A stretch of 64,000 bases of DNA from Alcaligenaceae bacterium (lineage in GTDB: Bacteria; Pseudomonadota; Gammaproteobacteria; Burkholderiales; Burkholderiaceae_B): the NCBI GenBank assembly GCA_013416395.1, contig JACCEP010000012.1, forward strand, positions 1 to 64,000, read 5' to 3'. The translations under genes and the position numbers were made by a program. How positions within the stretch are numbered: the stretch's first letter is position 1; each line of letters begins with the position of its first letter. Shown piece by piece: positions 1 through 64,000 of the stretch. Below the pieces are notes generated by a model. The model saw only the letters and a program-made list of their open reading frames with translations, was not told the origin of the DNA and did no database searches.

Positions 1-2
1 AC

Positions 3-110
3 TACATCGAAATGTTCTACAACCCAATTCGTCGACATGGCCATGCCGCGAACCTTTCGCCGGTAAACTACGAACAGCAATACTTTTCTGAGGCAACGAA
101 CCGTCTATAA
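3..110 (+). mobile_element. IS3-family transposase, C-terminal end only
   Basis: The reading frame enters from the left edge and encodes the last 35 residues of an IS3-family OrfB (DDE transposase). It contains the typical tail YIEMFYNPIRRHG followed by LSPVNYE, which is highly characteristic of IS3 C-termini. The rest of the element lies outside the window. The IS end must fall shortly after the stop, where it truncates the AIPR-like gene on the other strand. No clean terminal inverted repeat could be read. Confidence 0.85.
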
Positions 111-461
111 AAGCCTGGCCGATTCATCCCCCCCGCTGCCGTCAACTCGAACAATTCTCTTGCCTGAAAGACCGTCAAAATAAGCGCGATCAAACGTTTC
201 AATTTCTCCGCATGTCTCTAAGCGAGCAGCCATCTTTTCGAAGAATAAATCAGCGGCAGATACCGTGCTTTCTGCGACTTCCCGCTTAATTTCAGTGTGA
301 ATATCTCGATAGAATTTTTCTGTGCCATCAGCAGTTGGCCGCTGAGTCACGAGCCCCATCAGTGATTCGAGTAACTCAGCTTCATCACCTAACTCGCTGT
401 TGGACTCTATGGATAGTTCAGAGGACATGGCACTTCCATCGGATAGATTGTTGGCTGTCAC
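105..461 (-). pseudogene. AIPR-like abortive infection protein, N-terminal fragment cut by IS3
   Basis: This 118-residue frame has an acidic N-terminus and then a stretch that fits the start of AIPR (abortive infection phage resistance, PF10592) proteins: a FYRDIHTEI helix, LFFEKM, a GEIETFDRAYF segment, and the KRIVRVDGSGGD element that normally reads IRVDGYGGD. Family members continue for about 500 more residues. Here the frame stops four residues later, inside DNA attributable to the adjacent IS3 element. I infer that insertion of the IS removed the body of the gene, so it is probably inactive. The family match is from memory of the N-terminal motif and is moderate. Confidence 0.5.
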
Positions 462-812
462 TACAAAATGTATTTACGTGTAATAGACGCGGTACCGCTA
501 CTCTACTACCAAAGTACTAAACAGGTCTAACGGGCAATTGGGACGCCGGGAAGTTGCGGCATTTACCAGAGCGATAGATTTGCAGTCTCCTCAAACCTGG
601 TGTGATTCAGATACGTCGGTTTTTTTGCTTGGTGAGTGCGCTGTCAGTCGCTTTCTCGTAGCAAGTGTAATGACCAACTCCGACATGGTGAGGCTCGGAA
701 CGTATAGGCCTTTCTGCAGTAGCCGATGGCACAATCAGGCTACCAAAGGCACCAACTAGTTTCTGGCACCTTTTGGTCTCCTGTTATGAAGTCAACCTAT
801 GATTGCGCTGAG
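462..812. other. Intergenic, no supported gene
   Basis: No frame in this 351-base stretch has a convincing start, ribosome binding site or recognisable protein. It would hold the promoter of the truncated AIPR-like gene and the 3' flank of the operon to the right. Confidence 0.5.
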
Positions 813-1160
813 CTACCCCGGGTATTCGATGCGATATTGCCTCTCGCTGATTCGGTACAAGCGCGCCTTATCGCCATCAGTAGCTCCTATCTCCTTTAGC
901 CAGGCTTTGAAGGACTTTCGTGGGGATATCCGCACACTACTGCTATGACGGATGTCTGTTTCCTGCGTGATATTGCCCGCCTGAATGCTGACTGTCGCGC
1001 TCGCATGCTCGTCTTTGCCTCGCCCGCCAAGTGAGTCGGCAGGAAAGAAGTCGATATCATTGCTGGAAAAATAGATGCGGCCGTTATCAATGCTGGATTG
1101 AGTAATGACGAAGTCAATATGGGCTTGATTCAATGCTTGGGATGCGTTATTGGTATTCAT
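813..1160 (-). CDS. Hypothetical protein, third gene of unknown operon
   Basis: The product is about 115 residues. The internal ATG opening MNTNNASQ is preferred to the longer frame, whose extra N-terminus is hydrophobic and unlike the rest. The protein is rich in predicted beta strands (IDFVITQSSIDNGRIYF, ISERQYRIEY) with a DFFPADSLGG turn in the middle. It has the look of a small DNA-binding pseudobarrel such as those attached to restriction enzymes, but that is only an impression and I do not assign a family. It lies 107 bases after the DUF4258-like gene and is probably the distal gene of the same transcript. Confidence 0.6.
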   Translation of the reverse strand: MNTNNASQALNQAHIDFVITQSSIDNGRIYFSSNDIDFFPADSLGGRGKDEHASATVSIQAGNITQETDIRHSSSVRISPRKSFKAWLKEIGATDGDKARLYRISERQYRIEYPG

Positions 1161-1267
1161 AAGTGCTTCTTTGATCTCTATAAAAAGGAAAGAAAACAGT
1201 GGTGCCAGGATTGAAAAAGACAATATTCTTATAAGAGGTGCAATTCTCCAGGAATGGTTTTTTTTGA

Positions 1268-1537
1268 TCAGTGCCGGTTAATTTTTTTCAGGCGATGCCC
1301 AGTGGTAATGACTTTGGAGCCGTTCACGATTGCATATACATTTAGGCCTTCGTCGGTGGCTTTGATGCGGCCCCCAGTGTATGACATCACATGTTTCCGC
1401 GATCGCTTATCAAAGAAGATCTTCTCGGTGCTTTTCCCCACAGGTACGCGCGCCCCAAATCGAAGCAGCAAGTCAATCACGAAGGGAGCGATGCCTCGTT
1501 GCTGGCACCGGATCTGTGCATGTTTGCTGGCTTGCAT
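1268..1537 (-). CDS. DUF4258-like small protein, second gene of unknown operon
   Basis: This 89-residue protein starts with HAQIRCQQRGIAP and ends with VYAIVNGSKVITTGHR. That is the layout of DUF4258-type proteins, where an HA..R...RGI helix is followed by a beta-rich tail ending in a VIT..HR motif. The family has no agreed function, and some members sit beside antitoxin-like partners. Its ATG overlaps the stop of the upstream gene by one base (TAATG), so the two are translationally coupled. The family call rests on motif spacing, not a search. Confidence 0.55.
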   Translation of the reverse strand: MQASKHAQIRCQQRGIAPFVIDLLLRFGARVPVGKSTEKIFFDKRSRKHVMSYTGGRIKATDEGLNVYAIVNGSKVITTGHRLKKINRH

Positions 1538-2628
1538 TACACCTCCTTGTGACCCAAGATCAGAAGTTTGCGTTCTTTCATCACTCGTTCGAGATCAGAA
1601 ACAAGGACTGTTTCTTTGGCTCTTAGCGCAAAAATTTCAGGGCTAACTTGAACGACCTGGGCTAGGGCATGCATCAATGCTTCATCGCGTATTTGCTCCT
1701 CTGTCAACGACAGGGGTTTGCCACTGAAGAAGCCTGCTACAAGATCCACAGGTGTGCCTAGTCTTGCCAGGCTAGCCAATAGCTCGGCTGCTTTGCTCTG
1801 CTCGATTTGATTCAAAAGATTGGAAACGTGTTGAGCGAGCAAGCTGTTGAACTGATCTATCCCGTCAATTTCCTCTGAGTTCCAGTCGACTACTGTAGAG
1901 CTGCGGAAGTAAGTGACGGGGATATACCGTCCTTTATCAGCAAGCCATTCCTTGGCGACCTCAAAATTTACAAGGGTTCGATTGCCAGATTTAAAGGTGA
2001 CGAGTGGTTTTGCGCGTTTGGGATTGGTTGCCGCTCGCACGCTACCTTCTTCCATTCCCGCCAACAAGGCAAGTTGGCGAATTGTCAAACCTTCGAAGTC
2101 GATGCTTGACTCCTTATTCGTCGCCCCGTGGAAATAGTAGAAAGGCTCTTCACCTTCCAGCATGTTGCGCGCATTTGCAGTCTCTGCAACCTGCACGCAC
2201 CGAGATGCGTGTGTGCTGACATCGGAGCCATGGTCAATACGCTCTCTGCCTGTGGCGCCATCTGCCACGTCACAGCATAGTGTGGTGTACCAGACATAAT
2301 CAGACTCACCCTCTGGTTTTTGTTGCGTTCTATCCAGGCGGCCAGAATAGGCGTAGTTGTAAAGGTTGATCATTGACTGCGCAAAACTAGTATGGGCGAT
2401 CATTGAGAAGGTGAACCCAAAGCCTTTTGCCGACTCTTCGGGATTTAGGAATTGAAATGGAAAAATATCGAGCGGATCTTTGCTGATTAAAGTCCAGGCC
2501 GCCTCTGCATCGACTAAGCGTCCAATGTTTTGCAGATGGTGAAAAAAAACCTCTGCAAGGTCTTCTTGTAATTGGGAAAGTGGAAAAGGGGCTAAGTCGA
2601 GTTGATTTTCGGGAGTGTTTTTTTCCAT
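1537..2628 (-). CDS. Hypothetical protein with helix-turn-helix-like segment, first gene of unknown operon
   Basis: The 363-residue soluble protein is read from the ATG opening MEKNTPEN. That start has an AAGGG element 6 bases upstream, whereas the longer ATG would lie inside a palindrome that looks like an operator. Around residues 185-245 a segment beginning LTIRQLALLAGMEEGSVRAA resembles the DNA-binding helix pair of MerR/excisionase-type or TetR-like regulators. The remainder is mostly helical with no motif I recognise. It leads a three-gene unit with coupled translation. I do not know its function; autoregulation through the upstream palindrome is an inference. Confidence 0.6.
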   Translation of the reverse strand: MEKNTPENQLDLAPFPLSQLQEDLAEVFFHHLQNIGRLVDAEAAWTLISKDPLDIFPFQFLNPEESAKGFGFTFSMIAHTSFAQSMINLYNYAYSGRLDRTQQKPEGESDYVWYTTLCCDVADGATGRERIDHGSDVSTHASRCVQVAETANARNMLEGEEPFYYFHGATNKESSIDFEGLTIRQLALLAGMEEGSVRAATNPKRAKPLVTFKSGNRTLVNFEVAKEWLADKGRYIPVTYFRSSTVVDWNSEEIDGIDQFNSLLAQHVSNLLNQIEQSKAAELLASLARLGTPVDLVAGFFSGKPLSLTEEQIRDEALMHALAQVVQVSPEIFALRAKETVLVSDLERVMKERKLLILGHKEV

Positions 2629-2638
2629 TTCTACCCTT

Positions 2639-2657
2639 ATATGCATATCGTGCATAT
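2639..2657. promoter_or_regulatory. Palindromic operator-like site
   Basis: ATATGCA-TATCG-TGCATAT is a perfect 7-bp inverted repeat with a 5-base centre. It ends 11 bases before the chosen start codon of the three-gene operon. Position and symmetry suit a repressor site covering the promoter or leader. Confidence 0.5.
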
Positions 2658-2804
2658 GGATTATAGTGTTTATTCCCTGTTTTATCAGGCATGCCTATGA
2701 ATCTTATGTATGTATATGTTTGTGGTGCAGCCTTCGTGCAGCACTTGTCGGATCATCAAGAAGGGTGGTTGTGGTCCAGGTGACATCTGGAGTGTCAAGT
2801 GAAT

Positions 2805-3098
2805 CTACATTAGCCCATCAAGATGACGTCGTATGAAGGACATATTCAGACCGCCCCTTAGACGGTAGAGGCGCTCGCCGCGCGGGTCAGCATTCGCAAT
2901 CAGTGCATATCGGACTGTCGTTTCCATTGCCCTGAGTGCGCCGCTCAAAACGCCGACTGTACCGCTATCCGTGTCTGCTGCCCTGGCTTTCGCGGCATAA
3001 ACGGCGTCCTCCCCGCCAGGCGGGTCCCCTCCAGATATTCCACGGTCCCGTTCATTAGCCCCGGCCAGCAGTTCAAAACGGCAAGGCGACGAACTCAT
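2805..3098 (-). CDS. Possible small hypothetical protein
   Basis: This is an open frame of 97 residues with no recognised domain. The C-terminal half (SGALRAMETTVRYALIANA) reads as plausible protein, while the N-terminal half is glycine- and alanine-rich and GC-driven. There is no clear ribosome binding site and no partner gene. It may be a chance frame in mobile-element DNA. Confidence 0.25.
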   Translation of the reverse strand: MSSSPCRFELLAGANERDRGISGGDPPGGEDAVYAAKARAADTDSGTVGVLSGALRAMETTVRYALIANADPRGERLYRLRGGLNMSFIRRHLDGLM

Positions 3099-3217
3099 GG
3101 CAACGGCGGCAACCCCGCAGGAACCGTATTACTGCGAACGTCGAAAACCTACGATTAGGCTCGGAATCTTCGGCCCCGGTCAGCAGGAAAATCAACTGGC
3201 TTTTGAAGGATAGGGCT

Positions 3218-3595
3218 ATGGAACACGTTAACCACAATGCAGCTTTGGGCTACGACAACATGAACGCAGGGCTGGGCTTTCCGTCTTTTGCCTTGACCAA
3301 CAATAACGCGAATATTCGCCGTATTGGGCAACGGTTCAAATAATTACAGGCCAACCAGGAGCGCGCGCCAGTCAGCATACAGGGTACGGGGTATGCATAC
3401 GCTGAGGACGTGGAAGAGAACTGTGTGATGTTTGTGTTCGAAGGCAAGCCGGAAAAAGCTACCCGCGAGATTCTAAAACGTCATGGTTTTCGGTGGAGCC
3501 CAACCCGTGGCGCATGGGTGCGTCAACTGAACAACGCCGCCATGTGGCAGGCAAAAGCCGTCATGCAGATTTTGAACGGATCAGCCGATAACTAA
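3218..3595 (+). pseudogene. DUF3560-like plasmid/ICE protein interrupted by an ochre codon
   Basis: An ATG preceded by AAGGATAGGG opens a 41-codon frame (MEHVNHNAALGYDNM and onward) that meets TAA at 3341. The same frame then continues for 84 codons through YAYAEDVEENCVMFVFEGKP and GFRWSPTRGAWVRQLN, a hallmark of the C-terminus of DUF3560-containing proteins of conjugative elements. The stop therefore interrupts one original gene. The segment is also shorter than intact relatives, which carry a longer N-terminal domain. It lies directly upstream of ssb, the usual neighbourhood for this family. A downstream internal start could still make a 61-residue product. Confidence 0.6.
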
Positions 3596-3673
3596 ATCGA
3601 ATCCCCAGGCCGCTTTATCGGTCTGGGCAATTTGTCGGCGAGATTACGCCGAACCACTACCAGGAGCAACGAC

Positions 3674-4153
3674 ATGGCATCAGTCAACAAAGTCATCATT
3701 ATCGGCAACTTGGGCCGCGATCCAGAGATCCGCTATAGCGAGGATGGAGCCGGGGTCTGCACCATTTCCGTTGCCACATCGACAAGCTGGAAAGACTGGG
3801 CGACAGGCGAGAAACGAGAAGAAACCGAATGGCATCGGATTGTGTTCTATAACCGCGTGGCAGAAATCGCCGGCGAGTACCTGCGCCAAGGTAGTGCGGT
3901 CTATGTAGAAGGGCGCTTGAAAACCAGGAAATGGCAGGATAAGGAAACCGGTGCTGACCGTTATAGCACCGAGATCGTCGCTGAGCAGATGCAGATGCTC
4001 GGGGGCCGTGGTGCAGATGGCCAGGTGTCGTCAGCTAAGCCAGCAGCACGTAAGGCCGCTGCTGCCCCTGCCCCCACGAGTGGCGGTGCTGTCGTGGCGG
4101 ATGATATACCGTTCAATTTGGCAGGTGCGGGACGCAGCTGGCAGTGCATGTAA
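3674..4153 (+). CDS. ssb: Single-stranded DNA-binding protein, mobile-element type
   Basis: The OB-fold protein coats single-stranded DNA during replication and conjugation. The chosen ATG opens [18 protein letters not shown], the canonical SSB start, and is preceded by CAGGAGCAAC. The OB core runs through about residue 110 with the usual WHRIVFYN and YVEGRL strands. A linker rich in alanine and proline follows. The acidic tip DDIPF, which binds partner proteins and is normally the very end, is followed here by 12 more residues ([12 protein letters not shown]). Its neighbours are plasmid/ICE remnants, so this is an accessory ssb and not the housekeeping copy. Confidence 0.9.
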
Positions 4154-4205
4154 GAAGGTCTGCCCTGGCTTCAGCTGGGGGCATCAATCATGACGGGAGA
4201 ACAGT

Positions 4206-4364
4206 ATGCCATCCGAACCAAGAAACGATTGGGAAAGCGCTGTATACGATTTGCTCAGTGAGCAGGGCGACATGACATGGCCAGATGCTCAGGCGATGAT
4301 AGAAGCACAGGTATTACGGGAGAATGACGGAATGACAGTGTCGCAGAACGTAAAGCTATTGTAA
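4206..4364 (+). CDS. Small hypothetical protein after ssb
   Basis: A 52-residue frame starts MPSEPRNDWESAVYDLL with GGGAGAACAGT just upstream, a usable ribosome binding site. It is acidic and helical and matches no family I know. Its last codons run into the M20 peptidase remnant, so the true C-terminus may have been replaced. Small proteins of this kind often follow ssb in mobile elements. Confidence 0.45.
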   Translation: MPSEPRNDWESAVYDLLSEQGDMTWPDAQAMIEAQVLRENDGMTVSQNVKLL

Positions 4365-4369
4365 AAAAC

Positions 4370-4768
4370 TCCGGAGTAGCTACGATATTGGATACGGCCG
4401 GACACTCGGGCATCATGCCCATGACGCTAAGGTCCGATGCCCTGGTTGCGGGAAGTCTGCTCGTTGCCGAAGCCTATGATCAAGCCACCCGTTTGAGTGA
4501 CTTGGACTGCTACGTGGTGGCAACGGTTGATCGCCTTTTGGTGGGCCCCATATGGCCAACGCCATACCGGGCAAGGTGGATTTAGTGCTGGAAGTGCGCA
4601 GCGATAGCGACACTGTGCTGGATAGCTTTCCCGAAGATCCTCTATCTACCATCGAGTCAGCCGCATCGGAGCTGGGTTACTCCACCATGCAATTATCCAG
4701 CGCGGGTTGGGCATGAGGGTGTGTATTTCAGCGAAACCGGCCCCATTGGTATGGTTTTTGTGACCTGA
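4370..4768 (+). pseudogene. M20-family amidohydrolase remnant, two frameshifts
   Basis: Three successive frames reconstruct the middle and end of an M20 zinc-dependent amidohydrolase (allantoate, hydantoin or ureidopropionate hydrolase type). The first reads GHSGIMPMTLRSDALVAGSLLV, the dimerisation-domain motif usually written GHAGTTPM..R.DAL. The second reads NAIPGKVDLVLEVRSDSD, the conserved strand. The third reads GHEGVYFSETGPIGMVFV, the end that normally carries GPTGMIFVPS. The N-terminal metal-binding half is missing and there is no start codon. This is a dead fragment left by recombination. Confidence 0.7.
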
Positions 4769-4808
4769 CTGAATGGTAGAAGCCATTGCTCCTAAGAATG
4801 GGCCGGCC

Positions 4809-4846
4809 CTGAAGCAGTCGGGGCGGGCACCCAGGTGCTGCTTCAG
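4809..4846 (-). terminator. Hairpin after Bug receptor gene
   Basis: CTGAAGCAG and CTGCTTCAG form a perfect 9-bp stem about 20 bases downstream of the Bug receptor stop. No T-run follows on the minus strand, so intrinsic termination would be weak. It may mainly stabilise the 3' end. Confidence 0.35.
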
Positions 4847-4865
4847 TCTTTGTTTCAGTTGGACA

Positions 4866-5885
4866 TTACCCCACTGTAGCATTAATCGCTTCCACGATTT
4901 CCGCCTGCCGTTTCGTTTCGGTCCTGATGTAGTCGCCCAGATGTTTAGGCGTGCCGCCTTCAACGGTGATGCCGCTGGCCTCGAGTCGCTCCTTCACTTT
5001 CGGGTCCTTCAGTACTTCGTTGGCGACGTTATTCAGTTTTTTGATGATGGCTTCAGGTACCCCTTGTCGCGTCAATAAGGCGAAGCAGGTGTCACTGACC
5101 AGTTCCGGCATGCCCAATTCTGCGGTGCTGGGCACGTCGGGCAGGACAGAGGAGCGAGTGTTGGACATGACGGCCAGCGCTTTGACCTGATTGTCATTGA
5201 CGAATGGAACCATCATGACCACCAATGGAAGCATCGAGTCGAGCTGGCCTGAAATAAGGTCTATCGTTGCCGTGCCCGGAGAGGTATACGGTACGTGTAC
5301 GAGTTTGGCGCCCGTTTCTTTCTGGATCATGGCGCCGGCGATATGCCATGAACTGCCGGTTCCGGTGGAGCCGTAGGTGATGCCCTGAGGGCGGGTCTTG
5401 GCCAGCTCGATATATTCCTTCAAGCTGTTTGCTGGCAGGTCTTTGTTGACTGCAATGAGGTTGGGAACACAGCCTATTTTTGTGATGGGCGCAAAGTCTT
5501 TCTGAGGATCAAAGTTCAGGTTGTTATAAAGCGCTACATTGGTTGCCAGGGGGCCCGTCCAGCTCAGCAAGATCGTATAGCCGTCGTCATCGGCCCTGGC
5601 TGCTTCTGCCATGCCGATATTGCCGCCGGCGCCGGGGCGGTTCTGTACGGCAATGGGCTGCCCCAGCCGTTTGGACATTTCGTCGGCCAGCAAGCGTGCT
5701 GTGGGGTCCGATGAACCGCCAGGTGCTGAAGGCAGGATCAGGCGCATTGGCTTGTTGGGCCAAGTGTCGCTGGCGAAGGCCGGGGTTACTGAGATGAGGC
5801 TCAGCAGGGATACCAGGCCAGTCAGGGTTGATTTCTTGAATAGGGACGTTAGCGCTTGCTGATGTTGTTTGTTGGTTTGTTGCAT
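4866..5885 (-). CDS. Bug-family (TctC-type) periplasmic solute-binding receptor
   Basis: This 339-residue receptor of the tripartite tricarboxylate transport family binds carboxylate-type ligands in the periplasm. A signal peptide spans roughly residues 1-39 (hydrophobic LTGLVSLLSLISVTPAFA). The mature start WPNKPMRLILPSAPGGSSD and the following GQPIAVQNRPGAGGNIG are diagnostic Bug motifs. No TctA/TctB membrane genes are nearby, which is common for Bug genes. It is the last gene of a run of four same-strand genes (LysR regulator, two AtuA-type genes, receptor), suggesting it captures the substrate that the AtuA proteins process. Confidence 0.9.
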   Translation of the reverse strand: MQQTNKQHQQALTSLFKKSTLTGLVSLLSLISVTPAFASDTWPNKPMRLILPSAPGGSSDPTARLLADEMSKRLGQPIAVQNRPGAGGNIGMAEAARADDDGYTILLSWTGPLATNVALYNNLNFDPQKDFAPITKIGCVPNLIAVNKDLPANSLKEYIELAKTRPQGITYGSTGTGSSWHIAGAMIQKETGAKLVHVPYTSPGTATIDLISGQLDSMLPLVVMMVPFVNDNQVKALAVMSNTRSSVLPDVPSTAELGMPELVSDTCFALLTRQGVPEAIIKKLNNVANEVLKDPKVKERLEASGITVEGGTPKHLGDYIRTETKRQAEIVEAINATVG

Positions 5886-5905
5886 GGATTGTCTCCTCGA
5901 ACAGC

Positions 5906-7270
5906 TTAGTTAGTTGTTGTATGCAGCGTCATGATGAAAGGCACTTTCTGGCGTGGAATCAGAGCAGAGCTCAGCCCCACTACCGGCTGGACCCTTGATC
6001 CGGGCGACATCGTGGCCCATTTTCCGGTTCCGTATGTGCCGTTGACCGCTAGGGGGTCAACCTCTTTACGAAGCTTTTCTGCTTCTGCTCTTGTGCTCGT
6101 ACGCACGGCAATGCGCAGTACGACTTCGTAGGGGTCGTCCGGCGGGGCGGGTGTGGATTCCCGGTGTACGGCATTCATGCCTACATAGTCCATGCGGATT
6201 TCCTCCGCCTTCAGGTCCACCTTTTTGAAGCGTTCACGCAGAATGTCTTTGGTTAGATCAGCGCGGGCCAAGGCGCCAGGCCCAGCAAACAGCACCATTT
6301 CCTCGGCCGTGTACCCCTCAGTCAAGCCTATCAACACTTTCAGGCTGTCGGTCTTTGGGCGGCCCGCTTCATTGATGATGACTTCCACGCGGTCCTTGCC
6401 CGCCTGGCGAAACGAAACCCGGGTTAGGTCAGCAATGCAGTCCGGGCACATATAAGCGGATGGGTCCTGCACTTCGTAGATGAGCTGTTCCTTGCAAGTG
6501 GCCTCGGTAACTAGGCCGCCAGTCTCGGGCAACTTGGTGATGAGGCTGCTGCTCTCTGTGACTTCTGCGATGGGCGCGCCGACATTGGCTAGGTCGGGCA
6601 CATCTTTGTAGCCGGGATCGGCAAAGTAGCCGCCCGTAATTTGAGTGCCGCACTCCATCAGATGCCCGATAATCATGCCCCGGGCGATGGCGTGGTGGTC
6701 GTCGAAAGACCAGCCAAACTCATGCACCAGAGGGCCTAGATAAACACATGCGTCGGCGACACGGGTTGTGATGACGACATCAGCGCCCTGTGCCAAGCCT
6801 TGAACGATGCCTTCCGCACCCATATAGGTCTCGGCCGATGCAATGCGGTCGCGTGCGTGGGCAATGGGTTCGCCGGTTTCAATGAAGTTGATGTCCATAT
6901 CTGCTACAGCTTGGTGCAGCACGCCGCCCGACACGGCGGCGACCTTCAAGTCATTGATGCCCAGTTCTTGAGCCAGGCTGATCAGGCGCTCTGCGGCTGC
7001 AACGGGGTCGAGCCATCCCTGGTTTGTGATGATGCGGATACCCTTGCGCTTGCAGTCGCTCAGAATGGGCCGCATCCGTTCGACCAAATAAGGGTCGTAG
7101 GGAACCGTTGATGCGTTCTCCATCATAGCGACTTGTGCCGCGCTCATCGTCACTTCAGACATGGAATCAAAGCACAGATAATCAATGTTGCCGTGTTTGA
7201 CCAATTCCACAGCATGTTCAAAACGGTCACGCGCCCAGGCAGAGCCGCATCCTAGCTTAATGTTTTTCAT
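5906..7270 (-). CDS. AtuA-family (DUF1446) catabolic protein, large part
   Basis: This 454-residue member of the acyclic terpene utilisation AtuA family (PF07287) is recognised by its start KLGCGSAWARDRFEHAVEL, the YLCFDSMSEVTM segment and the GADVVITTRVADA motif. In Pseudomonas, atu genes serve citronellol/geranyl-CoA breakdown, but many Burkholderiales homologues sit in unrelated carboxylate clusters, so the substrate is open. Its start overlaps the stop of the upstream small gene (ATGA-type overlap). The small gene supplies the domain that forms the C-terminus of longer AtuA proteins, so the two likely act as one split protein. Confidence 0.85.
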   Translation of the reverse strand: MKNIKLGCGSAWARDRFEHAVELVKHGNIDYLCFDSMSEVTMSAAQVAMMENASTVPYDPYLVERMRPILSDCKRKGIRIITNQGWLDPVAAAERLISLAQELGINDLKVAAVSGGVLHQAVADMDINFIETGEPIAHARDRIASAETYMGAEGIVQGLAQGADVVITTRVADACVYLGPLVHEFGWSFDDHHAIARGMIIGHLMECGTQITGGYFADPGYKDVPDLANVGAPIAEVTESSSLITKLPETGGLVTEATCKEQLIYEVQDPSAYMCPDCIADLTRVSFRQAGKDRVEVIINEAGRPKTDSLKVLIGLTEGYTAEEMVLFAGPGALARADLTKDILRERFKKVDLKAEEIRMDYVGMNAVHRESTPAPPDDPYEVVLRIAVRTSTRAEAEKLRKEVDPLAVNGTYGTGKWATMSPGSRVQPVVGLSSALIPRQKVPFIMTLHTTTN

Positions 7271-7629
7271 AATATCCCTTTGTTGTGTGCCTGGGATCGT
7301 TCGGGGGTGCTCTGGGGGACGGTCACGCGCAGCGTCAGTATGAGTGACGAGAGCGCCTTGCCGGACTCTTCGAAAACTAGGGTTCTGGAGCGTCCACCTT
7401 CAAGCACATTCTCCAGGACGAAATTCAATGCACCGATGGCGGGCAACTCATAGCGATGAATGGCGCCTTTAGTGATGGGGCCATACAGCCCCCTCACTGC
7501 TTCGATAGTGACCTGGTCTTTGATAAGCGGAAAAAGCGCCGGATCGTAGGCAATGACTGAAATATTGGAGTGATTGCCTTTTTCGCCAGATCTGGAGTGC
7601 GCCAACTCGCGCAGTGCGATGGTTTTCAT
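7267..7629 (-). CDS. AtuA-associated small protein (detached C-terminal domain)
   Basis: This is a 120-residue product read from the ATG opening MKTIALRELAHSRSGEKGN. The RSGDKG-like motif and the later YELPAIGALNFVLENVLEGG are typical of the roughly 100-residue domain attached to, or encoded beside, AtuA proteins. The longer upstream start lacks support. It overlaps the large AtuA gene by four bases, so the two are translationally coupled. Confidence 0.8.
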   Translation of the reverse strand: MKTIALRELAHSRSGEKGNHSNISVIAYDPALFPLIKDQVTIEAVRGLYGPITKGAIHRYELPAIGALNFVLENVLEGGRSRTLVFEESGKALSSLILTLRVTVPQSTPERSQAHNKGIL

Positions 7630-7708
7630 GAATGTCCTCTGTGAAACGATGCAGGCCATCCTAGCAATAAGGTGAGTATTAATGAAATGAAAAATTATTT
7701 GTCATTTA

Positions 7709-8650
7709 TTAGTTTTTATTATTAATGGTGTCTCGCAGTGATTGCAAGGGTTTCTCTGCCATGAGCAAGGCCAAGAAGGCTTCGGCTGAAGGTGACAAGG
7801 ATTTGCTTTTGAGCATGATGATGCCGAGCTGCCGGCTGAAGCCGGGTGCCTCGACCTCCCGTGCCCGCAAGCGTGTGTCCACGGCTAGGTTGAAGCCGCT
7901 GGGAGGCAGCAGGGCGATGCCTAGCCCCGCCTGCACCATACCTATTGCCGTCGTGTTATATGATGCTTCGCACGTGGCCACAGCGGCCCGGCCTTGAGCC
8001 GCAAATGCCGTGTCTATGATGTGGCGCACGGTGCTTCCGTGGGCCATGAGAATCAGATCATGCTTGGACAGCTCATCAACATTCAACGCACGCGCGGCAT
8101 GGATCGGGTGGTCAACCAGATGCAATACGGATATCGTTTCTTTCAGTAAAGGGTAGGACAATAGCTCAGGCGAGTGTGGTGGGATGTCGGTGATGCCGAA
8201 ATCCACGTCACCTCGTTTGATCATGGATACGACCTGATCGCCCAGCCCGTCGCTCAGCATGAACGACACGCCAGGGTGATGGCGGCGGAATTCCGCGATC
8301 CGGCCAGGCAAGAAGAGCGACGCTACCGAGGGCAGGCAGCCCACACGTACCCGCCCAACACGTTTGTGCCGTACATCTTGTGTGTCTTCCAGAATATCGT
8401 TCAGTTGCTGCAGCATAGCTGACAAAATAGGAACGAGCTCAACGCCAATTTCCGTCAAACGCAGTTGGCGTGTGGTTCTGTCAAACAGCTTCAGGCCCAG
8501 CATCTGTTCCAGGGTGCGAACCTGTTGCGTCACGGCAGGCTGCGTTCGATGCAATGCCTCGGCTGCACGCGTAAAGCTGCCGTAACGGCTGACAGCCAGG
8601 AAAGCCCTGAGCTGCAGCAATGAGATGTTGGGAGGAGTGCTGGGTTCCAA
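7709..8650 (-). CDS. LysR-type transcriptional regulator
   Basis: This is a 313-residue LTTR. The N-terminal winged helix-turn-helix covers residues 9-68 (LLQLRAFLAVSRYGSFTRAA, then QPAVTQQVRTLEQMLG). An effector domain of two periplasmic-binding-protein-like lobes follows. It lies on the same strand as, and only 79 bases upstream of, the AtuA-associated gene, not divergent as is usual. It may therefore be cotranscribed with, or regulate a promoter inside, the short gap. The ligand is presumably the acid imported by the Bug receptor; this is inferred from context. Confidence 0.9.
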   Translation of the reverse strand: MEPSTPPNISLLQLRAFLAVSRYGSFTRAAEALHRTQPAVTQQVRTLEQMLGLKLFDRTTRQLRLTEIGVELVPILSAMLQQLNDILEDTQDVRHKRVGRVRVGCLPSVASLFLPGRIAEFRRHHPGVSFMLSDGLGDQVVSMIKRGDVDFGITDIPPHSPELLSYPLLKETISVLHLVDHPIHAARALNVDELSKHDLILMAHGSTVRHIIDTAFAAQGRAAVATCEASYNTTAIGMVQAGLGIALLPPSGFNLAVDTRLRAREVEAPGFSRQLGIIMLKSKSLSPSAEAFLALLMAEKPLQSLRDTINNKN

Positions 8651-8708
8651 TGCGCGTTTCCTTGTGCCCGGTGTGTTGCTCAGGCTTACTCGCTACAGCA
8701 TAGCAAAC

Positions 8709-8798
8709 TCACTGAACCGGTATGCCCGCCCTCCTCATCACGTCGCCCAAAAGTTTGATTTCCGAGCTGACGAACTGCTTGAGCTGATCGCTGTTCTG
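8709..8798 (-). pseudogene. Tail of a second Bug-family receptor gene
   Basis: The frame ends QNSDQLKQFVSSEIKLLGDV followed by MRRAGIPVQ and a stop. This matches the C-terminus of Bug receptors, which typically end F...E...W..V...AGI.P. Everything upstream has been replaced by IS66 transposase sequence, so only about 30 codons survive. It suggests that a neighbouring transport gene was lost during IS66-mediated rearrangement. Confidence 0.6.
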
Positions 8799-9341
8799 CT
8801 AAAGGTGGTGAATGCCTTTACGATCAGGCGAGTAACGCAGCCACACAGCGGGCGCGGTGGTGTCACCGCTGGGGCGATCATCACGGGCATAAACCCACAG
8901 ACGTGCTTCACGTGTTTTGCCGGTGCCGGGTGCAAGTAACTTGATCGGCGTGTCGACAGTATGCAGTTTCTCGGCTGCAAAGACATGGCGGCGTAGCGCC
9001 TCAATCAAGGGGCGCAGCAATTCGTGCACACCACCCACCCAATCACCCACCGTGCTTTCGCTCAAGCTCACGTTTTCACGTTCGTAGATCTGGCACTGAC
9101 GGTACAGGGGTTGATGATCCAGGTATTTGCTGATCATCACGTGGCTAAGCAAACCAGGGCCCGCGAAGCTGCGGGCAATTGGCCGGCTCGGTGCAGGCGC
9201 TTGCGCTATCCGGTCGTCGGCGGACAGCCGCCTTATATAGTTAGAGAGGGATAGCCCAGAAAGAGCGACTGCCTCGCCCAGACGCGCAGCATGAGACGGG
9301 GTCACCCGGATGCGGATGACCTCGGAGAGAAGTTCGTTCAT
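8799..9341 (-). pseudogene. Chimera: MobC/RHH-like N-terminus fused to IS66 transposase fragment
   Basis: The first 50 residues (MNELLSEVIRIRVTPSHAAR then GLSLSNYIRRL) resemble MobC-type or ribbon-helix-helix relaxosome proteins. From about residue 53 the frame becomes the middle of an IS66 TnpC transposase: RSFAGPGLLSHVMISKYLDH, PLYRQCQIYERE, DWVGG, KLHTVDTPIKLLAPGTGKT, and WVYARDDRPSGD. The transposase breaks off soon after SPDRKG and lacks the catalytic C-terminal half. The open frame is thus an accident of two truncated genes and is not expected to transpose. Confidence 0.7.
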
Positions 9342-9452
9342 GGAATTTTTCCTGTGTATAAGCGGCTCATTTGGCGTAGGCCGACACTGGTCTCAGTTCC
9401 TGGTTGAGGCTGTAGATGCAGATCTGGCCTAGATGTCTGCGCGAATGTCGCC

Positions 9453-9789
9453 TTAGGCGTGTGTCAGCACCAAATGGCCGATTGATTCCGGCGCTTTTTG
9501 CACGCGGATTTCAATGTCGTAGCCATAAGCGATTCAAGCAATCCATAAGCTTACGTTCGGAGAAGTTCGAAAACTCACCACGCAGTAGACTCGACACCTT
9601 GGGTTGGGTGAGGCCCATGCGCTTTGCGGCTTCGGCCTGGGTCAATCCCCGCTCACGAATAGCCTTGGTGATTTCGACGGCTTGCCCTGATTTGATCTGA
9701 AGCGCGGCGGCATCGGGTAGGCCCAGGTCGGCGAATACATTGCCTGAACTGACCTCGACTTCGACCCCTTCAACAATACGTTTATTCAT
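9453..9789 (-). pseudogene. HigA-like XRE antitoxin with frameshift
   Basis: The frame from MNKRIVEGVEVEVSSGNVF carries an XRE helix-turn-helix (RGLTQAEAAKRMGLTQPKVS SLLRG in sequence) of the kind paired with Gp49-like HigB toxins. After CLNRL the frame reads WLRH and stops. One base further over, the expected GYDIEIRVQKAPESIG continues to a TAA at 9453. A one-base insertion near 9530 is the simplest explanation. The N-terminal DNA-binding domain remains intact, so a shortened repressor could still be made. Confidence 0.65.
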
Positions 9790-9898
9790 TTTTAAACTCC
9801 TGCAAGACAATCGCGACGGCCTTCAAGCGCTGATGGATGATATCCATGTCTGGCTTGGGTGTCTCAATACCGCGCATGCTCTTTTTTTGAAAGAGCAT
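9782..9898 (-). pseudogene. 3' remnant of Gp49-like HigB toxin
   Basis: The frame ending MLFQKKSMRGIETPKPDMDI then IHQRLKAV and stopping eight bases into the antitoxin gene matches the C-terminus of DUF891/Gp49-like toxins (typically FQKKS..GI.TP..DI.L...RL). The upstream two thirds, including the RNase core, is absent. The sequence before it is unrelated and contains a CATGCTCTTT/AAAGAGCATG hairpin at the break. The toxin is therefore dead while part of its antitoxin persists. Confidence 0.6.
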
Positions 9899-10053
9899 GG
9901 TGACTTGCTCATTAACTTGCTCACTGACTTGTGCATCCTGCAATGGCTTGCCCGGGCCGTTCAGCTTGTTGTACCCATATTGGGTTTTATCATGCTCATT
10001 TTGGGTTTTTGGCTAGCGCGTGGCTTGTCGCTGATTGTGGAGCGTTAATACCG

Positions 10054-10335
10054 TCAGGCTGATTCAAGCACCCGGATTTCTAGGTGAAGCCCGGCTGCGG
10101 CCGCCATGTTGACCAAGGTGTCGAGGCCAAACAGGTTAATCTTGCCTCGCATCAGATCAGAAACGCGTGGCTGAGTCACGCCCAAGAGCTTGGCTGCTTC
10201 CGCCTGGCTTATCCCTGTTCGTGCGAGGTGATTCTTAAGAGCGGTCATTAGGTTAGACCGCAATTTCATGATCTCTGCCTCTTCAGGGGTGTCTTTAATT
10301 GCGTCCCAGACACTATCGAATTTTTGCTTGCTCAT
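10054..10335 (-). CDS. XRE-family antitoxin-like regulator (HigA type)
   Basis: This 93-residue protein starts MSKQKFDSVWDAIKDTPEEA, a motif of HigA-type antitoxins that pair with small RelE/HigB toxins. The helix-turn-helix spans residues 42-62 (GISQAEAAKLLGVTQPRVSD). No toxin frame is found on either side, so it appears to be an orphan antitoxin, possibly retained as a repressor. It lies downstream, on the same strand, of a 450-base non-coding stretch. Confidence 0.75.
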   Translation of the reverse strand: MSKQKFDSVWDAIKDTPEEAEIMKLRSNLMTALKNHLARTGISQAEAAKLLGVTQPRVSDLMRGKINLFGLDTLVNMAAAAGLHLEIRVLESA

Positions 10336-10783
10336 GTCGAATTACTAAAATTATGTATATTTCTACAAGGTGATTGCCAGTCAGGTCGACCGCCTTCATG
10401 GTCACCACGGAAGTTCACATTAAATCCCTCTTTCACACTTTTGATTCAAATTAAACATTGCTTTGATATGGGGGATTGGTATGAAAGCAAACTTTAAAAT
10501 GAATCGGATCACAGGTACATACGCTACTTCCACCACGCTTAGCCCTGTCTGACAGATGATGCGCATAATTGGTGGGTTGTTTTGTCTATGCAATACGCTA
10601 TACCAAGCCTGCCCTGATATTCGAAGGTCAACTTGACCTGCCGACCGCCGTCAGACTGAACTGTCAAGGATTCCTTGACAGTTGCCTCAGGGGCTATCCG
10701 ACCGCAATAACTGCCGCCAGCTTGGTGCTTGGAACAGGAATGTTGGGAAGGTCACTCATGGAGTATTCCTGTTGCGGTTGAAG
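10336..10783. other. Non-coding gap with two nested palindromes
   Basis: No credible gene is seen. Two tight symmetric sites stand out: AGGTCAA-C-TTGACCT at 10624-10638 and AACTGTCAAGG-ATT-CCTTGACAGTT at 10659-10683. They are 20 bases apart and could be operators for a dimeric regulator or small hairpins. A 21-codon frame nearby is too short to support. Confidence 0.4.
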
Positions 10784-11221
10784 CTAAAGCTGTATAGGAA
10801 TGGTGACTGGGCCGTCATTGACCAGGCTGACCTGCATGTTTGCGCCAAAGGTTCCAGTTTCGACAATGGGATGGCGTTTTCGGGCTGCTTCCACAAAGTA
10901 ATCGTACAGTTCTTCACCCATTTTTGGATGGGCAGCGCCGCTGAAGCCTGGCCGGTTGCCGCTCCACACGTCGGCAGCCAGTGTGAACTGGCTGACTATC
11001 AATAAGCCGCCTTCAACGTCCTGGACGCTGCGGTTCATCTTGCCAGCGTCATCACTAAAAATACGAAGTTTAAGCAGCTTGTCCAACAAGCGGTCGGCGG
11101 TGGCTTTGGTATCGGCTGTTTCGGCGCAAATCAGCACCAATAACCCCTGGTCGATACGGGCTGCAATATTGCCGTCAATCGAGACAGAGGCTTGGCTGAC
11201 GCGTTGGATGACTGATTTCAT
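10784..11221 (-). CDS. dtd: D-aminoacyl-tRNA deacylase
   Basis: Dtd hydrolyses D-amino acids (and glycine) wrongly attached to tRNA, a cytoplasmic proofreading step in translation. The 145-residue length is exactly that of the family. The start [17 protein letters not shown], the catalytic [17 protein letters not shown] (SQFTL) and the C-terminal [11 protein letters not shown] (GP-cisPro-type NDGPVT motif) are all present. It appears intact and is probably core genome. The gene to its right reads in the opposite direction. Confidence 0.97.
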
Positions 11222-11565
11222 GGTTTCATCTTAACCGGTCCTCATACAGCATTTCCAGCACGGCGAGTATCGATCCTAAGCGGCCGTGAGCCATACAGGC
11301 AGGAGCAAGGATTACTGCGATACCGCAGAACAAGGGCTTTATTGAGGAACACGTGAGCATGTATTCCTCCGGATATTTATTCGCCGTTCGAGGTGATGTT
11401 GGCATCGTGTCCACATCCATCCAGGGCTGATTGTTTGCGTCGATTATATTTAAGGGAACGCTGCTCCTTGTTCTCAAAACGGGAATTGTGTTTTTCCTGC
11501 CGCCCTGCGTCCCGGTCGGTATGGTTGCCTATACTTTCTTACATTATCGGAACTCACTGACGGGT
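11222..11565. other. Divergent intergenic region dtd / old yellow enzyme
   Basis: These 344 bases separate two divergently read genes and must hold both promoters. An imperfect hairpin (GAGGAACACG with a near-complement ending TATTCCTC) lies near 11341-11371. No small gene with a usable start was found. Confidence 0.4.
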
Positions 11566-12648
11566 ATGTCTTCGCAACTATTTACTTCTTATACGAGTCG
11601 CAGCGTCGTGCTGAAGAACCGGATTGGCGTCTCGCCTATGTGCCAGTACTCGGCAGAGAATGGGATGCCCAATACCTGGCACACCGTGCACCTCGGTAGC
11701 CGTGCGGTGGGTGGGGCCGGCTTGGTCTTTGTTGAGGCTGCTGCGGTGGCTGCGGATGCGCGTATCTCGCCCGCTGACATTGGCATCTGGAACGATCAGC
11801 AGGCAGCGGCGTTCCTGCCTATTGCTCAGTTCATCAAAAGTCAGGGCGCTGCACCCGGCATACAGCTGGCGCATGCTGGGCGGAAAGGGTCCACGCAGGT
11901 GCCATGGGTAGGGCGCAAGGCGGTGCCTGCAAGGGAAGGGGGCTGGGCGACCTATGGGCCCAGCGCGCTGTCCTTCAACGATGTGTATACCGAGCCTCAG
12001 GCGATGAGCGCAGCAGATGTCGACAGGATCATTGATGAGTTCGTTCAGGCTACTCGCCGCAGTGTAAAGGCGGGTTTTGAAGTGCTTGAACTGCACATGG
12101 GTCATGGATATTTGTTGCACCAGTTTCTTTCGCCGCTAGCAAACCAGCGAGATGACGAATATGGAGGCAGTTTCGAGCACCGGACGGCATTTGCGCGAGA
12201 GCTGGTCGCTGCAGTACGGGCTGTCTGGCCTGAGCATCTGCCCCTTTTCGTGCGGCTGTCGGTCACGGACTGGCTGGATAACGGCTGGGATGTTGCGCAA
12301 TCGATCAGGCTGTCCGCCGCGTTGGCGAAGCTGGGTGTGGATGTGATTGACTGCTCAAGCGGCTCCGTTGTGCCTGAGTCGCGTGTTGTTCAGACGCCTG
12401 GTTATCAGGTGCCGCTGTCAGCGGCGATCCGTAAAGAGGCGGCTGTGGCGACTGCGGCGGTCGGGAAAATCACCGATGCACGTCAGGCTGAGTCGATTCT
12501 TGAGGCGGGCGAGGCAGACCTGATCTTCATGGCGCGGGGCCTGCTGGTTGATCCTTACTGGCCATTGCGCGCACAACAGGAACTTGAAGGCGACGCCGTC
12601 TGGCCAGTACAGTACCAGCGGGCGGTCAATCCCAATGCGCCCAGTTAG
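11566..12648 (+). CDS. NADH:flavin oxidoreductase, old yellow enzyme (YqjM/NamA class)
   Basis: This is a 360-residue FMN-dependent ene-reductase acting on alpha,beta-unsaturated carbonyls, oximes or nitro compounds. The ATG opening MSSQLFTSYTSRSVVLKNRI is chosen because the longer frame adds a hydrophobic, unrelated leader. Motifs of the thermophilic-like OYE class are visible: RIGVSPMCQYS with the redox-tuning Cys, IQLAHAGRKGST, the substrate-binding HMGHGYLLHQFLSP, and the FMN-phosphate region near IFMARGLLVDPYWP. It is a single gene with no clear partner. Confidence 0.92.
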   Translation: MSSQLFTSYTSRSVVLKNRIGVSPMCQYSAENGMPNTWHTVHLGSRAVGGAGLVFVEAAAVAADARISPADIGIWNDQQAAAFLPIAQFIKSQGAAPGIQLAHAGRKGSTQVPWVGRKAVPAREGGWATYGPSALSFNDVYTEPQAMSAADVDRIIDEFVQATRRSVKAGFEVLELHMGHGYLLHQFLSPLANQRDDEYGGSFEHRTAFARELVAAVRAVWPEHLPLFVRLSVTDWLDNGWDVAQSIRLSAALAKLGVDVIDCSSGSVVPESRVVQTPGYQVPLSAAIRKEAAVATAAVGKITDARQAESILEAGEADLIFMARGLLVDPYWPLRAQQELEGDAVWPVQYQRAVNPNAPS

Positions 12649-12673
12649 CTTGTGCCGTGGGTGTTGCCGGTGA

Positions 12674-12790
12674 GTGGCCTTCAGCATCCCCGCCATGCTC
12701 GCTGGAGTGCTGACCAACGCGGTCGGACCGGGCGCTGCAGCCACCTATTACGGCCGGGCAATGGCAGTGCTTGCGGTTAGCAATCCCATT
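12674..12790 (+). pseudogene. Possible transporter C-terminal remnant
   Basis: A frame reading VAFSIPAMLAGVLTNAVGPG then AAATYYGRAMAVLA has the composition of a last transmembrane segment of an MFS-type carrier. It has no start codon or upstream body. It is listed only as a weak trace of a lost gene between the old yellow enzyme and the toxin-antitoxin pair. Confidence 0.25.
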
Positions 12791-12834
12791 GACTACAATT
12801 GTGGTAAATTCATTCAGATTATATAAAGACCGTT

Positions 12835-13068
12835 ATGAGCACCGTATCCGTACGTATAGATGAAGACCTCATTGCTTCCGCAAGAGTTGCTGCCAAGGCC
12901 GAGTTTCGCACTGTCCAGGGGCAGGTGGAGTTCTGGGCAAAGGTAGGGCGCGCTGCGCTCGATAATCCTGATCTTCCTGCCTCTTTCATCGCAGAAAGTT
13001 TGATGAGTATGGCGGAGCCGCGGGAAGACAGTACGCCGTTCGTACCACGCGAGCGTGAAGGAACATGA
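12835..13068 (+). CDS. ParD-like antitoxin
   Basis: The 77-residue protein begins MSTVSVRIDEDLIASARVAA and continues QGQVEFWAKVGRAALDNPDL. This pattern is typical of the ParD-like antitoxin family, whose N-terminal ribbon-helix-helix arm binds the operator and whose C-terminus wraps the toxin. It overlaps the downstream toxin by four bases (ATGA), the standard arrangement. Autoregulation from the AT-rich stretch before its start is likely but no operator was resolved. Confidence 0.8.
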   Translation: MSTVSVRIDEDLIASARVAAKAEFRTVQGQVEFWAKVGRAALDNPDLPASFIAESLMSMAEPREDSTPFVPREREGT

Positions 13069-13343
13069 GTTGGAAGGTTTTGCAGACCCGGCGTTTTACG
13101 CGAGTCTACAAAAAGCTTCACGACACGCTTGTGAAGGATGTGGATGCTGCCATTGGCAAGGTGGCTGAGAACCCGGATATTGGCGAAAGAAAGAAGGGTG
13201 ATCTGGCGGCGTTATGGGTGCACAAGTTCCGAAGCCATGGGCAGCTATATCTGCTGGGCTACACGAGAGACGACGGTGTACGTCTGGTCTACCTTGAAGC
13301 AATTGGTCCTCACGAGAATTTTTATCGCGATCTCAAGCGTTAG
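13065..13343 (+). CDS. RelE/ParE-superfamily toxin
   Basis: This is a 92-residue toxin partner of the ParD-like antitoxin. The fold signature is readable: an N-terminal helix pair with RRFTRVYKKLHD, the IGERKKGDLAALWVHKFR strand with basic residues, and the C-terminal YLLGYTRDDGVRLVYLEAIG. The HENFYRDLKR tail is typical of RelE/ParE-like toxins that end in an F/Y-R-K motif. It is not possible to say from sequence alone whether it cuts mRNA or poisons gyrase. It looks intact. Confidence 0.8.
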   Translation: MSWKVLQTRRFTRVYKKLHDTLVKDVDAAIGKVAENPDIGERKKGDLAALWVHKFRSHGQLYLLGYTRDDGVRLVYLEAIGPHENFYRDLKR

Positions 13344-13395
13344 GGAGCGATTGACCATTTTCGTCGCTGACCCATCGCTCCGTCCACTTAGCGGC

Positions 13396-13573
13396 TTAAA
13401 CGCGCACTTGAGTCCAGGACTGCATCTGCGGCGATACCCGGGGCCAGTTATACTGCCTTATTGCTGACCTCCCCGTCACTGCGGATCTTGACCCGCAGCG
13501 CATTGAAGAACACGACCAGATACATCCCTTCCAATGGGCGACTCTGCCAGGCCATCGCCTCTGCCATGACTTG
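13396..13573 (-). mobile_element. IS256-family transposase remnant
   Basis: The minus-strand frame reads MAEAMAWQSRPLEGMYLVVF, FNALRVKIRSDGEVSNKAV, then a stop where relatives have Tyr, then LAPGIAADAV. This is the region around the first catalytic aspartate of IS256-family transposases (WQ.RPLE..YP..F.DA...K), with the Asp replaced by Asn here. About 55 codons remain. The fragment is fused at its upstream side to an SRA-domain gene fragment. Confidence 0.7.
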
Positions 13574-13850
13574 GTCGTGCCAGGAAGCACATTCAAATAT
13601 TCCTTCGTAGCGAACCCTTTTGCCTACCCAAAATCTTTAAAAAGCAGTAAGTCGTTACCATTTTTCCGATGGTCCCGAATAGCTTTGTTGCCACCGGTGA
13701 ATGCCATGGGGCCGTTTTGCCCTTCACCCGTGTATTCAAAAACGCCATCTACCCAGTCGTCATGGTGGCCATAGGATTTTCCACTTTCACCAGAAAATAA
13801 AAAAACGACCGGAAAATCTTTAGGTGTCCATATGCCGGCTTGACGTTGAA
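13574..13850 (-). pseudogene. ScoMcrA-like SRA-domain fragment of a restriction gene
   Basis: The frame shows QRQAGIWTPKDFPVVFLFSG, HHDDWVDGVFEYTGEGQNGP and GGNKAIRDHRKNGNDLLLF. This is the signature of the SRA-like base-recognition domain found in ScoMcrA-type modification-dependent HNH endonucleases. After KDFG the frame hits a stop; shifting by one at a GGG run restores VGKRVRYEGIFECASWH. No HNH nuclease domain or start codon is left. It is a broken type IV restriction gene wedged between IS256 and IS30 scars. Confidence 0.65.
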
Positions 13851-13859
13851 CAGCTGACG

Positions 13860-13970
13860 ATGTATTCCCAAGAGCAGTTGGACGGCATTGCGGCAAAATT
13901 AAATACCTGGCCGAGAAAAACTCTGGGGTTTAAAACCCCGGCCCAAGTGTTTAATGAAGTGTTGCACTGA
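13860..13970 (+). mobile_element. IS30-family transposase C-terminal remnant
   Basis: A 36-codon frame reads MYSQEQLDGIAAKLNTWPRK then TLGFKTPAQVFNEVLH and stops. This is the classic end of IS30 transposases (YSQ..LD.IA..LN.RPRK.L...TP.E.....L). The DDE catalytic core is absent. It interrupts the SRA-domain gene on the opposite strand. Confidence 0.8.
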
Positions 13971-14030
13971 CCGGTTGAATCCGTCACCACTAAAAAATGG
14001 GGGGTTACCGAATCAGTTCCGCCGGGAACA

Positions 14031-14049
14031 GTGCCACAGGTTGTGGCAC
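14031..14049. repeat. Perfect inverted repeat
   Basis: GTGCCACA-GGT-TGTGGCAC is an 8-bp perfect stem lying between the IS30 remnant and the tRNA-derived attachment repeat. It may be the end structure of the IS30 copy or a hairpin in the former tRNA transcript. Confidence 0.5.
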
Positions 14050-14056
14050 AAATAAA

Positions 14057-14090
14057 AAAGGCCGCCTCTGAGTAAACAGAGACGGCCTTT
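14057..14090 (-). terminator. Intrinsic terminator, original tRNA-Leu 3' flank
   Basis: Read on the minus strand, a stem AAAGGCCG.CTCTG / CAGAG.CGGCCTTT is followed by a run of six T. It lies just beyond the CCA end of the tRNA-derived repeat. It is therefore best explained as the terminator of the tRNA-Leu gene before the element inserted. Confidence 0.75.
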
Positions 14091-14096
14091 CGGAAT

Positions 14097-14149
14097 TGGT
14101 GCCGGGGCCGGAATCGAACCGGCACGCCTTGCGGCGGGGGATTTTGAGT
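14097..14149 (-). repeat. Left attachment site: tRNA-Leu 3' half
   Basis: These 53 bases repeat the 3' half of the tRNA-Leu(CAA) gene at 36615-36699, from CCA to the anticodon loop, with one base missing in the acceptor arm. Identity ends abruptly at TTTTGAGT. A 3'-half tRNA copy facing an intact tRNA plus integrase 22 kb away is the standard footprint of integration by a tyrosine recombinase. The crossover is probably in the anticodon stem-loop. Confidence 0.9.
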
Positions 14150-14435
14150 TGGCGTGCGAAGGTGTTTGTCTAGGGAAATGGGGTGAAGGTGAGCGTAGGC
14201 TGAGGTAGGTAAAAGTAATTGTTAATCAGTAGGTTAGCGTAATTTTTTGAAATTAGTGAAAACTGATGTGTGTACCTGTACTGTACTGATAAGAGTGGTG
14301 CAGAGGTATTCCGTCATTGGAGACTGGCTTAAGGGAGGCTTGGCAAGTCGTCGCTTAAAAGGGTGGGCCCAGTTAGTAATGCCTTAGGCCCGCCTTTAGG
14401 TCAGAATGTTAAGGGTTAAAACCTCCTGGGAGCGA
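14150..14435. promoter_or_regulatory. Left end of element with TGTAC repeats
   Basis: No gene is present. TGTAC occurs three times close together (14271, 14277, 14282), and CTGTACC occurs twice near the opposite end of the element (36512, 36523). Paired clusters inside each end suit arm-type binding sites for the integrase or its accessory protein. A weak hairpin AAAGGGTGGGCC/GGCCCGCCTTT near 14357-14400 may end the restriction gene transcript. Confidence 0.4.
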
Positions 14436-17087
14436 TTACACCAACGCTGAATGATGAGGACGATTCGGAGGAATTGGTAAGTCCAATTGAGCATTTCCAA
14501 GCATATCTTGCACCATACCCTTTAGTGTTCCAGGTCCCTCCAAGAGCGCATTCAAAAACGGTTGTAGCTGAGCTCGTTGAGCTGGATCTACGATCTGAGG
14601 GATTAGTACATGCTTGAGGTCATCTTCATGTATTTCTGCGAGCCCATCGGATCCGCGAGCAAGCGCTCTCATTTGTGTTGCGTATGCTTCCGAACAAAAG
14701 AATACCGCAGCGTCTAACAGCTTTTCTCCCATGCCCTTTTTAAGCCTAAGCCGGTGACAACCATTTGTCACAATGGTGTTAGTCGAGGGGTTGCGGCCGA
14801 TGAGACACCATTTAGTCACGCTGCTCCAAATAGACCCTACAAATACATCAAGCGGCGCAACGGTGTGGCGTGCTCTGCTGGGGAGTTGCCATCCTCGGTA
14901 CGCGGTGACGCGGTATTCACCCGCACCCATATTATCAATATCTACGTAGTCGTAAACTTCCTCATCTTGCTTTTTAAATGAAGTTCCAGTGCTGGATTTT
15001 CCCTGAGAAATAATTTCAAATAGTTCCGTTAGCTTAAAGTGAGGCCGGGATTCAATGTCTTGTACCAAGGCCGCATATTTTCTCGAATGCCGCTTGGGAT
15101 CGAACGTCAAGGTTTTATCGTTCAGAACATTTTCGATGCTTAGAGCCCAGCCCAACTTGCTAGTGCTGTGACTTGGTAGGTCCAAATCCTTAACTAACCA
15201 AGGGAAGTGGGAAACGGCTGGGCTCGTGCGCATGTCATCCAGTACAGCAGCGAAGTCAGATTTAACTATTTTCTTGCCATTTGAACCTACCAAGTAGCTG
15301 CCATCTGCTTCGGCACGGTCGTATACAGGGAGAGCCTTACTGTCGCCGACACTCCAGCCGACATTTTCGATCAGCTCAGCATTAAACATGTAATCGCTAT
15401 CGTCACTGGACGAGGAGAGCGGTTTTGCACGTTTCTCCAGAAACAGTACGCTTGCACTGACGTCTGCCCCACTTGTTTTGAAGGTAAACCGTGGGAACCC
15501 GCACACAGATACAAGCCGACATTGCCGTAAAAGCCACTCGCGAAACCCCACATATCGATCGGAGCGATTACCCATATATCCATTAGGAAGGATGATGGCA
15601 ATGCGGCCTCGACTGCGGGCCTGCCTTACGCATACTTCAGCGAAGAGTAGTCCTTTCTCCTGCTGGGGAAGCACGCGAGAGGATTTCGTCCATTGCCCCT
15701 TTTCGTTCTTTTCCCAGGTATGGCCTAGGTCAAACTGTTGAAGGACTTCGCGTCGTTTTTCAACAATCTTCACCCCAAACGGCGGATTACATACTAGTAG
15801 GTGATACTGAAAAGGTTTAAATTTTTTGTCTGTAGTTGCCCGGGCCTGATCGATGGCAACTGCAGATAGAGAATCTTCCTTTTTGACGTTGGTTTTACCG
15901 TCGCCATTCAGTAGCATGTTGAGGACTGAAATCTGGACCGCTTTCGTGTCATCATCGGCTCCATACATCATATCGGCCGCATTTTTTATTTTTTTTGCGC
16001 GGCTCCGATGAAACGTAGCGACGAGAAAATCTGCGCTTCCGCATGCGGGGTCTTTCACCAATTCACCCGATGTGGGGTTCAGTGCCTCAACAATAAAGTC
16101 AGTGACCGTCGGTGGAGTAAAGTATTGAGCAAGATCCCATCGATAGAGGTCTTTTGCAAACTTCATATAGAAAGTTTGAATAACTTCTTTATTTGCTGCT
16201 GTGATTAGGTGCGGCGCCATTATCTGACCGCAGTATGTCAGAACGTCTGGCTCGAGTTGAAACTGATCCTCGATGGCTTTCGGTAGATGAGCACTGTAAA
16301 AGCTAACGGCCGATGTCAGCGCATTATTCAGATCTTTAGCTGCATTTTTGGGCGACATTCCTAGTGAGTCGTAGTCTTGGAACGCGCACGGCCTAGTTGG
16401 ATGCGATTCACTTTCATGTTCATCGTAGATTTTTGCGAGAATGAGCTGGAGCATTACCTCATAGCGTTCCTCAAGGGAGATCGAAGCGCCATGCAAAATG
16501 TCCTCTATCCTGGAGAAAATATCGAGTAACGAATCCGGTGGCAATAGGTCAGCATGCGTAAGAGGTTTGGCCTTGATGTTCTTTCCGGGCCTTGGCAAGA
16601 GAGCAAGTGGACCGCTTTTTATGGAGAACGAGCTCCCATCGTCTTCTTTCCAAAAAACTCGGGGGGTCACACCATCCCAATACAGCGCGATCGTATCTTT
16701 TCTTGGGGCGAATTTGAGGAGCGGCTCGACTTGTGTCTTACGCACGTAGTCAGCCTTGCTGCCATCACGTTTGACTTCAACGAGGACTCTCGCATGTTGA
16801 AGTAATAGGTCAACCGCGTCAGGAGCATGCATATCGATCGAGTCGGCATCCACGTCAAGGATGGCGAAATCACATCTAAAGCTATTCTTCCCGCTGTTGC
16901 CAAACTTTGCTACGACGGCTTCTATCTTGATGTTTTTTGGGTCGTAGCCTAAGGCAAGGCAATGGCGAATCGCATCAATGCGATGGCGCTCTTCTAAGGA
17001 GCTTAAGTCGGCAGACGCTTTTTTGCGGGGTTTGAGCAGGCCTCGGATAGGGCATGTCAGAGTGAGGGGCTCAAGTACGGTGGCCAT
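14436..17087 (-). CDS. Single-chain restriction-modification enzyme (type IIG / HsdM-S-like)
   Basis: The 883-residue protein is read from MATVLEPLTLTCPIRG. An N-terminal nuclease-like domain (about residues 35-175) has CDFAILD and then VLVEVKRD, a D...ExK pattern of PD-(D/E)XK nucleases and HSDR_N domains. A central gamma-class N6-adenine methylase has motif I DPACGSADF (usual form DPACGSGGF) and motif IV NPPFG. The C-terminal 250 residues resemble a type I specificity subunit with one target-recognition domain (KLTELFEIISQGKSS then VGSIWSSVTKW). It would therefore cut, methylate and recognise DNA as one chain. No separate hsdR or hsdS is adjacent, and it sits at the left end of the element. 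Confidence 0.8.
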   Translation of the reverse strand: MATVLEPLTLTCPIRGLLKPRKKASADLSSLEERHRIDAIRHCLALGYDPKNIKIEAVVAKFGNSGKNSFRCDFAILDVDADSIDMHAPDAVDLLLQHARVLVEVKRDGSKADYVRKTQVEPLLKFAPRKDTIALYWDGVTPRVFWKEDDGSSFSIKSGPLALLPRPGKNIKAKPLTHADLLPPDSLLDIFSRIEDILHGASISLEERYEVMLQLILAKIYDEHESESHPTRPCAFQDYDSLGMSPKNAAKDLNNALTSAVSFYSAHLPKAIEDQFQLEPDVLTYCGQIMAPHLITAANKEVIQTFYMKFAKDLYRWDLAQYFTPPTVTDFIVEALNPTSGELVKDPACGSADFLVATFHRSRAKKIKNAADMMYGADDDTKAVQISVLNMLLNGDGKTNVKKEDSLSAVAIDQARATTDKKFKPFQYHLLVCNPPFGVKIVEKRREVLQQFDLGHTWEKNEKGQWTKSSRVLPQQEKGLLFAEVCVRQARSRGRIAIILPNGYMGNRSDRYVGFREWLLRQCRLVSVCGFPRFTFKTSGADVSASVLFLEKRAKPLSSSSDDSDYMFNAELIENVGWSVGDSKALPVYDRAEADGSYLVGSNGKKIVKSDFAAVLDDMRTSPAVSHFPWLVKDLDLPSHSTSKLGWALSIENVLNDKTLTFDPKRHSRKYAALVQDIESRPHFKLTELFEIISQGKSSTGTSFKKQDEEVYDYVDIDNMGAGEYRVTAYRGWQLPSRARHTVAPLDVFVGSIWSSVTKWCLIGRNPSTNTIVTNGCHRLRLKKGMGEKLLDAAVFFCSEAYATQMRALARGSDGLAEIHEDDLKHVLIPQIVDPAQRAQLQPFLNALLEGPGTLKGMVQDMLGNAQLDLPIPPNRPHHSALV

Positions 17088-17355
17088 AATGTGTCTTGGT
17101 GATTGCGTGGCCGTCCAAGACGGCAATGGATGAGAAGGAAATTTGGAGAAACAGACCGTGCGGCTGATTCTACTCAACCCCACGAAGTTTACACGACAGG
17201 CCTGGAGTCAATGTGCAAGGTCAAGCCGCTATGACGTCTTTTGGCAGAAGCCTCCCCTGTCGTGGTCCACACCTTTCCATTAATTTGGCCATGACCAAAT
17301 ACGGTAGACTCATCGAAAACATGATTTTCGGCGACATGCGACCCCATTACTTAGA

Positions 17356-18690
17356 TTAAGCCGCATCGCTTCGTCGTAATGATGTTGGACCGTGGTTTTT
17401 CCCAATGCCGATAGAGCGCCGAATTATTGCGTCATCTTCTGGCGGGAATGCCTCTTCCGCTAGAGTTACTGCGCGTCTGAACTGTCGAAAGCGGAAAAAC
17501 TCACTCATTGCCTTGCAATGTCGGTTAACGGTCTGCCGTGATACGCGTAGTTCTCTTGCGATTTCGGCCTGTGTCATGTCCACCGTCGTATGCATTTCGT
17601 AAATATGCGCCCGTAAAGTAGGAGTTACTTCACCGGTAGATAGCACTTTGAACAACCCGCTAACGTGCAGCACATCGTATACCGCCCGCCGAAGTGTTTG
17701 CTCGTTGGTATCAAAATCTACGCCGGGCAAAATCCACGGTTGATTGTCTGTTATATGGCTTGAAGTACCCGATCCGAACATGCCAGTTGGAAATGCTTTT
17801 CGATAGAGTCGATCTTTATCGTACTGAAAGTACTCATCGCGCATTCCGCTGATTTGAATGTCCCGCGATTTTATGTGGCTCGGATTGTGATACCAGCAAA
17901 AGCGATTGTTGAGTGAGCTGATTTTTCTATGGCGCTGCTCTTGAGACCAGCCGCTCATGCTTGGGAGTTCGACCGCACAAGCGATTGCACGCATGGTTCT
18001 GCGATAGCAAAGCTCGCAGAAGGAATCAGTTCTATGTTGCATTGAGTCCCACGTTTGAAATTGGCAGTCAACAGTACGATATCTGGTTGGCGCGGTAAAA
18101 ATAATAAGTGCACTGAGTAGCGTCACACAGAAGTTTAAGGCCTCCAATAAGTTCTTGCTATGGAGTGTTTGCTGAGGCTCTGTGGCGCGTAGCGCTATGG
18201 TTAACGCGGTTAAATGTTTCCTCCATTCGACCAGGTTTTTGTGAGTTAGAGCGGCAGGCGACGGCGAGTAGTCGGTACTTTCTACGGAAGCGCAAGCAGG
18301 CGCCTTGCAGACGTTTGGTATAGGCTTTTGAGAATCAGACAGTCGAAAACGGCTCAGGGTTATATAGATCCAGTCTGTGGTTCGATAGGTCTCAGTAGTC
18401 GGATCCACGTGCTTGTTTTCAGCGTTGAACCATTGCATCCATGTACTGCTTTGCGTAGTGGTGCTTAGGTAGGCGCTCAGGCACTTTTCAATCGGTTCAT
18501 CGAGATACTTGGCTATCAATTTCCAGACTGAATGGCGCTTGGATGTTATCGAGTGTGAAGGCGTTAATTCGTGCAGGAACTTTCGAATGCTGATCCAAAG
18601 CCGTTCGTCATATAACTCGCCCTCAAGCGCCACGGGTAGGATAAATCGCAAGCCTGCGAGGCGTTCTTCTCTTAAGTTCCTTTGCGCCAT
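17356..18690 (-). CDS. Hypothetical protein with C-terminal helix-turn-helix and Cys-rich motif
   Basis: This is a 444-residue protein of unknown family. A CELCYR motif near residue 232, followed about 50 residues later by FCWYHNPSH, could bind zinc. Near the C-terminus MTQAEIARELRVSRQTVNRH is a clear resolvase/Sigma-70-like helix-turn-helix. Its promoter region abuts that of the divergent replication genes, so it may regulate plasmid functions. A role in copy control or defence cannot be told from sequence. It looks intact, with lower GC than the core genes. Confidence 0.6.
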   Translation of the reverse strand: MAQRNLREERLAGLRFILPVALEGELYDERLWISIRKFLHELTPSHSITSKRHSVWKLIAKYLDEPIEKCLSAYLSTTTQSSTWMQWFNAENKHVDPTTETYRTTDWIYITLSRFRLSDSQKPIPNVCKAPACASVESTDYSPSPAALTHKNLVEWRKHLTALTIALRATEPQQTLHSKNLLEALNFCVTLLSALIIFTAPTRYRTVDCQFQTWDSMQHRTDSFCELCYRRTMRAIACAVELPSMSGWSQEQRHRKISSLNNRFCWYHNPSHIKSRDIQISGMRDEYFQYDKDRLYRKAFPTGMFGSGTSSHITDNQPWILPGVDFDTNEQTLRRAVYDVLHVSGLFKVLSTGEVTPTLRAHIYEMHTTVDMTQAEIARELRVSRQTVNRHCKAMSEFFRFRQFRRAVTLAEEAFPPEDDAIIRRSIGIGKNHGPTSLRRSDAA

Positions 18691-18784
18691 GTTGTCACCA
18701 AAAATGCCCGAAAATACGTCACAACGAAGTTGATCGATTACCGTAATCTTTATCTCGTATTAGTAAAACAAGTACGGGATAAAT

Positions 18785-19012
18785 ATGCAATCGCTAACTA
18801 CAGAAAAAATGATACTTGACCGCTTCGGCGGCTCGCCTTTGTTGTCAACGCAGCAACTTGCAGAGATACTCCATCGCAGCCCTGAGGGCTTGCGTATCAC
18901 AATAAGTGGCAGCGGCGACCTTGCCGAACGGCTCCGGGCGTGCAAGCTGAAAATAGGGCGTCGCGTCTATTTTCGCGTTGCGCTCATAGCCCAGCTGATA
19001 GACCAAGCCTAA
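18785..19012 (+). CDS. Small helix-turn-helix DNA-binding protein upstream of replication gene
   Basis: The 75-residue protein reads MQSLTTEKMILDRFGGSPLL, then STQQLAEILHRSPEGLRI and LKIGRRVYFRVALIAQLID. This is the pattern of excisionase/MerR-like helix-turn-helix proteins encoded just before TrfA-type initiators in betaproteobacterial plasmids. It ends eight bases before the GTG start of the initiator, so the two form an operon. It may act as repressor of rep expression or help melt the origin; both are inferences. Confidence 0.7.
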   Translation: MQSLTTEKMILDRFGGSPLLSTQQLAEILHRSPEGLRITISGSGDLAERLRACKLKIGRRVYFRVALIAQLIDQA

Positions 19013-19020
19013 GGCTTGTA

Positions 19021-19929
19021 GTGAGCGAACTTTTCCCTGCCGAATCATCGGCGCAGAAAGGTATTGCAAGCGATGCTTGGAATCGGGTCAACGCGCTAGC
19101 GGAAGCTCAGCGACTGCTTCAAGCCGACGGGGATAAGGTAGATAGCAAGCCAACCCGGTTATTTCTGCGTGGCCTTAACGAATTCATGCGAGCAATGCCC
19201 AACCATATCGCCCGGTCGAGCTTGTTCGCGCCTGTCGCCAGGGGCAGAAAAGCGATCCATAAAAACTCCTTGTTAGTCAGCCGAGGGGGTGCCACCATCA
19301 AGTTTTGGGGTGAGCAGCTGGATGAGGCTCAGGCAGACGTTTGGATGCAGGCAATACACGAGGCGACTAAGCAGCCATTGGGCGAGCCTATTGCAATCAA
19401 CCGTGCTGGGTTCCTTCGCGCCATCGGTCGAAAAACCGGAAACTATGAATACAAGTGGTTGCACAGCACGATGCAGATTTTGAGTTTTGCCATGCTCGTA
19501 ATCGACGTGTACACGACCGAAGGAGAAATGAAGCTGTCGATAGGAAAGAGCCACGCGTTGCATATGATTGATGGTTTTGAATACGACGAAAGGGCTAAAA
19601 CGTATACGATACGGATCGACCCGCGCTGGCGTGCCATGTATAGCAACGACGAGTTTTCCCTCATTGATTGGGAAAAGCGCTTACGTTTCGGACGACACCA
19701 GGATATGGCCAAGGCTTTGCAGCGCCTTGTTGCCACATCAAATAACAAGCAGCAAAAATACCAAATCAGGTGGCTAAAGGGCAAGCTTGGCTACAACAGT
19801 CCAGACCACAAATTTCGCAGCTCCTTAACGGCTGCGATGCGCGAGTTGGAACGGCTAGAGATCATCGCTGACGGACAGATAGGGCATAACAAAAATGGCG
19901 ATCAGCAAGCCCTGTGGATAAAGTTGTAA
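19021..19929 (+). CDS. TrfA-family plasmid replication initiation protein
   Basis: This is a 302-residue initiator. The GTG opening VSELFPAES is preferred because it follows a TAAGG element and the upstream ATG lies inside the small DNA-binding gene. Family features include NHIARSSLFAPVARGRK near the N-terminus, a central winged-helix segment (QILSFAMLVIDVY) and the C-terminal FGRHQDMAKALQRLVATSNN. Initiators of this class bind iterons and recruit host DnaA and helicase. Five iterons begin ten bases after its stop codon, confirming the assignment and making this an integrated plasmid replicon. Confidence 0.88.
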   Translation: MSELFPAESSAQKGIASDAWNRVNALAEAQRLLQADGDKVDSKPTRLFLRGLNEFMRAMPNHIARSSLFAPVARGRKAIHKNSLLVSRGGATIKFWGEQLDEAQADVWMQAIHEATKQPLGEPIAINRAGFLRAIGRKTGNYEYKWLHSTMQILSFAMLVIDVYTTEGEMKLSIGKSHALHMIDGFEYDERAKTYTIRIDPRWRAMYSNDEFSLIDWEKRLRFGRHQDMAKALQRLVATSNNKQQKYQIRWLKGKLGYNSPDHKFRSSLTAAMRELERLEIIADGQIGHNKNGDQQALWIKL

Positions 19930-19935
19930 ATCCGT

Positions 19936-20045
19936 CGGGGTTACGTTCCTTAGCCATCTGGGTTACGTTCCTCTGCATCAAGGTTACGTTCCTCTGCATC
20001 GAGGTTACGTTCCCTTTTATCGGGGTTACGTTCCTTTCGGATTTT
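19936..20045 (+). repeat. Five iterons of a plasmid origin
   Basis: GGTTACGTTCC recurs five times starting at 19939, 19961, 19982, 20003 and 20024, a spacing of 21-22 bp or two helical turns. Flanking bases are also partly conserved (CTCTGCATC in the middle copies). Repeats of this size and phase directly after a TrfA-type gene are initiator-binding iterons. Confidence 0.93.
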
Positions 20046-20146
20046 TAAGACCCGCATAAACAGGGGCTTTCCGGAGGAAATAAATTCCTTTACCTTTCTT
20101 TTACCTTTCTTTTTACCTTATATTTACCAGAAGCGGTTGTGGATAA
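20046..20146. promoter_or_regulatory. AT-rich origin segment with DnaA box
   Basis: After the iterons comes a pyrimidine-rich tract with tandem TTACCTTTCTT units, suited to unwinding. A perfect DnaA box (TTATCCACA on the minus strand) follows at 20138-20146. Together with the iterons this completes a recognisable oriV. Confidence 0.8.
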
Positions 20147-20560
20147 TAGGTCGAGTTTGACGTCCCCACTGACATCGTGGCGGTCTACTGCAGGGGCGAG
20201 AAGGGCCACATAGCTCAAATAAAGGACATAACCGGCAACGGTCACACATCGCGCCGCGTGCGCTGATGCAGCTCATCAGCTCCAAATCGAGGTGCCAACT
20301 CCATACGAACACTAACGCACGGCGCCCTTTGCGCCCACAGGCACCTTTAGCGGCCACGGCTTCGCGTCGGCATTCAGGATGGTCGGGTGCATGCCCTGGC
20401 CAGGTGAGGCAAGCAACCGCGGCGGTAGTACCCGCCTATGCCTCTTGCATTTCGCCCGACAGAGCCTCGGCATGGGTAGGGGATCATATACAGCGAGCTC
20501 ACTTGCTTTTCGGTGGTGCTGTGATACAAAAAGTGCATGCATCTAACAGGAGTTTGAAAA
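20147..20560. other. Non-coding stretch between origin and antitoxin gene
   Basis: I see no supportable gene in this stretch of about 400 bases. A plausible promoter for the antitoxin (TTGCTT, 16-base gap, TACAAA) lies near 20507-20534. Confidence 0.4.
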
Positions 20561-20788
20561 GTGGCAACATCTATTCGACTCGCGCCGGAAACTGAAAAGA
20601 GGTTGGATTCTCTTGCCGCTAAAACCGGGCGCTCCAAGGCTTACTACTTGCGCCAGCTCATTGAGCAAGGCATCGAAAAAATGGAGGATTACTATCTGGC
20701 CGCCGATACGCTAGAGCGAATCCGCAAGCGGCAAGAACAAATACATTCGGCTGATGCCGTAAGGAAAAGTCTAGAGCGTGACTGTTGA
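20561..20788 (+). CDS. Ribbon-helix-helix antitoxin, apparently without toxin
   Basis: This is a 75-residue protein with a GTG start behind AACAGGAG. The N-terminus MATSIRLAPETEKRLDSLAA and the segment KAYYLRQLIEQGIEKMEDYY are the standard RelB/DUF6290-type antitoxin pattern. The toxin would be expected to start at a GTG overlapping the last codons. That frame reads only VTVEIR before a stop, and no RelE homology follows. The toxin has evidently been lost or replaced, leaving an orphan antitoxin. Confidence 0.75.
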   Translation: MATSIRLAPETEKRLDSLAAKTGRSKAYYLRQLIEQGIEKMEDYYLAADTLERIRKRQEQIHSADAVRKSLERDC

Positions 20789-20826
20789 GATACGGTAAAA
20801 CACCAAACTGCATGTCAACAGTCACG
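20777..20826. repeat. 12-bp perfect inverted repeat at end of antitoxin gene
   Basis: CGTGACTGTTGA at 20777 and TCAACAGTCACG at 20815 are exact complements separated by 26 bases. The left arm contains the antitoxin stop and the presumed toxin start. It could be a recombination scar where the toxin was removed, or a hairpin. Confidence 0.6.
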
Positions 20827-21221
20827 GCTTACCCCATCTCCATTTTTAGCATTTTGTCCTCGACTGCAGGAGTTCACCCTAAGGCAAGGCCTCGATTAGA
20901 CGCTAAAACAGCCGCGAGGCGGCGCAAAAATGGATTTAGACTGGACTGGTCATGCCTATCAAGAAAACACAGCCTCGGGGCTGTACTGCGGCCTTAAGGG
21001 GGGCTCTGGTTGCTCAATTCTTTGTCCCCGGCAAGGTCGGGGGCTTTTTCCGCTATGTACGACCGCACGGAAATATCTCAACCGTCACGCTGGTATCGCG
21101 ATTAGTGCTTACAAGAAAATCGTAGGCAGTTCCTAATGTACGGGCTATCCACAAGAAGACTACCAAGCAAGTTTTAGTAAATGCGGTGGCAGTGAGACTG
21201 TAACGATATCCTCACGCTGCA
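20827..21221. other. Non-coding stretch with one terminator-like hairpin
   Basis: No gene is supported. At 21024-21049 GTCCCCG-GCAAGGT-CGGGGGC is followed by five T on the plus strand, a good intrinsic terminator. It may close the rep/antitoxin transcription unit. Confidence 0.45.
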
Positions 21222-21803
21222 CTATTCCCAGCCCTTAATTACGCTGGCTGCAGCTTCTCCAAAGCCAATCGCTTCTGCCTCGGTCTCGTCTCCGCGTAGG
21301 CTGCGACACTGCTGAGTGACTTTGTTGGGCACCAGTGGGATGATTTTGGACAGCGCAGTGCCGGCGGTCTGGCGTGCCTTCTCAAGATCGTATACGCGTT
21401 GCAGCTCCACCCAAAAACGCACCGTATTTACACCCGCTGCTTCCAGCCTTATGGCTAGGTCGTAGCTGATAGCGCAGCGCCCATTGATGACACGGGAAAT
21501 TGAAGCTCGCGACATACCTAAGCGGTTGGCTACTTCGCCCACGGTTAGATTCAACGGCCTTAATACTTCTTCGCGCAAAATCGTGCCGGGGTGAGGGTGG
21601 TTGATGGTTTCGCCAGTTGCCACTACCCCTTGTGGGACGACCCCATTTGCATTCAACAATTCGGGGATTGTGCGATTGAGCTTTGTAGAGAGAATTTCTA
21701 GCGTTTCCGCTTCGGTCACAAGGCCGGGTACATCGTCAGAAGTGGCTACCCAAACTTCTGCTTCCTGATCCCATTCAGCACGTACAAAAAAGGTTTTTTG
21801 CAT
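21222..21803 (-). CDS. DUF1902 (HicB-like) domain fused to HigA-type XRE antitoxin
   Basis: This is a 193-residue fusion. Residues 1-65 (FFVRAEWDQEAEVWVATSDD then VPGLVTEAETLE) form a DUF1902/HicB-like domain. Residues 68-145 (HPGTILREEVLRPLNLTVGE, NRLGMSRASISRVINGR, VRFWVELQRVYDLEKAR) form a complete HigA/VapI-type helix-turn-helix antitoxin. A 45-residue tail with no known domain follows. Each half is usually a separate antitoxin. No HicA or HigB toxin is adjacent; the next genes are transfer genes. It could have been recruited as a regulator of the mobilisation region. Confidence 0.75.
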   Translation of the reverse strand: MQKTFFVRAEWDQEAEVWVATSDDVPGLVTEAETLEILSTKLNRTIPELLNANGVVPQGVVATGETINHPHPGTILREEVLRPLNLTVGEVANRLGMSRASISRVINGRCAISYDLAIRLEAAGVNTVRFWVELQRVYDLEKARQTAGTALSKIIPLVPNKVTQQCRSLRGDETEAEAIGFGEAAASVIKGWE

Positions 21804-21810
21804 AAAGCAC

Positions 21811-22422
21811 CTACGTTTGACGTTGATTGTCCGTAATCATTTGTTTGTCGTCACCGGCTTGTCGAATAATTTCAGTTTTGTCACCTGGCTGGCCGCGCAC
21901 ATAGTTGCCGGCTTCATCGTAGCCAACGCTGCCGCCTTTCTGGCGCAGGTCTGCCATGTGTTTGACCGCTGCCGCTGTTGGTGTCCTGAAGTTCAGCATG
22001 TCATCTCCGACCTTCTTCCATTCCTCGCGTTTTGGGTGATCTGCTGATACAGCAGCCAGTCCAAGCAGGGCGCCCAGCAGTTCCCTCCGGTCGATAGTCG
22101 GCTTGCCTGTTTCAGTGTCCACCAATCCGGCTAAGCCCAGCAAGCCCGCAGACTCGCATAACTCGTGCGTCCTGGCCTTCCTGGCTGCTATAGCCGCTGC
22201 CTGTTTTTCCGCGTGGATCATGGCCGATGCCACAGCCCGCGCCTTAGCTGCCCTCTCTGTCGCCTTCTCTGCCCTGATGATGGCGTTAAGTTTCTTTTTG
22301 TCGCTGGCATCCGGTGCCGATTTTTCGGCCAACAGAACCAGCAATTGCTGCTGTTCGCTGGGTGCCTTCAAGCCCTTTATGTAGTCGATTCGGTCATTCA
22401 TCCATTCAGCTTCTTTGTTCAT
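21811..22422 (-). CDS. traD: Conjugal transfer protein TraD (MOBQ-associated)
   Basis: This is a 203-residue, largely helical and charged protein. The middle segment RKARTHELCESAGLLGLAGL followed by RRELLGALLGL is typical of the small TraD family encoded divergently from MobA/MobL relaxases. It is not the large coupling ATPase also called TraD. The family is thought to assist relaxosome assembly. It starts just across the oriT from the relaxase gene, and its ATG precedes the fusion antitoxin gene by only seven bases. Confidence 0.72.
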   Translation of the reverse strand: MNKEAEWMNDRIDYIKGLKAPSEQQQLLVLLAEKSAPDASDKKKLNAIIRAEKATERAAKARAVASAMIHAEKQAAAIAARKARTHELCESAGLLGLAGLVDTETGKPTIDRRELLGALLGLAAVSADHPKREEWKKVGDDMLNFRTPTAAAVKHMADLRQKGGSVGYDEAGNYVRGQPGDKTEIIRQAGDDKQMITDNQRQT

Positions 22423-22527
22423 GGCCTAATGTCCTTTTTTGGTGCTGTTGATGCGTCTATTCTACCTTGGTCGTTGCCAGGCAGGGCGCTATACTGTCCT
22501 TTCAATTTAATGAAAGGCGCACTTATA

Positions 22528-22556
22528 CGTTTCTCTTCGAGAAACGGTGCGACCCT
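22528..22556 (+). other. Origin of transfer (oriT), IncQ-like
   Basis: CGTTTCTC-TTC-GAGAAACG is a perfect 8-bp hairpin followed immediately by GTGCGACCCT. The layout (inverted repeat then a nick region of this type) is that of IncQ/RSF1010-class oriT sites. It lies between divergent traD and relaxase genes, where such oriTs are found. The exact nick base was not determined. Confidence 0.82.
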
Positions 22557-22583
22557 CCGGGTAAAATCAAAAGCGGAGACATC

Positions 22584-24116
22584 TTGGCGTCTTATCATTG
22601 CTCCGCAAAGATCGGTGCCAAAGGCGGTGCTGGCCCTCATTCCGAGTACATTTCCCGTGAAGGGAAATACTCGAAAGAGAAGGGCAGCCGCTATGAAGAC
22701 CTTGAGGCAGCCGGCGCGGGTAACATGCCAGCGTGGGCCGAGGAAAACTCGCTCCACTTCTGGCGTGCTGCTGACGAGTACGAACGCGCTAACGGTTCTA
22801 CGTACCGTGAGCTTGTCGTCGCCCTGCCTCGCGAGCTAACCCCCGACCAACGCTGTGAGCTTGTCGAGGATTTCATCGCACAGGAGATCGGGGATCGCCA
22901 CGCTTTCCAGTGGGCGATTCATACGCCCCGCGCCGCGCTGGATGGTGGCGAGCAGCCGCACGCTCACGTCATGTATTCCGAGCGTATCTGCGACGGACTC
23001 GAACGTGATCCGGCGCAGTATTTCAAGCGTGCAAATAAGAAGAATCCGGAGCGCGGAGGATGCGCCAAGGCCAGCGGCGGCAAGATGCCCGCCGAACTGA
23101 AAGCCGAATTACTGGCTACGCGGGAACGCTGGGCAGCTATTCAGAATGCTCATCTTGAGCGCCACGGCCACACGACCCGCGTTACTCACTTGAGTTTGAA
23201 AGATCAAGGCATCGACCGAGAGCCTGAGAGGCACCTTGGACCGAAGGCCATCAAGATGCTGAGCCCGAAGAGCATCAGCGCCTTGCTCGAACGCCGCGCC
23301 GCCGAGGGTGAGGCCGAACGTACCCAGCAGGCCGTGGGGTTAATCGACCTGTCTGGCGACATCGCCAAGGCGAAGGCTGAGCAGCAGCGCCAGCAGACCG
23401 CAGAGCGGGCGCGGGCAGCATCGGACAAGTGGCAGAATCACCAGCCAGAACAGAAACAGGACGGCTACGATTACGAGGCGATTGTGGCGCGGGCTCAGGC
23501 TGAGTTTGACCAGGCGCAGCAGCCCAAACCTGAACGCGACCCGGTGCACCCGGCCGAACCGGCCAAGGCTGTGCCGGTATCGCCTATGCCAGACGAGTCC
23601 ATCGAGCCGGTGCAGGCGCGATATGCAGAGGCGAACCGGCAGATTGAGAGCCTAGCCCGGATGGCACAGCGTCCGCCGCCAGGCCAGCTGAATGTGGAAC
23701 TGGTTGAGCTTGCCGCACGGGATGCCTACGTGCAAGCCTTTCGGATGCGGGAAATTGAGGCGCTGGGACCCCCCCCGGAGAAAGGCGGATTCTTTGACTT
23801 GAAGGCTAAGGCATATAGCCGCGAACGAGCCGACATCGAACGGCGGGCCGCATCCATCGAACGGGAAATAATGGGCACCAGCTCCAAGGCCGTAGACTTC
23901 CGGCGCCAGGCTGTGGAAAAGGCAAAAGTCGCATACAGCAAAGAATACGGCCAATGGCGTGACGAGGTGCTAGCCGCCCAAAACAAGCGGGAAAAAATCC
24001 GGCAAAGCCCGCAGTATCAGAGCGACAAGCAGCGTCTTGAGGCACATCGGGTGCAGCAGCGTCAGCGTGCTGAACAACTCGACCGGCAGCGCCAGCCCAA
24101 AAAGCACGGCCGTTAA
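22584..24116 (+). CDS. mobA: MobA/MobL-family (MOBQ) relaxase
   Basis: This is a 510-residue relaxase that nicks oriT and leads the transferred strand. A TTG start is chosen because it follows GCGGAGA at correct spacing and gives the family-typical opening ASYHCSAKIGAKGGAGPHSE with YISREGKY; the longer ATG frame runs through oriT. Motif III is visible as QPHAHVMYSERICDG with the metal-binding His residues. The C-terminal 250 residues are charged coiled coil rich in Gln, Arg and Glu. No primase domain is fused, unlike RSF1010 MobA. The gene appears intact, so the element could be mobilised by a helper. Confidence 0.88.
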   Translation: MASYHCSAKIGAKGGAGPHSEYISREGKYSKEKGSRYEDLEAAGAGNMPAWAEENSLHFWRAADEYERANGSTYRELVVALPRELTPDQRCELVEDFIAQEIGDRHAFQWAIHTPRAALDGGEQPHAHVMYSERICDGLERDPAQYFKRANKKNPERGGCAKASGGKMPAELKAELLATRERWAAIQNAHLERHGHTTRVTHLSLKDQGIDREPERHLGPKAIKMLSPKSISALLERRAAEGEAERTQQAVGLIDLSGDIAKAKAEQQRQQTAERARAASDKWQNHQPEQKQDGYDYEAIVARAQAEFDQAQQPKPERDPVHPAEPAKAVPVSPMPDESIEPVQARYAEANRQIESLARMAQRPPPGQLNVELVELAARDAYVQAFRMREIEALGPPPEKGGFFDLKAKAYSRERADIERRAASIEREIMGTSSKAVDFRRQAVEKAKVAYSKEYGQWRDEVLAAQNKREKIRQSPQYQSDKQRLEAHRVQQRQRAEQLDRQRQPKKHGR

Positions 24117-24219
24117 TGCGTGGATGGCTTGCCTCGCCTATCCTTCATCTTGCGTAAGTTCATAAGTGAATACTGATTTCAAGACAGCACGGGGATCGAC
24201 GGGGCTTTCATACCTCTAT

Positions 24220-24390
24220 CTATAGCTGGGAAAAGACGTAGGCACCAAAAGCCGCAACCAGCGCAGAATGCCAGTACAGAGTTTTCAGCATCCGGCGGCG
24301 GCGCTCCGGACTCTTGAGGTCTTGGTACACCGCAAAGCACGCCCACGCACCTATGACGTAGAAGAAGATCATCCGCAGGGTATCTGTCAT
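24220..24390 (-). CDS. Small two-helix membrane protein
   Basis: This is a 56-residue product read from MTDTLRMIFFYVIGAWACFA. It has two hydrophobic segments (residues 6-18 and 37-54) flanking a basic loop SPERRRRMLK. It lies just downstream of the VirB6-like gene on the same strand, so it is probably part of the transfer operon. No family is recognised. Confidence 0.5.
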   Translation of the reverse strand: MTDTLRMIFFYVIGAWACFAVYQDLKSPERRRRMLKTLYWHSALVAAFGAYVFSQL

Positions 24391-24400
24391 ATCCTCTCGC

Positions 24401-25579
24401 CTACTTGGTGACATTGCTCTGGCCACGACTTAGGGAACTGCCCGACTGAAAGCCCGCACGGGCAGCACTGGCAGCAGAGCGATGACTCATAGCGGTACGG
24501 GCACCACCGCCCATTTGAGACATGGCATTGACCCCTGACATGGCGTATTGCATGGCCCGCGAAGACCCCATCGCTTGACCTACCCCTGTCCTTGCTACGG
24601 CCCCAGCAGCGCGACCCGTGACATGGCCAGCAGCAGCCCCAGCTAACTTGCCTGCTGCTCCGCCTGCTTTGCCAGCAACCGATAAGGCAGCGCCTGCCGG
24701 ATTGGCTGCCCATCGAGCAGCTTGCGCAAGGGATAAGATTTGCAAAGCAGCTCCGCCAGCCATTTCCGCGCCAATCGAGGCCGCTTTCGAGGTCAGAACT
24801 ATCAAAATAATACCGCCAGCCAAGGACGAAAATGTCATGGTGACGTAGTCTGTCGATTCCGGATTTAATGTCGAGACCGCTTCTGCGAAGCCACTAACCA
24901 GGGACGTGCCCATACCAACCACTGCGGCTATGACGGCCGCTGTCATCACATATTTCAAGACAGCAGCGAACCATGTATTGAAGTAGCTGGATGTGCTTTG
25001 AAAGGCCAGACAAGCCACAAACAAGGGGCCAATGGCAAACAGCACCAACAAAGAAACGTCGATCATCAGAAAATTGACGGCAGCGGTAATGCAATAAAGG
25101 ATTACGGATAATGTCATGACTCCGCCGCCCAATATCGCGATCAGCCCCGATAAGTCTGTCGAAGTGATACCAAGGCTTGTATGATCACTGCCCCATTCCA
25201 GAATACGCTTAAAAGCGCCAATGACTTGGCTTGCGGCAACATCCAGCGTAGCGTAGGAGTTCGTGGTCCCATCTGAAAACAGGCTTGTCAGTTCATTCCT
25301 CAACTCTTGCAACAAACCGATCACCGTAGTGGAGTACATGCCTCCGGTCAGACACAAGACAACCACAAGGAACGTGCGCGTGGAATTGAAAAAAACATCG
25401 AGTAAATGATCTTGCCCCCCCGCACCGCGAACGATCTTGTACCCATGCCACATGATCGAAATAGTAAGGCCAGCCAAGATCATCGGCATGACCCAGCTGA
25501 TGATTTCGGCAGGTATGTCAGCCCAACCCTCGGTTGTGTCCAGAATTTTTCCTGACATTGTCTCGAAAATTCCCGCCAT
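24401..25579 (-). CDS. virB6: VirB6/TrbL-like type IV secretion membrane protein
   Basis: This is a 392-residue polytopic inner-membrane protein of the VirB6/TrbL family, which forms part of the DNA channel. It has about six transmembrane segments (for example WVMPMILAGLTISIMWHGYK, LIVLTSKAASIGAEMAGG). The conserved periplasmic and central core is followed by the Ala/Gly/Ser-rich cytoplasmic tail typical of TrbL. It follows genes for a lipoprotein and VirB5, matching the VirB5-Eex-VirB6 order of pKM101-like operons. Confidence 0.85.
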   Translation of the reverse strand: MAGIFETMSGKILDTTEGWADIPAEIISWVMPMILAGLTISIMWHGYKIVRGAGGQDHLLDVFFNSTRTFLVVVLCLTGGMYSTTVIGLLQELRNELTSLFSDGTTNSYATLDVAASQVIGAFKRILEWGSDHTSLGITSTDLSGLIAILGGGVMTLSVILYCITAAVNFLMIDVSLLVLFAIGPLFVACLAFQSTSSYFNTWFAAVLKYVMTAAVIAAVVGMGTSLVSGFAEAVSTLNPESTDYVTMTFSSLAGGIILIVLTSKAASIGAEMAGGAALQILSLAQAARWAANPAGAALSVAGKAGGAAGKLAGAAAGHVTGRAAGAVARTGVGQAMGSSRAMQYAMSGVNAMSQMGGGARTAMSHRSAASAARAGFQSGSSLSRGQSNVTK

Positions 25580-25588
25580 GATGCCTCC

Positions 25589-25780
25589 TTAATTTTTCTC
25601 TATAGACTCGGGGGCTTTCTTGGCACTCAAGTTATCAGCACCTAGAGAGTGAGTGATCGGGTCATATGTGTTTTCAATAAGCTTCTTCGACGTGTCGTTA
25701 TCGCACCCGGTAAGCGCCCCAGCCAGAAACACCACAGCAATGGTCCCGGCCAGTTTTTGAACTTGGTTAATACGGATCAT
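25589..25780 (-). CDS. Small lipoprotein between VirB5 and VirB6 (entry-exclusion candidate)
   Basis: This is a 63-residue protein with a signal sequence ending in the lipobox LTGC and a short polar mature part. A lipoprotein gene at this place in VirB-type operons is commonly the entry-exclusion factor (Eex) that blocks incoming transfer of the same plasmid. The sequence itself lacks a motif that proves this, and a VirB7-like structural role is an alternative. Confidence 0.6.
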   Translation of the reverse strand: MIRINQVQKLAGTIAVVFLAGALTGCDNDTSKKLIENTYDPITHSLGADNLSAKKAPESIEKN

Positions 25781-25788
25781 GGCTATCC

Positions 25789-26493
25789 TTAGTTAAAGCC
25801 GCCAAAGGGGTCGGCAGTGTTGGTCATGATGGCTTTCATACCTTCCTCGCGCTTGGCCTGAGCTATGAGCGCCGTCTGCGACTCTCGTTGAGCGAGGGCA
25901 AGATTCACCAAAGTTTGCTCGTTTTGGAGCATGGCCTGTTCCGCTGCAATGCGATTGGCCAGATCGGCAGCCGCCTTCATATCGGCTGCGCCGTCCACCT
26001 GGCTAAGAAGCTGCTGAAGCTGTTGAGCGCGGGCTTGTGCCGCACCCAACGCTCCATTGATGTAGGCCGCGTTTTCAGGCTGAGCGTAGGCGGACGCTTG
26101 ACATGACAGCTTGGCGTCCGGGTCTTGGTAGTTGGCGCAGCCCAGCTTCTTGATTACGTCATAGATGCCTCTGGCACCATCGCTTACGCCGCCCCGTCCT
26201 AACGTCATAAGCCGGTTGTAGCTTTGCATGAAGTCGTCAGGCAGTGTCTGGCGGGTAGCGTTATTCATAAGCTGGCCCATGCCTCGCGATCCGGTAATAG
26301 CGTCGTACTGCGACTTCAATTGGCTGTATTGCCGTTCCATCGCTTTCAATTGATCAGCCCACTTCGCTATTTCTGCTAGATGGCCTTCCCATGATTTAGT
26401 GATAGCCGCCGTATCGGTTACGGGAATTTGAGCATGGGCTGGGACCATGTTCAACACAGCGACCGTAAATATGCCTGCAACTATTTTTCTCAT
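25789..26493 (-). CDS. virB5: VirB5-like pilus-tip protein
   Basis: This is a 234-residue secreted protein read from MRKIVAGIFTVAVLNMVPAH, a signal peptide cut after AHA. The mature region is helical and coiled (ADQLKAMERQYSQLKSQYDA, QQLQQLLSQVDG) with two cysteines, and it ends NTADPFGGFN, typical of P-type VirB5/TraC. VirB5 sits at the tip of conjugative pili. The operon has no VirB4, VirB8-11 or coupling protein, so secretion machinery is incomplete and this gene is probably a relic. Confidence 0.85.
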   Translation of the reverse strand: MRKIVAGIFTVAVLNMVPAHAQIPVTDTAAITKSWEGHLAEIAKWADQLKAMERQYSQLKSQYDAITGSRGMGQLMNNATRQTLPDDFMQSYNRLMTLGRGGVSDGARGIYDVIKKLGCANYQDPDAKLSCQASAYAQPENAAYINGALGAAQARAQQLQQLLSQVDGAADMKAAADLANRIAAEQAMLQNEQTLVNLALAQRESQTALIAQAKREEGMKAIMTNTADPFGGFN

Positions 26494-26504
26494 GGTGTCC
26501 TCTT

Positions 26505-26822
26505 TCAGATTTTGGTATTCGCTTTTGCCTTTACAGGCTGGTATCGATCCTCTAACTGGATCATGCTCTTCCACCCAGCATCACGTGCAAAGTCATAGGC
26601 CGATTGCAGCCTAATCCAGCCTCGGCGCTCATTACGTGCAGTCTCTATCCAGGGGCCAGCACGCTCCACGCCTTCCCCGCCCTGAATCCACATTTCCCAC
26701 GGCAGAAAAGCTCCGACCATCTTGTCGTCGGGGTCCGCACTCGGCGCATTGAATTCGCGGATGATTGTGATGGCTTCCACATCACCGGCGGAAATCAACA
26801 GTTCCAGGTCTTTCTTTTTCAC
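26505..26822 (-). CDS. ParC/KfrB-like plasmid partition-associated protein
   Basis: This is a 105-residue protein. The start MKKKDLELLISAGDVEAITI matches the opening of small ParC-type partition-associated proteins (KK.DLE.LI.AG.VEA), and the end (SAYDFARDAGWKSMIQLEDR) resembles their last helix and strand. The middle differs, so the assignment is tentative. It is the first gene of the VirB5/VirB6 run and is preceded by repeated AGTGTACT boxes. Confidence 0.5.
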   Translation of the reverse strand: MKKKDLELLISAGDVEAITIIREFNAPSADPDDKMVGAFLPWEMWIQGGEGVERAGPWIETARNERRGWIRLQSAYDFARDAGWKSMIQLEDRYQPVKAKANTKI

Positions 26823-26881
26823 CTATCGTCACTCCGAAAACACAGGGTTAATTTTAACAAAAATGGTCTTTTGTACAAACG

Positions 26882-26916
26882 AGTGTACTATTATGTTTAC
26901 TTAAAAGTGTACTTTT
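26882..26916. promoter_or_regulatory. Paired AGTGTACT boxes
   Basis: AGTGTACT occurs at 26882 and 26906, 24 bp apart; the second lies inside AAAAGT-GT-ACTTTT. They sit 60-90 bases upstream of the partition-like gene that leads the transfer operon, a natural place for a plasmid repressor. Confidence 0.45.
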
Positions 26917-27109
26917 GTATTGACTCAAGGAATGCTTTTACTGTTGCCAAGGCTCTGGGGATGAGCTTGTTGACGGGCAGGTTATGTGCGTCCACAGCTA
27001 ATAAAACGCAGGGAGCTCGAACATCCAGCGTCTCCAGCCAAATAGGTCGAGCTGTGTGAGATTCGCCTCGGCTAAGGCCATATGTTCGCCCCGCGAATAT
27101 TTCACGCAT
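26897..27109 (-). CDS. Possible small hypothetical protein
   Basis: A 70-residue frame starts MREIFAGRTYGLSRGESHTA inside the large inverted repeat and ends before the transfer operon. The protein has mixed composition and no family. An alternative start overlaps in another frame, and there is no clear ribosome binding site. Retained as a weak candidate because the surrounding 600 bases otherwise lack genes. Confidence 0.25.
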   Translation of the reverse strand: MREIFAGRTYGLSRGESHTARPIWLETLDVRAPCVLLAVDAHNLPVNKLIPRALATVKAFLESIQKYTFK

Positions 27110-27151
27110 GCTCAACCGTCCGGGTCATTAGCGTGTTCGCGGGGCGAACAT
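27082..27151. repeat. 16-bp perfect inverted repeat made of two palindromes
   Basis: ATGTTCGCCCCGCGAA (27082) and TTCGCGGGGCGAACAT (27136) are exact complements, and each arm is itself symmetric (TTCGC-3-GCGAA). Two identical operator-like sites 54 bp apart in opposite orientation next to a partition-like gene suggest a repressor or centromere site. The rest of 26823-27424 holds no supported gene beyond the weak frame listed. Confidence 0.6.
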
Positions 27152-27424
27152 GGACAGCGAGGGTCTAGTCTGAAGCTGATTTATATGTGGTTCGCACTAG
27201 AGGTCGTGCAGTCACAGTGTGTTAGCTGCTGGCCTCCCAAATCATCAGTTGTACTGATTCAGACTTGGTCTCACACACTATCTGATCAGGTCTGAGTTGA
27301 GCTTGTCACAGCCGTTTTCGGCCTAGCCAAGGCTTGATCCCTTATAGTCTTGACGTGGGATTATTTTTTTGATGGTTGATTTCGGTAGAATGGATACAGT
27401 CAATTACACCTAGAAATAAAAACC

Positions 27425-29512
27425 ATGCAAGCACGCGATGAATTTCTGACCCATATTCTGATGGGACCAAAACAGTTCTTGATCCCTATCTTCCAGCGCA
27501 CGTATAGCTGGCCAGAGTCCCACTGTAATCAGCTCTACAAAGATGTATTACATGTCGGGAAAACGCCCGTTATTCCAGGCCATTTCATCGGCTCGGTGGT
27601 GCTCGCCCCTAATGAGCAGGCCAACAACGCTAGCATTCCTCAGTGGTTGGTGATTGATGGTCAGCAGCGTTTAACAACGTTCACACTGCTGATCATTGCG
27701 TTAATTCGCCGGGCTGATGAGCTTGGAATGCAGAGCGTAGGGGCCACCGCATTGGCAGCCATCAAGGACTACTACATTGCCAACGGCTTCGGTCAGGGGG
27801 AGGCGCGCTTTAAGCTGCTATTGACCCAGTACGATCGGCAAACCTTAAATAGTCTTATCGATGGCAAGACGCCCGCCAAACCAGTAAGTGATCGGGTAGT
27901 GGAAAATTTCATTTTTTTCTGCGAACAGCTTATCGACGTCGAAACGGTTGAGTTGCTTTATGCGGGTCTAAAAAAAATCAAGATCGTTGAGGTCATGCTT
28001 AATAGCCAAGATGATCCTCAGGCGATTTTCGAGAGCCTGAACTCAACGGGGCTGGATCTTAGCCAGGCCGATCTCATTCGCAACTATATCTTAATGCGCC
28101 ACAAGCATGGGGAGCAGACGCGGCTGTATCAGGACATCTGGTTTCCAATGGAACAGCTCTTTAGCAAACAGCCGCCAGAGCGATTTGACCGGTTTATGCA
28201 GGACTTTTTGACGCTCGAGACCGCCAGTAACTCCCTGATCAAGTCGCGCGATGTGTATCCGCTATTTAAGCAGTGGTTCCTGACTGAGATAAATGCATCG
28301 AGCGCTCAGGCAGCGCTCGAGCGGATGTATACATTGGCCGGCTATTATTCTGCTTACATGTTTGGTCAAGAGGAAGATAAGAGACTTGCCCGCAGTTTTA
28401 GTCGCTTGCGCAGACTCATCGAGGTGGCCGCCCCGGTGGTGATGCGATTTTACGAGGCCTATGCAAAGCACGGGGCCAGGATGGATGATTTTGTTCAGGC
28501 GGTTGATCTTTTAGAGAGCTACGTACTCCGCCGTTCGATTTGCGCTATGCAAACGCGCTCGCTAGGTAATGTGTTTGCAACCATTGCGCAACGTATTGAT
28601 TTAACAGCGCCCCTAGAGAGTCTGAAAGTGACATTCGCACGCTTTCAGTCAACCAACCGTTTTCCGTCTGATAAAGAGTTTTTCGAGCAGCTGTGCAAAG
28701 CAAACCTCTATGAGAAAAAGGGGATTTGTAAATTCGTTCTTGACCGGCTTGAAAATAACAGCAAGGAGATGATCGACACCAGCAATTTTTCCATTGAGCA
28801 TGTCATGCCTCAGAATAAGAACCTGAATGCCGACTGGAAAAGAATGCTCGGCGACGACTGGGTACAGATCCAGCAGGACTGGCTACACCGACTGGGCAAC
28901 TTGACCTTAACGGGCTACAACCCAGAGTACAAGGATTCGAGTTTCACTGTCAAAAAATCAATCGCGAATGGGTTTGATATGAGCCCATTGCGATTGAATA
29001 GATTTATGGCCACTCATAGTGATTGGACGGCTGTTCAGATGAAAAAAAGAGGGGAGCTGCTAGCTAAGCAAGCGCTTGGCCTGTGGGGGCCATTAGACAT
29101 TGATGAGGCAATCGTGCGCCAGTATAGGCTGCAGGAGATCAAGCGCCGCGGGGAAAATAGCCGCTCGACCGACCTATTGCAACCGCAGTGGCTGCCGCTT
29201 TTCGAGCAATTGAGCAGCATGATCACGCTGATGGATGATGAGGTGACATGCGTGGTATCAAAGCGCAACATCTCTTTCTATACCCTCGACCCCTTTATCC
29301 AGGTCATCGATCGCCGAAACGGCATTGGTATAGTGCTGGCGATCGACTACGAGGATCTGGCGCCGGAATGGACCTCCCTAGTCAAAGACTCGAATCTTCG
29401 TACGTTCCGCAATGTTGATTTAAGCGGGGTGCTAACGGTCTTGACGTGCGAGGCGGATGTGCATGCTATCAAGCCCATTATTCAAGCGGCGTTAGACCTA
29501 GCGCAACAGTGA
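27425..29512 (+). CDS. GmrSD-type fused DUF262-DUF1524 modification-dependent nuclease
   Basis: This is a 695-residue single-chain protein. The N-terminal DUF262 domain shows IPIFQRTYSWP (Q24, R25), VIDGQQRLTT (D78-R82), which suits NTP hydrolysis, and AIFESLNSTGLDLSQADLIR. The DUF1524 HNH-type nuclease follows (SIEHVMPQN, then HRLGNLTLTGYNPE). The last 100 residues resemble DUF5655. GmrSD/BrxU-type enzymes restrict phage DNA with modified cytosines and need no cognate methylase. It starts the defence cluster of the element and has its own promoter region. Confidence 0.88.
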   Translation: MQARDEFLTHILMGPKQFLIPIFQRTYSWPESHCNQLYKDVLHVGKTPVIPGHFIGSVVLAPNEQANNASIPQWLVIDGQQRLTTFTLLIIALIRRADELGMQSVGATALAAIKDYYIANGFGQGEARFKLLLTQYDRQTLNSLIDGKTPAKPVSDRVVENFIFFCEQLIDVETVELLYAGLKKIKIVEVMLNSQDDPQAIFESLNSTGLDLSQADLIRNYILMRHKHGEQTRLYQDIWFPMEQLFSKQPPERFDRFMQDFLTLETASNSLIKSRDVYPLFKQWFLTEINASSAQAALERMYTLAGYYSAYMFGQEEDKRLARSFSRLRRLIEVAAPVVMRFYEAYAKHGARMDDFVQAVDLLESYVLRRSICAMQTRSLGNVFATIAQRIDLTAPLESLKVTFARFQSTNRFPSDKEFFEQLCKANLYEKKGICKFVLDRLENNSKEMIDTSNFSIEHVMPQNKNLNADWKRMLGDDWVQIQQDWLHRLGNLTLTGYNPEYKDSSFTVKKSIANGFDMSPLRLNRFMATHSDWTAVQMKKRGELLAKQALGLWGPLDIDEAIVRQYRLQEIKRRGENSRSTDLLQPQWLPLFEQLSSMITLMDDEVTCVVSKRNISFYTLDPFIQVIDRRNGIGIVLAIDYEDLAPEWTSLVKDSNLRTFRNVDLSGVLTVLTCEADVHAIKPIIQAALDLAQQ

Positions 29513-29601
29513 TCTAGCTGCAATGGTCGGTATGACTGGCGATTTCCGTCCAAAAACGGTCAGCTATCACCTTCAAAAACATTATTCTTACAGGATAAGT
29601 A

Positions 29602-30477
29602 ATGAGTCTGGAAGACAAGTTGTCCGGATGGACTGGCCCTTCGAGTAACACCGAACAGGATAAGCAAGATAGAACGGAGCGGATGATTCGCCAAGCGATC
29701 GATTCACATGAACCATTCAACAATTGCTCGTTAACGGTTTACGCGAAAGGTTCTTATGCCAATAATACTAATGTGCGCTCAGATAGCGATGTTGATATAA
29801 CGGTGGAGTGTACAGAAGCTCTATATTGGGAAGAGAGCGAAAAAGGAATTCATACTCCGAGCGGAACATATCAGGGAGTTTGGACCCCCGAAAAACTGAG
29901 GGCCGAGCTTCTTTCTGCCATGCAAGCAAAGTTTCCCGGGCAAGTGGATTCTACTGGATCTACCGCCATACAGATAAATTCTAATTCAGCACGCGTAGAT
30001 GCTGATGTCGTTCCATGTTTTAGTTATCGGCACTACATGAAGTATGAGTCGCGAAGTGGCACTAAAATATTCAAGACCGATGGCGGCAGCATCGTCAACT
30101 ATCCTGCCCAACAGTTGGGGAACGGAATAGCCAAGAATAACCGGACCAATTATGCGTATAAGAAGGGAGTACGGTTATTAAAGCGCACTGAAAATGCCAT
30201 GGCAGAAGATGGGAAATTTCGCGAATTACCATCCTTTTTTGTTGAGTGCTTAACCTACAACTGTCCGGACAACGTATTTGCTCACCCAACATGGACAGAA
30301 TGTCTCCGAGCGACGCTTATGCATATCTGGAATAACCTGCAAGGTGATGAGCCTAACTCTGATCGCTGGGTGGAATCAAATGAATGCTTTTATCTGTTCC
30401 ACCCCAATCAAAAATGGAATCGTGAAGATGGGCGTGAATTTGCGAAAGCGGCTTGGAACTACTTTGGATTCAAGTAA
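29602..30477 (+). CDS. CBASS CD-NTase (cGAS/DncV-like nucleotidyltransferase)
   Basis: This is a 291-residue enzyme that, on phage infection, is expected to make a cyclic oligonucleotide signal. The polymerase-beta-like active site is complete: YAKGSYANNTNV (G50-S51), the metal ligands in SDSDVDI (D63, D65), and the third acid in RVDADVVPCF (D135). The C-terminal helical domain follows. Its stop overlaps the start of the effector gene (TAATG). The product nucleotide cannot be read from sequence. No Cap2/Cap3 ancillary genes are present, so this is a minimal type I system. Confidence 0.88.
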   Translation: MSLEDKLSGWTGPSSNTEQDKQDRTERMIRQAIDSHEPFNNCSLTVYAKGSYANNTNVRSDSDVDITVECTEALYWEESEKGIHTPSGTYQGVWTPEKLRAELLSAMQAKFPGQVDSTGSTAIQINSNSARVDADVVPCFSYRHYMKYESRSGTKIFKTDGGSIVNYPAQQLGNGIAKNNRTNYAYKKGVRLLKRTENAMAEDGKFRELPSFFVECLTYNCPDNVFAHPTWTECLRATLMHIWNNLQGDEPNSDRWVESNECFYLFHPNQKWNREDGREFAKAAWNYFGFK

Positions 30478-31139
30478 TGCGTAACGCTACACTTAAGAGC
30501 TCGCTGTATCTTCTGGTCGGCATTTCAGCTGCTGCTTGGTTCTTCCTTGCTTATTTTAGCGAGCTTGATCTATCAAAGATGAAAGATTTTTTAGGGCTTA
30601 TTCCGAAAGTGGTGAGCATCGACCTTTTGGTGGTGGCATGGTTCGTTAGATGGGGATGGCGGCTTAAGATATTTAGAGGATGGCTTGTTCCATTTCCAAA
30701 TCTGAACGGAAGCTGGGTAGGTTCAATATACTCAGATTGGAAAAATCCAGAGACCGGTGAAAAGCCACCGCCCATACCTGTCATGCTAACGGTGAACCAG
30801 TCCTTCTTTCACATTAGCTGCATGATGCGCACAAGTGAAATGGAAAGCTCATCGTATGCGGAAGGATTTCTTATTGACCCTGAGCGACAAATTAAAAACC
30901 TAGCCTATTCATACACTAGCAAGCCTAGGCTAAGCTTGAGCGAACGAAGTATCACCCATGATGGAACAGCAGCTTTCAAGATTGTTGAGAATCCCAATAA
31001 AAAATTAAGCGGTAGGTATTGGACAGAAAGATTGACCAAGGGAGAAATATTGCTTCAGTATTACTCAGAAAAAATGCTAGAGGAACTTCCCGATGATTTG
31101 GATGAGCATCCTGTAACGGAACGTGGAAATCGACGCTAA
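30477..31139 (+). CDS. cap15: Cap15-like CBASS membrane effector
   Basis: This is a 220-residue protein read from MRNATLKSSLYLLVGISAAA, the ATG that overlaps the CD-NTase stop. Two N-terminal transmembrane helices (residues 8-26 and about 42-58) precede a beta-barrel domain beginning FPNLNGSWVGSIYSDW and ending LSGRYWTERLTKGEILLQYY. This is the layout of Cap15, in which the barrel binds the cyclic nucleotide and the helices disrupt the inner membrane. The recognition rests on layout and the NG.W.G / GRYWT.R..KG motifs. Confidence 0.8.
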   Translation: MRNATLKSSLYLLVGISAAAWFFLAYFSELDLSKMKDFLGLIPKVVSIDLLVVAWFVRWGWRLKIFRGWLVPFPNLNGSWVGSIYSDWKNPETGEKPPPIPVMLTVNQSFFHISCMMRTSEMESSSYAEGFLIDPERQIKNLAYSYTSKPRLSLSERSITHDGTAAFKIVENPNKKLSGRYWTERLTKGEILLQYYSEKMLEELPDDLDEHPVTERGNRR

Positions 31140-31188
31140 CAAGGCTCTGCTGTCAGGCAAATCGAAACTACTTCAGTTCATCCCATGG

Positions 31189-31980
31189 TTATCGGTCCAC
31201 CAGGCCATGAAACTCATGCACAACGTATAAGACGGGCTTGTCAGCAATAGTTTCCACAAAGACGTCCACTATGAACGCCTTTTCGAACGGATGTGCAACA
31301 TCGAATAGCATCCGTTTCTTTAGACTATCGCTAGAAAAAACAACTTTGACAGCACTTCGGTTTATGCTCTCGATAACCACCTTGTCACCCGACTTCGCTT
31401 GCTTGTCGTTCCTTGCTTGTGCCCAATACATAACTACGTTCTTTCGTTCGCCGGTCGTTGATGGCTTCATTTCAAGAATGGCGTGACGGATATTATTTTG
31501 TGCAGCGGAGCTATCCTTAGATGAAATAACGTATTGATGTATTACATTTCCATCTCCATTGACGTTAATAGCTCCAACTTCAAGACTGGAGCCGGGGTCC
31601 TTCGCTACCGGCTCAAGGATTTCTATCAGATTTTCCATCGATTTTTTACTGGGAATACCCTCCGGCCAAGTTGGAGGCTTTCGATTAATCGCGAACCAAC
31701 TAATAGCTCTACTGAGATACTCGGTAAAACCAACCACCGAGTTAAAGGCGCCTACATAAAGCAACGCATCCGGCGCTGCAGCCACAAGATGTTGAATAAT
31801 GCTTCCCGCCCGTACCTCTTTGATGTATAGCTTGACCTGCTCCGGGTCACCACAATCTGGGGATGCGCCTATGTATCTTGTATATTCATCGGATAAAGCA
31901 ATCATTGATTGCGCGAGATCTAACAACTCAACGGGAGCTTTATTATTGATCTTGATTTCTAAAGTCATCTCGGAATCCAT
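31189..31980 (-). CDS. Hypothetical protein under SOS-type control
   Basis: This is a 263-residue soluble protein convergent with the CBASS operon. An ATG four codons in (MTLEIKINNKAP) is equally possible. The first half contains a hydrophobic AAAPDALLYVGAFNSVVGF stretch; the second half is beta-rich (KSGDKVVIESINRSAVKVVF, YVVHEFHGLVD). I recognise no family or catalytic motif. A near-perfect LexA box lies 75 bases upstream of the start. Position among defence genes and SOS control make a role in phage or DNA-damage response likely, but its activity is unknown. Confidence 0.65.
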   Translation of the reverse strand: MDSEMTLEIKINNKAPVELLDLAQSMIALSDEYTRYIGASPDCGDPEQVKLYIKEVRAGSIIQHLVAAAPDALLYVGAFNSVVGFTEYLSRAISWFAINRKPPTWPEGIPSKKSMENLIEILEPVAKDPGSSLEVGAINVNGDGNVIHQYVISSKDSSAAQNNIRHAILEMKPSTTGERKNVVMYWAQARNDKQAKSGDKVVIESINRSAVKVVFSSDSLKKRMLFDVAHPFEKAFIVDVFVETIADKPVLYVVHEFHGLVDR

Positions 31981-32054
31981 ACCTGCCTCTTTGCGTCGAT
32001 TGTTTAGTGAATGCTACCAAATATGGCGACAGTGGAGCGCGCAGAGCGGTTAAC

Positions 32055-32070
32055 CTGTATTTATATACAG
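32055..32070. promoter_or_regulatory. LexA (SOS) box
   Basis: CTGTATTTATATACAG fits the consensus CTGT-N8-ACAG with an AT-only centre. On the minus strand it reads TACTGTATATAAATACAG, close to the strongest LexA sites. It lies upstream of the minus-strand unknown gene. The remaining bases up to 32315 hold no supported gene. Confidence 0.8.
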
Positions 32071-32315
32071 TATTTTATCTGATGCTTACATTTTATGTGT
32101 AGTCAGATACGCGAGATCCATCACCAACACGCATGCATCAAGGCCTTACTGTGTGGTCAAATCGAAATTATTTCAGGTTGGCCAATTTTCTGCGGCGCTT
32201 CTAATTTGACGCTGATTCAGGATTTGCGCGATCAGTCCTCCTTGGGTCATTCTCAACCTATACAGAAGGCTGGTTCACTCTGCGCTTACAATCAGCATGA
32301 GTTCGGCATTGCTTT

Positions 32316-32693
32316 CTAGACCATCACGTCTCTGTCGGTGAAAATTGAAGCAATTGTGGCCGGCTCAGCCTTGATATTTGTTTTTCGTCTGATTTCCTCA
32401 AGGGCCAGTTCTATCCTGTAATCTTCAATATTCTTGAGCATTGCTTCTATAGGTACCGTGAATTCTTCATCGCTGTTTTTGGCGAACAGAATATGCATGA
32501 CAGCGGCGAGGGGCAGAGACAGGTAGCTTTCACTCTCAGCGTCCTCGGGGTCTTGCTCCCCATCAAAGCATCGTTCTATGTTCTGTTGAATTTCTGCCAA
32601 CCAGTAATCGCTAAGATTAGACGGCAATGTTGCCTCTGGTCCTGAACGTAGAACTTCCTCTTGAAATCGTTGAAGTACGTGTTTTCCGCTCAT
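32316..32693 (-). CDS. Hypothetical acidic protein
   Basis: This is a 125-residue, acidic, mostly helical protein (for example DYWLAEIQQNIERCFDGEQD) with a good GGAGGAA-type sequence before its ATG. No family is recognised. It lies between the LexA box and the integrase remnant, on the same strand as the SOS-linked unknown gene but 335 bases upstream of it, so cotranscription is uncertain. Confidence 0.55.
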   Translation of the reverse strand: MSGKHVLQRFQEEVLRSGPEATLPSNLSDYWLAEIQQNIERCFDGEQDPEDAESESYLSLPLAAVMHILFAKNSDEEFTVPIEAMLKNIEDYRIELALEEIRRKTNIKAEPATIASIFTDRDVMV

Positions 32694-32828
32694 CTATTCC
32701 TCCTCGGCCTTATGGCGGGTGTCAGCGTATTTGAAAGCAACAGCAGAAGAAAGTGGGCCTGAGCTTAACTGTTTGGAACGATAGTCGTAGCTTAGATGTC
32801 TTGCCGGAAATCTTCAAGGTTGGGCTCG

Positions 32829-33216
32829 TCATCCTCCGTTGTTGTTGAGTTTGTCTAGCTTTCTGACTAAGCATTCTGCTCTAAGGTGCGTATACCGCTT
32901 CAACATCTGCATAGACTTATGCCTGCTGATCGCGGCCACCTCCTGATCTGACAACCGGGCCTCCACCAAACGGCTAACCGCTCCATGCTGCAGATCATGA
33001 AATCAAAAATCCGTCAGGCCAGCTGCTTTCGTCCATGTTTTATTAAATAGATATGATCTCCGAGCCCCATTCCGGCCCAGCTCACCAAAGAAAACCAGAT
33101 CGTTCTTCGGTGGCCGCAACGGATGATCCGACGCCACCTGAAACGTACTTGTAGCAGCTTTGGTCAGAGGTACGATACGTGGCGACGAGTTCTTGGTATT
33201 TTCAGATCTGGAAGTG
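32829..33216 (-). pseudogene. C-terminal remnant of a tyrosine integrase
   Basis: This stretch is a diverged copy of the last third of the integrase at 35415-36479, with the same [15 protein letters not shown] and [10 protein letters not shown] blocks. A TGA replaces the Arg codon in DFRFHDL, and the catalytic HDLRH has become HDLQH. The N-terminal two thirds are missing. It directly precedes the 5' end of the intron-containing tRNA-Leu gene, so it is probably the trace of an earlier element of the same family. Confidence 0.8.
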
Positions 33217-33223
33217 TTTGCCG

Positions 33224-33253
33224 TTGCTCTTGTCGCAATTCGATACAGATAAT
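33224..33253 (+). promoter_or_regulatory. Promoter of intron-containing tRNA-Leu
   Basis: TTGCTC and GATAAT are separated by 18 bases and end 19 bases before the tRNA 5' end. The fit to sigma-70 is moderate, but the placement is right for a tRNA promoter. Confidence 0.5.
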
Positions 33254-33272
33254 GATAAAGTGCTGTGGACGT

Positions 33273-33589
33273 GCCCGAGTGGTGAAATTGGTAGACGCAG
33301 GGGACTCAGAACAAATTGAGCCCTTAGAGAGAAATCTTTGAGGTGAAGCCCGTCAAACTCGGCGAAGGCCCTGGATAATAATATCCGAGCTAATACCGAG
33401 CCAAGCCTGGTCTGACTGACGACAGGAAGGTGTAGAGAGCAGACGGCGGGCACCTAAGGTCGAAAGACTAAGGTGAAGGCGTGCTCCAGACCACGAACAT
33501 TGTCCTATGGACAATGGCGGCGAAAGCCGAAGTGGTAAGAAAATCCCCCGCCGCGAGGCGTGCCGGTTCGATTCCGGCCTCGGGCACCA
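33273..33589 (+). tRNA. tRNA-Leu(CAA) split by a group I intron
   Basis: The exons 33273-33307 and 33540-33589 join to a complete leucine tRNA: acceptor GCCCGAG/CTCGGGC, D arm with GGTGAAATTGGTAGAC, anticodon loop CTCAAAA, long variable arm CGCCGCGAGGCG, T arm GGTTCGATTCC and encoded CCA. The joined sequence differs from the intact tRNA-Leu(CAA) at 36615-36699 by one acceptor pair and one variable-arm base. The acceptor change is compensated on both strands (A-T for G-C), so the gene has been kept functional. The intron interrupts the anticodon between positions 34 and 35. Confidence 0.93.
33308..33539 (+). ncRNA. Group I self-splicing intron (IC3 type) in tRNA-Leu
   Basis: The 232-nt intron has the conserved core of small bacterial tRNA introns. 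P1 pairs exon GGG(A)CTC with guide GAGCCC at 33318-33323. Blocks TCAAACTCGGCGAA, CCGAGCCAAGC, GAAGGTGTAGAGAG, CACCTAAGG and GGTGAAGGC match, in order, the Azoarcus tRNA-Ile intron as I remember it. P7 is GAGCA (33437) with TGCTC (33482), a covarying version of GACTA/TAGTC there. The start ATTGAGCCC..AGAGAGAAATC also recalls cyanobacterial tRNA-Leu(UAA) introns. The last base is G, as required. There is no homing endonuclease. At the 5' splice site the usual U-G pair is C-G. Confidence 0.92.
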
Positions 33590-33795
33590 ATGAATTTTGA
33601 TGCTGAGATTTGTTTTTTGGTTAGTAATCGGCCAGAAGAGGATAGCGGCTTGAATCGATCAAATATCCGTCGAGCAATTCATCAGGTGTTCGTAAATTTT
33701 CGCTAGTAGCGCTACATTGTTTTGTATTGAGTTGTCCCACTCTTCAGTTTTTTTACTGTTTACCCCTCATCAACCACATCACTACTCGTCGAGCC

Positions 33796-34851
33796 ATGTC
33801 TTATAAATCGCTAAATCTAGAACAGGTCAATATCGGCGAGGCCATACATCAGTTTGCGCAAGAGCACGGTGGAAAGGTTGTCGGGCCGATAGAAAAACCA
33901 CGATTTGATGAGTTTCAACTATGTCTTGAAGGGCAAAAACCGGCGCTGCTGCATCTATACAAAAATAAGGATGGCAGCACAACCTTAATGCCGTCTGTAG
34001 GGCAAAATCAGGCTCTTTCGGAAGAACTCGCGAAGTATGTCGTCGCAATCACAAGTCGTCAGGACGCAGAGAGAAGACCGTTGACCCTTGGGAGTCTGCC
34101 GCAGGATACATGGGATTTCCTTCGTGAGTTTCTGGAGTCAAATGGGTGTGAAATTCAAGATCAACCTCTACAGCATGGGGTAAGAATTAGCGTTATAGGC
34201 CCTCAGCGAGACCAAGTGTTCCTGCACCGATATAACAGTGGCAAGTTTATGATGCAAGGACGGCCTATGGCGGTATATGCTATGGTTTCCTCTCTCCTTG
34301 CCGAATTGCATGAAGACAAGCGAGAGGTTCTCCAGGCCCAGCTCGAAGTAGTGCAGGTAGGTACAAACGTGGATGACCTCTATGAGGAATTGCAGCAACA
34401 CCTTCCAACTGCTGCGGCTTACTTGGGTGATACAGGGTGTGCTGTGATTGCGCCGGCTTTGGCATTAGTAAAAATTGCAGGGGCGCTCCCGGACTTTTCT
34501 TTCGTAGCCTTCCCTGCCCTCCGAGGGCTGGAGTTTTATATGAAGCAGCTGCTTGTGGACAATCAGCATCCGGTTTCAGCGAAGCAAGGTCTGGGCGCGT
34601 TCTTCACGCAGCAGGGCGCTTTGCTGTCTGGTTGTGCGGCAAAGATAGGATGCTCTTCTACGATATATGCGTTAGAAACGTCGTACGCTTTGCATGGTAA
34701 GCACCGCAATGGGCTTTTCCACGCGGATGGACAGATTCCGGTAATGACCCGTATTGTTGAAGAAAAAAGGGAGGCTACCGATATTGTTTATAACGTTCTT
34801 CGTACAATCGAAGTGACCTACGCGGCCATACCCCAAAAGACACTGCAATGA
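33796..34851 (+). CDS. rnlA: RnlA-family toxin (RNase LS)
   Basis: This is a 351-residue protein read from MSYKSLNLEQVNIGEA. RnlA is an endoribonuclease of a type II toxin-antitoxin system that degrades mRNA after phage infection shuts off the antitoxin. Two TBP-like N-terminal repeats are seen as FQLCLEGQKPALLHLYKNKD and ISVIGPQRDQVFLHRYNSGK. The C-terminal HEPN-like catalytic region has FVAFPALRGLEFYMKQLL and SYALHGKHRNGLFHAD; the R....H pair in KHRNGLFH suits the nuclease. It overlaps the antitoxin gene by four bases. Confidence 0.8.
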   Translation: MSYKSLNLEQVNIGEAIHQFAQEHGGKVVGPIEKPRFDEFQLCLEGQKPALLHLYKNKDGSTTLMPSVGQNQALSEELAKYVVAITSRQDAERRPLTLGSLPQDTWDFLREFLESNGCEIQDQPLQHGVRISVIGPQRDQVFLHRYNSGKFMMQGRPMAVYAMVSSLLAELHEDKREVLQAQLEVVQVGTNVDDLYEELQQHLPTAAAYLGDTGCAVIAPALALVKIAGALPDFSFVAFPALRGLEFYMKQLLVDNQHPVSAKQGLGAFFTQQGALLSGCAAKIGCSSTIYALETSYALHGKHRNGLFHADGQIPVMTRIVEEKREATDIVYNVLRTIEVTYAAIPQKTLQ

Positions 34852-35237
34852 AGGCGAATAGAGGCTACTCACTTCAGAAAGGCCCCTCGGAGGCCTACCC
34901 TGTTATAAGCTTCTCACTAACCAGTGAGCGGCCAGAGGTTTTTTTACCTAAAGTCGAACGGGAGCTCAAGAAAAAAGCTTTTCGGGGTACAGTCCTTGTC
35001 GATACATTAGCTTGTAATGGTATGACCTCACGCCGATTCTTCGTGGGCGAGTTCGACGGAGAGCAGTTGAGGCGATCATCTTTTAAAGTGCTTCCCCCAT
35101 CGCGTCTGGACGCGGCGACTCAGCATTTTTGCTTACGGTTTTATGTGTCGCGCTTAAGTGATCTGGAGAACTCGGTCTTGACCGCTGTGCAGCGTTTTAA
35201 GCTCAAGCGCGATGCATCTCGCGTTGGCGGCGCATGA
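34848..35237 (+). CDS. rnlB: RnlB-like antitoxin
   Basis: This is a 129-residue product encoded directly after RnlA with an ATGA overlap. RnlB family proteins are about 120-125 residues and carry a central strand like GTVLVDTLACNGMTSRRFFV followed by an FDG turn, which fits. It neutralises RnlA. Sequence similarity is moderate; the position gives most of the support. Confidence 0.7.
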   Translation: MKANRGYSLQKGPSEAYPVISFSLTSERPEVFLPKVERELKKKAFRGTVLVDTLACNGMTSRRFFVGEFDGEQLRRSSFKVLPPSRLDAATQHFCLRFYVSRLSDLENSVLTAVQRFKLKRDASRVGGA

Positions 35238-35414
35238 GGTAAAAGGGCGGGGGTCCGACCGCGATGAGCCTTCGCTCAGAGATTGCATCTGAATTTGGTA
35301 ACACCATTTATCGTTCTAGCTATTCAGCATCTGCAGAGGCTGGAGCCGAGCAAAGTCTGAAGTCATGCGGCGGCAGGCGGGAGTAGAGTAAGGTACGGCG
35401 TATGATGCCTAACA

Positions 35415-36479
35415 CTATGTAAGCCTATCCAACTTCCCTACCAAATCCTCAGCCCGCAAATGCGTATACCGCTTCAACATCTGCATAGACTTATGCCCGC
35501 TGATCGCAGCTACTTCCTGATCTGACAGCCCGGCCTCTACCAGTCGGCTAACCGCTTCATGCCGCAGATCATGGAATCGAAAATCCACCAGGTCGGCCGT
35601 TTTCTTCGCATCAATCCATGCTTTATCAAACAAATAAGGCCGTCGGACTCCATCACGACCGGGCTCACCAAAGAACACCAGATCAGTCTCAGGTGGCCGC
35701 AACGGGTTATCTAGTGCAGCCTGAAATGTGCTTGTTGCGGCCTTGGTTAACGGCACAGTACGTGGTGATGAGTTCTTGGTGTGTTCCAGTCTAACGACAC
35801 GCTTTTGCATATCCACCTGGCCAACCCGCACCCCGGCAATTTCCGACAGGCGCATCCCAGTTTCCAATGCGATCCGCACTATCCAGCTAAACATCGGATT
35901 CGAATAAGCATCTACTGCGGTTAGTAGCCGTATAGTCTCTGCCGGTGTCAGCCGTCGATTACGTCCAGCACCCGGAGCAGGGCGGCGAATATTGGACACG
36001 GGATTGAATGGCAGTCCAATGCCCCATTCCTTGATCGCAACGGTGAATAGGTGGCCAAGCAGAGCCAACTCCAGCCGTACAGTGTTATTGCTACGCGGAA
36101 CGCGCTTGCCCTCCGCATCTTCATCACCAGCCAGGCGCGCATCACGGTACTGGGCCACAATATCAGCACTTAAGCTAGCGAGCGAATATTTACCCAAATG
36201 CTTTATCAGCGCCTGGGACTTCTTATGTTCGCCAATTTGGGTTGATGCTCGCTTAGTTGGGGTAACTTCTCGCAGATAACGCTTCAGCGCCGCCTCAACA
36301 GTCGTCCGTTCAGCCGGTGCACGATGTATGTACATTCCGCGTACCATTTCATCTTCAGTACGACGCGCCCAGTCTTCGGCGTCTCTTTTAGTACGGAACG
36401 TTTTGGCGGTAGCAGGCCAGCCAGTTTTCCGGATTAGTGCCTTCCAGGTGCCGGAAGGAGTCTTGACGATAGTAGCCAT
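35415..36479 (-). CDS. int: Tyrosine recombinase / integrase of the element
   Basis: This is a 354-residue site-specific recombinase. An N-terminal arm-binding domain (residues 1-50) precedes a core-binding SAM-like domain. The catalytic domain has all residues: R210 in TGMRLSEIA, K235 in HTKN, H303 and R306 in FHDLRH, H329 in SGHKS and nucleophile Y338 in KRYTH. It lies 135 bases from the intact tRNA-Leu and is oriented as usual for tRNA-targeting islands. No excisionase gene is adjacent. A broken second copy is present 2.6 kb to the left. Confidence 0.93.
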   Translation of the reverse strand: MATIVKTPSGTWKALIRKTGWPATAKTFRTKRDAEDWARRTEDEMVRGMYIHRAPAERTTVEAALKRYLREVTPTKRASTQIGEHKKSQALIKHLGKYSLASLSADIVAQYRDARLAGDEDAEGKRVPRSNNTVRLELALLGHLFTVAIKEWGIGLPFNPVSNIRRPAPGAGRNRRLTPAETIRLLTAVDAYSNPMFSWIVRIALETGMRLSEIAGVRVGQVDMQKRVVRLEHTKNSSPRTVPLTKAATSTFQAALDNPLRPPETDLVFFGEPGRDGVRRPYLFDKAWIDAKKTADLVDFRFHDLRHEAVSRLVEAGLSDQEVAAISGHKSMQMLKRYTHLRAEDLVGKLDRLT

Positions 36480-36512
36480 TCGGGCTCCAGATGATGCTCA
36501 ACGCTTCACCAC

Positions 36513-36529
36513 TGTACCGAAACTGTACC
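36513..36529. promoter_or_regulatory. CTGTACC direct repeats near right end of element
   Basis: Two TGTACC units 11 bp apart lie between the integrase start and the tRNA gene. They resemble the TGTAC cluster at the left end and may be integrase arm sites that also autoregulate int. Confidence 0.4.
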
Positions 36530-36614
36530 TAACTCGCAATCTTGGAAAATCCCCCAGTATTGGGGTAGAGGTCTGAATTCAGTTAAATGCTTGTAAACAA
36601 TAAGAATTTTAAGC

Positions 36615-36699
36615 TGGTGCCCGGGGCCGGAATCGAACCGGCACGCCTTGCGGCGGGGGATTTTGAGTCCCCTGCGTCTACCAATTTCACCACCCGGGC
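36615..36699 (-). tRNA. tRNA-Leu(CAA), right attachment site
   Basis: This is a complete 85-nt leucine tRNA with encoded CCA: acceptor GCCCGGG/CCCGGGC, anticodon loop CTCAAAA giving CAA, and a class II variable arm. Its 3' half is repeated at 14097-14149, marking it as the integration target of the element. It is uninterrupted, in contrast to the intron-bearing copy at 33273. Confidence 0.97.
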
Positions 36700-36800
36700 A
36701 ATTCAGACAGTCGTTCTGTGGAGCACAGAACGTGGCAGGAAGGCGTAATTATATACGCACTATAAAAATTTGCTTGGATCACCCCCAAACAATGCTTTTC

Positions 36801-38846
36801 TTACAACGAAACCAGTCGTCGCATCCAGTCCAGCAGCACCGTGGGCAAGGCTTCAGGGCGGCTTAGTAGCGCGTATTGCCGCGCACCAAAGACCGCAGGC
36901 AAATACTTAGCGGCCTGCCTGTCTATGGTCAGGCAAAACGGGAACACACCCTGCATTTTGGCTTCGTCCACGGCGCGGCGCATGTCGTCGACGCCGTAGC
37001 GGCCTTCGTAGTGGTCCACGTCGTTGGGTTTGCCGTCTGACAGCAGTAGCAGCAATCGATGCTTGGCGGGTTGCTTCATCAGCATGGTGGTGGCGTGGCG
37101 CAGGGCAGCGCCGGCGCGGGTGTATTGCTGGGGTTCGAGCGCGGCAATGCGTTGGGCGATGGTGTTGTTGTAGGTTTCGGTAAAGCCTTTGATGGTGCTT
37201 ACGGTAACGTGGTCGGGGCCATTGCCTGAAAACGCCTGTATGGAATAGGGCTCGCCCATGCGGTCCAGGGCAATGGCCACCAGCAGCAAGGCTTCGCGTT
37301 CTACGTCGATGATGCGGCGGTTGTCGGCAAGGTATGAGTCTGTCGACCCGCTTATGTCGATTAGTAGCATGATGGCCATGTCGCGGGCCTGTGTGCGTTG
37401 TTGCTGGTACAGGGCCTGGGGCATGGGCAGGCCAGAGCGCACATCAGCCGCGCCTTCTATATAGGCGTCCAGGTCGATGTCGTCGCCGTCCAGCTGGCGG
37501 CGCAGCAGCTGGCGGTCGGCGCGCAGCATTTCAAAGCGTTTGCGTATGGTGTCCAGTATGGTTTTGTGGCTGGCCAGGGTTTTGTCTATCCAAGCTTGGG
37601 GGCCCAGGTCGGCGGTAAGCAGGCGCACGGTGGCGCCGGGGTGATGGTAGCCGTTAATACGGTAGTCCCACTCGGGGTAGTGCAAGGCTTCCAGTGTGGT
37701 GGCCTGGGGTGCCGTCTGGGTGGTGCTGCGTTTGTCGGGTGGGTCTTCAGACAGCAGCACTTCTTTGGGTTTGCCGGGGCTGGTAATCAGGCGTGCTTCG
37801 GGCAGTTCTGAAAGCGCGTCGGCGTAGTCTTCGGCAGAGGTCTGTTGGTCGCGGTCTGTGGGGCGTTGCATGCCCATGGGATCTTCGGCTTTTTCCAGGG
37901 GCTCGCCGGGCTGCACCATAATCATGCCGGGGTCGTCGTTGTCGTCTTCGCTTTCTTCGGCTTTGCGTTCTTTGGGGCGGCGCTGCATGCGGGCGCTGCG
38001 CGAGCTGTCTGCCTTTTCATCGTCGCCGTCATCAGCTCCCGCTTGTTGCTGCGTAAGCTCGCCAAAGTCATCGGGCGGCAGCAGCTCGCCCGTCCACCAG
38101 TCTTTGTGCAAGGCGTGGGTATGCGGGGGTTTGGCTTTGGGGCCTGCTTTGTTCAGCATGGCCCGGGCCAAGGCCCGTGCGGCGCTCAGGCTTTGTTCTG
38201 GCGTCTCACACAGCGGCAAGCCGGGCACAACGCCGCTCACAGGCTGTTGCAGCACCGAGCGCACGTAGCCTTCAATGGGACGGCATAAGGGCGGTTGTCG
38301 CCCCACCTCTGGTCTGGCATTCAAAGCCCACTCACGTAAGTGGTCTATGGATCGCGCCATGCCGGGCAGGGTGGCGGCCAGGGCCTGGTCGCAGGCGTAG
38401 GCTTCCAGGATCAGGTACAGGGCGCAGGTGATGGGGCAGCCTGTACCTGCTATGGCCTGGGCGCTGCCGCGTTGTAGTCGCATGGCCTGCAACAGTGCCA
38501 TGGCGCGGTAGCGTTCCAAGGCAATGGCCATGTCGGTGGTGCCGACGTTGCCGGGCAGCCAGATGTGGGTGCCGTTGGTGGCGGGCACGGCGTGGGGCGA
38601 TTGCCGTATGTCGTGTCGCCTGAATAGTCTGGTTAGTACGGTAGGGATGGCGGGTGCCGAGGCCACGCGCAGCGTGGGGCTGTCGTTGAAGATGGCGGTA
38701 ATCAGCAGGTCAAGGCGGGGTGATACTTCAGCCAGAATAATCGGGCTTGCCTCGGTGCGATCACCGCGTCGCCGCAGCCATAGTTGGCGGGCGTAAATGG
38801 TGGCGTGGCGCGCAGCGTCCTGCAGGACGTCTTCGGCTTCAGCCAT
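36801..38846 (-). CDS. norD: Nitric oxide reductase activation protein NorD
   Basis: This is a 681-residue protein with a C-terminal von Willebrand factor A domain; the metal-ion site reads MLLIDISGSTDSY (DISGS) near residue 495, followed by AGAALRHATTML and LLLLSDGKPNDVDHYEG. NorD works with the AAA protein NorQ to insert metal or activate the NorCB complex. The central acidic linker (ADDGDDEKADSSR region) is longer than in many homologues. It is the last gene of a norC-norB-norQ-norD operon. Confidence 0.93.
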   Translation of the reverse strand: MAEAEDVLQDAARHATIYARQLWLRRRGDRTEASPIILAEVSPRLDLLITAIFNDSPTLRVASAPAIPTVLTRLFRRHDIRQSPHAVPATNGTHIWLPGNVGTTDMAIALERYRAMALLQAMRLQRGSAQAIAGTGCPITCALYLILEAYACDQALAATLPGMARSIDHLREWALNARPEVGRQPPLCRPIEGYVRSVLQQPVSGVVPGLPLCETPEQSLSAARALARAMLNKAGPKAKPPHTHALHKDWWTGELLPPDDFGELTQQQAGADDGDDEKADSSRSARMQRRPKERKAEESEDDNDDPGMIMVQPGEPLEKAEDPMGMQRPTDRDQQTSAEDYADALSELPEARLITSPGKPKEVLLSEDPPDKRSTTQTAPQATTLEALHYPEWDYRINGYHHPGATVRLLTADLGPQAWIDKTLASHKTILDTIRKRFEMLRADRQLLRRQLDGDDIDLDAYIEGAADVRSGLPMPQALYQQQRTQARDMAIMLLIDISGSTDSYLADNRRIIDVEREALLLVAIALDRMGEPYSIQAFSGNGPDHVTVSTIKGFTETYNNTIAQRIAALEPQQYTRAGAALRHATTMLMKQPAKHRLLLLLSDGKPNDVDHYEGRYGVDDMRRAVDEAKMQGVFPFCLTIDRQAAKYLPAVFGARQYALLSRPEALPTVLLDWMRRLVSL

Positions 38847-38868
38847 GGCACAGCTCCTTCAGGGGGTA

Positions 38869-39699
38869 CTACACAAACGTCAGCTCGACCAGGTCGTTCA
38901 TGGCGCCTACCAATGCGGCGTCGTCTGACAGGGGTGAAACCAATGCTACCTGGCAGGCACGCTTAACGGGTATGCCGTGTGCGATCAGGCCGGCGGTGGC
39001 CACCAGCAGGCGCGTGCTGGGTACTTCGGCCAGACCGCGGTCTTGAAAGGCTCGCAGTTTGTGGGCCAGGCTGACCAGTGCGGTAACGGTGGGGCGGTCA
39101 ATGCCGGTTTCTTGCATGACGATTTCAGCTTCGCGTTCTGCGGGCGGAAACTCAAAGTCCAGCGCCACAAAGCGTTGTCGTGTGCTGGGCTTGAGGTCTT
39201 TCAGCATGCGTTGGTAGCCGGGGTTGTACGACACCACCAGCTGAAAGCCAGGCGCGGCGTTTATGGTTTCGCCGGTTTTATCGATGGAAAGCGAGCGCCG
39301 GTAGTCTGTCAGCGGGTGCAGCACGACTATGGTGTCTTGCCGCGCTTCAACCACTTCGTCCAGGTAGCAGATGGCGCCATTGCGTACCGCAGTTGTCAGG
39401 GGGCCATCTTGCCAGACGGTGCTGTCGTGCTGGATAAGAAAGCGGCCGATCAGGTCGCTGGCGCTCAGGTCATCGTGGCATGACACAGTAATAAGCGGGC
39501 GGTTTAGCCGCCACGCCATGTGTTCCACAAACCGTGTTTTGCCGCAGCCGGTGGGGCCTTTAAGCATGACCGCCAGTTTGTTCTGGTGGCATTGCTCAAA
39601 CAGTGACACTTCGTCGGACGAGGGCAGGTAGTAGGGTTGGGCGCCGGGGTCACGCGTGTCTAGCTCGCTTTCCCCGGCGGTTAATACATGTTCCTGCAT
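38869..39699 (-). CDS. norQ: Nitric oxide reductase activation ATPase NorQ
   Basis: This is a 276-residue MoxR-class AAA protein read from MQEHVLTAGESELDTRDPGA; its ATG ends one base from the norB stop. The longer frame runs back into norB and is not used. Walker A is GPTGCGKT, Walker B is ICYLDEV, and FLIQHDSTVWQDGPL is typical of the family. With NorD it forms a chaperone that activates nitric oxide reductase. Confidence 0.94.
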   Translation of the reverse strand: MQEHVLTAGESELDTRDPGAQPYYLPSSDEVSLFEQCHQNKLAVMLKGPTGCGKTRFVEHMAWRLNRPLITVSCHDDLSASDLIGRFLIQHDSTVWQDGPLTTAVRNGAICYLDEVVEARQDTIVVLHPLTDYRRSLSIDKTGETINAAPGFQLVVSYNPGYQRMLKDLKPSTRQRFVALDFEFPPAEREAEIVMQETGIDRPTVTALVSLAHKLRAFQDRGLAEVPSTRLLVATAGLIAHGIPVKRACQVALVSPLSDDAALVGAMNDLVELTFV

Positions 39700-39700
39700 A

Positions 39701-41083
39701 TCATCCTGTCTGTTCGTTGGCCAACCGTGTGTCGCGCAGTTCGTGACGTGGAGGGCCTTCGCGTACGTCGAACTTTGGTGGGCAGCGGAAGAAGTCATAA
39801 ATAAACAGACCCACGCCCGTGGCAAACAGTGATGCCGCAGCAATCAGCATAAGAAAGTGCACTTGTATCTTGAGCTGCACGTCGAGGTAGCCGATACCCA
39901 TGACGCGCTCCAGGTACACCTGGCCTATGCCTGCGGTGGCAAACGACAGCACCATGCCAAACATGCCAGACATCTGCAGCCAGAAGGCCCAGTAGCCTAT
40001 GGAGCTGCCTTCGTCGTTGCGGCCTGCCGTAATGGAAGGCATGGCGTAGACGATGACGGCCATCACAATCATGGCGTAGGCCCCGTAGAAGGCGCCGTGG
40101 CCGTGCATGGCGGTAATCAGCGTGCCGTGTGTCCATTTGTTGATGTCAGGAAACGTGTGTGCCAGCCCGAGCAGGCCTGCACCAAACAGCGTGAACAGGG
40201 CGCTGCCTATGGTCCAGTGCAGGGCCAGCATGTTGGGGTGGCGAATGCCGGTGCGCCGGATGGCGAAGTAGGCATACATGGCCATGCCCAGCAGTGCGAG
40301 AGGCTCAAGGGCACTGAAGAAACCGCCCAGTGGCAGCCAGTAGCCAGGCACACCCACCCAGTAGTAGTGGTGAGCAGTGCCCAGAATGCCTGCGATAAAG
40401 ACCAGGCCCACAATCACGTATAGCCATTTCTCCATGACCTCACGGTCAGCGCCTGACAGACGAATCAGCAGGTAAGCCAGGAAGGAAGCCTGGATCATTT
40501 CCCACACGCCTTCCACCCACAGGTGTATCGTCCACCAGCGGTAGTAGATGGAGACGACGTAGTTCTGATAATGCAGCAGGGCAGGCAGGTATAGCAACGC
40601 CGAGCTACCCAGGCCCAGCAGCAGCACGCCTTCTGTGGTGGTGAACCGCCCTGATTTCTTTATGGTCATGCCGATGTTGTAAAGAAAGATCAGCATACAG
40701 ATGACGATAACAATCTTGTGCGGCAGGGGTTGTTCCAGCAGTTTATTGCCGGTGCCGTAGCCAAACAAGTAGCCAATGACGGCGGTTACGCCCATTAGCC
40801 CCCAAAGTATCAACTGTATATAGGCCAGTTTCACGCTGTACAGCTCTGTGCGTGACTCGTCGGCCACGATCCAGTATGTGCCACCCATAAAACCCGTAAG
40901 TACCCACACAATCAACAGGTTGGTGTGTATGGTTTTGGTGACGTCAAAAGGCAATATGCTTAGCAGTGGGTCGGGGCCCAGGTATTTGGCGGCCGACAAC
41001 AGGCCGAAAACCAGTTGCAGGCCGAACAGAATCAAGGCAAGCGCAAAATACCAGTAGGCGACTGATTGTGATCTGTATCGCAT
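39701..41083 (-). CDS. norB: Nitric oxide reductase large subunit NorB
   Basis: This is a 460-residue, 12-helix inner-membrane catalytic subunit reducing two NO to N2O. The ATG opening MRYRSQSVAYWYFALALILF is chosen; the longer frame overlaps the norC end. Heme and non-heme iron ligands are visible in HTNLLIVWVL, WWTIHLWVEGVWEM, GTAHHYYWVG and THGTLITAMHGHGAFYGAYA. The glutamates of the FeB site are present (WVEGVWE). It works with cytochrome subunit NorC in denitrification or NO detoxification; no denitrification regulator is in view. Confidence 0.96.
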   Translation of the reverse strand: MRYRSQSVAYWYFALALILFGLQLVFGLLSAAKYLGPDPLLSILPFDVTKTIHTNLLIVWVLTGFMGGTYWIVADESRTELYSVKLAYIQLILWGLMGVTAVIGYLFGYGTGNKLLEQPLPHKIVIVICMLIFLYNIGMTIKKSGRFTTTEGVLLLGLGSSALLYLPALLHYQNYVVSIYYRWWTIHLWVEGVWEMIQASFLAYLLIRLSGADREVMEKWLYVIVGLVFIAGILGTAHHYYWVGVPGYWLPLGGFFSALEPLALLGMAMYAYFAIRRTGIRHPNMLALHWTIGSALFTLFGAGLLGLAHTFPDINKWTHGTLITAMHGHGAFYGAYAMIVMAVIVYAMPSITAGRNDEGSSIGYWAFWLQMSGMFGMVLSFATAGIGQVYLERVMGIGYLDVQLKIQVHFLMLIAAASLFATGVGLFIYDFFRCPPKFDVREGPPRHELRDTRLANEQTG

Positions 41084-41127
41084 GGCGACTCCTGTGGGGG
41101 TAAGGCTATTCCGGTTCAACGAACCCA

Positions 41128-41988
41128 TTATTTAAAGGAAGCGAGGTAAGCCACTAAGTGGTCAATGTCTTCTTTGCTCAGGTCCTTACCGTAGGAAGGG
41201 GGCATAAAAGACACGCCGTTGGCTGAAAACATGGGTCCTGGGTACAGATAGGCACTGGGTTCCACAATGGATTCGCGGATGAATTCCTCGGGCGTGGTCG
41301 CTTTGCCTTTGTAGTCGTCCGATTTAATGGTTTCTGCAGCGACCGTGGCAAGGTTGGCCAGGCTTGGGCCAGCCAGGTTTACCCCAGGCGCCATGGAGTG
41401 ACAGGCCGCACAGGTGGGTACCGCTGATTTGAACAAGGCCTGTCCCAGAGCGATGGGGTTGTTGTCCGTGGATACAGGACGTGCGCCGGGAGGTGCGCTG
41501 CTTGCGCTTGACTGCTGGCTTTGCTGGTCTATGGCAAGGTCGGTACCCGGTATGGAGCCACCGCTCACTAGAATAGGCCTTGGTGGCCAGCCCTGGTTGT
41601 CAACCTTGCTTACCCAGTCCATGAAGGCGATGACGTCGGTGATTTCGTCGTCTTTCATGTTGAGGTTGGGCATGATGCGCCGGTGTTTCTGCTCGTCGTA
41701 AAACTGCGAGGGGTCTTTCAGAAACGCCGTCAGGTAAGGCACACCGCGCTGCTGGGTAATTTTGGTAAGGTCAGGGGCGTAGTACGCGCCTTCACCAAAC
41801 ATGGTGTGACAGTTAATACAGTTGTACGCGTGCCAGACGTTCTGGCCACGCACAACGGTGTCAGTAATGTTTTCTGAGTTTGTCAGCTTGGGAAACTGGC
41901 GGTGGCTATCTACCGTCAGGCCGAGAAAAAGAACGGCGGCAAAAGCCGTCGAGCCTATGGCAAAAAGTCGAGTTTGACGTTTATTCAT
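41128..41988 (-). CDS. norC: Nitric oxide reductase cytochrome subunit NorC, diheme
   Basis: This is a 286-residue protein read from MNKRQTRLFAIGSTAFAAVL, where a single N-terminal anchor helix leads into the periplasm. The first heme motif CINCH near residue 56 belongs to normal NorC (NVWHAYNCINCH, PNLNMKDDEI). After a Ser/Gln/Pro linker, a second class I cytochrome c domain has CAACH and a C-terminal methionine ligand candidate in VSFMPPSYG. Canonical NorC is about 150 residues with one heme. The extra domain may be an electron entry module. Confidence 0.9.
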   Translation of the reverse strand: MNKRQTRLFAIGSTAFAAVLFLGLTVDSHRQFPKLTNSENITDTVVRGQNVWHAYNCINCHTMFGEGAYYAPDLTKITQQRGVPYLTAFLKDPSQFYDEQKHRRIMPNLNMKDDEITDVIAFMDWVSKVDNQGWPPRPILVSGGSIPGTDLAIDQQSQQSSASSAPPGARPVSTDNNPIALGQALFKSAVPTCAACHSMAPGVNLAGPSLANLATVAAETIKSDDYKGKATTPEEFIRESIVEPSAYLYPGPMFSANGVSFMPPSYGKDLSKEDIDHLVAYLASFK

Positions 41989-42004
41989 TTTATGTCTCTC
42001 CCGG

Positions 42005-42124
42005 CTATACGCCGATACCGGTCCAGTACATGACCGCAATAACGCTTGCGTAACCGACGGATGCAACCATCAGTGCAATAACGACAAGGCCGACTATCTT
42101 CAAGACATTAAATAGCGCTAGCAA
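42005..42124 (-). CDS. 39-residue single-helix membrane peptide upstream of norC
   Basis: A TTG start preceded by AAAGGAG at seven bases gives MLALFNVLKIVGLVVIALMV then ASVGYASVIAVMYWTGIGV. It is almost wholly hydrophobic with one lysine and forms one or two membrane helices. It ends 16 bases before the norC start, so it should be cotranscribed as the first gene of the nor operon. It is too short for normal gene finders. I know of no named Nor subunit like it; it could be a small accessory subunit of the reductase. Confidence 0.6.
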   Translation of the reverse strand: MLALFNVLKIVGLVVIALMVASVGYASVIAVMYWTGIGV

Positions 42125-42265
42125 AATCGCACTCCTTTGTTCTGGGCTGTAATTCTAGATACGAAACTGACGGCAACCTGTCGGCTACGTTCAGTTATAG
42201 GTGCCACCCTACCGTACAGGCCTTGATATTAGCGTAACAACATGTGTCTGAAACCGGTGTCAGCA

Positions 42266-42294
42266 CTTGAAAATTTGCGAGGTCACCCCATGTT
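42266..42294 (+). promoter_or_regulatory. Heat-shock sigma-32 promoter of htpG
   Basis: CTTGAA and CCCCATGTT are separated by exactly 14 bases, matching the sigma-32 consensus CTTGAAA-N13-14-CCCCATNT. Transcription would start near 42300, about 105 bases before the htpG ATG. This rules out the longer upstream start for htpG. Confidence 0.88.
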
Positions 42295-42404
42295 GTTGGG
42301 ACTTGCCGCCAAGCGCCTTCTGGTGCGGTGCGCTCATCGCTGCGCTGTTTCTTCGTAACAGTGCTCTGATTTCATTGTTAATTTTTTGTTTTTGCCAGGC
42401 TCAC

Positions 42405-44318
42405 ATGACTAATACCGCTACGCCCGCTGCTTCAGAAACCATGGGTTTCCAGGCCGAAGTAAAACAATTGCTTCACCTGATGATTCATTCGCTTTATAGC
42501 AACAAAGAGATCTTTCTGCGTGAGCTTGTCTCCAATGCGTCTGATGCGTGCGACAAGTTGCGTTTTCAGGCCATTGACGACCCTGAGCTGTTCCAGGGCG
42601 ATACTGATCTTCGCATTCGCATAGAGTTCGACAAAGAACAGCGCACCATTACCATCTCCGACAACGGCATCGGCATGACGCGCGAAGAGGCCGTGTCCAA
42701 CCTGGGCACCATTGCCCGATCGGGCACCAAAGAGTTCTTCTCTCAGCTTACCGGCGACAAGCAAAAAGATGCTCAGCTCATTGGCCAGTTTGGCGTGGGC
42801 TTTTATTCTTCGTTTATCGTCGCCAAGAAGGTTTCGGTACTTAGCCGCCGCGCGGGTGTGGCTGAAACCGACGCCGTGCTGTGGGAATCTGACGGTGAGG
42901 GTGAGTTTGAAGTCACCCAGGTCGAAAAAGCCGATCGCGGCACCTCGGTTACGCTGTATCTGCGTGATGACGAAGACGAGTTCCTCAATGGCTATAAGCT
43001 GCGTGAAGTGCTGCGTCGCTACTCAGACCATATTTCTTTGCCCGTCCAAATGAAAAAAGAAGAGTGGAACGAAGAAAAGTCTGAAATGGTCGAGACCAAT
43101 GAGTGGGAAAACGTCAACCAGGCCAGCGCCTTGTGGACGCGCTCAAAAGGCGATATTACTGAAGAGCAATACAAAGAGTTCTACAAGCATATTGCGCATG
43201 ATTTTGAAGACCCGCTCGCCTGGACGCACAACCGTGTAGAAGGCCGCAGCGAGTACACCCAGTTGCTGTACATACCCAAGCGCGCACCCTTTGATCTTTG
43301 GGATCGCGATGCCAAGCGTGGCGTCAAGCTATATGTAAAGCGTGTGTTCATTATGGACGACGCCGAGCAACTGCTGCCCATGTACCTGCGTTTTGTGCGT
43401 GGCGTTATTGATTCTGCTGATCTGCCGCTTAACGTGTCACGCGAAATTCTTCAAGAAAGCCGTGATGTACGGGTTATTCGCGAAGGTTCTGCCAAGCGCG
43501 TGCTGTCGCTTATTGAAGACATCGCCGAAAACAAGCCTGAAGAATATGCCGAGTTCTGGGGCCAGTTCGGTCAGGTGCTTAAAGAGGGCGTGGGTGAAGA
43601 CGCCTCCAACAAAGAGCGTATTGCCAAGTTGCTGCGTTTTGCTTCCACACACAATGAAGGTTCCGCGCAAACGGTTACGCTGGCCGACTACGTGTCGCGC
43701 ATGAAAGAAGGGCAAGACAAAATCTATTACGTCAGTGCCGAGTCGTTTGTGGCCGCCAGCAACAGCCCGCATCTTGAAATCTTCCGCAAGAAAGGGCTAG
43801 AGGTCTTGTTGCTGTCTGATCGCGTTGACGAGTGGATGCTGTCTTATCTGCGCGAGTTTGACGGCAAGCCTATGGTTTCCATTGCCAAGGGTGGGCTCGA
43901 TCTTGACAGCCTGGCAGATGAGGACGAGAAAAAGCATCAGGCTGAAGTGGCTGAAAACTTCAAGCCGCTGGTCGAACGTTTGCAGGCCTCGTTGGGCGAC
44001 AAGGTAAAAGAAGTACGTGTTACCGGTCGCCTGGTTGATTCGCCCGCGTGCGTGGTGGTGGATGAAAACGAGATCAGCCCGCATCTGCTGCGTATGTTGC
44101 AGGCAGCTGGTCAACAGGCGCCTGACGTCAAGCCCATACTTGAAATCAACCCCGAGCATGCGCTGGTAGGCCGTCTTAATGAGGCTGCTGATGCTGACTT
44201 TGGTGATTGGGCAGAGCTGTTGCTTGATCAAGCCATGCTGGCTGAAGGTGCAAACCTGCAAGACCCTGCCGCGTTTGTAAAACGCATGAATCGTCTGCTG
44301 TTGGGGCAAGCTGCCTAA
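42405..44318 (+). CDS. htpG: Heat-shock chaperone HtpG (Hsp90)
   Basis: This is a 637-residue cytosolic Hsp90 homologue read from [20 protein letters not shown]. The GHKL ATPase site is intact: [32 protein letters not shown] and [11 protein letters not shown]. Middle-domain arginine for ATP hydrolysis and the C-terminal dimerisation region ([20 protein letters not shown]) are present. A sigma-32 promoter precedes it and a strong intrinsic terminator follows, so it is a single-gene heat-shock unit. Confidence 0.98.
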
Positions 44319-44395
44319 GCACAGGCGGTAGGTGGCAGCGACCTGTGCAATGCGCGGGTCGACACTACAGACTGATTCGTTTTAAAGCGGGCAAG

Positions 44396-44428
44396 GCCGG
44401 GCATCTTTAACAGAAGCCCGGCTTTTTT
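44396..44428 (+). terminator. Intrinsic terminator of htpG
   Basis: GCCGGGC and GCCCGGC form a 7-bp GC stem with a 13-base loop, followed by six T. It lies 78 bases after the htpG stop. Confidence 0.9.
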
Positions 44429-44447
44429 CTGTGCGCTCGTGTCGTCA

Positions 44448-44530
44448 CTGCAGCAGGTTCCGTGTTTTACGCCGATTGCTCGTATCACGACTGAAGCAGG
44501 TTCGGGTTTGACGCCGATCAGTGATGGTGT
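44448..44530. repeat. Imperfect 43-bp tandem duplication
   Basis: CTG.AGCAGGTTC.G..TT.ACGCCGAT occurs twice, starting at 44448 and 44491. The remaining bases between htpG and ampD show no gene. The origin and function are unknown. Confidence 0.55.
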
Positions 44531-44625
44531 TTTAAATGCTTACCCACGCATACCTACCGATCTTGCTCAATCGCGCTGAATGTGAGACTTGGTTGGTGCG
44601 CACGGGCACGCCATGCTCAGCACGC

Positions 44626-45216
44626 CTAGAGCGCCGGCAGTTGCCTTCTGAACCAGTCGCTCTCGTGCTCATACCTGGCCCAGTCAAAACACGGCCCTGG
44701 GTCGGTCTTGCGGCCGGGGGCGATATGCTCGTGGCCTCGCACGGCCCTTAGCGGATGACGGGTACGCAAAACGTGCGTGAGCCTGTTCAGCGTGCTGTAT
44801 TGCTCGTCGGTAAAGGGCGTGGTGTCTGTGCCCTCAAGCTCAATGCCGAGCGAAAAATCATTACAGCGTTCGCGGTGTTCGAACTGCGATACACCGGCGT
44901 GCCAGGCGCGCAGGCTGGTGGGTACAAACTGGATAACACTGCCGTCGCGGCGGATAAAAAAGTGCGCCGACACGTGCAGGCCGCGCAAGCGCTCAAGCCA
45001 GGGGTGCGAGTCGTAATTGAGCTGGTTGGTGAAAAGGTCGGCAACCTCAGGCCCACCAAAAACACCGGGTGGCAGGCTGATGTTGTGAATGACAAGCAGG
45101 GTGGGCTCTTCGTTGCCGGGGCGTGTATCGCAATTGGGGGAGGCATTGTGCGTAACAATGCCTGGCACACGTGTTAACCAGCCTTGTCGATCAAGAAGTA
45201 GTGGTGGGCAGCTCAC
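44626..45216 (-). CDS. ampD: 1,6-anhydro-N-acetylmuramyl-L-alanine amidase AmpD
   Basis: This is a 196-residue cytoplasmic zinc amidase that recycles cell-wall muropeptides and thereby influences AmpR/beta-lactamase induction where present. A GTG start is chosen because it overlaps the stop of the upstream gene (GTGA). Zinc ligands and catalytic residues are seen in LLVIHNISLPPG (His), VSAHFFIRRDG, AWHAG and GHEHIAPGRKTDPGPCFDW (His, Asp). It is the last gene of a three-gene minus-strand run. Confidence 0.93.
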   Translation of the reverse strand: MSCPPLLLDRQGWLTRVPGIVTHNASPNCDTRPGNEEPTLLVIHNISLPPGVFGGPEVADLFTNQLNYDSHPWLERLRGLHVSAHFFIRRDGSVIQFVPTSLRAWHAGVSQFEHRERCNDFSLGIELEGTDTTPFTDEQYSTLNRLTHVLRTRHPLRAVRGHEHIAPGRKTDPGPCFDWARYEHESDWFRRQLPAL

Positions 45217-45497
45217 TGCTTGTGGCCCAGACGGGCATGCTCTTGGCTGCACCAGGTATGCCCCCCAATAAGCACGGCCTCGGAACGCGGCAGATGTATG
45301 CCGCAGTGCTCACATCGCACCATGGCTTCAGCCGTATCGCCAACGCTGGGCGTGCCGGGTGCCTTGTCGCGACCGGCAGGGCGCGCGCGTTTGGCGTTGT
45401 CGGGGTTGTTGCTGTTTTCTTGATGGCGGGCAATGATGCGCGCGGCCATCAAGCCGGCAATAATGACAATGGCCCAGAAAATAAATTTACCCAACAT
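45213..45497 (-). CDS. PP0621-family protein
   Basis: This is a 94-residue protein with an N-terminal membrane helix (KFIFWAIVIIAGLMAARIIA) and a C-terminal mini zinc finger: VRCEHCGIHLPRSEAVLIGG then HTWCSQEH, four Cys/His ligands. This is the standard PP0621 layout in beta- and gammaproteobacteria, conserved next to ampD or cytochrome assembly genes; function unknown. It overlaps the upstream gene by 11 bases and ampD by four. Confidence 0.88.
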   Translation of the reverse strand: MLGKFIFWAIVIIAGLMAARIIARHQENSNNPDNAKRARPAGRDKAPGTPSVGDTAEAMVRCEHCGIHLPRSEAVLIGGHTWCSQEHARLGHKQ

Positions 45498-46344
45498 AGC
45501 CTCGCTGCAGTATGACGTCGAGTACGAATCGGCTGCCTGAATAAGAAAAAAGCAGGAATGTGAAGCCTACGAGTGTCCAGCGCAGCGCAATGCGCCCGCG
45601 CCAGCCGCGTGTGTGGCGGCCCAGCAGCAGCACAACAAAGGTTGCCCAAGACAAAAGTGTGAAGACAGTTTTGTGGTCTAGCGGGAAGGCAACGCCGTAA
45701 AGACGCAGCGACACCACAATGCCGGTGAGGATGGTAAGTGTAAGAATGGCAAAGCCGATCCAGATGAGGCGAAACAGCAATACCTCTTGCAGCAACAGCG
45801 GCGGCATGGAATCAAGCGCACGGTCGAACATGGTGCGGCTGCCCTCGGCCTGCACGGGCCGATGCAGCTGGCGGTCTAGCGCTGCCATGAGCATGGCTTG
45901 CAACGCGGCAACGGTAATAAGGCCGTAGGCCGTGAGCGCAATGAGTAAATGGGTGCGCAGCCAATCACTGCTGGCATGTGCGATAAGGTGCCCGCCGGGG
46001 AAAACCGTGGCCAGCAGGGCGGCGATGGTGGCGGCTGGTAGTAGAATGAGCAGCAGGCCGTCGATCTGCATAACCAGGTTTTCAAGCCAGAATACGATCA
46101 AGCCCAGCCAGAAGGCGGCAGACAGTGCAATAGCCCAACCCAGGAAAAGCCCGTGAGTGGGGATAATGATGCTGACCAGGCCTATGCCGTGCAGTACGAT
46201 GGCACCCGCCAGGCACACCCGCCTAATGGTGCCTGCTTTTACCTTGTCTTCGTTTTCTGCCCTGGCAAGAGGGCGCCACAATGCGACCGCGAGTATGGCG
46301 TATGACATGGCGGCCAGCAAGTGAAATACAATGCCTACAGACAT
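45487..46344 (-). CDS. Cytochrome c assembly / YpjD-like inner membrane protein
   Basis: This is a 285-residue protein with eight predicted transmembrane helices of the CcsA/CcmC-related family (inner membrane protein YpjD). Typical features are SSDWLRTHLLIALTAYGLIT in the middle and LDHKTVFTLLSWATFVVLLL followed by RHTRGWRGRIALRWTLVGF near the end. The tryptophan-rich heme-handling motif of true CcmC is weak. It is encoded just upstream of, and divergent from, ffh, the same arrangement as in many proteobacteria. Confidence 0.88.
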   Translation of the reverse strand: MSVGIVFHLLAAMSYAILAVALWRPLARAENEDKVKAGTIRRVCLAGAIVLHGIGLVSIIIPTHGLFLGWAIALSAAFWLGLIVFWLENLVMQIDGLLLILLPAATIAALLATVFPGGHLIAHASSDWLRTHLLIALTAYGLITVAALQAMLMAALDRQLHRPVQAEGSRTMFDRALDSMPPLLLQEVLLFRLIWIGFAILTLTILTGIVVSLRLYGVAFPLDHKTVFTLLSWATFVVLLLGRHTRGWRGRIALRWTLVGFTFLLFSYSGSRFVLDVILQRGYVG

Positions 46345-46445
46345 AGTCCCTTGGGTTCTGGTTACAAAGCCGGGGCAAGCCCCAAACCGGATTATTTTAG
46401 TCTGGATTCCAGACTGCGACTAACTAGTTTAAGCGAAACTTCTTT

Positions 46446-47870
46446 ATGCTCGACAATCTTACCCAACGTCTTTCGCGCGTCGTCAAGACAATGCGCGGTG
46501 AAGCACGCCTTACCGAAGCCAACACACAAGAAATGTTGCGTGAGGTACGGTTGGCCCTGCTCGAGGCTGACGTCTCCTTGCCTGTGGTACGTGATTTTGT
46601 AGCGCGTGTCAGAGAACGTGCGCTTGGCCAGGATGTGGTCGGTAGCCTTAACCCAGGTCAGGCCCTGGTGGGTATCGTCCATAAAGAGCTTACCGCACTT
46701 ATGGGCGGTGATCTTGGCGAAGAGGCCGGCGAGCTGTCGCTGTCCACGCAGCCGCCGGCGGTTATTCTTATGGCCGGCCTGCAGGGTGCAGGTAAAACCA
46801 CCACCACCGGTAAGCTGGCCAAATGGCTGAATGAGGGTGGTCACACCCAGAAGGGCCGCAAAACCGGCAAGAAGAAAGTGCTGGTCGTCAGCGCCGACGT
46901 GTACCGCCCGGCTGCTATTGAACAGCTTAAAACCGTGGCAGCGCAGGTGCATGTTGATTTCCTGCCGTCTGACACCTCGCAAAAGCCTGAAGACATCGCA
47001 CGTGGCGCGCTCGATCATGCCAAGCGCCATCATTATGATGTGCTTATTGTCGATACCGCCGGTCGTCTGGGTATTGATGAGGCCATGATGCGCGAGATTC
47101 GTGCGCTGCACGATCTGCTCAACCCTATTGAAACGCTGTTTGTGGTCGATGCCATGCAGGGCCAGGATGCGGTTAACGTAGCCCGCGCCTTTGCCGATGC
47201 CTTGCCGCTGACGGGTGTGGTGCTTACCAAGCTCGATGGCGATGCACGCGGTGGTGCGGCGTTGTCGGTGCGGCATGTTACCGGCAAGCCCCTCAAGTTT
47301 GTGGGCATGTCAGAAAAGCTCGATGGGCTTGAGCCGTTTCACCCCGAGCGCATGGCGCAACGCGTACTGGGCATGGGCGACATTGTGTCGCTGGTCGAGC
47401 AGGCTCAGCGCAATATTGACGTGGCCGAGGCCGAAAAGCTGGCCCACAAGATCAAGTCGGGCAACAAGTTTGACCTGAATGATTTTCGCGATCAGCTGCA
47501 GCAGGTCAAAAAAATGGGCGATATGGGCTCGTTGCTCGAAAAGCTGCCAGCACAGTTTGCGCAGGCAGCAGGGCAGTTACAGGGCGGCCAGGCGGAAAAG
47601 CAGCTGCGCCGCAGTGAAGGCATACTCAACTCCATGACCGCCGCCGAACGGGCCAAACCCGAGCTCCTCAAGGCGTCGCGCAAGCGTCGTATTGCCACGG
47701 GCGCTGGCGTGCATGTGCAAGAGGTCAATCGTTTGCTTACTCAGTATGACCAGATGCAGGGCATGATGAAGCAAATGAAAAAAGGCGGCATGGCCAAGAT
47801 GATGCGGTCCATGGGGGGCCTGAAAGGCATGACTAAGGGCATGGGGATGGGGAAGGGCTCTAAGCGTTAA
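46446..47870 (+). CDS. ffh: Signal recognition particle protein Ffh
   Basis: This is the 474-residue SRP54 GTPase that binds 4.5S RNA and signal peptides of membrane proteins during translation. The N domain starts MLDNLTQRLSRVVKTMRGEA. The G domain has GLQGAGKTTTTGKLA (G1), DTAGRLGID (G3) and TKLDGDARGG (G4). The M domain ends with the methionine-rich MQGMMKQMKKGGMAKMMRSM. It is an essential, intact housekeeping gene with no operon partner visible. Confidence 0.98.
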   Translation: MLDNLTQRLSRVVKTMRGEARLTEANTQEMLREVRLALLEADVSLPVVRDFVARVRERALGQDVVGSLNPGQALVGIVHKELTALMGGDLGEEAGELSLSTQPPAVILMAGLQGAGKTTTTGKLAKWLNEGGHTQKGRKTGKKKVLVVSADVYRPAAIEQLKTVAAQVHVDFLPSDTSQKPEDIARGALDHAKRHHYDVLIVDTAGRLGIDEAMMREIRALHDLLNPIETLFVVDAMQGQDAVNVARAFADALPLTGVVLTKLDGDARGGAALSVRHVTGKPLKFVGMSEKLDGLEPFHPERMAQRVLGMGDIVSLVEQAQRNIDVAEAEKLAHKIKSGNKFDLNDFRDQLQQVKKMGDMGSLLEKLPAQFAQAAGQLQGGQAEKQLRRSEGILNSMTAAERAKPELLKASRKRRIATGAGVHVQEVNRLLTQYDQMQGMMKQMKKGGMAKMMRSMGGLKGMTKGMGMGKGSKR

Positions 47871-47922
47871 GTGCTGGCCGAGGGCGGGCCTCGTCTGGCC
47901 CGGCCCCGTCAGGCTTCAGCCC

Positions 47923-48876
<954 letters not shown>

Positions 48877-49635
48877 TTATTGTCGACGGAAGATAAGATC
48901 CCACACGCCATGGCCCAAACGCAGCCCGCGTGTTTCAAATTTGGTTTGCGGGCGAAACTCTGGCCGCTGCGCGTAGCCGCTGGCCGTGTTGGCCAGCAAG
49001 GGTTCTGCTGATAGTACCTCGAGCATTTGCTCGGCGTAGTTTTCCCAGTCGGTGGCGCAGTGTATATACCCGCCCGGTGCGAGGCGGCTGGCCAGCAGCG
49101 CGATAAAGGGTGGCTGTACCAGGCGGCGCTTGTGATGGCGGTTTTTAGGCCACGGGTCAGGAAAGTAAATGTGTACGCCAGCCAATGAGTCGGGGGCGAT
49201 CATGTCGCGTACTACCTCGACGGCATCGTGCTGGATGATGCGGATATTGGTTGGCCCGCCCTCGTCGATGCGCTTGAGCAGGGCACCCACGCCGGCATTA
49301 AACACCTCTATGCCCAGAAAGTTGTCGTCGGGTCGCGCTTCGGCGATTTTTTGCGTGGTTTCACCCATGCCAAAGCCAATTTCAAGAATGAGTGGCGCAT
49401 TGCGCCCAAAGGCTTTTTCGACGTTAAGCGGTGCTTTGCGGTATGGAAGCGACCACAACGGCATAAGCCGGTCGAGTGCTGCTATTTGGCTAGGCGTGAT
49501 GTGCGCACGGCGGTGCACGAAACTGCGTATATGGCCTACGCCTGATGGCGTGGTAGATGTTGTTACCACGGGCGAGCCGTCTTCTTGAGGCGGCTGTTCT
49601 GTCGCTGGCGCGGTGTGTTGGTCGTTCGAGTTCAT
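48877..49635 (-). CDS. trmB: tRNA (guanine-N7)-methyltransferase TrmB
   Basis: This 252-residue enzyme methylates G46 of tRNA. The ATG opening [16 protein letters not shown] is chosen over a longer frame that reads toward the tRNA-Gly promoter. The SAM motif is [13 protein letters not shown], the signature motif is [20 protein letters not shown], and the end is [19 protein letters not shown]. The N-terminal 40 residues are variable and low-complexity, as in relatives. It is probably cotranscribed with pip. Confidence 0.96.
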
Positions 49636-49699
49636 ACCCGCAATTGTAGCTAGCCAGAGACCTGTTTCGGCGTGTTTTGCAAAAAAACTGCCAAGCTTG

Positions 49700-49729
49700 T
49701 TCAAAATGGGGTCGCGCTAGGGCTATAAT
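49700..49729 (+). promoter_or_regulatory. tRNA-Gly promoter
   Basis: TTCAAA and a perfect TATAAT are separated by 18 bases, with the -10 box 15 bases before the tRNA. GC-rich bases after the -10 resemble a stringent discriminator. Confidence 0.65.
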
Positions 49730-49744
49730 GCCAAGCTTCGCAAT

Positions 49745-49818
49745 GCGGGTGTAGTTCAATGGTAGAACGGCAGCTTCCCAAGCTGCATACGAGGGTTCGA
49801 TTCCCTTCACCCGCTCCA
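49745..49818 (+). tRNA. tRNA-Gly(CCC)
   Basis: This is a 74-nt tRNA with acceptor GCGGGTG/CACCCGC, TTCAATGGTAGA D loop, anticodon stem GCAGC/GCTGC around loop TTCCCAA (anticodon CCC), T arm GAGGGTTCGATTCCCTT and encoded CCA. Confidence 0.97.
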
Positions 49819-49924
49819 CTTCGCTATCCGTTCGGCATATCTACTGTTGTCGGCTAAGCAATCAAGTTCGGTTCTTCCCCATTAAGAGGGGATGGGCACT
49901 CATCACACTCATGGCGTAACCCTG

Positions 49925-51220
49925 TTACCGCCCAAGCAACGCAGCAGTCGCATCCATCTGCGCATGTTCGAAAGCTGCCGCAAAATCATCCAGCTCTAAC
50001 GCATTTAGCCCCACCTCTTTGCCAAGAGCCACCTCTCGCCAGTTCACAATAGCGGCATAGACCTCGCTCAAGACGGCCAGAGCTTGCTCCGTATTCAATG
50101 CGAAGTAGGGCGCACGAGTCAGCAACATATGTATATCGGTAATCGGGCCGTCTACTTCGGACAGCCAGGTCTTGGATTCCCGTTCTTTGTCCGGAAATGG
50201 GTTGATGTCGAAGGTTGGCGCCAGGCGCCACAAGCCATGCTCGACGTGCAAGAAGCCGTGATTCTGTAGATGATCGTCTACGTTGGTAATCAACAGATTG
50301 AACACTAAACGCCGCCAGAGTTGGCGTAAATCACGAGTAGGGGTATGGCCGCAGGAGCGGATAGCGTCTGCAATTTCCGTGTAGCTGCGGTCTTCTTCAC
50401 GCGAAGCCTGCAGCAATGATGCGGCCGACTGATACGGAATGCGGCCGTCGTCGCTATCGCGATCGAATCGACGGATAACGGCCACCGGTATCTCGGCCAG
50501 GGTGACGATGCGTGCAGGTGCGGCATCGATGCCGGCCTGTTGCGCCAATGTTAGCGCCAAAACTTCACCGCGCGTGACGCTGCGCGTATCGTTCACGCTT
50601 GGGAATTTGCCGATGGCCAACCGACCGTCTTCGTCCATTATCGTGCATTTTGGCCGCATGCCACCGAGCGACGTGCCCTTGCCCTGCAGGTAGCGCAAGT
50701 CTTCGGCTGTTTCTTCTCCACGCTCGACGGCGCGGCTGGCCCGGTAGATATGTTCGAGCTCAATCAACGGCGGGGTAGTGCGTCGGCCCTCAGGTACCGT
50801 TCTATGCCAGGTTCCGTCCGGATCGCACAGGCGCAGTGCACCAACCCGGCTGAAGTCATCGACCGCCAGCAATTGGTCAAGCTCAGTGAGGGGCGGTAGC
50901 TTTGGGTCGGTGCGGCGGCGTTTGGCATGATCACGTGCGATGACTCGGCGGCCCCAGGCGTCAGGGGCAGTATCGGCGATCGCCCCATGGAATACGGAAT
51001 CATGGGGCGACGCTGCCTTGTGTGGCTGGTGGCCAGGCGTCAGTTGCAGGTCGGCTGACACGTTGAACCGGCCAGAACTGGCTAGCCAGGTATCGTTATA
51101 TGCAAAGGCACAGTGCTCACGCCGGCCATGGCGGACGTACACGAGCGATCCGAGCGGCAAGCCAGCGTTGCCGATACATACTCGAACTTGTTGGCGGGTA
51201 GGTGCGGCGGTTGCCATCAC
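49925..51220 (-). CDS. hipA: HipA-family serine/threonine kinase toxin
   Basis: This is a 431-residue kinase. HipA toxins phosphorylate targets such as GltX and induce dormancy. The Gly-rich loop is GKGTSLGGMRPKCTIMDEDG with the ATP lysine in RLAIGKFPS. The catalytic loop is LLITNVDDHLQNHGFL (Asp and Asn) and the metal-binding loop is APTFDINPFPD. The C-terminus is of the longer HipA type. It overlaps hipB by four bases. It follows tRNA-Gly, a frequent insertion point, but no integrase is near. Confidence 0.92.
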   Translation of the reverse strand: MMATAAPTRQQVRVCIGNAGLPLGSLVYVRHGRREHCAFAYNDTWLASSGRFNVSADLQLTPGHQPHKAASPHDSVFHGAIADTAPDAWGRRVIARDHAKRRRTDPKLPPLTELDQLLAVDDFSRVGALRLCDPDGTWHRTVPEGRRTTPPLIELEHIYRASRAVERGEETAEDLRYLQGKGTSLGGMRPKCTIMDEDGRLAIGKFPSVNDTRSVTRGEVLALTLAQQAGIDAAPARIVTLAEIPVAVIRRFDRDSDDGRIPYQSAASLLQASREEDRSYTEIADAIRSCGHTPTRDLRQLWRRLVFNLLITNVDDHLQNHGFLHVEHGLWRLAPTFDINPFPDKERESKTWLSEVDGPITDIHMLLTRAPYFALNTEQALAVLSEVYAAIVNWREVALGKEVGLNALELDDFAAAFEHAQMDATAALLGR

Positions 51221-51543
51221 ATTGCGCCTGAAGAGCCGCCTGACTTATTGCGCACTCGCTTGGGCAAGTGCTCGTCCATCAGCGTTAGCCCAATCTCGTC
51301 GTTGGGCGTATCTAGCAGATACTCGAGCGCCTGGATTTCGCCAAATACATGTAACGCACGGGCGAAGAAGTGGATGGGTACGCGCATGTCGCCTTTCTCC
51401 ATGCGGCGTATGGTGGACAGGGAAGCTCCCATGCGCTCGGCCAGCGAAGCCTGGGAGATGTGACGTCGTCTACGGGCGAGGGAAATGTCGCTGCCTAGTT
51501 TAGCGATTGCGCGTTCGACAGGTAGTGGCGTGAATGATTTCAT
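51217..51543 (-). CDS. hipB: HipB-like XRE antitoxin
   Basis: This is a 108-residue repressor and antitoxin of HipA. The helix-turn-helix is RRRHISQASLAERMGASLST then IRRMEKGDM. It is encoded first in the operon with a four-base overlap, the standard order. A palindromic operator precedes its start. Confidence 0.9.
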   Translation of the reverse strand: MKSFTPLPVERAIAKLGSDISLARRRRHISQASLAERMGASLSTIRRMEKGDMRVPIHFFARALHVFGEIQALEYLLDTPNDEIGLTLMDEHLPKRVRNKSGGSSGAM

Positions 51544-51550
51544 AATAATA

Positions 51551-51564
51551 ACTCTTGTAAGAGT
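51551..51564. promoter_or_regulatory. hipBA operator candidate
   Basis: ACTCTT-GT-AAGAGT is a perfect palindrome 8 bases upstream of hipB. A further AAGAGTT half site follows at 51579. Spaced copies fit cooperative HipB binding. Confidence 0.65.
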
Positions 51565-51808
51565 CTTATTATAGTTTAAGAGTTCTATTTAGAGTTTTTA
51601 AATACAAATAATGAACCGCCTTGAGACTGTTGCTGTGGCGGCGAGTTTGTCAGATACACTTGACCATGAGCGTGTGCTATATGGCTAAGGTCTTGTTTAA
51701 AGGCTTCTGCGGGCTATCTGCCCGGCCATACCGTTTCGTCAACTGCAGGTTTCTGATCATCACCTACCGCACTGACCCCTAAAGACTAAATTTTACTGAG
51801 GAAACACC

Positions 51809-52591
51809 ATGAAAATGCAAGACAAGGTCGCCATTATTACCGGTTCGGCTGCCGGCATCGGTAAGGAAATCGCCATCACTTACGCGCGTGAAGGTGCCAA
51901 GGTGGTAATCGCCGACATGAACAAGGCGGCAGCCGAAGCCACTGCTCAAGAGTTGCGCGACGGCGGCGGTCAGGCCATGAGCGTAGCCATGGACGTAACA
52001 GACGAGGCGGCCGTCAATGCAGGTGTGGCCGAAGTGGTTAAAGCCTGGGGTGGGATCGATGTGTTGGTGAGCAATGCAGGCATCCAGATCGTGCATCCTC
52101 TGCAAGATTTCACGCTGGCTGAGTGGAAAAAACTGCTGGCTATTCACCTTGATGGTGCCTTTCTTACTTCCAAAGCCTGCCTGCCGCATATGTACAAAAG
52201 CGGCCGCGGTGGCAGCGTGATTTTCATGGGCTCGGTGCACTCCAAAGAAGCGTCCATGCTCAAGGCACCATATGTCACCGCCAAGCACGGGTTGATCGGG
52301 CTATGCAAGGTCATTGCCAAGGAGGGTGCCGAGCATGGTGTGCGTGCCAACGTAATCTGCCCAGGCTTTGTGCGCACCGCGCTGGTGGAAAAGCAGATTC
52401 CCGAGCAGGCCAAAACCCTGGGCATCAGCGAAGCCGAAGTTATTAAAGACGTAATGCTGAAAGAAACCGTCGATGGTGAGTTCACCACAGTGCAGGATGT
52501 GGCTGAGGTGGCGTTGTTGTTTGCATCGTTCCCGAGCAATGCGCTCACCGGCCAGTCGCTGGTGGTGAGCCACGGCTGGTTTATGCAATAA
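51809..52591 (+). CDS. bdhA: 3-hydroxybutyrate dehydrogenase (SDR family)
   Basis: This 260-residue short-chain dehydrogenase oxidises D-3-hydroxybutyrate to acetoacetate, the last step in use of polyhydroxybutyrate. Cofactor motif is [15 protein letters not shown] is in VSNAGIQ, and the catalytic Ser-Tyr-Lys is seen as [20 protein letters not shown] followed by KHG. The C-terminal [11 protein letters not shown] is typical of Bdh. It has TGAGGAAACACC before its ATG. The VOC gene follows 92 bases later, possibly in one unit. Confidence 0.9.
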
Positions 52592-52683
52592 ACTCCGGCT
52601 GGTTATAAAGCGTGGCCTGGCAGCGATTGCTGCTGGGTGGCGCTCCTTGTTATCGTTATTTTGTTTTTGCAGCGGGCAACCTC

Positions 52684-53064
52684 ATGATCGACCACCTGGA
52701 CCATCTCGTACTGACGACTTGCGATGAGCGGGCCTGTATTCAGTTCTACACCGAGCTGTTGGGTATGCGGCTCGAAGAGTTTGGCAACGGGCGCAAGGCA
52801 CTGTGCTTTGGCAATCAAAAAATCAATATTCATGTCAAAGGCCGGGAGTTCGAGCCCAAAGCGCATACGCCAGTTCCGGGCGCGCTTGACCTGTGTTTTA
52901 TTGCCAGCCAGCCTCTTGATGACGTTATCGCGGCATTGCAGCAGCGCGGGGCCACTATTATCGAGGGGCCTGTGATGCGCACAGGTGCTACCGGCCCCAT
53001 ACGGTCTATTTATTTGCGCGATCCCGATCTGAACCTGATCGAAGTAGCAGAGTTAAGTTTGTAG
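52684..53064 (+). CDS. VOC-family (glyoxalase/bleomycin resistance-like) protein
   Basis: This is a 126-residue product read from MIDHLDHLVLTTCDERACIQ. Two beta-alpha-beta-beta-beta modules are visible, with metal ligands likely His in HLDHLVL, Glu in the YLRDPDLNLIEVAEL end and the intermediate LDLCFIAS strand. It resembles the VOC virulence-protein subgroup. Substrate unknown. Confidence 0.88.
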   Translation: MIDHLDHLVLTTCDERACIQFYTELLGMRLEEFGNGRKALCFGNQKINIHVKGREFEPKAHTPVPGALDLCFIASQPLDDVIAALQQRGATIIEGPVMRTGATGPIRSIYLRDPDLNLIEVAELSL

Positions 53065-53248
53065 CCATGAAGTACGGTTTCCGAAATGCCGCATAGGTCG
53101 GTATCCGTAAATGGCTGGTTTCGGGGTTTTGGAGCTTAACGTGTTGCAGACGGAACTGGCTCGGTATCAACAGATACGGCATGAAGGCATGCCGTATCTT
53201 TTTCGGATACTCAAACCTATACGTCGCCGTCATGCAGTGCGCGCAACG

Positions 53249-54805
53249 TTACCGCGATGAAACCGTCCTGGCTGCCTGTTGCTGCAACTGGCAGTTATGC
53301 GGGTTACCTGCAACCTTGACGAGAACATACCGCTTGTTGGCGTACAGCTGTTCAAGCGGCTTGCCGATGATGCCTGCGGCTTCCATTTGCGCCTTTTTTG
53401 GAATCGCCAGATAAAATGGCGCAGCACACTCAGAGGCTAGCTTCAGTTCGTTTTTCTTTATTTCGTGTGCTTTTCCCGCCGAATAAAATTCGGCAGAAAA
53501 TGGCGGCTTCGACAGGTAAAGCAAAGGTGCTTCAGGCGTGTCGTGTTGCATTACGTAGTGAACCAGGCCGCGCTCAGAGTTGCGCAAATCAGGCTTAACC
53601 CACACGACCACACTAAAAATCAACACCACAGTTGGCACAATCGCTGCAACACTGAAAAAATTTCGCCGGGACACAACACGCTGTTGGCTTAATTGGTCTG
53701 CAAAAATCGCAGCAATTATGCTAAGCCCGGCCAGCGAAGGCAGTAAATATGTCCAGAGAATATTGGCAGAAAACGTAAAGAATAAGGGCGTGAACAGCAC
53801 ACTGGTCAGCCAGTAACAGAAAAGTGGGTCGTTGCCCACAGCCTTGGTGGCCGAACGCAGGCGTGTATTGCGCAGCGCGCCCAGCAACCCTGCCAACAAA
53901 GCAATACCCCACGGAAACGAAGCCTGCAACCAGAACAACCATATCTCGCCGTACGGACGCCTGTGGGCGGTACCATACAGGTCGCCTTTCCAGCCTGCGT
54001 CCAGAAACCGGCGAAAGTGCTCGCCGACAATAAAATAGTCGAGAAAGCCGGGAGTCTTGATTTCGGCCAAAATGTACCAGGGCAGGCTAAGTGCGGCCGT
54101 TAGCGCCAGCCCTTTTACCCAGGGCAGCGCCGCCCATAGTGTGGCGGTTTTGCGGGTGACGGCATACCAGACCACGATGGGCGCAAAGCTCACCACGACG
54201 GCCAGAGGCCCTTTGGATAAAAGGCCGATAACCAGGCCCAAAAAGAAGCCGTATTGCCACCAAAGTGTGCTCCATTTCTTCAAAATACCGCTGACTTGCG
54301 CGGGCTGGCTGCCTGTGCCCGCTGCTACCAGGGTGTGGTTGTGCACCGCCATGGCAAACGAAATCAGTGACAGCGTGGTTCCAAGTGCCAGAAACGGATC
54401 GGTAAGCACGGCGCCCGAGCTTACGTACACAAGTGCGAACGTGCTGTAGATAATGGCGGCCAATAGGGCAACACGCGGTGTTTGCAGTGTGCGCAATCCA
54501 GCAATAATGATGGCGTTGGATAAAAGCAGACATAGCCATGATGGAAAGCGCGCGGCAAACTCGGTGTAGCCGAACGCCTTCATGGACAGGGCCTGTGCCC
54601 AGAATGAAAGCGGTGGCTTGCCCCAGAAGGGCACACCGGGGCTGAACCACGGCGTGATCCAGTCTCCGGTTTGCGCCATGATGCGGGCTATCTCCGCATA
54701 GCGTGGCTCGCTGGTGTCATAAAGCGGCACAATGGTCATGGAAAGCAGTGGCAGCAGCAACACGGCCGTCAGCAAAAGCCATGCTGTTTTATTTGTACGT
54801 GGCAT
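53249..54805 (-). CDS. ArnT-like membrane glycosyltransferase (GT39/GT83)
   Basis: This is a 518-residue polytopic protein with about 12 helices. The first periplasmic loop LYDTSEPRYAEIARIMAQTG then DWITPWFSPGVPFWGKPPLS carries the DTSEPRYAE catalytic motif shared by ArnT and related polyprenyl-phosphate-sugar transferases. ArnT adds aminoarabinose to lipid A; homologues add galactosamine or other sugars. It is the third gene of gtrA-gtrB-arnT-like, with a 17-base overlap with the gene before. Confidence 0.92.
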   Translation of the reverse strand: MPRTNKTAWLLLTAVLLLPLLSMTIVPLYDTSEPRYAEIARIMAQTGDWITPWFSPGVPFWGKPPLSFWAQALSMKAFGYTEFAARFPSWLCLLLSNAIIIAGLRTLQTPRVALLAAIIYSTFALVYVSSGAVLTDPFLALGTTLSLISFAMAVHNHTLVAAGTGSQPAQVSGILKKWSTLWWQYGFFLGLVIGLLSKGPLAVVVSFAPIVVWYAVTRKTATLWAALPWVKGLALTAALSLPWYILAEIKTPGFLDYFIVGEHFRRFLDAGWKGDLYGTAHRRPYGEIWLFWLQASFPWGIALLAGLLGALRNTRLRSATKAVGNDPLFCYWLTSVLFTPLFFTFSANILWTYLLPSLAGLSIIAAIFADQLSQQRVVSRRNFFSVAAIVPTVVLIFSVVVWVKPDLRNSERGLVHYVMQHDTPEAPLLYLSKPPFSAEFYSAGKAHEIKKNELKLASECAAPFYLAIPKKAQMEAAGIIGKPLEQLYANKRYVLVKVAGNPHNCQLQQQAARTVSSR

Positions 54806-55907
54806 ACGACTTTGTTCCTGCGGTGCTTGCTTTTGCTGTTGTGGCTGCTGCTGCGGCGACGGCAGCGGCAGCGGCGGCCGTTGCTGCTGTTTGCGCTTCA
54901 GCGTTTGCCGAGGCTGCCGCGCGTGCTGCCTGGCGTCGGCTCACGACGTCACGCACAAGGTAAACAGGGCGTTGCTTGGCCTCGTAATACGTTTTGCCTA
55001 TGTATTCACCAAGCAGGCCTATGGAGAGCAGCTGGGCGCCGCCAAGTATCGTAATCATGGAAATTAATGATGGGTAGCCCTGCACAGGGTCACCCAGAAC
55101 CAGCGTTTTGATCACTATCCAAAGTGTAAAGAGCACCCCGAAAAGTGCCGTCAGCAGCCCGACCCCCATGGCGATGCGCAGAGGGACAGTGGAAAATGAT
55201 GTAATACCCTGAAAGGCCAGGTTAAACAGGCTGAGGTAATCCCATTTGGTGGTGCCTGCCGCTCGCGGCATGCGGTCATATTCAATAACCGTGGTTGGCA
55301 AACCGATCCAGGCAAACAAACCTTTCATGTAGCGGTTGCGCTCGTTCAACTGCTTAAGCATGTCGACCGCCTTACGGCTGAGCAAGCGAAAGTCTCCGGT
55401 GTCTGCCGGAATGTCCACATCACTGATGGCATTGAGCACCCGATAAAATTGGTGTGCACTGTATCGTTTGAACCAGGTTTCACCTGCTCTTGAGCGGCGT
55501 CGCATGCATACCACGTCTGCGCCATCCTTCCATGCCTTCAGCATTTGCGGAATAAGTTCAGGCGGGTCTTGCAGGTCGGCGTCCATGATAATGACGGCCT
55601 TCCCCGTGGCATGCTCCAGGCCTGCGGTAAGAGCAGCTTCCTTACCAAAGTTTCTGCTCAAAAAAACAGCGGTAACGCACGGGTCTTTTTTGGCCAGACT
55701 GTTCATCATATGGGGTGTGCCGTCACGACTGCCGTCATCCACAAGCACCAATTCATAGCACACGCCAAGGCTGATAAGCACGGCAGTTAGTCGCTCATGC
55801 ATCATCGTGATGACTTCGTGTTCGTTGTAGAGCGGCACCACAATTGAGACTTCTACCTTGCGGTCAATGTGAAACCCGGTGCGCCAGTTCTCAATTAATG
55901 CATTCAT
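54789..55907 (-). CDS. GtrB/ArnC-like polyprenyl-phosphate glycosyltransferase
   Basis: This is a 372-residue GT2 enzyme read from MNALIENWRTGFHID. It links a sugar to undecaprenyl phosphate at the inner membrane. Motifs are VSIVVPLYNEHEVI, LVDDGSRDGT, DADLQDPPELI and two C-terminal membrane helices (VGLLTALFGVLFTLWIVIK, LLSIGLLGEYIGKTYYEAK). An unusual tail of about 40 residues, mostly alanine with Thr and Ser, follows the conserved end RPVYLVRDVVSRR. It overlaps gtrA by 17 bases. Confidence 0.92.
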   Translation of the reverse strand: MNALIENWRTGFHIDRKVEVSIVVPLYNEHEVITMMHERLTAVLISLGVCYELVLVDDGSRDGTPHMMNSLAKKDPCVTAVFLSRNFGKEAALTAGLEHATGKAVIIMDADLQDPPELIPQMLKAWKDGADVVCMRRRSRAGETWFKRYSAHQFYRVLNAISDVDIPADTGDFRLLSRKAVDMLKQLNERNRYMKGLFAWIGLPTTVIEYDRMPRAAGTTKWDYLSLFNLAFQGITSFSTVPLRIAMGVGLLTALFGVLFTLWIVIKTLVLGDPVQGYPSLISMITILGGAQLLSIGLLGEYIGKTYYEAKQRPVYLVRDVVSRRQAARAAASANAEAQTAATAAAAAAVAAAAATTAKASTAGTKSYATYK

Positions 55908-56361
55908 GGAACACCATCCTTTTGTAAACGGTGAAATTGATAATTGCGACGACAGCAGTCGCGCAGATCTGCGCCATATACAGGCCAAAATGAGCAAACG
56001 AAATCAAAAGATAGAAAATGCCTGCATTCACACACCAACCCATGATCACGGCACAGACATACGCGGGGATGGCCTTGCCGTGCATGCCGTTGCCGCGAAA
56101 CGTCCAATAAAACTGAAGCACGTAGTTCAAGGCTGAGCCTGCAACGGCACCCATGGAGGTCGCCCATACGGGCTGCATGCCTGCCTTGGCCAATGCAGCC
56201 ATTACGGCCCAATGCAGCAGCGTCGCGAAACCGCCCGATATCAGGAAGTTAAAAATCTGGGTTGTAAGCGAAGCAGCCTCGGTGGTGACCGATCGCGGCT
56301 GTTTCTTCAGGTCGCTTTGTGTCGAATTCGCCGTAGGCGAAACAGGTTCCAATGCCGACAT
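55891..56361 (-). CDS. gtrA: GtrA-family membrane protein
   Basis: This is a 156-residue protein with four transmembrane helices (for example IFNFLISGGFATLLHWAVMA, YVLQFYWTFRGN, FTVYKRMVF). GtrA proteins are thought to help flip or place undecaprenyl-linked sugars made by GtrB. The conserved N-terminal FLISGG and central LNYVLQFYWTF are present. It is the first gene of the glycosylation operon and lies 57 bases behind a triple direct repeat. Confidence 0.9.
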   Translation of the reverse strand: MSALEPVSPTANSTQSDLKKQPRSVTTEAASLTTQIFNFLISGGFATLLHWAVMAALAKAGMQPVWATSMGAVAGSALNYVLQFYWTFRGNGMHGKAIPAYVCAVIMGWCVNAGIFYLLISFAHFGLYMAQICATAVVAIINFTVYKRMVFHECIN

Positions 56362-56417
56362 TCAATTCTTTTATTAATGTATTGATGCAAGAATACGAAT
56401 ATGGGCAACAAGAATTC

Positions 56418-56445
56418 GTCAATAAATAATCAAGGTTTTATCAAG
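56418..56445 (-). promoter_or_regulatory. Triple response-regulator box upstream of gtrA
   Basis: Read on the minus strand: CTTGAT-5-CTTGAT-5-ATTGAC, three half sites with an 11-bp period. This is the spacing of OmpR/PmrA-type binding sites (PmrA boxes are CTTAAT-N5-CTTAAT). A matching triplet lies before the response regulator gene at 58925-58952. Confidence 0.7.
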
Positions 56446-56836
56446 ATTCGATGACGCAAAATTTTTCTTGCCTCTGGACCTTAGCTGGGCGACTGTTAGA
56501 AGGGCCAAGTAGCCAGATAACATGGATTTGTGCCGCGTTGAGCGTTAAAACTATTGGCGCGCGCCTGGTGGCAGGTCTGGAAGACCCACAAGTGCCTGTG
56601 CGGGCATGCTGGCTGTGCAGCATGCATGCAAGGGGACACATGCGTTACCGTCGTGCCACGTGCTGCATCATCGCTCAGATGGAATACGTATTTGATTCGC
56701 TTGTTTTGGCGTGGTTGGCGAAAAGGTGTGGTCGATGGCCGTGAGCATTCCGGCGTTAAGCGACAACGCATGCCAGACACTGAGTGTGCTGCCGGGCGAC
56801 GGCCCGTTGACCAAGGCAGTTAGCCGCTGAAAACCA
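56446..56836. other. Intergenic, no supported gene
   Basis: About 390 bases lie between the glycosylation operon promoter and the end of the sensor kinase gene. Short frames exist but none has a credible start, binding site or family. Confidence 0.45.
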
Positions 56837-58120
56837 TCATGATTGCCAATTACTGTCTGCACTCTCGGGCGTCAGGCGTATTCGTGTCCCGATACTGTCG
56901 GTCTGTGCGATGTCCAGGCCCCAGCCCAGCCTTTCAGCCATTAAGGTCACAATATAAAGGCCTAGGCCGCTAAGCGTTAAACCATCAGCAGCGAGGTTTT
57001 TTTCGCCGCGCAGTATTGCCTGCTGCGTGGTGGTCAGCCCTGTTCCCTGGTCTTCAATTTCAACAATACCCGCTGATATCGTGACCCGGATATTTCCTTT
57101 CGTGTGCTGGATGGCGTTTTGTATAAGATTGCGCAGCAGCATGCGCACCATGGTTGGGTCACTGTTCACCGTAAGCGCACTCCTGACATCAAGTGTTACA
57201 CGATCTTCCGCATGAAGGCTTACCTTCAGATCGTCAATAACCTGTTGCGCCGTGGAGCCTACGTCAAATATTTCGCGTACCTGGTTGCCCTGTTCACGTC
57301 GAGCCAACTTGAGCAAGATATCGACGTTGTCTCGCATTTCGTCGCACGACCTGCGTACCCTCTTCAGTGTGGCGCGGTCGTTTGGGTTCAACTGATCGCG
57401 TACTTCCAGAATATCCAGTGCGCCTGACATGACGGCAATAGGCGTGCGCAGCTCATGGCTGGCCAGGCTTAGCAGGGACTGTTCGCGGCGTACGTAAGAC
57501 TCCAGTTCATCAAGAAAACGGTTAAACGTCGTGGCGATGGAGTTCAACTCGGCATCAACGTAATCGGTTTCCATCCTGGGCATGTTGGCGCCGACAGGAA
57601 TTCTGCTTATTCTTTCTGAGAGCAGCGTCAGAGGTCTGACAATGCGGCGGCTGCTTAATAAGGCAAGTAAGAAGCTCAGCGCAATAATGATCAGTGCAAT
57701 AAAAACCAGTGCCAGTTGGAATAGCGTCTCGCGCTTTTCAAAGTGGGTAATGTTTTTTGCGACATACAACAGGCCAGTGTCGACCGTGCGTATAGTGATC
57801 AGATAGGTTTCGCCGTCAAGTTCGATCTCTTCTGAATAATTATCTGGAAGACCACGAAATACACGTGGCAACACTGCAGGGCGGGGTTTGCCGGTGGGCA
57901 CAAAAACAACCGCAAGATTGGGCGATTCCCACTGCAGCACGTCCTCGCCTGTGTGGTTCATGAGTATGAAGTCGCGTTCTTGCGCAAACTCTACCTCTAG
58001 CATGGTGCTTTCAAGGTCTTCGTTAACCAGCATCACGGTTACGACCATGGCGATCATGCTGATCACACTCACCGTCAAGATGGCGCGATAAATTCTGAGC
58101 GAAATCGATTTTCGAGTCAT
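56837..58120 (-). CDS. Two-component sensor histidine kinase
   Basis: This is a 427-residue inner-membrane sensor. Two membrane helices (about residues 8-30 and 133-155) flank a periplasmic sensor of about 100 residues. A HAMP linker follows (SSRRIVRPLTLLSERISRIP), then the dimerisation helix with SLASHELRTPIAVM (phospho-His) and the ATPase with NLIQNAIQHT (N box), DQGTGLT and GLGLYIV. Its start overlaps the regulator stop (TGATG). Shared promoter boxes link it to the gtrA operon. Confidence 0.93.
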   Translation of the reverse strand: MTRKSISLRIYRAILTVSVISMIAMVVTVMLVNEDLESTMLEVEFAQERDFILMNHTGEDVLQWESPNLAVVFVPTGKPRPAVLPRVFRGLPDNYSEEIELDGETYLITIRTVDTGLLYVAKNITHFEKRETLFQLALVFIALIIIALSFLLALLSSRRIVRPLTLLSERISRIPVGANMPRMETDYVDAELNSIATTFNRFLDELESYVRREQSLLSLASHELRTPIAVMSGALDILEVRDQLNPNDRATLKRVRRSCDEMRDNVDILLKLARREQGNQVREIFDVGSTAQQVIDDLKVSLHAEDRVTLDVRSALTVNSDPTMVRMLLRNLIQNAIQHTKGNIRVTISAGIVEIEDQGTGLTTTQQAILRGEKNLAADGLTLSGLGLYIVTLMAERLGWGLDIAQTDSIGTRIRLTPESADSNWQS

Positions 58121-58827
58121 CAGTTTTCGGTGCCCGGCGCAATTAGCCTGTAGCCCCGGCCATGCAAGGTTTTGATCATGGGGTAGCGGAACGTCTCTTG
58201 CAGCAATTTACGAAGCGAGTACACATGTGTGCGCAGTGTATTCATGTCGACCTCGCGCTCACCCCATACGCTGTCCTGAAGTTGGGTGTAGGAAACAAAA
58301 TCAGGATACGTCTTGATCAGCACTTCGAAAATACGCGCCGCTGTGCCTGATAGCTCGATTTTAATGCCATCGTCAGTGCGCACCGCGAACGAACCAGGGT
58401 TAAAGTGAATGCCCGGTATGCTAATTTCGGGTGTCTTGGAAAAACCGGCTTTGCGCCGGTAAAGCGCATCCACCCTTAATTGCAGTTCACGCAAGTTAAA
58501 TGGCTTGACCAAATAATCATCGGCACCCACCGTAAACCCCTGCTCTTTATCCTGCATCTGGTCTTTGGCGGTCATCATAATGATGGGGGTAGAACAGTGC
58601 ATGTCGCTGCGGATGCGGCGGCATACCTCAAAGCCCGAGACACCCGGCAGCATGACATCCAGAATGATGACGTCGTATTCGTTTGTGGCGATCAAATGTA
58701 TCGCCGTCAAACCATCTGAGGCAAAATCAAGTATGTATTGGCTGTCGTCAAAATACTCCAGCAGGTTGGCAGCCAGGCCGGCATGATCTTCTACGATGAG
58801 CATGCGTATAGAGTGCTTTAGAGACAT
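58120..58827 (-). CDS. OmpR-family response regulator
   Basis: This is a 235-residue regulator with receiver domain residues 8-125: acidic pocket VED, phospho-acceptor D57 in IILDVMLPG, and conserved MTAKD and VKPF. The C-terminal winged helix is seen as ELSGTAARIFEVLI and MNTLRTHVYSLRKLLQ. It is first in the operon with the kinase. The triple direct repeat upstream at 58925 suggests autoregulation and, through the same repeat, control of the gtrA operon. Confidence 0.94.
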   Translation of the reverse strand: MSLKHSIRMLIVEDHAGLAANLLEYFDDSQYILDFASDGLTAIHLIATNEYDVIILDVMLPGVSGFEVCRRIRSDMHCSTPIIMMTAKDQMQDKEQGFTVGADDYLVKPFNLRELQLRVDALYRRKAGFSKTPEISIPGIHFNPGSFAVRTDDGIKIELSGTAARIFEVLIKTYPDFVSYTQLQDSVWGEREVDMNTLRTHVYSLRKLLQETFRYPMIKTLHGRGYRLIAPGTEN

Positions 58828-58924
58828 AAATAAATTTTCTGGGTGATGGGGCCGTCAGATGAGGAAGGGCCAGGCACGGTTGCGCGCTTTAGGTATGGCC
58901 TTTCGTATTTATAAGCCAATAGTT

Positions 58925-58952
58925 ATCAATTATTTATCAAATTGATATCAAA
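58925..58952 (-). promoter_or_regulatory. Triple response-regulator box upstream of the regulator gene
   Basis: Minus strand: TTTGAT-5-TTTGAT-5-ATTGAT, 11-bp period, about 100 bases before the regulator start. It matches the gtrA-upstream triplet in half-site sequence, spacing and strand. Confidence 0.7.
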
Positions 58953-58966
58953 ATACTTTCAAACTG

Positions 58967-60499
58967 TCAGGCCTTTTGCGCTGACTCAGGCACTTTCTCG
59001 CTCAGCGACTCGTTCTTTAGAAGCAGCGTAAGAACAATCGACAGCAAGGCGATGGCAGCAGAAAGTAGGTACACGTTTTGAAATGATTGCTCGGCGATCT
59101 GCAACAGGCCGGTGCTGTCAATGCTGCTGTTGCCTGCGCCCGCATGAGTGATCAACGAGTTGATGATATCGGCGCCGTTTAGCGTGTCGCCAAACGCGTT
59201 TGCGCCAGCGCGCAGCCAGCCCAGTAAAAATGCCATCAACAGCGCAATACCCATTGCGGCACCCAGCGAACGGCAAAATGCGGATACACCAGTTGCCACG
59301 CCAACATGGCGGAAAGGCACGGCGTTTTGTATGGCAACGGTTGATGTGGGTAGCTGCAGGCCAATGCCCAGACCAATAAAGGTTAAGCATAGTGCCGTGA
59401 AGAAGGTGGAGTCGGGCGATGAGAGCGCCAACAAAAAGGTTGCTACAGGTGCCATCAGCGCGCCCGTTAGCTGGATATGCTTAAACGTACCCCAACGCGT
59501 CATGAGCCTGCCGCCGATTAAGGCGCCCAGAGGTACTGAAAGCGACAAAGGTATAAGACGCAGGGCGGCACCGTCAGCCCCCACAGAGGTCAGCATTTGA
59601 AGTTCTAGTGGTACCAGTACGGTCAGGGCCACCAGCTGCACAAAGGCGATAAACAAAATAAGACAGGAGATGGTAACTGTTCTGATGCGGAAGAGGCCAA
59701 GCGGGATAATGGGTTCGGCCGTGCGTCGGGCATGCCAGACGAAGGCAGACAGGCTGACAAGCGTGATGACGATCAGCCATGTGTTGATGTCATCGAACCA
59801 CGGCGTACCCTGACCGGTGCGTGTGATCGCCAGCAGCATGGCGCTTAGCCCTGCCGTGAGCAAGCCGGCACCCAGGTAATCAACCGCGCGTTTAACGTGG
59901 GGCACATGCAGTTTGGCTAGGGCGCGACGTGAAATCAGCAGCGCCACCAGGCCTATGGGAAGGTTAATCCAGAACACCCAGCGCCACGACAGGTAGGTGG
60001 TTAATACCCCACCAAGAACGGGCCCGGAAACGCTGGCCACCGCAAATGCACCGCTTATATACGCCTGATAGCGACCCCGGTCGCGCGGGCTGACCACATC
60101 AGCAATCGTGGCCTGGGCCACCGATATCAGGCCACCTCCGCCCAGGCCCTGCAGAATGCGGGCCCCAACCAGAACCGGCATGGTGGGCGCCAGCGCGCAG
60201 GCCACCGAGGCCACCAGAAAAAGCACAATAGCGCTGGACAACACGATACGCCGACCATAGAGGTCGCCCAGTTTGCCGTAAATGGGCGTAGCAACTGCCA
60301 TGGCGATCAAATAACCCGATACCACCCAAGCCAGCAGGCTAATGCCATCCAGATCGGCAGCCATTTTTGGCAAGGCGACCGAAATAATCGTCTGATCCAA
60401 CGCACCCAGCAAAATCGCCAGCATTAAGCCGATGATGATGGAGCGGATGTCATCATGGTTTAGGGATTGAGGCGGGGAGGAAGAGGCTGCTGATGACAT
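58967..60499 (-). CDS. DHA2-family (EmrB/QacA-type) drug exporter
   Basis: This is a 510-residue, 14-helix major facilitator. Motif D1 is LLGALDQTIISVALPKMAAD, motif A is GKLGDLYGRRIVLS and motif C is AVASVSGPVLGGVLT. Such exporters expel lipophilic drugs, dyes or bile salts with protons. No EmrA-type membrane fusion gene is adjacent. It is on the same strand upstream of the two-component genes but separated from them by their own promoter. Confidence 0.93.
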   Translation of the reverse strand: MSSAASSSPPQSLNHDDIRSIIIGLMLAILLGALDQTIISVALPKMAADLDGISLLAWVVSGYLIAMAVATPIYGKLGDLYGRRIVLSSAIVLFLVASVACALAPTMPVLVGARILQGLGGGGLISVAQATIADVVSPRDRGRYQAYISGAFAVASVSGPVLGGVLTTYLSWRWVFWINLPIGLVALLISRRALAKLHVPHVKRAVDYLGAGLLTAGLSAMLLAITRTGQGTPWFDDINTWLIVITLVSLSAFVWHARRTAEPIIPLGLFRIRTVTISCLILFIAFVQLVALTVLVPLELQMLTSVGADGAALRLIPLSLSVPLGALIGGRLMTRWGTFKHIQLTGALMAPVATFLLALSSPDSTFFTALCLTFIGLGIGLQLPTSTVAIQNAVPFRHVGVATGVSAFCRSLGAAMGIALLMAFLLGWLRAGANAFGDTLNGADIINSLITHAGAGNSSIDSTGLLQIAEQSFQNVYLLSAAIALLSIVLTLLLKNESLSEKVPESAQKA

Positions 60500-60876
60500 G
60501 AGCTACAACGTGATTAATATGGACGAAGTTGATCAGTATATGCTGGCATGTTGCTTTGCGGGCGTAGGCCGCCGCAGGCAGCCAGTGGAAGTGCTTTGAG
60601 AACGGCTGGGTAAGTGGCGGCGTTTGCGCCAGTGTGGGGGATCGGCAACACGTTCGTGTAGACGCCGCCCATTTTTGAAGAACTACTTTCTTTGCTGCAC
60701 GCAGGGAATGCACAGTGGCCTTGTGGTCGTATGCTGACCATACAGGTGCATGCAATGCAGAGGCGTCAGTTACCGAGTCGCAGCGGGTGCTGAAAGCGTG
60801 CTGACGGTGTATCGTTGGCTTTGGAAAAAATTGCGGGGGCGGGTAAAGGCTCACCCTTTTCTCTGACGGAGCCTGT
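60500..60876. other. Divergent intergenic region, no supported gene
   Basis: These 377 bases hold the promoters of the exporter and of the membrane protein gene to the right. Frames present are GC-driven and lack starts or families. Confidence 0.45.
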
Positions 60877-61605
60877 ATGAGAAATCTGGATTTCAGTTCT
60901 TGGCACGCTGTGCTAACGACTTTGCTGGGGCTCGCCTTTATTACGCTGATCGGCGTCGGCGTACGCCTGTTCGTCATGCAGATCATACAGAGGCGTCGTG
61001 AGCGCGAAAATCGACAGATTAATGAGCGTCTGCGCACGCTGATTGCTGCCTACAAAACGCTGGGGGGTTCGTTTACGGGAACGCTGCATGTAGACCCAAG
61101 GCATCTGCGTGACTCGCGGCGCCGGCAACGTGTGGCTGACAGACCCGCTGAGGGCGAGCCTGCAACAGGGCTGGCGGATGAATCGTCAAGCTTGTCTGCA
61201 GAAGACAGCCCAAGTGCGGAGCGCGCGCGCCGTGTTCGCGATGCCGTTGAGGCGGCGTTGTCCGACATTATTCTGCTGGGGACCGAGGAGCAGGTTGTGC
61301 TGGCCGTTAATGCGGCAACCGAGCTTGCTTCTGGGCGCACGGTTCACCTTGCCGAGCTGGTTGTGTCGCTGCGCAATTTCATACGCCAGGTGCTTGATCT
61401 TGACCCTGTGCCAGAAGGCCTGCAGGTTCCTCGACAAGGCCCTGCGCGCGTGGCTGCCAGTGGCGGGCGAGGAAAGGGTGATGGCGGTGGTTCAGGCGGA
61501 GGCCGAGGAGGTGGTGGGGGTGGCGGCGGTGGTATGGGTATGGGGATGGGCGTCGGTATGGGCATGGGTGCCGCCACTGACGATCACCCTGATCACCCGC
61601 GATAA
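60877..61605 (+). CDS. Hypothetical membrane-anchored protein with Gly/Met-rich tail
   Basis: This is a 242-residue protein starting MRNLDFSSWHAVLTTLLGLA. One transmembrane helix (residues 12-35) is followed by a basic cytoplasmic part (IIQRRRERENRQINERLRTL) and a helical region (RVRDAVEAALSDIILLGTEE). The last 50 residues are almost only glycine with periodic methionine. The helical core is conserved in many proteobacterial hypothetical proteins, but I cannot name a family. TGACGGAGCCTGT precedes the ATG. Confidence 0.7.
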   Translation: MRNLDFSSWHAVLTTLLGLAFITLIGVGVRLFVMQIIQRRRERENRQINERLRTLIAAYKTLGGSFTGTLHVDPRHLRDSRRRQRVADRPAEGEPATGLADESSSLSAEDSPSAERARRVRDAVEAALSDIILLGTEEQVVLAVNAATELASGRTVHLAELVVSLRNFIRQVLDLDPVPEGLQVPRQGPARVAASGGRGKGDGGGSGGGRGGGGGGGGGMGMGMGVGMGMGAATDDHPDHPR

Positions 61606-61699
61606 CCGCTACCGGCCAATGCCGTTTTCTGGCAAAGGCGGCAACGTGGTCGCTATGGTTTTGGGGTGCCCGCCGCCTGCAGCTCGCCCTTGGCCTTAA

Positions 61700-63103
61700 T
61701 TAAAGCAGCTTGATACGCTGGTTCTTGCCCTTTACTGTCAGCATGCCCAGGCGGCGAACCGTTGCGTGGGCGATTTTGCGGTCGAGCGCCACGTAGCTGA
61801 CTTGTTCGGTAACATTGATTTTGCCGATTTTGCTGGGATCAACGCCGCCTTCTCCGGTAAGCGCACCCAATAGGTCACCCGGGCGCAGCTTTGCTTTCTT
61901 GCCACCCAGTACCAGCAGGGTTGCCATGGGGGCTTGCACAGCATGGTCACTTGTACGCTTTAGCGCACTAAGCTTGCTCCAGCGCAGTGGCATGCCTTGG
62001 TAAGCCTCAATTTTTTCGGCCACATGTTTTTCTTGTGGTGCACACAGGCTAAGGGCCAGGCCGTTTTCATTGACTCGGCCAGTGCGCCCTATGCGATGTA
62101 CATGTACCTGTGGGTCGCGGGCCAGTTCAACATTGATGACAGCGCCCAGTAAGGGGATATCAAGCCCGCGCGCGGCAACATCGGTGGCAACCAGTACGTT
62201 GCAGCTCTGGTTGGAAAACTGCATGAGCACGTCATCGCGGTCACGCTGGTCTTTGTCGCCGTGCAGGGCAAGCGCGCTAAAGCCTTGCGCCCGCAGGTAG
62301 TCGGTAAGCTGTGCGCACTGAGCCTTGGTATTGCAAAATGCCAGGGCCGACTCTGGCCGGTAGTGGCCAAGCAGTTGCGCGGTGGCTTGGTAGCGGTACT
62401 GGTCGTCAACTTCAAAAAAGTGCTGTTCGATTTGAACTTCAGTGTGTTGCGTGTCGACTGTGACACGCACGGGGTCGTTAAGAAAACGGTCGGCGTCGTC
62501 GCGAATGGTGGCAGGGTAAGTGGCCGAGAACAACAGGGTTTGGCGCTTTACGGGGCAAGCGTTAACAATGTCGACCACGTCGGGGAAAAAGCCCATGTCA
62601 ACCATGCGGTCGGCTTCGTCCAGCACCAGGGTGTGTACGCCAGACAAGTCCAGGATTTGCCGGTCGAGCAGGTCAAGAATACGGCCTGGTGTGCCGACGA
62701 TAATGTGGGCGCCGTGTGCCAGCGATTCAATTTGCGGCCGGGCCGAGGCGCCACCCGTTAAGGTCAGTATTTTGACGTTGCCGTGGGCGCGAGCCAGGCG
62801 GCGCAGCTCTATGGCAACCTGTTCGGCAAGCTCGCGGGTCGGGCAAATAACCAGTGCCTGAATCGAAAACCTGGCGGGGTTAAGCCTGTGCAGTACGCCA
62901 AGCCCAAACGCCGCTGTTTTGCCACTGCCTGTTTTGGCCTGTGCGATGAGGTCGCGGCCCTCGAGAATGGCCGGCAGGCTTTCGGCCTGTATGGGTGTCA
63001 TAGCCTCGTAACCCATTTGCGTCAGGTTGGCGAGTTGAGCCGGAGATAACGGCAGGGTAGAAAATGCGGGCGAAGACACGGTACGGACCACCAAATTAGA
63101 CAA
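61700..63103 (-). CDS. dbpA: ATP-dependent RNA helicase DbpA
   Basis: This is a 467-residue DEAD-box helicase acting in 50S ribosome assembly at 23S rRNA helix 92. Motif I is AKTGSGKT, Ia is PTRELAEQV, II is DEAD in VLDEADRMVDMGF, III is SAT, and VI is HRIGRTGR. The specific C-terminal RNA-binding domain is recognised from KLRPGDLLGALTGEGGVDPS and IAHATVRRLGMLTVKGKN. It is complete and a single gene. Confidence 0.97.
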   Translation of the reverse strand: MSNLVVRTVSSPAFSTLPLSPAQLANLTQMGYEAMTPIQAESLPAILEGRDLIAQAKTGSGKTAAFGLGVLHRLNPARFSIQALVICPTRELAEQVAIELRRLARAHGNVKILTLTGGASARPQIESLAHGAHIIVGTPGRILDLLDRQILDLSGVHTLVLDEADRMVDMGFFPDVVDIVNACPVKRQTLLFSATYPATIRDDADRFLNDPVRVTVDTQHTEVQIEQHFFEVDDQYRYQATAQLLGHYRPESALAFCNTKAQCAQLTDYLRAQGFSALALHGDKDQRDRDDVLMQFSNQSCNVLVATDVAARGLDIPLLGAVINVELARDPQVHVHRIGRTGRVNENGLALSLCAPQEKHVAEKIEAYQGMPLRWSKLSALKRTSDHAVQAPMATLLVLGGKKAKLRPGDLLGALTGEGGVDPSKIGKINVTEQVSYVALDRKIAHATVRRLGMLTVKGKNQRIKLL

Positions 63104-63232
63104 TATGAAAGTCTAGCACTGCTTTGGTGGTAGACGCGCCCGCGTAGGCCTTCTTTGTGTAATACATAGACATACGCGGTCTGTATTGTGGTTTCAGGCC
63201 ACGTATTCGGGCTGGAGGTAAGTGAACGGGCT

Positions 63233-63379
63233 TTACGATTTTTTGTTACGCGCGCCGCCTTGGCGGGCTTTGAAGCGAGGGTTGGATTTGCAGATAACAT
63301 AAATGCGACCGCGCCGTTTTACAACCTGGCAGTCGCGGTGGCGTGTTTTGGCGTCTTTGAGGGAGGAGAGAACCTTCAT
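63233..63379 (-). CDS. rpmJ2: Ribosomal protein bL36 type B (zinc-independent, YkgO-like)
   Basis: This 48-residue protein is encoded on the minus strand and reads [20 protein letters not shown] then [20 protein letters not shown] with an eight-residue tail. This is the type B L36 paralogue that lacks the zinc-ribbon Cys/His set of the normal L36. Such paralogues replace the zinc-binding protein when zinc is scarce and are repressed by Zur. A Zur-like palindrome lies 115 bases upstream. The gene is easily missed because of its size. Confidence 0.93.
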
Positions 63380-63493
63380 GGCGAGTATGTGTAAGAAGAA
63401 AGGGAAGTTGAAAGGAGCTTGGGCGAAACTGTAAGAGAAGCACTGCGGCGGGGGTTATAACTAAGCATGCTCGTTTTTTCATCATCTACGCGA

Positions 63494-63508
63494 TGTTATA
63501 ACATAACA
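63494..63508. promoter_or_regulatory. Zur box
   Basis: TGTTAT-AAC-ATAACA is a perfect palindrome close to the proteobacterial Zur consensus GTTATA-N-TATAAC. It lies upstream of the zinc-independent L36 gene and also just before the divergent methyltransferase gene. Confidence 0.7.
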
Positions 63509-63554
63509 ATTGTGGCTGAATGTGTTTTTTAAATCTATATGAACGGAGTTTTTA

Positions 63555-64000
63555 ATGAACATCGATGACAGTCTGCGTCAGATAAGCACACAGACGCTGG
63601 GCCACTATGGCGATAATGCAGAAAGTTTCCGTGCAGGCACGCTTGGTCATGACGTCAGCCAGAATATCGACGCGCTGTTGCGCCACATTACCGCTGCCGC
63701 CCCATATACCGTGCTTGATCTTGGTTGCGGGCCTGGGCGCGATCTGAAAACATTTTCGTCTCTGGGGCACAAGGCCATTGGCCTGGATGGCTGCCCACGG
63801 TTTGTAGAGATGGCCCGGGCTGATTCAGGGTGTGAGGTCTGGCATCAGAACCTGTTTACGCTCGATCTGCCAGCCGGCTATTTTGATGGCGTTTTTGCCA
63901 ACGCCGTGCTGTTTCATGTGCCGGCGCAGGTGTTACCGCGTGTGCTGCTTGAACTGTACGCCACCCTCAAGCCAGAGGGCGTATTGTTCTGTTCCAACCC
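63555..64000 (+). CDS. Class I SAM-dependent methyltransferase, cut by window end
   Basis: The 148 visible codons start MNIDDSLRQISTQTLGHYGD. Motif I is TVLDLGCGPGRDLKTF, motif II acid follows in HKAIGLDGCPRFVEMA, and post-motif region is NLFTLDLPAGYFDGVFANAV. This belongs to the Methyltransf_11-like group; substrate unknown. The start is 47 bases after the Zur-like box, so zinc regulation is possible but unproven. Confidence 0.88.
   Translation, partial: MNIDDSLRQISTQTLGHYGDNAESFRAGTLGHDVSQNIDALLRHITAAAPYTVLDLGCGPGRDLKTFSSLGHKAIGLDGCPRFVEMARADSGCEVWHQNLFTLDLPAGYFDGVFANAVLFHVPAQVLPRVLLELYATLKPEGVLFCSN

Follow-up and report, generated by a model that had tools for sequence, protein, structure and literature searches.

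The stretch of DNA analysed here, called the window, is 64,000 nt long. At positions 33273-33589 of its forward strand lies a tRNA-Leu(CAA) gene whose exons of 35 and 50 nt, as read directly from the DNA, are interrupted after C34 by 232 nt. The parts of this gene, with the main helices predicted in the insert, are as follows.

33273-33307, forward strand: 5' exon of tRNA-Leu(CAA), ending in C32-U33-C34 (last letters GGGGACTC)
33307-33318, forward strand: pair at the 5' splice site, C33307-G33318, with C-G replacing U-G
33308-33539, forward strand: group I intron of 232 nt, final base G (RF00028 match, and helices on aligned relatives)
33348-33354/33445-33451, forward strand: P3 (six pairs counted)
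33358-33362/33396-33400, forward strand: P4
33437-33441/33482-33486, forward strand: P7
33451-33455/33471-33475, forward strand: P8
33490-33494/33532-33536, forward strand: P9
33540-33589, forward strand: 3' exon of tRNA-Leu(CAA), from A35 to CCA (first letters AAAATCCCCC)

An initial annotation had described a group I intron splitting a tRNA-Leu(CAA). Direct reading of the exons bears out its placing of the insertion between positions 34 and 35 and its anticodon, CAA; the insert does measure 232 nt and end in G, and the claimed near-identity of the exons to an intact tRNA-Leu(CAA) gene 3 kb away is found (33273-33311 is 95% identical to nt 1-39 of that gene). What the annotation had missed is that the split gene sits inside an island inserted into the very tRNA it named, that the same kind of gene occurs in many proteobacteria, and that in related elements it replaces the tRNA that the element splits.

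The gene is not readily found by standard tools. With the settings used here, ARAGORN missed it, reporting in the window the intact tRNA-Leu(CAA) and one tRNA-Gly, and no intron family was detected in the window by Rfam at gathering level. When an E-value threshold was applied to 571 bases, the full Intron_gpI model (RF00028) matched at 33298-33489 with 32.7 bits (E 1.3e-6). The covariance search that the annotation had proposed as a check therefore gives a match to the full model, one that stays under the gathering score of 50. In the whole 5.08-Mb genome this is the sole RF00028 match at E <= 0.01. The predicted fold is 5.4 standard deviations more stable than that of 100 shuffles (z-score -5.38).

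Covariation among relatives is a stronger test than the RF00028 gathering score. A P1-P9 structure was written by hand from the window sequence and evaluated on 58 less similar rows kept out of 105 intron genes. In this alignment 93.0% of 3467 helix cells pair, both partners have changed in 37 of the 60 pairs, and not one of the 500 shuffles reaches as high a value on any of five pairing measures; sliding the helix partners by one to three columns brings pairing down to 31-42%. P7 is paired in all 58 rows (100% of cells), with double changes in three of its five pairs, and P3 in 99.7% of cells, with double changes in four of six. Together with P4, P6 and P8, the P3-P7 pseudoknot makes up the core expected of a group I intron, and the last intron base, which should be G, is so in all 58 rows. 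In the tRNA itself, pairing of the acceptor, anticodon and T stems reaches 100.0% of 984 cells, and the anticodon stem has compensated changes across the intron. The weak points are inner P8 (unpaired in 40 of 58 rows), outer P9 (23), two P2 pairs (18 and 20), one outer P4 pair (11) and the P5a tip (26 of 47). Because the structure was derived from the window itself and the shuffles do not keep the relatedness among rows, these counts somewhat favour it. With that reservation, the helices named in the annotation (P1, P3 and P7) hold, and so does its assignment to group I. A place in subgroup IC3 would rest only on resemblance to known tRNA introns.

To our knowledge, a U-G pair at the 5' splice site is near-universal among group I introns, though not strictly defining. 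P1 forms here, yet this expectation is not met: the splice pair C33307-G33318, as the annotation had deduced, is C-G in 50 of the 58 aligned rows, all of them tRNA-Leu(CAA), and U-G in the eight tRNA-Leu(UAA) rows, which have the same insertion point after base 34. The pattern used to collect loci required GACTC and TTGAG and cannot show the frequency of other bases at this pair; 41 of the 50 C-G rows came from a pattern demanding both bases. The nine that are independent of it (the window and eight rows found by BLAST) are all C-G. Many natural group I introns with C-G in place of the usual pair appear to be supplied by this set.

One could see in the window gene a decaying pseudogene, that is, a spare tRNA copy left unspliced since its U-G became C-G; an intact copy does stand 3 kb away, and the RF00028 score is below threshold. 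We give this very little credence, since the pairing of P7, P3 and the tRNA arms is maintained throughout the alignment, 50 rows share the C-G pair, and the intron gene is the only CAA gene found in four Vallotia genomes and in the genomes, described below, in which the resident gene is split.

A group I intron occurs in the tRNA-Arg gene of Agrobacterium. Those of cyanobacterial and plastid tRNA-Leu(UAA) and of Azoarcus tRNA-Ile are named in PMC4033280 or PMC3984707, in the portions of these articles available. All these introns resemble that of the window in being small and ORF-less, with P1-P9 and a final G. The window type differs from them in its anticodon, CAA, in its C-G splice pair and in being carried, in many genomes, on an element that attacks the same tRNA.

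The last point requires a description of the surroundings. The window gene lies, on the strand opposite to the target, inside an island of the following make-up.

36615-36699, reverse strand: intact, intron-free tRNA-Leu(CAA), the integration target (ARAGORN, Rfam)
36621-36668, reverse strand: 48-bp direct repeat, copy in the intact tRNA, starting at the anticodon loop
35415-36479, reverse strand: tyrosine integrase (family A), beside the target tRNA (Pfam Phage_integrase, 1.2e-32)
34848-35237, forward strand: RnlB-like antitoxin, island cargo
33727-34851, forward strand: RnlA-like toxin (RNase LS, HEPN), island cargo; by eye, the ATG at 33796 is a likelier start
32854-33203, reverse strand: partial, degenerate duplicate of the integrase gene, lying upstream of the intron tRNA (80% and 74% DNA identity)
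14102-14149, reverse strand: 48-bp direct repeat, distal copy, giving an island of about 14102-36668

Read in the tRNA sense, the repeat opens with ACTCAAAATCC; the point of crossover within its 48 bp is not fixed, and a crossover of family A in the anticodon loop is an inference. With an integrase beside a tRNA, repeats at both ends and a regenerated tRNA, the region has the features of a tRNA-targeted island. The degenerate integrase copy is perhaps a sign of element stacking. Other cargo includes a CBASS cyclase (PADLOC 1.8e-143; Pfam SMODS falls slightly short of its threshold) accompanied by a Cap15-like effector, and further a GmrSD protein, a relaxase of MobA/MobL type, TrbL and an N-6 methylase. 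The CBASS-like cyclase and Cap15-like effector adjoin the GmrSD protein (29602-31139 and 27425-29512 of the window).

Six related islands (L041-L046; L and G numbers are our labels for loci and genomes) likewise combine an intact tRNA-Leu(CAA) with an intron tRNA on the opposite strand and with an integrase that is 82-95% identical to that of the window; in L043 little of the integrase matches beyond the first 185 aa. Their cargo differs, and the genes between integrase and intron tRNA vary from island to island. This variation bears on the idea that the intron tRNA belongs to the RnlA-RnlB module, for instance as target, decoy or sensor, which draws on the position of RnlA (138-207 bp downstream of the intron tRNA, on the same strand) and on the richness of the region in defence genes. 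Neither protein was found by tblastn at 1e-5 in any of 20 related intron-tRNA loci, and we consider such a link highly improbable. A role with the RnlA-RnlB or CBASS genes was dropped, these being cargo of the window island only among the loci compared.

Across the taxonomic family of the window, a family A integrase (match at 1e-90) is present in 47 genomes, 11 of which were found to have an intron-CAA gene; none was detected in the remaining 36 of the 47, where misses are possible because two candidates were scored per genome. Family A regenerates its target tRNA and needs no substitute.

Elements of a second kind, family B, split the resident gene. Nucleotides 1-39 of the resident tRNA-Leu(CAA), ending in CTCAAAA, continue into ATAGGGACTT or similar sequence; 191-201 bp after CTC, at the left end of the element, comes an entire tRNA-Leu(CAA) gene with its intron (about 190-260 bp inside the element across the different types). 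The order resident 5' half, AAAA, foreign DNA, intron gene was read in 25 records. Counting each place once, and leaving out four duplicates and an odd locus with a 12-nt spacer (L122), split gene and intron gene occur together in 20 genomes, with three different left-end sequences and spacers of 191-201 nt (16 genomes), 255-257 nt (three) and 214 nt (one). The script behind the 25 records required AAAA at the junction; a search without this requirement led to the same junctions in 18 of the 73 records among the matches listed.

The two resident halves, nt 1-39 and nt 33-85, overlap in CTCAAAA, the 7-nt anticodon loop. Nucleotides 33-85 lie further along the same contig in the same orientation, at 14-77 kb in G074, G079, G098, G197 and G205, at 28 kb in G085, at 67 kb in Variovorax UMC13 and at 50 kb in Caballeronia ptereochthonis; where this half was seen elsewhere, it was on another contig. 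Family B thus does not conform to the rule that an island regenerates the tRNA it splits: a 5' half followed by foreign DNA stands at the left end, and the displaced half at the right. An integrase gene with Phage_integrase and Arm-DNA-bind_3 domains (62-100% identity) is seen to adjoin the displaced half in all 13 B right ends examined, from Alcaligenaceae, Comamonadaceae and Burkholderiaceae; the G204 copy is interrupted by an internal stop. Right ends L064 and L067 were excluded from this comparison as family A junctions. G197 has a right end of the family A type, which makes that locus composite. The family B element of G098 carries (L062, 1465-6119) a DndB gene (Pfam 3.5e-132), after which come genes whose products have PAPS reductase and AAA domains, a group resembling a phosphorothioation cluster. 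In L122, a gammaproteobacterial contig, a tRNA 5' half stands 12 nt ahead of an intron tRNA-Leu(CAA) at 6197-6516, a different type of junction.

The commonest B left end, searched as an exact pattern, is present in 12 of 268 genomes of the window's taxonomic family, eight times in a split tRNA and four times at other CTCAAAA sites; the intron gene follows it in 10 of the 12. The two exceptions both run out of sequence. G159 has a split gene and neither an intact CAA gene nor an intron gene was found there, in a draft of about 440 contigs whose contig ends 130 nt past the junction; in G230 (contig C12) the left end lies at another site, and no intron gene is present in the 252 nt up to the contig end. 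In G204 a B element lies at a CTCAAAA remnant, both intron genes are whole, and the resident promoter now stands ahead of an intron gene. A promoter scan gave no match on the strand of the window's intron gene. In L056 the sole match precedes the split 5' half, so that the substitute gene may use the resident promoter.

We asked what other CAA genes these genomes possess. The tRNA-Leu matches of 13 split genomes, read one gene at a time, include no intact CAA gene. Besides the halves and the intron genes, G074, G079, G085, G094 and G098 have UAA and CAG genes and no intact CAA; G205 has UAA as its other full-length match and G197 no full-length match, neither with an intact CAA; full-length matches in Acidovorax soli, Comamonas badia, Variovorax UMC13, a Polaromonas MAG and C. 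ptereochthonis are UAA, UAG or GAG only; and Burkholderia sp. 4M9327F10 has no full-length tRNA-Leu match. No intact CAA gene was found in G204, which has a UAA gene, or in G230, which has UAG and CAG genes. In four Vallotia genomes (1.1-1.2 Mb) and in Mycetohabitans B8 the intron gene is the only one found besides partial matches, and no integrase or tRNA half was seen in the 8 kb around it. Where the resident gene is unsplit (G176, G186, G101), an intact CAA gene is kept. G075 and G128 have a B integrase and an intact CAA gene, and no intron-CAA gene was found in them. The only tRNA-Leu(CAA) gene of a genome can escape a routine tRNA finder. tRNA-Leu(UAA) may also read UUG, so a CAA gene need not be essential.

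These sequences show the element supplying a substitute for the tRNA that it splits, and the intron tRNA travels with the element. In the window's taxonomic family an intron-CAA gene is present in 18 of the 56 genomes that have an A or B integrase, against 2 of the 212 others (Fisher 7e-12). B integrases were counted from 67% identity, a bound set at a gap (67 to 63%) after the list had been seen, and weaker matches remain unplaced; the intron-CAA gene was scored on two candidates per genome, and genes may be missed. The substitute of G085 reads GTGGAATT and GAGGACTC at the places where the split gene of the same genome reads GTGAAATT and GGGGACTC, and it resembles genes of Lysobacteraceae and Rhodanobacter; G079 and Comamonadaceae CD01 have identical introns.

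tRNA genes are often carried by mobile elements, and the intron gene might be ordinary cargo: a tRNA gene that happens to contain an old group I intron, with replacement of the split gene and any shielding as mere by-products. Such a view is compatible with the optional nature of the gene in family A (11 of 47 genomes) and with the related intron carried by the tRNA-Leu(UAA) gene of all 43 genomes of one genus, in which elements were not looked for. It fits poorly with the fixed place of the gene at the left end of family B (10 of 12, the other two stretches ending within 252 nt) and with the lack of another CAA gene in the 13 split genomes checked. We think it unlikely, while allowing it considerably more room than the pseudogene or a link to RnlA-RnlB.

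The explanation that we favour, and hold to be probable, is that the gene is an element-borne replacement tRNA-Leu(CAA), hidden from the integrase by its intron and present in the window as an insurance copy. According to this model, the family B tyrosine integrase would cross over in the 7-bp anticodon loop CTCAAAA, splitting the resident gene, and the element would deliver a complete substitute gene at its other end. The intron parts the core 3+4, between CTC and AAAA, leaving no intact core. An integrase that needs CTCAAAA between two stem arms would meet CTC and AAAA some 230 nt apart; the substitute is for this reason inferred to be invisible to the B integrase and to other integrases that use the loop. 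Splicing of the RNA, which we infer to take place in vivo, would rebuild the tRNA. For family A islands such as that of the window, the intron gene would be an additional copy, so that the cell does not lose tRNA-Leu(CAA) should a further element split the target, a role likewise inferred. What the sequences themselves show is the intron structure, the C-G pair, the split genes, the substitute gene and the integrase next to the displaced half. In G094, judging from two contigs, the tRNA targeted by a family A island has apparently been split by family B, so an island like the window's could conceivably gain from a shielded spare.

Whether the intron acts as a shield in its own right, so that the host's tRNA-Leu(CAA) is split and replaced by an integrase-invisible copy, the host is tied to the element and the site is closed to rivals, is a matter on which we lean only slightly to the affirmative. 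The match between intron position and integrase core may be inherited rather than selected, since a review (PMC4033280, available in part) puts most bacterial tRNA group I introns by the anticodon. If the shield reading is true, any loss of the element other than by exact excision would lose the tRNA, bacterial tRNA introns would gain a function, and the old idea that tRNA introns protect against integration would become testable in easy bacteria. Elements that target tRNA genes would also have a second way to spare the host, by replacement and not by regeneration.

Several components of this model have precedents, given here from the parts of the sources available. In the Islander collection (PMC4383910), island sequences restore the split tRNA gene, and 2083 islands have an anticodon-centred site; like family B, these have a tyrosine integrase, an anticodon-loop crossover and a displaced tRNA half at the far end, whereas family B does not restore the split gene and supplies an entire substitute gene with an intron. 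In Archaea, tRNA genes that are split or contain introns have been viewed as a protection against integration (Randau and Soell, cited in PMC4390854 and PMC4033280). There too the interruption removes the integration site; that idea concerns host genes, however, while here a ribozyme intron is on the element itself. PMC8371274, which has the 7-bp loop as overlap, cites Sugahara 2012 for the transfer of introns through an attP that contains one. In that system, too, a tRNA with an intron is brought in at the attachment end of a mobile element, but the system is archaeal, and in family B a full gene lies 190-260 bp inside the element end. The review places most tRNA introns at 37/38 (PMC4033280); PMC9897764 is also among the prior work. 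In the open-licence PMC literature we recognised no paper on group I introns in tRNA-Leu(CAA) or on such replacement, most subscription papers and all bioRxiv preprints being outside this scope.

The distribution of the gene was surveyed with a pattern consisting of the CAA 5' exon followed by the P1 guide, which matched at least 116 genome stretches and seven viral ones. Among the matches listed (123 loci), both splice sites could be read in at least 73 further CAA loci; seven more have an intron-like 5' junction with no 3' site by rule or inside the stretch (L078, L100, L113, L155, L166, L172, L176), and the remaining 43 are intron-free tRNA genes or chance matches. Both splice sites were present in none of the seven viral loci. 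The intron-CAA genes among these listed matches belong to Burkholderiales, Lysobacterales, Steroidobacteraceae and other Pseudomonadota, apart from one Mycobacterium MAG, which we take to be misbinned. In the window's taxonomic family, 83 full-length intron-gene matches comprise 22 CAA genes in 20 genomes and 61 UAA genes; a truncated CAA intron gene in G185 was left out of the 20. All 43 genomes of genus g2 (G001-G043) have a full-length match, always tRNA-Leu(UAA) with U at the splice site, and these genes are apparently resident.

In a tree of the introns, 11 UAA introns of the window's taxonomic family cluster in a single clade (99/99), separate from the CAA introns, and the alphaproteobacterial CAA intron L088 groups with the UAA intron of an enterobacterial plasmid, L006. 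Well-supported branches require at least two changes of anticodon label, with the bootstrap not yet settled.

Related genes were also seen on plasmids and in a phage. Near aac(3)-IId, two enterobacterial plasmids (L006 and L009, one of them pCTX-M3) have a tRNA-Leu(UAA) gene that contains a related group I intron. Plasmid records matching the query number 1280, and among 40 of them listed, 25 cover just 24-33% of it. The Bradyrhizobium plasmid pUSDA76 (L008, about 2900-3250) has an intron tRNA-Leu, by eye without a 5' exon, just before the gene for a TrlF-family ATPase, an arrangement that hints at a link to ATPases of this type; the terms tRNA and group I intron are absent from the available part of the TrlF paper (PMC7554251). 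Finally, an uncultured 595-kb phage (L010, 1850-2154) contains the 3' portion of a related intron together with the 3' exon of a tRNA-Leu, and the DNA ahead of that intron reads by eye as an HNH-like endonuclease.
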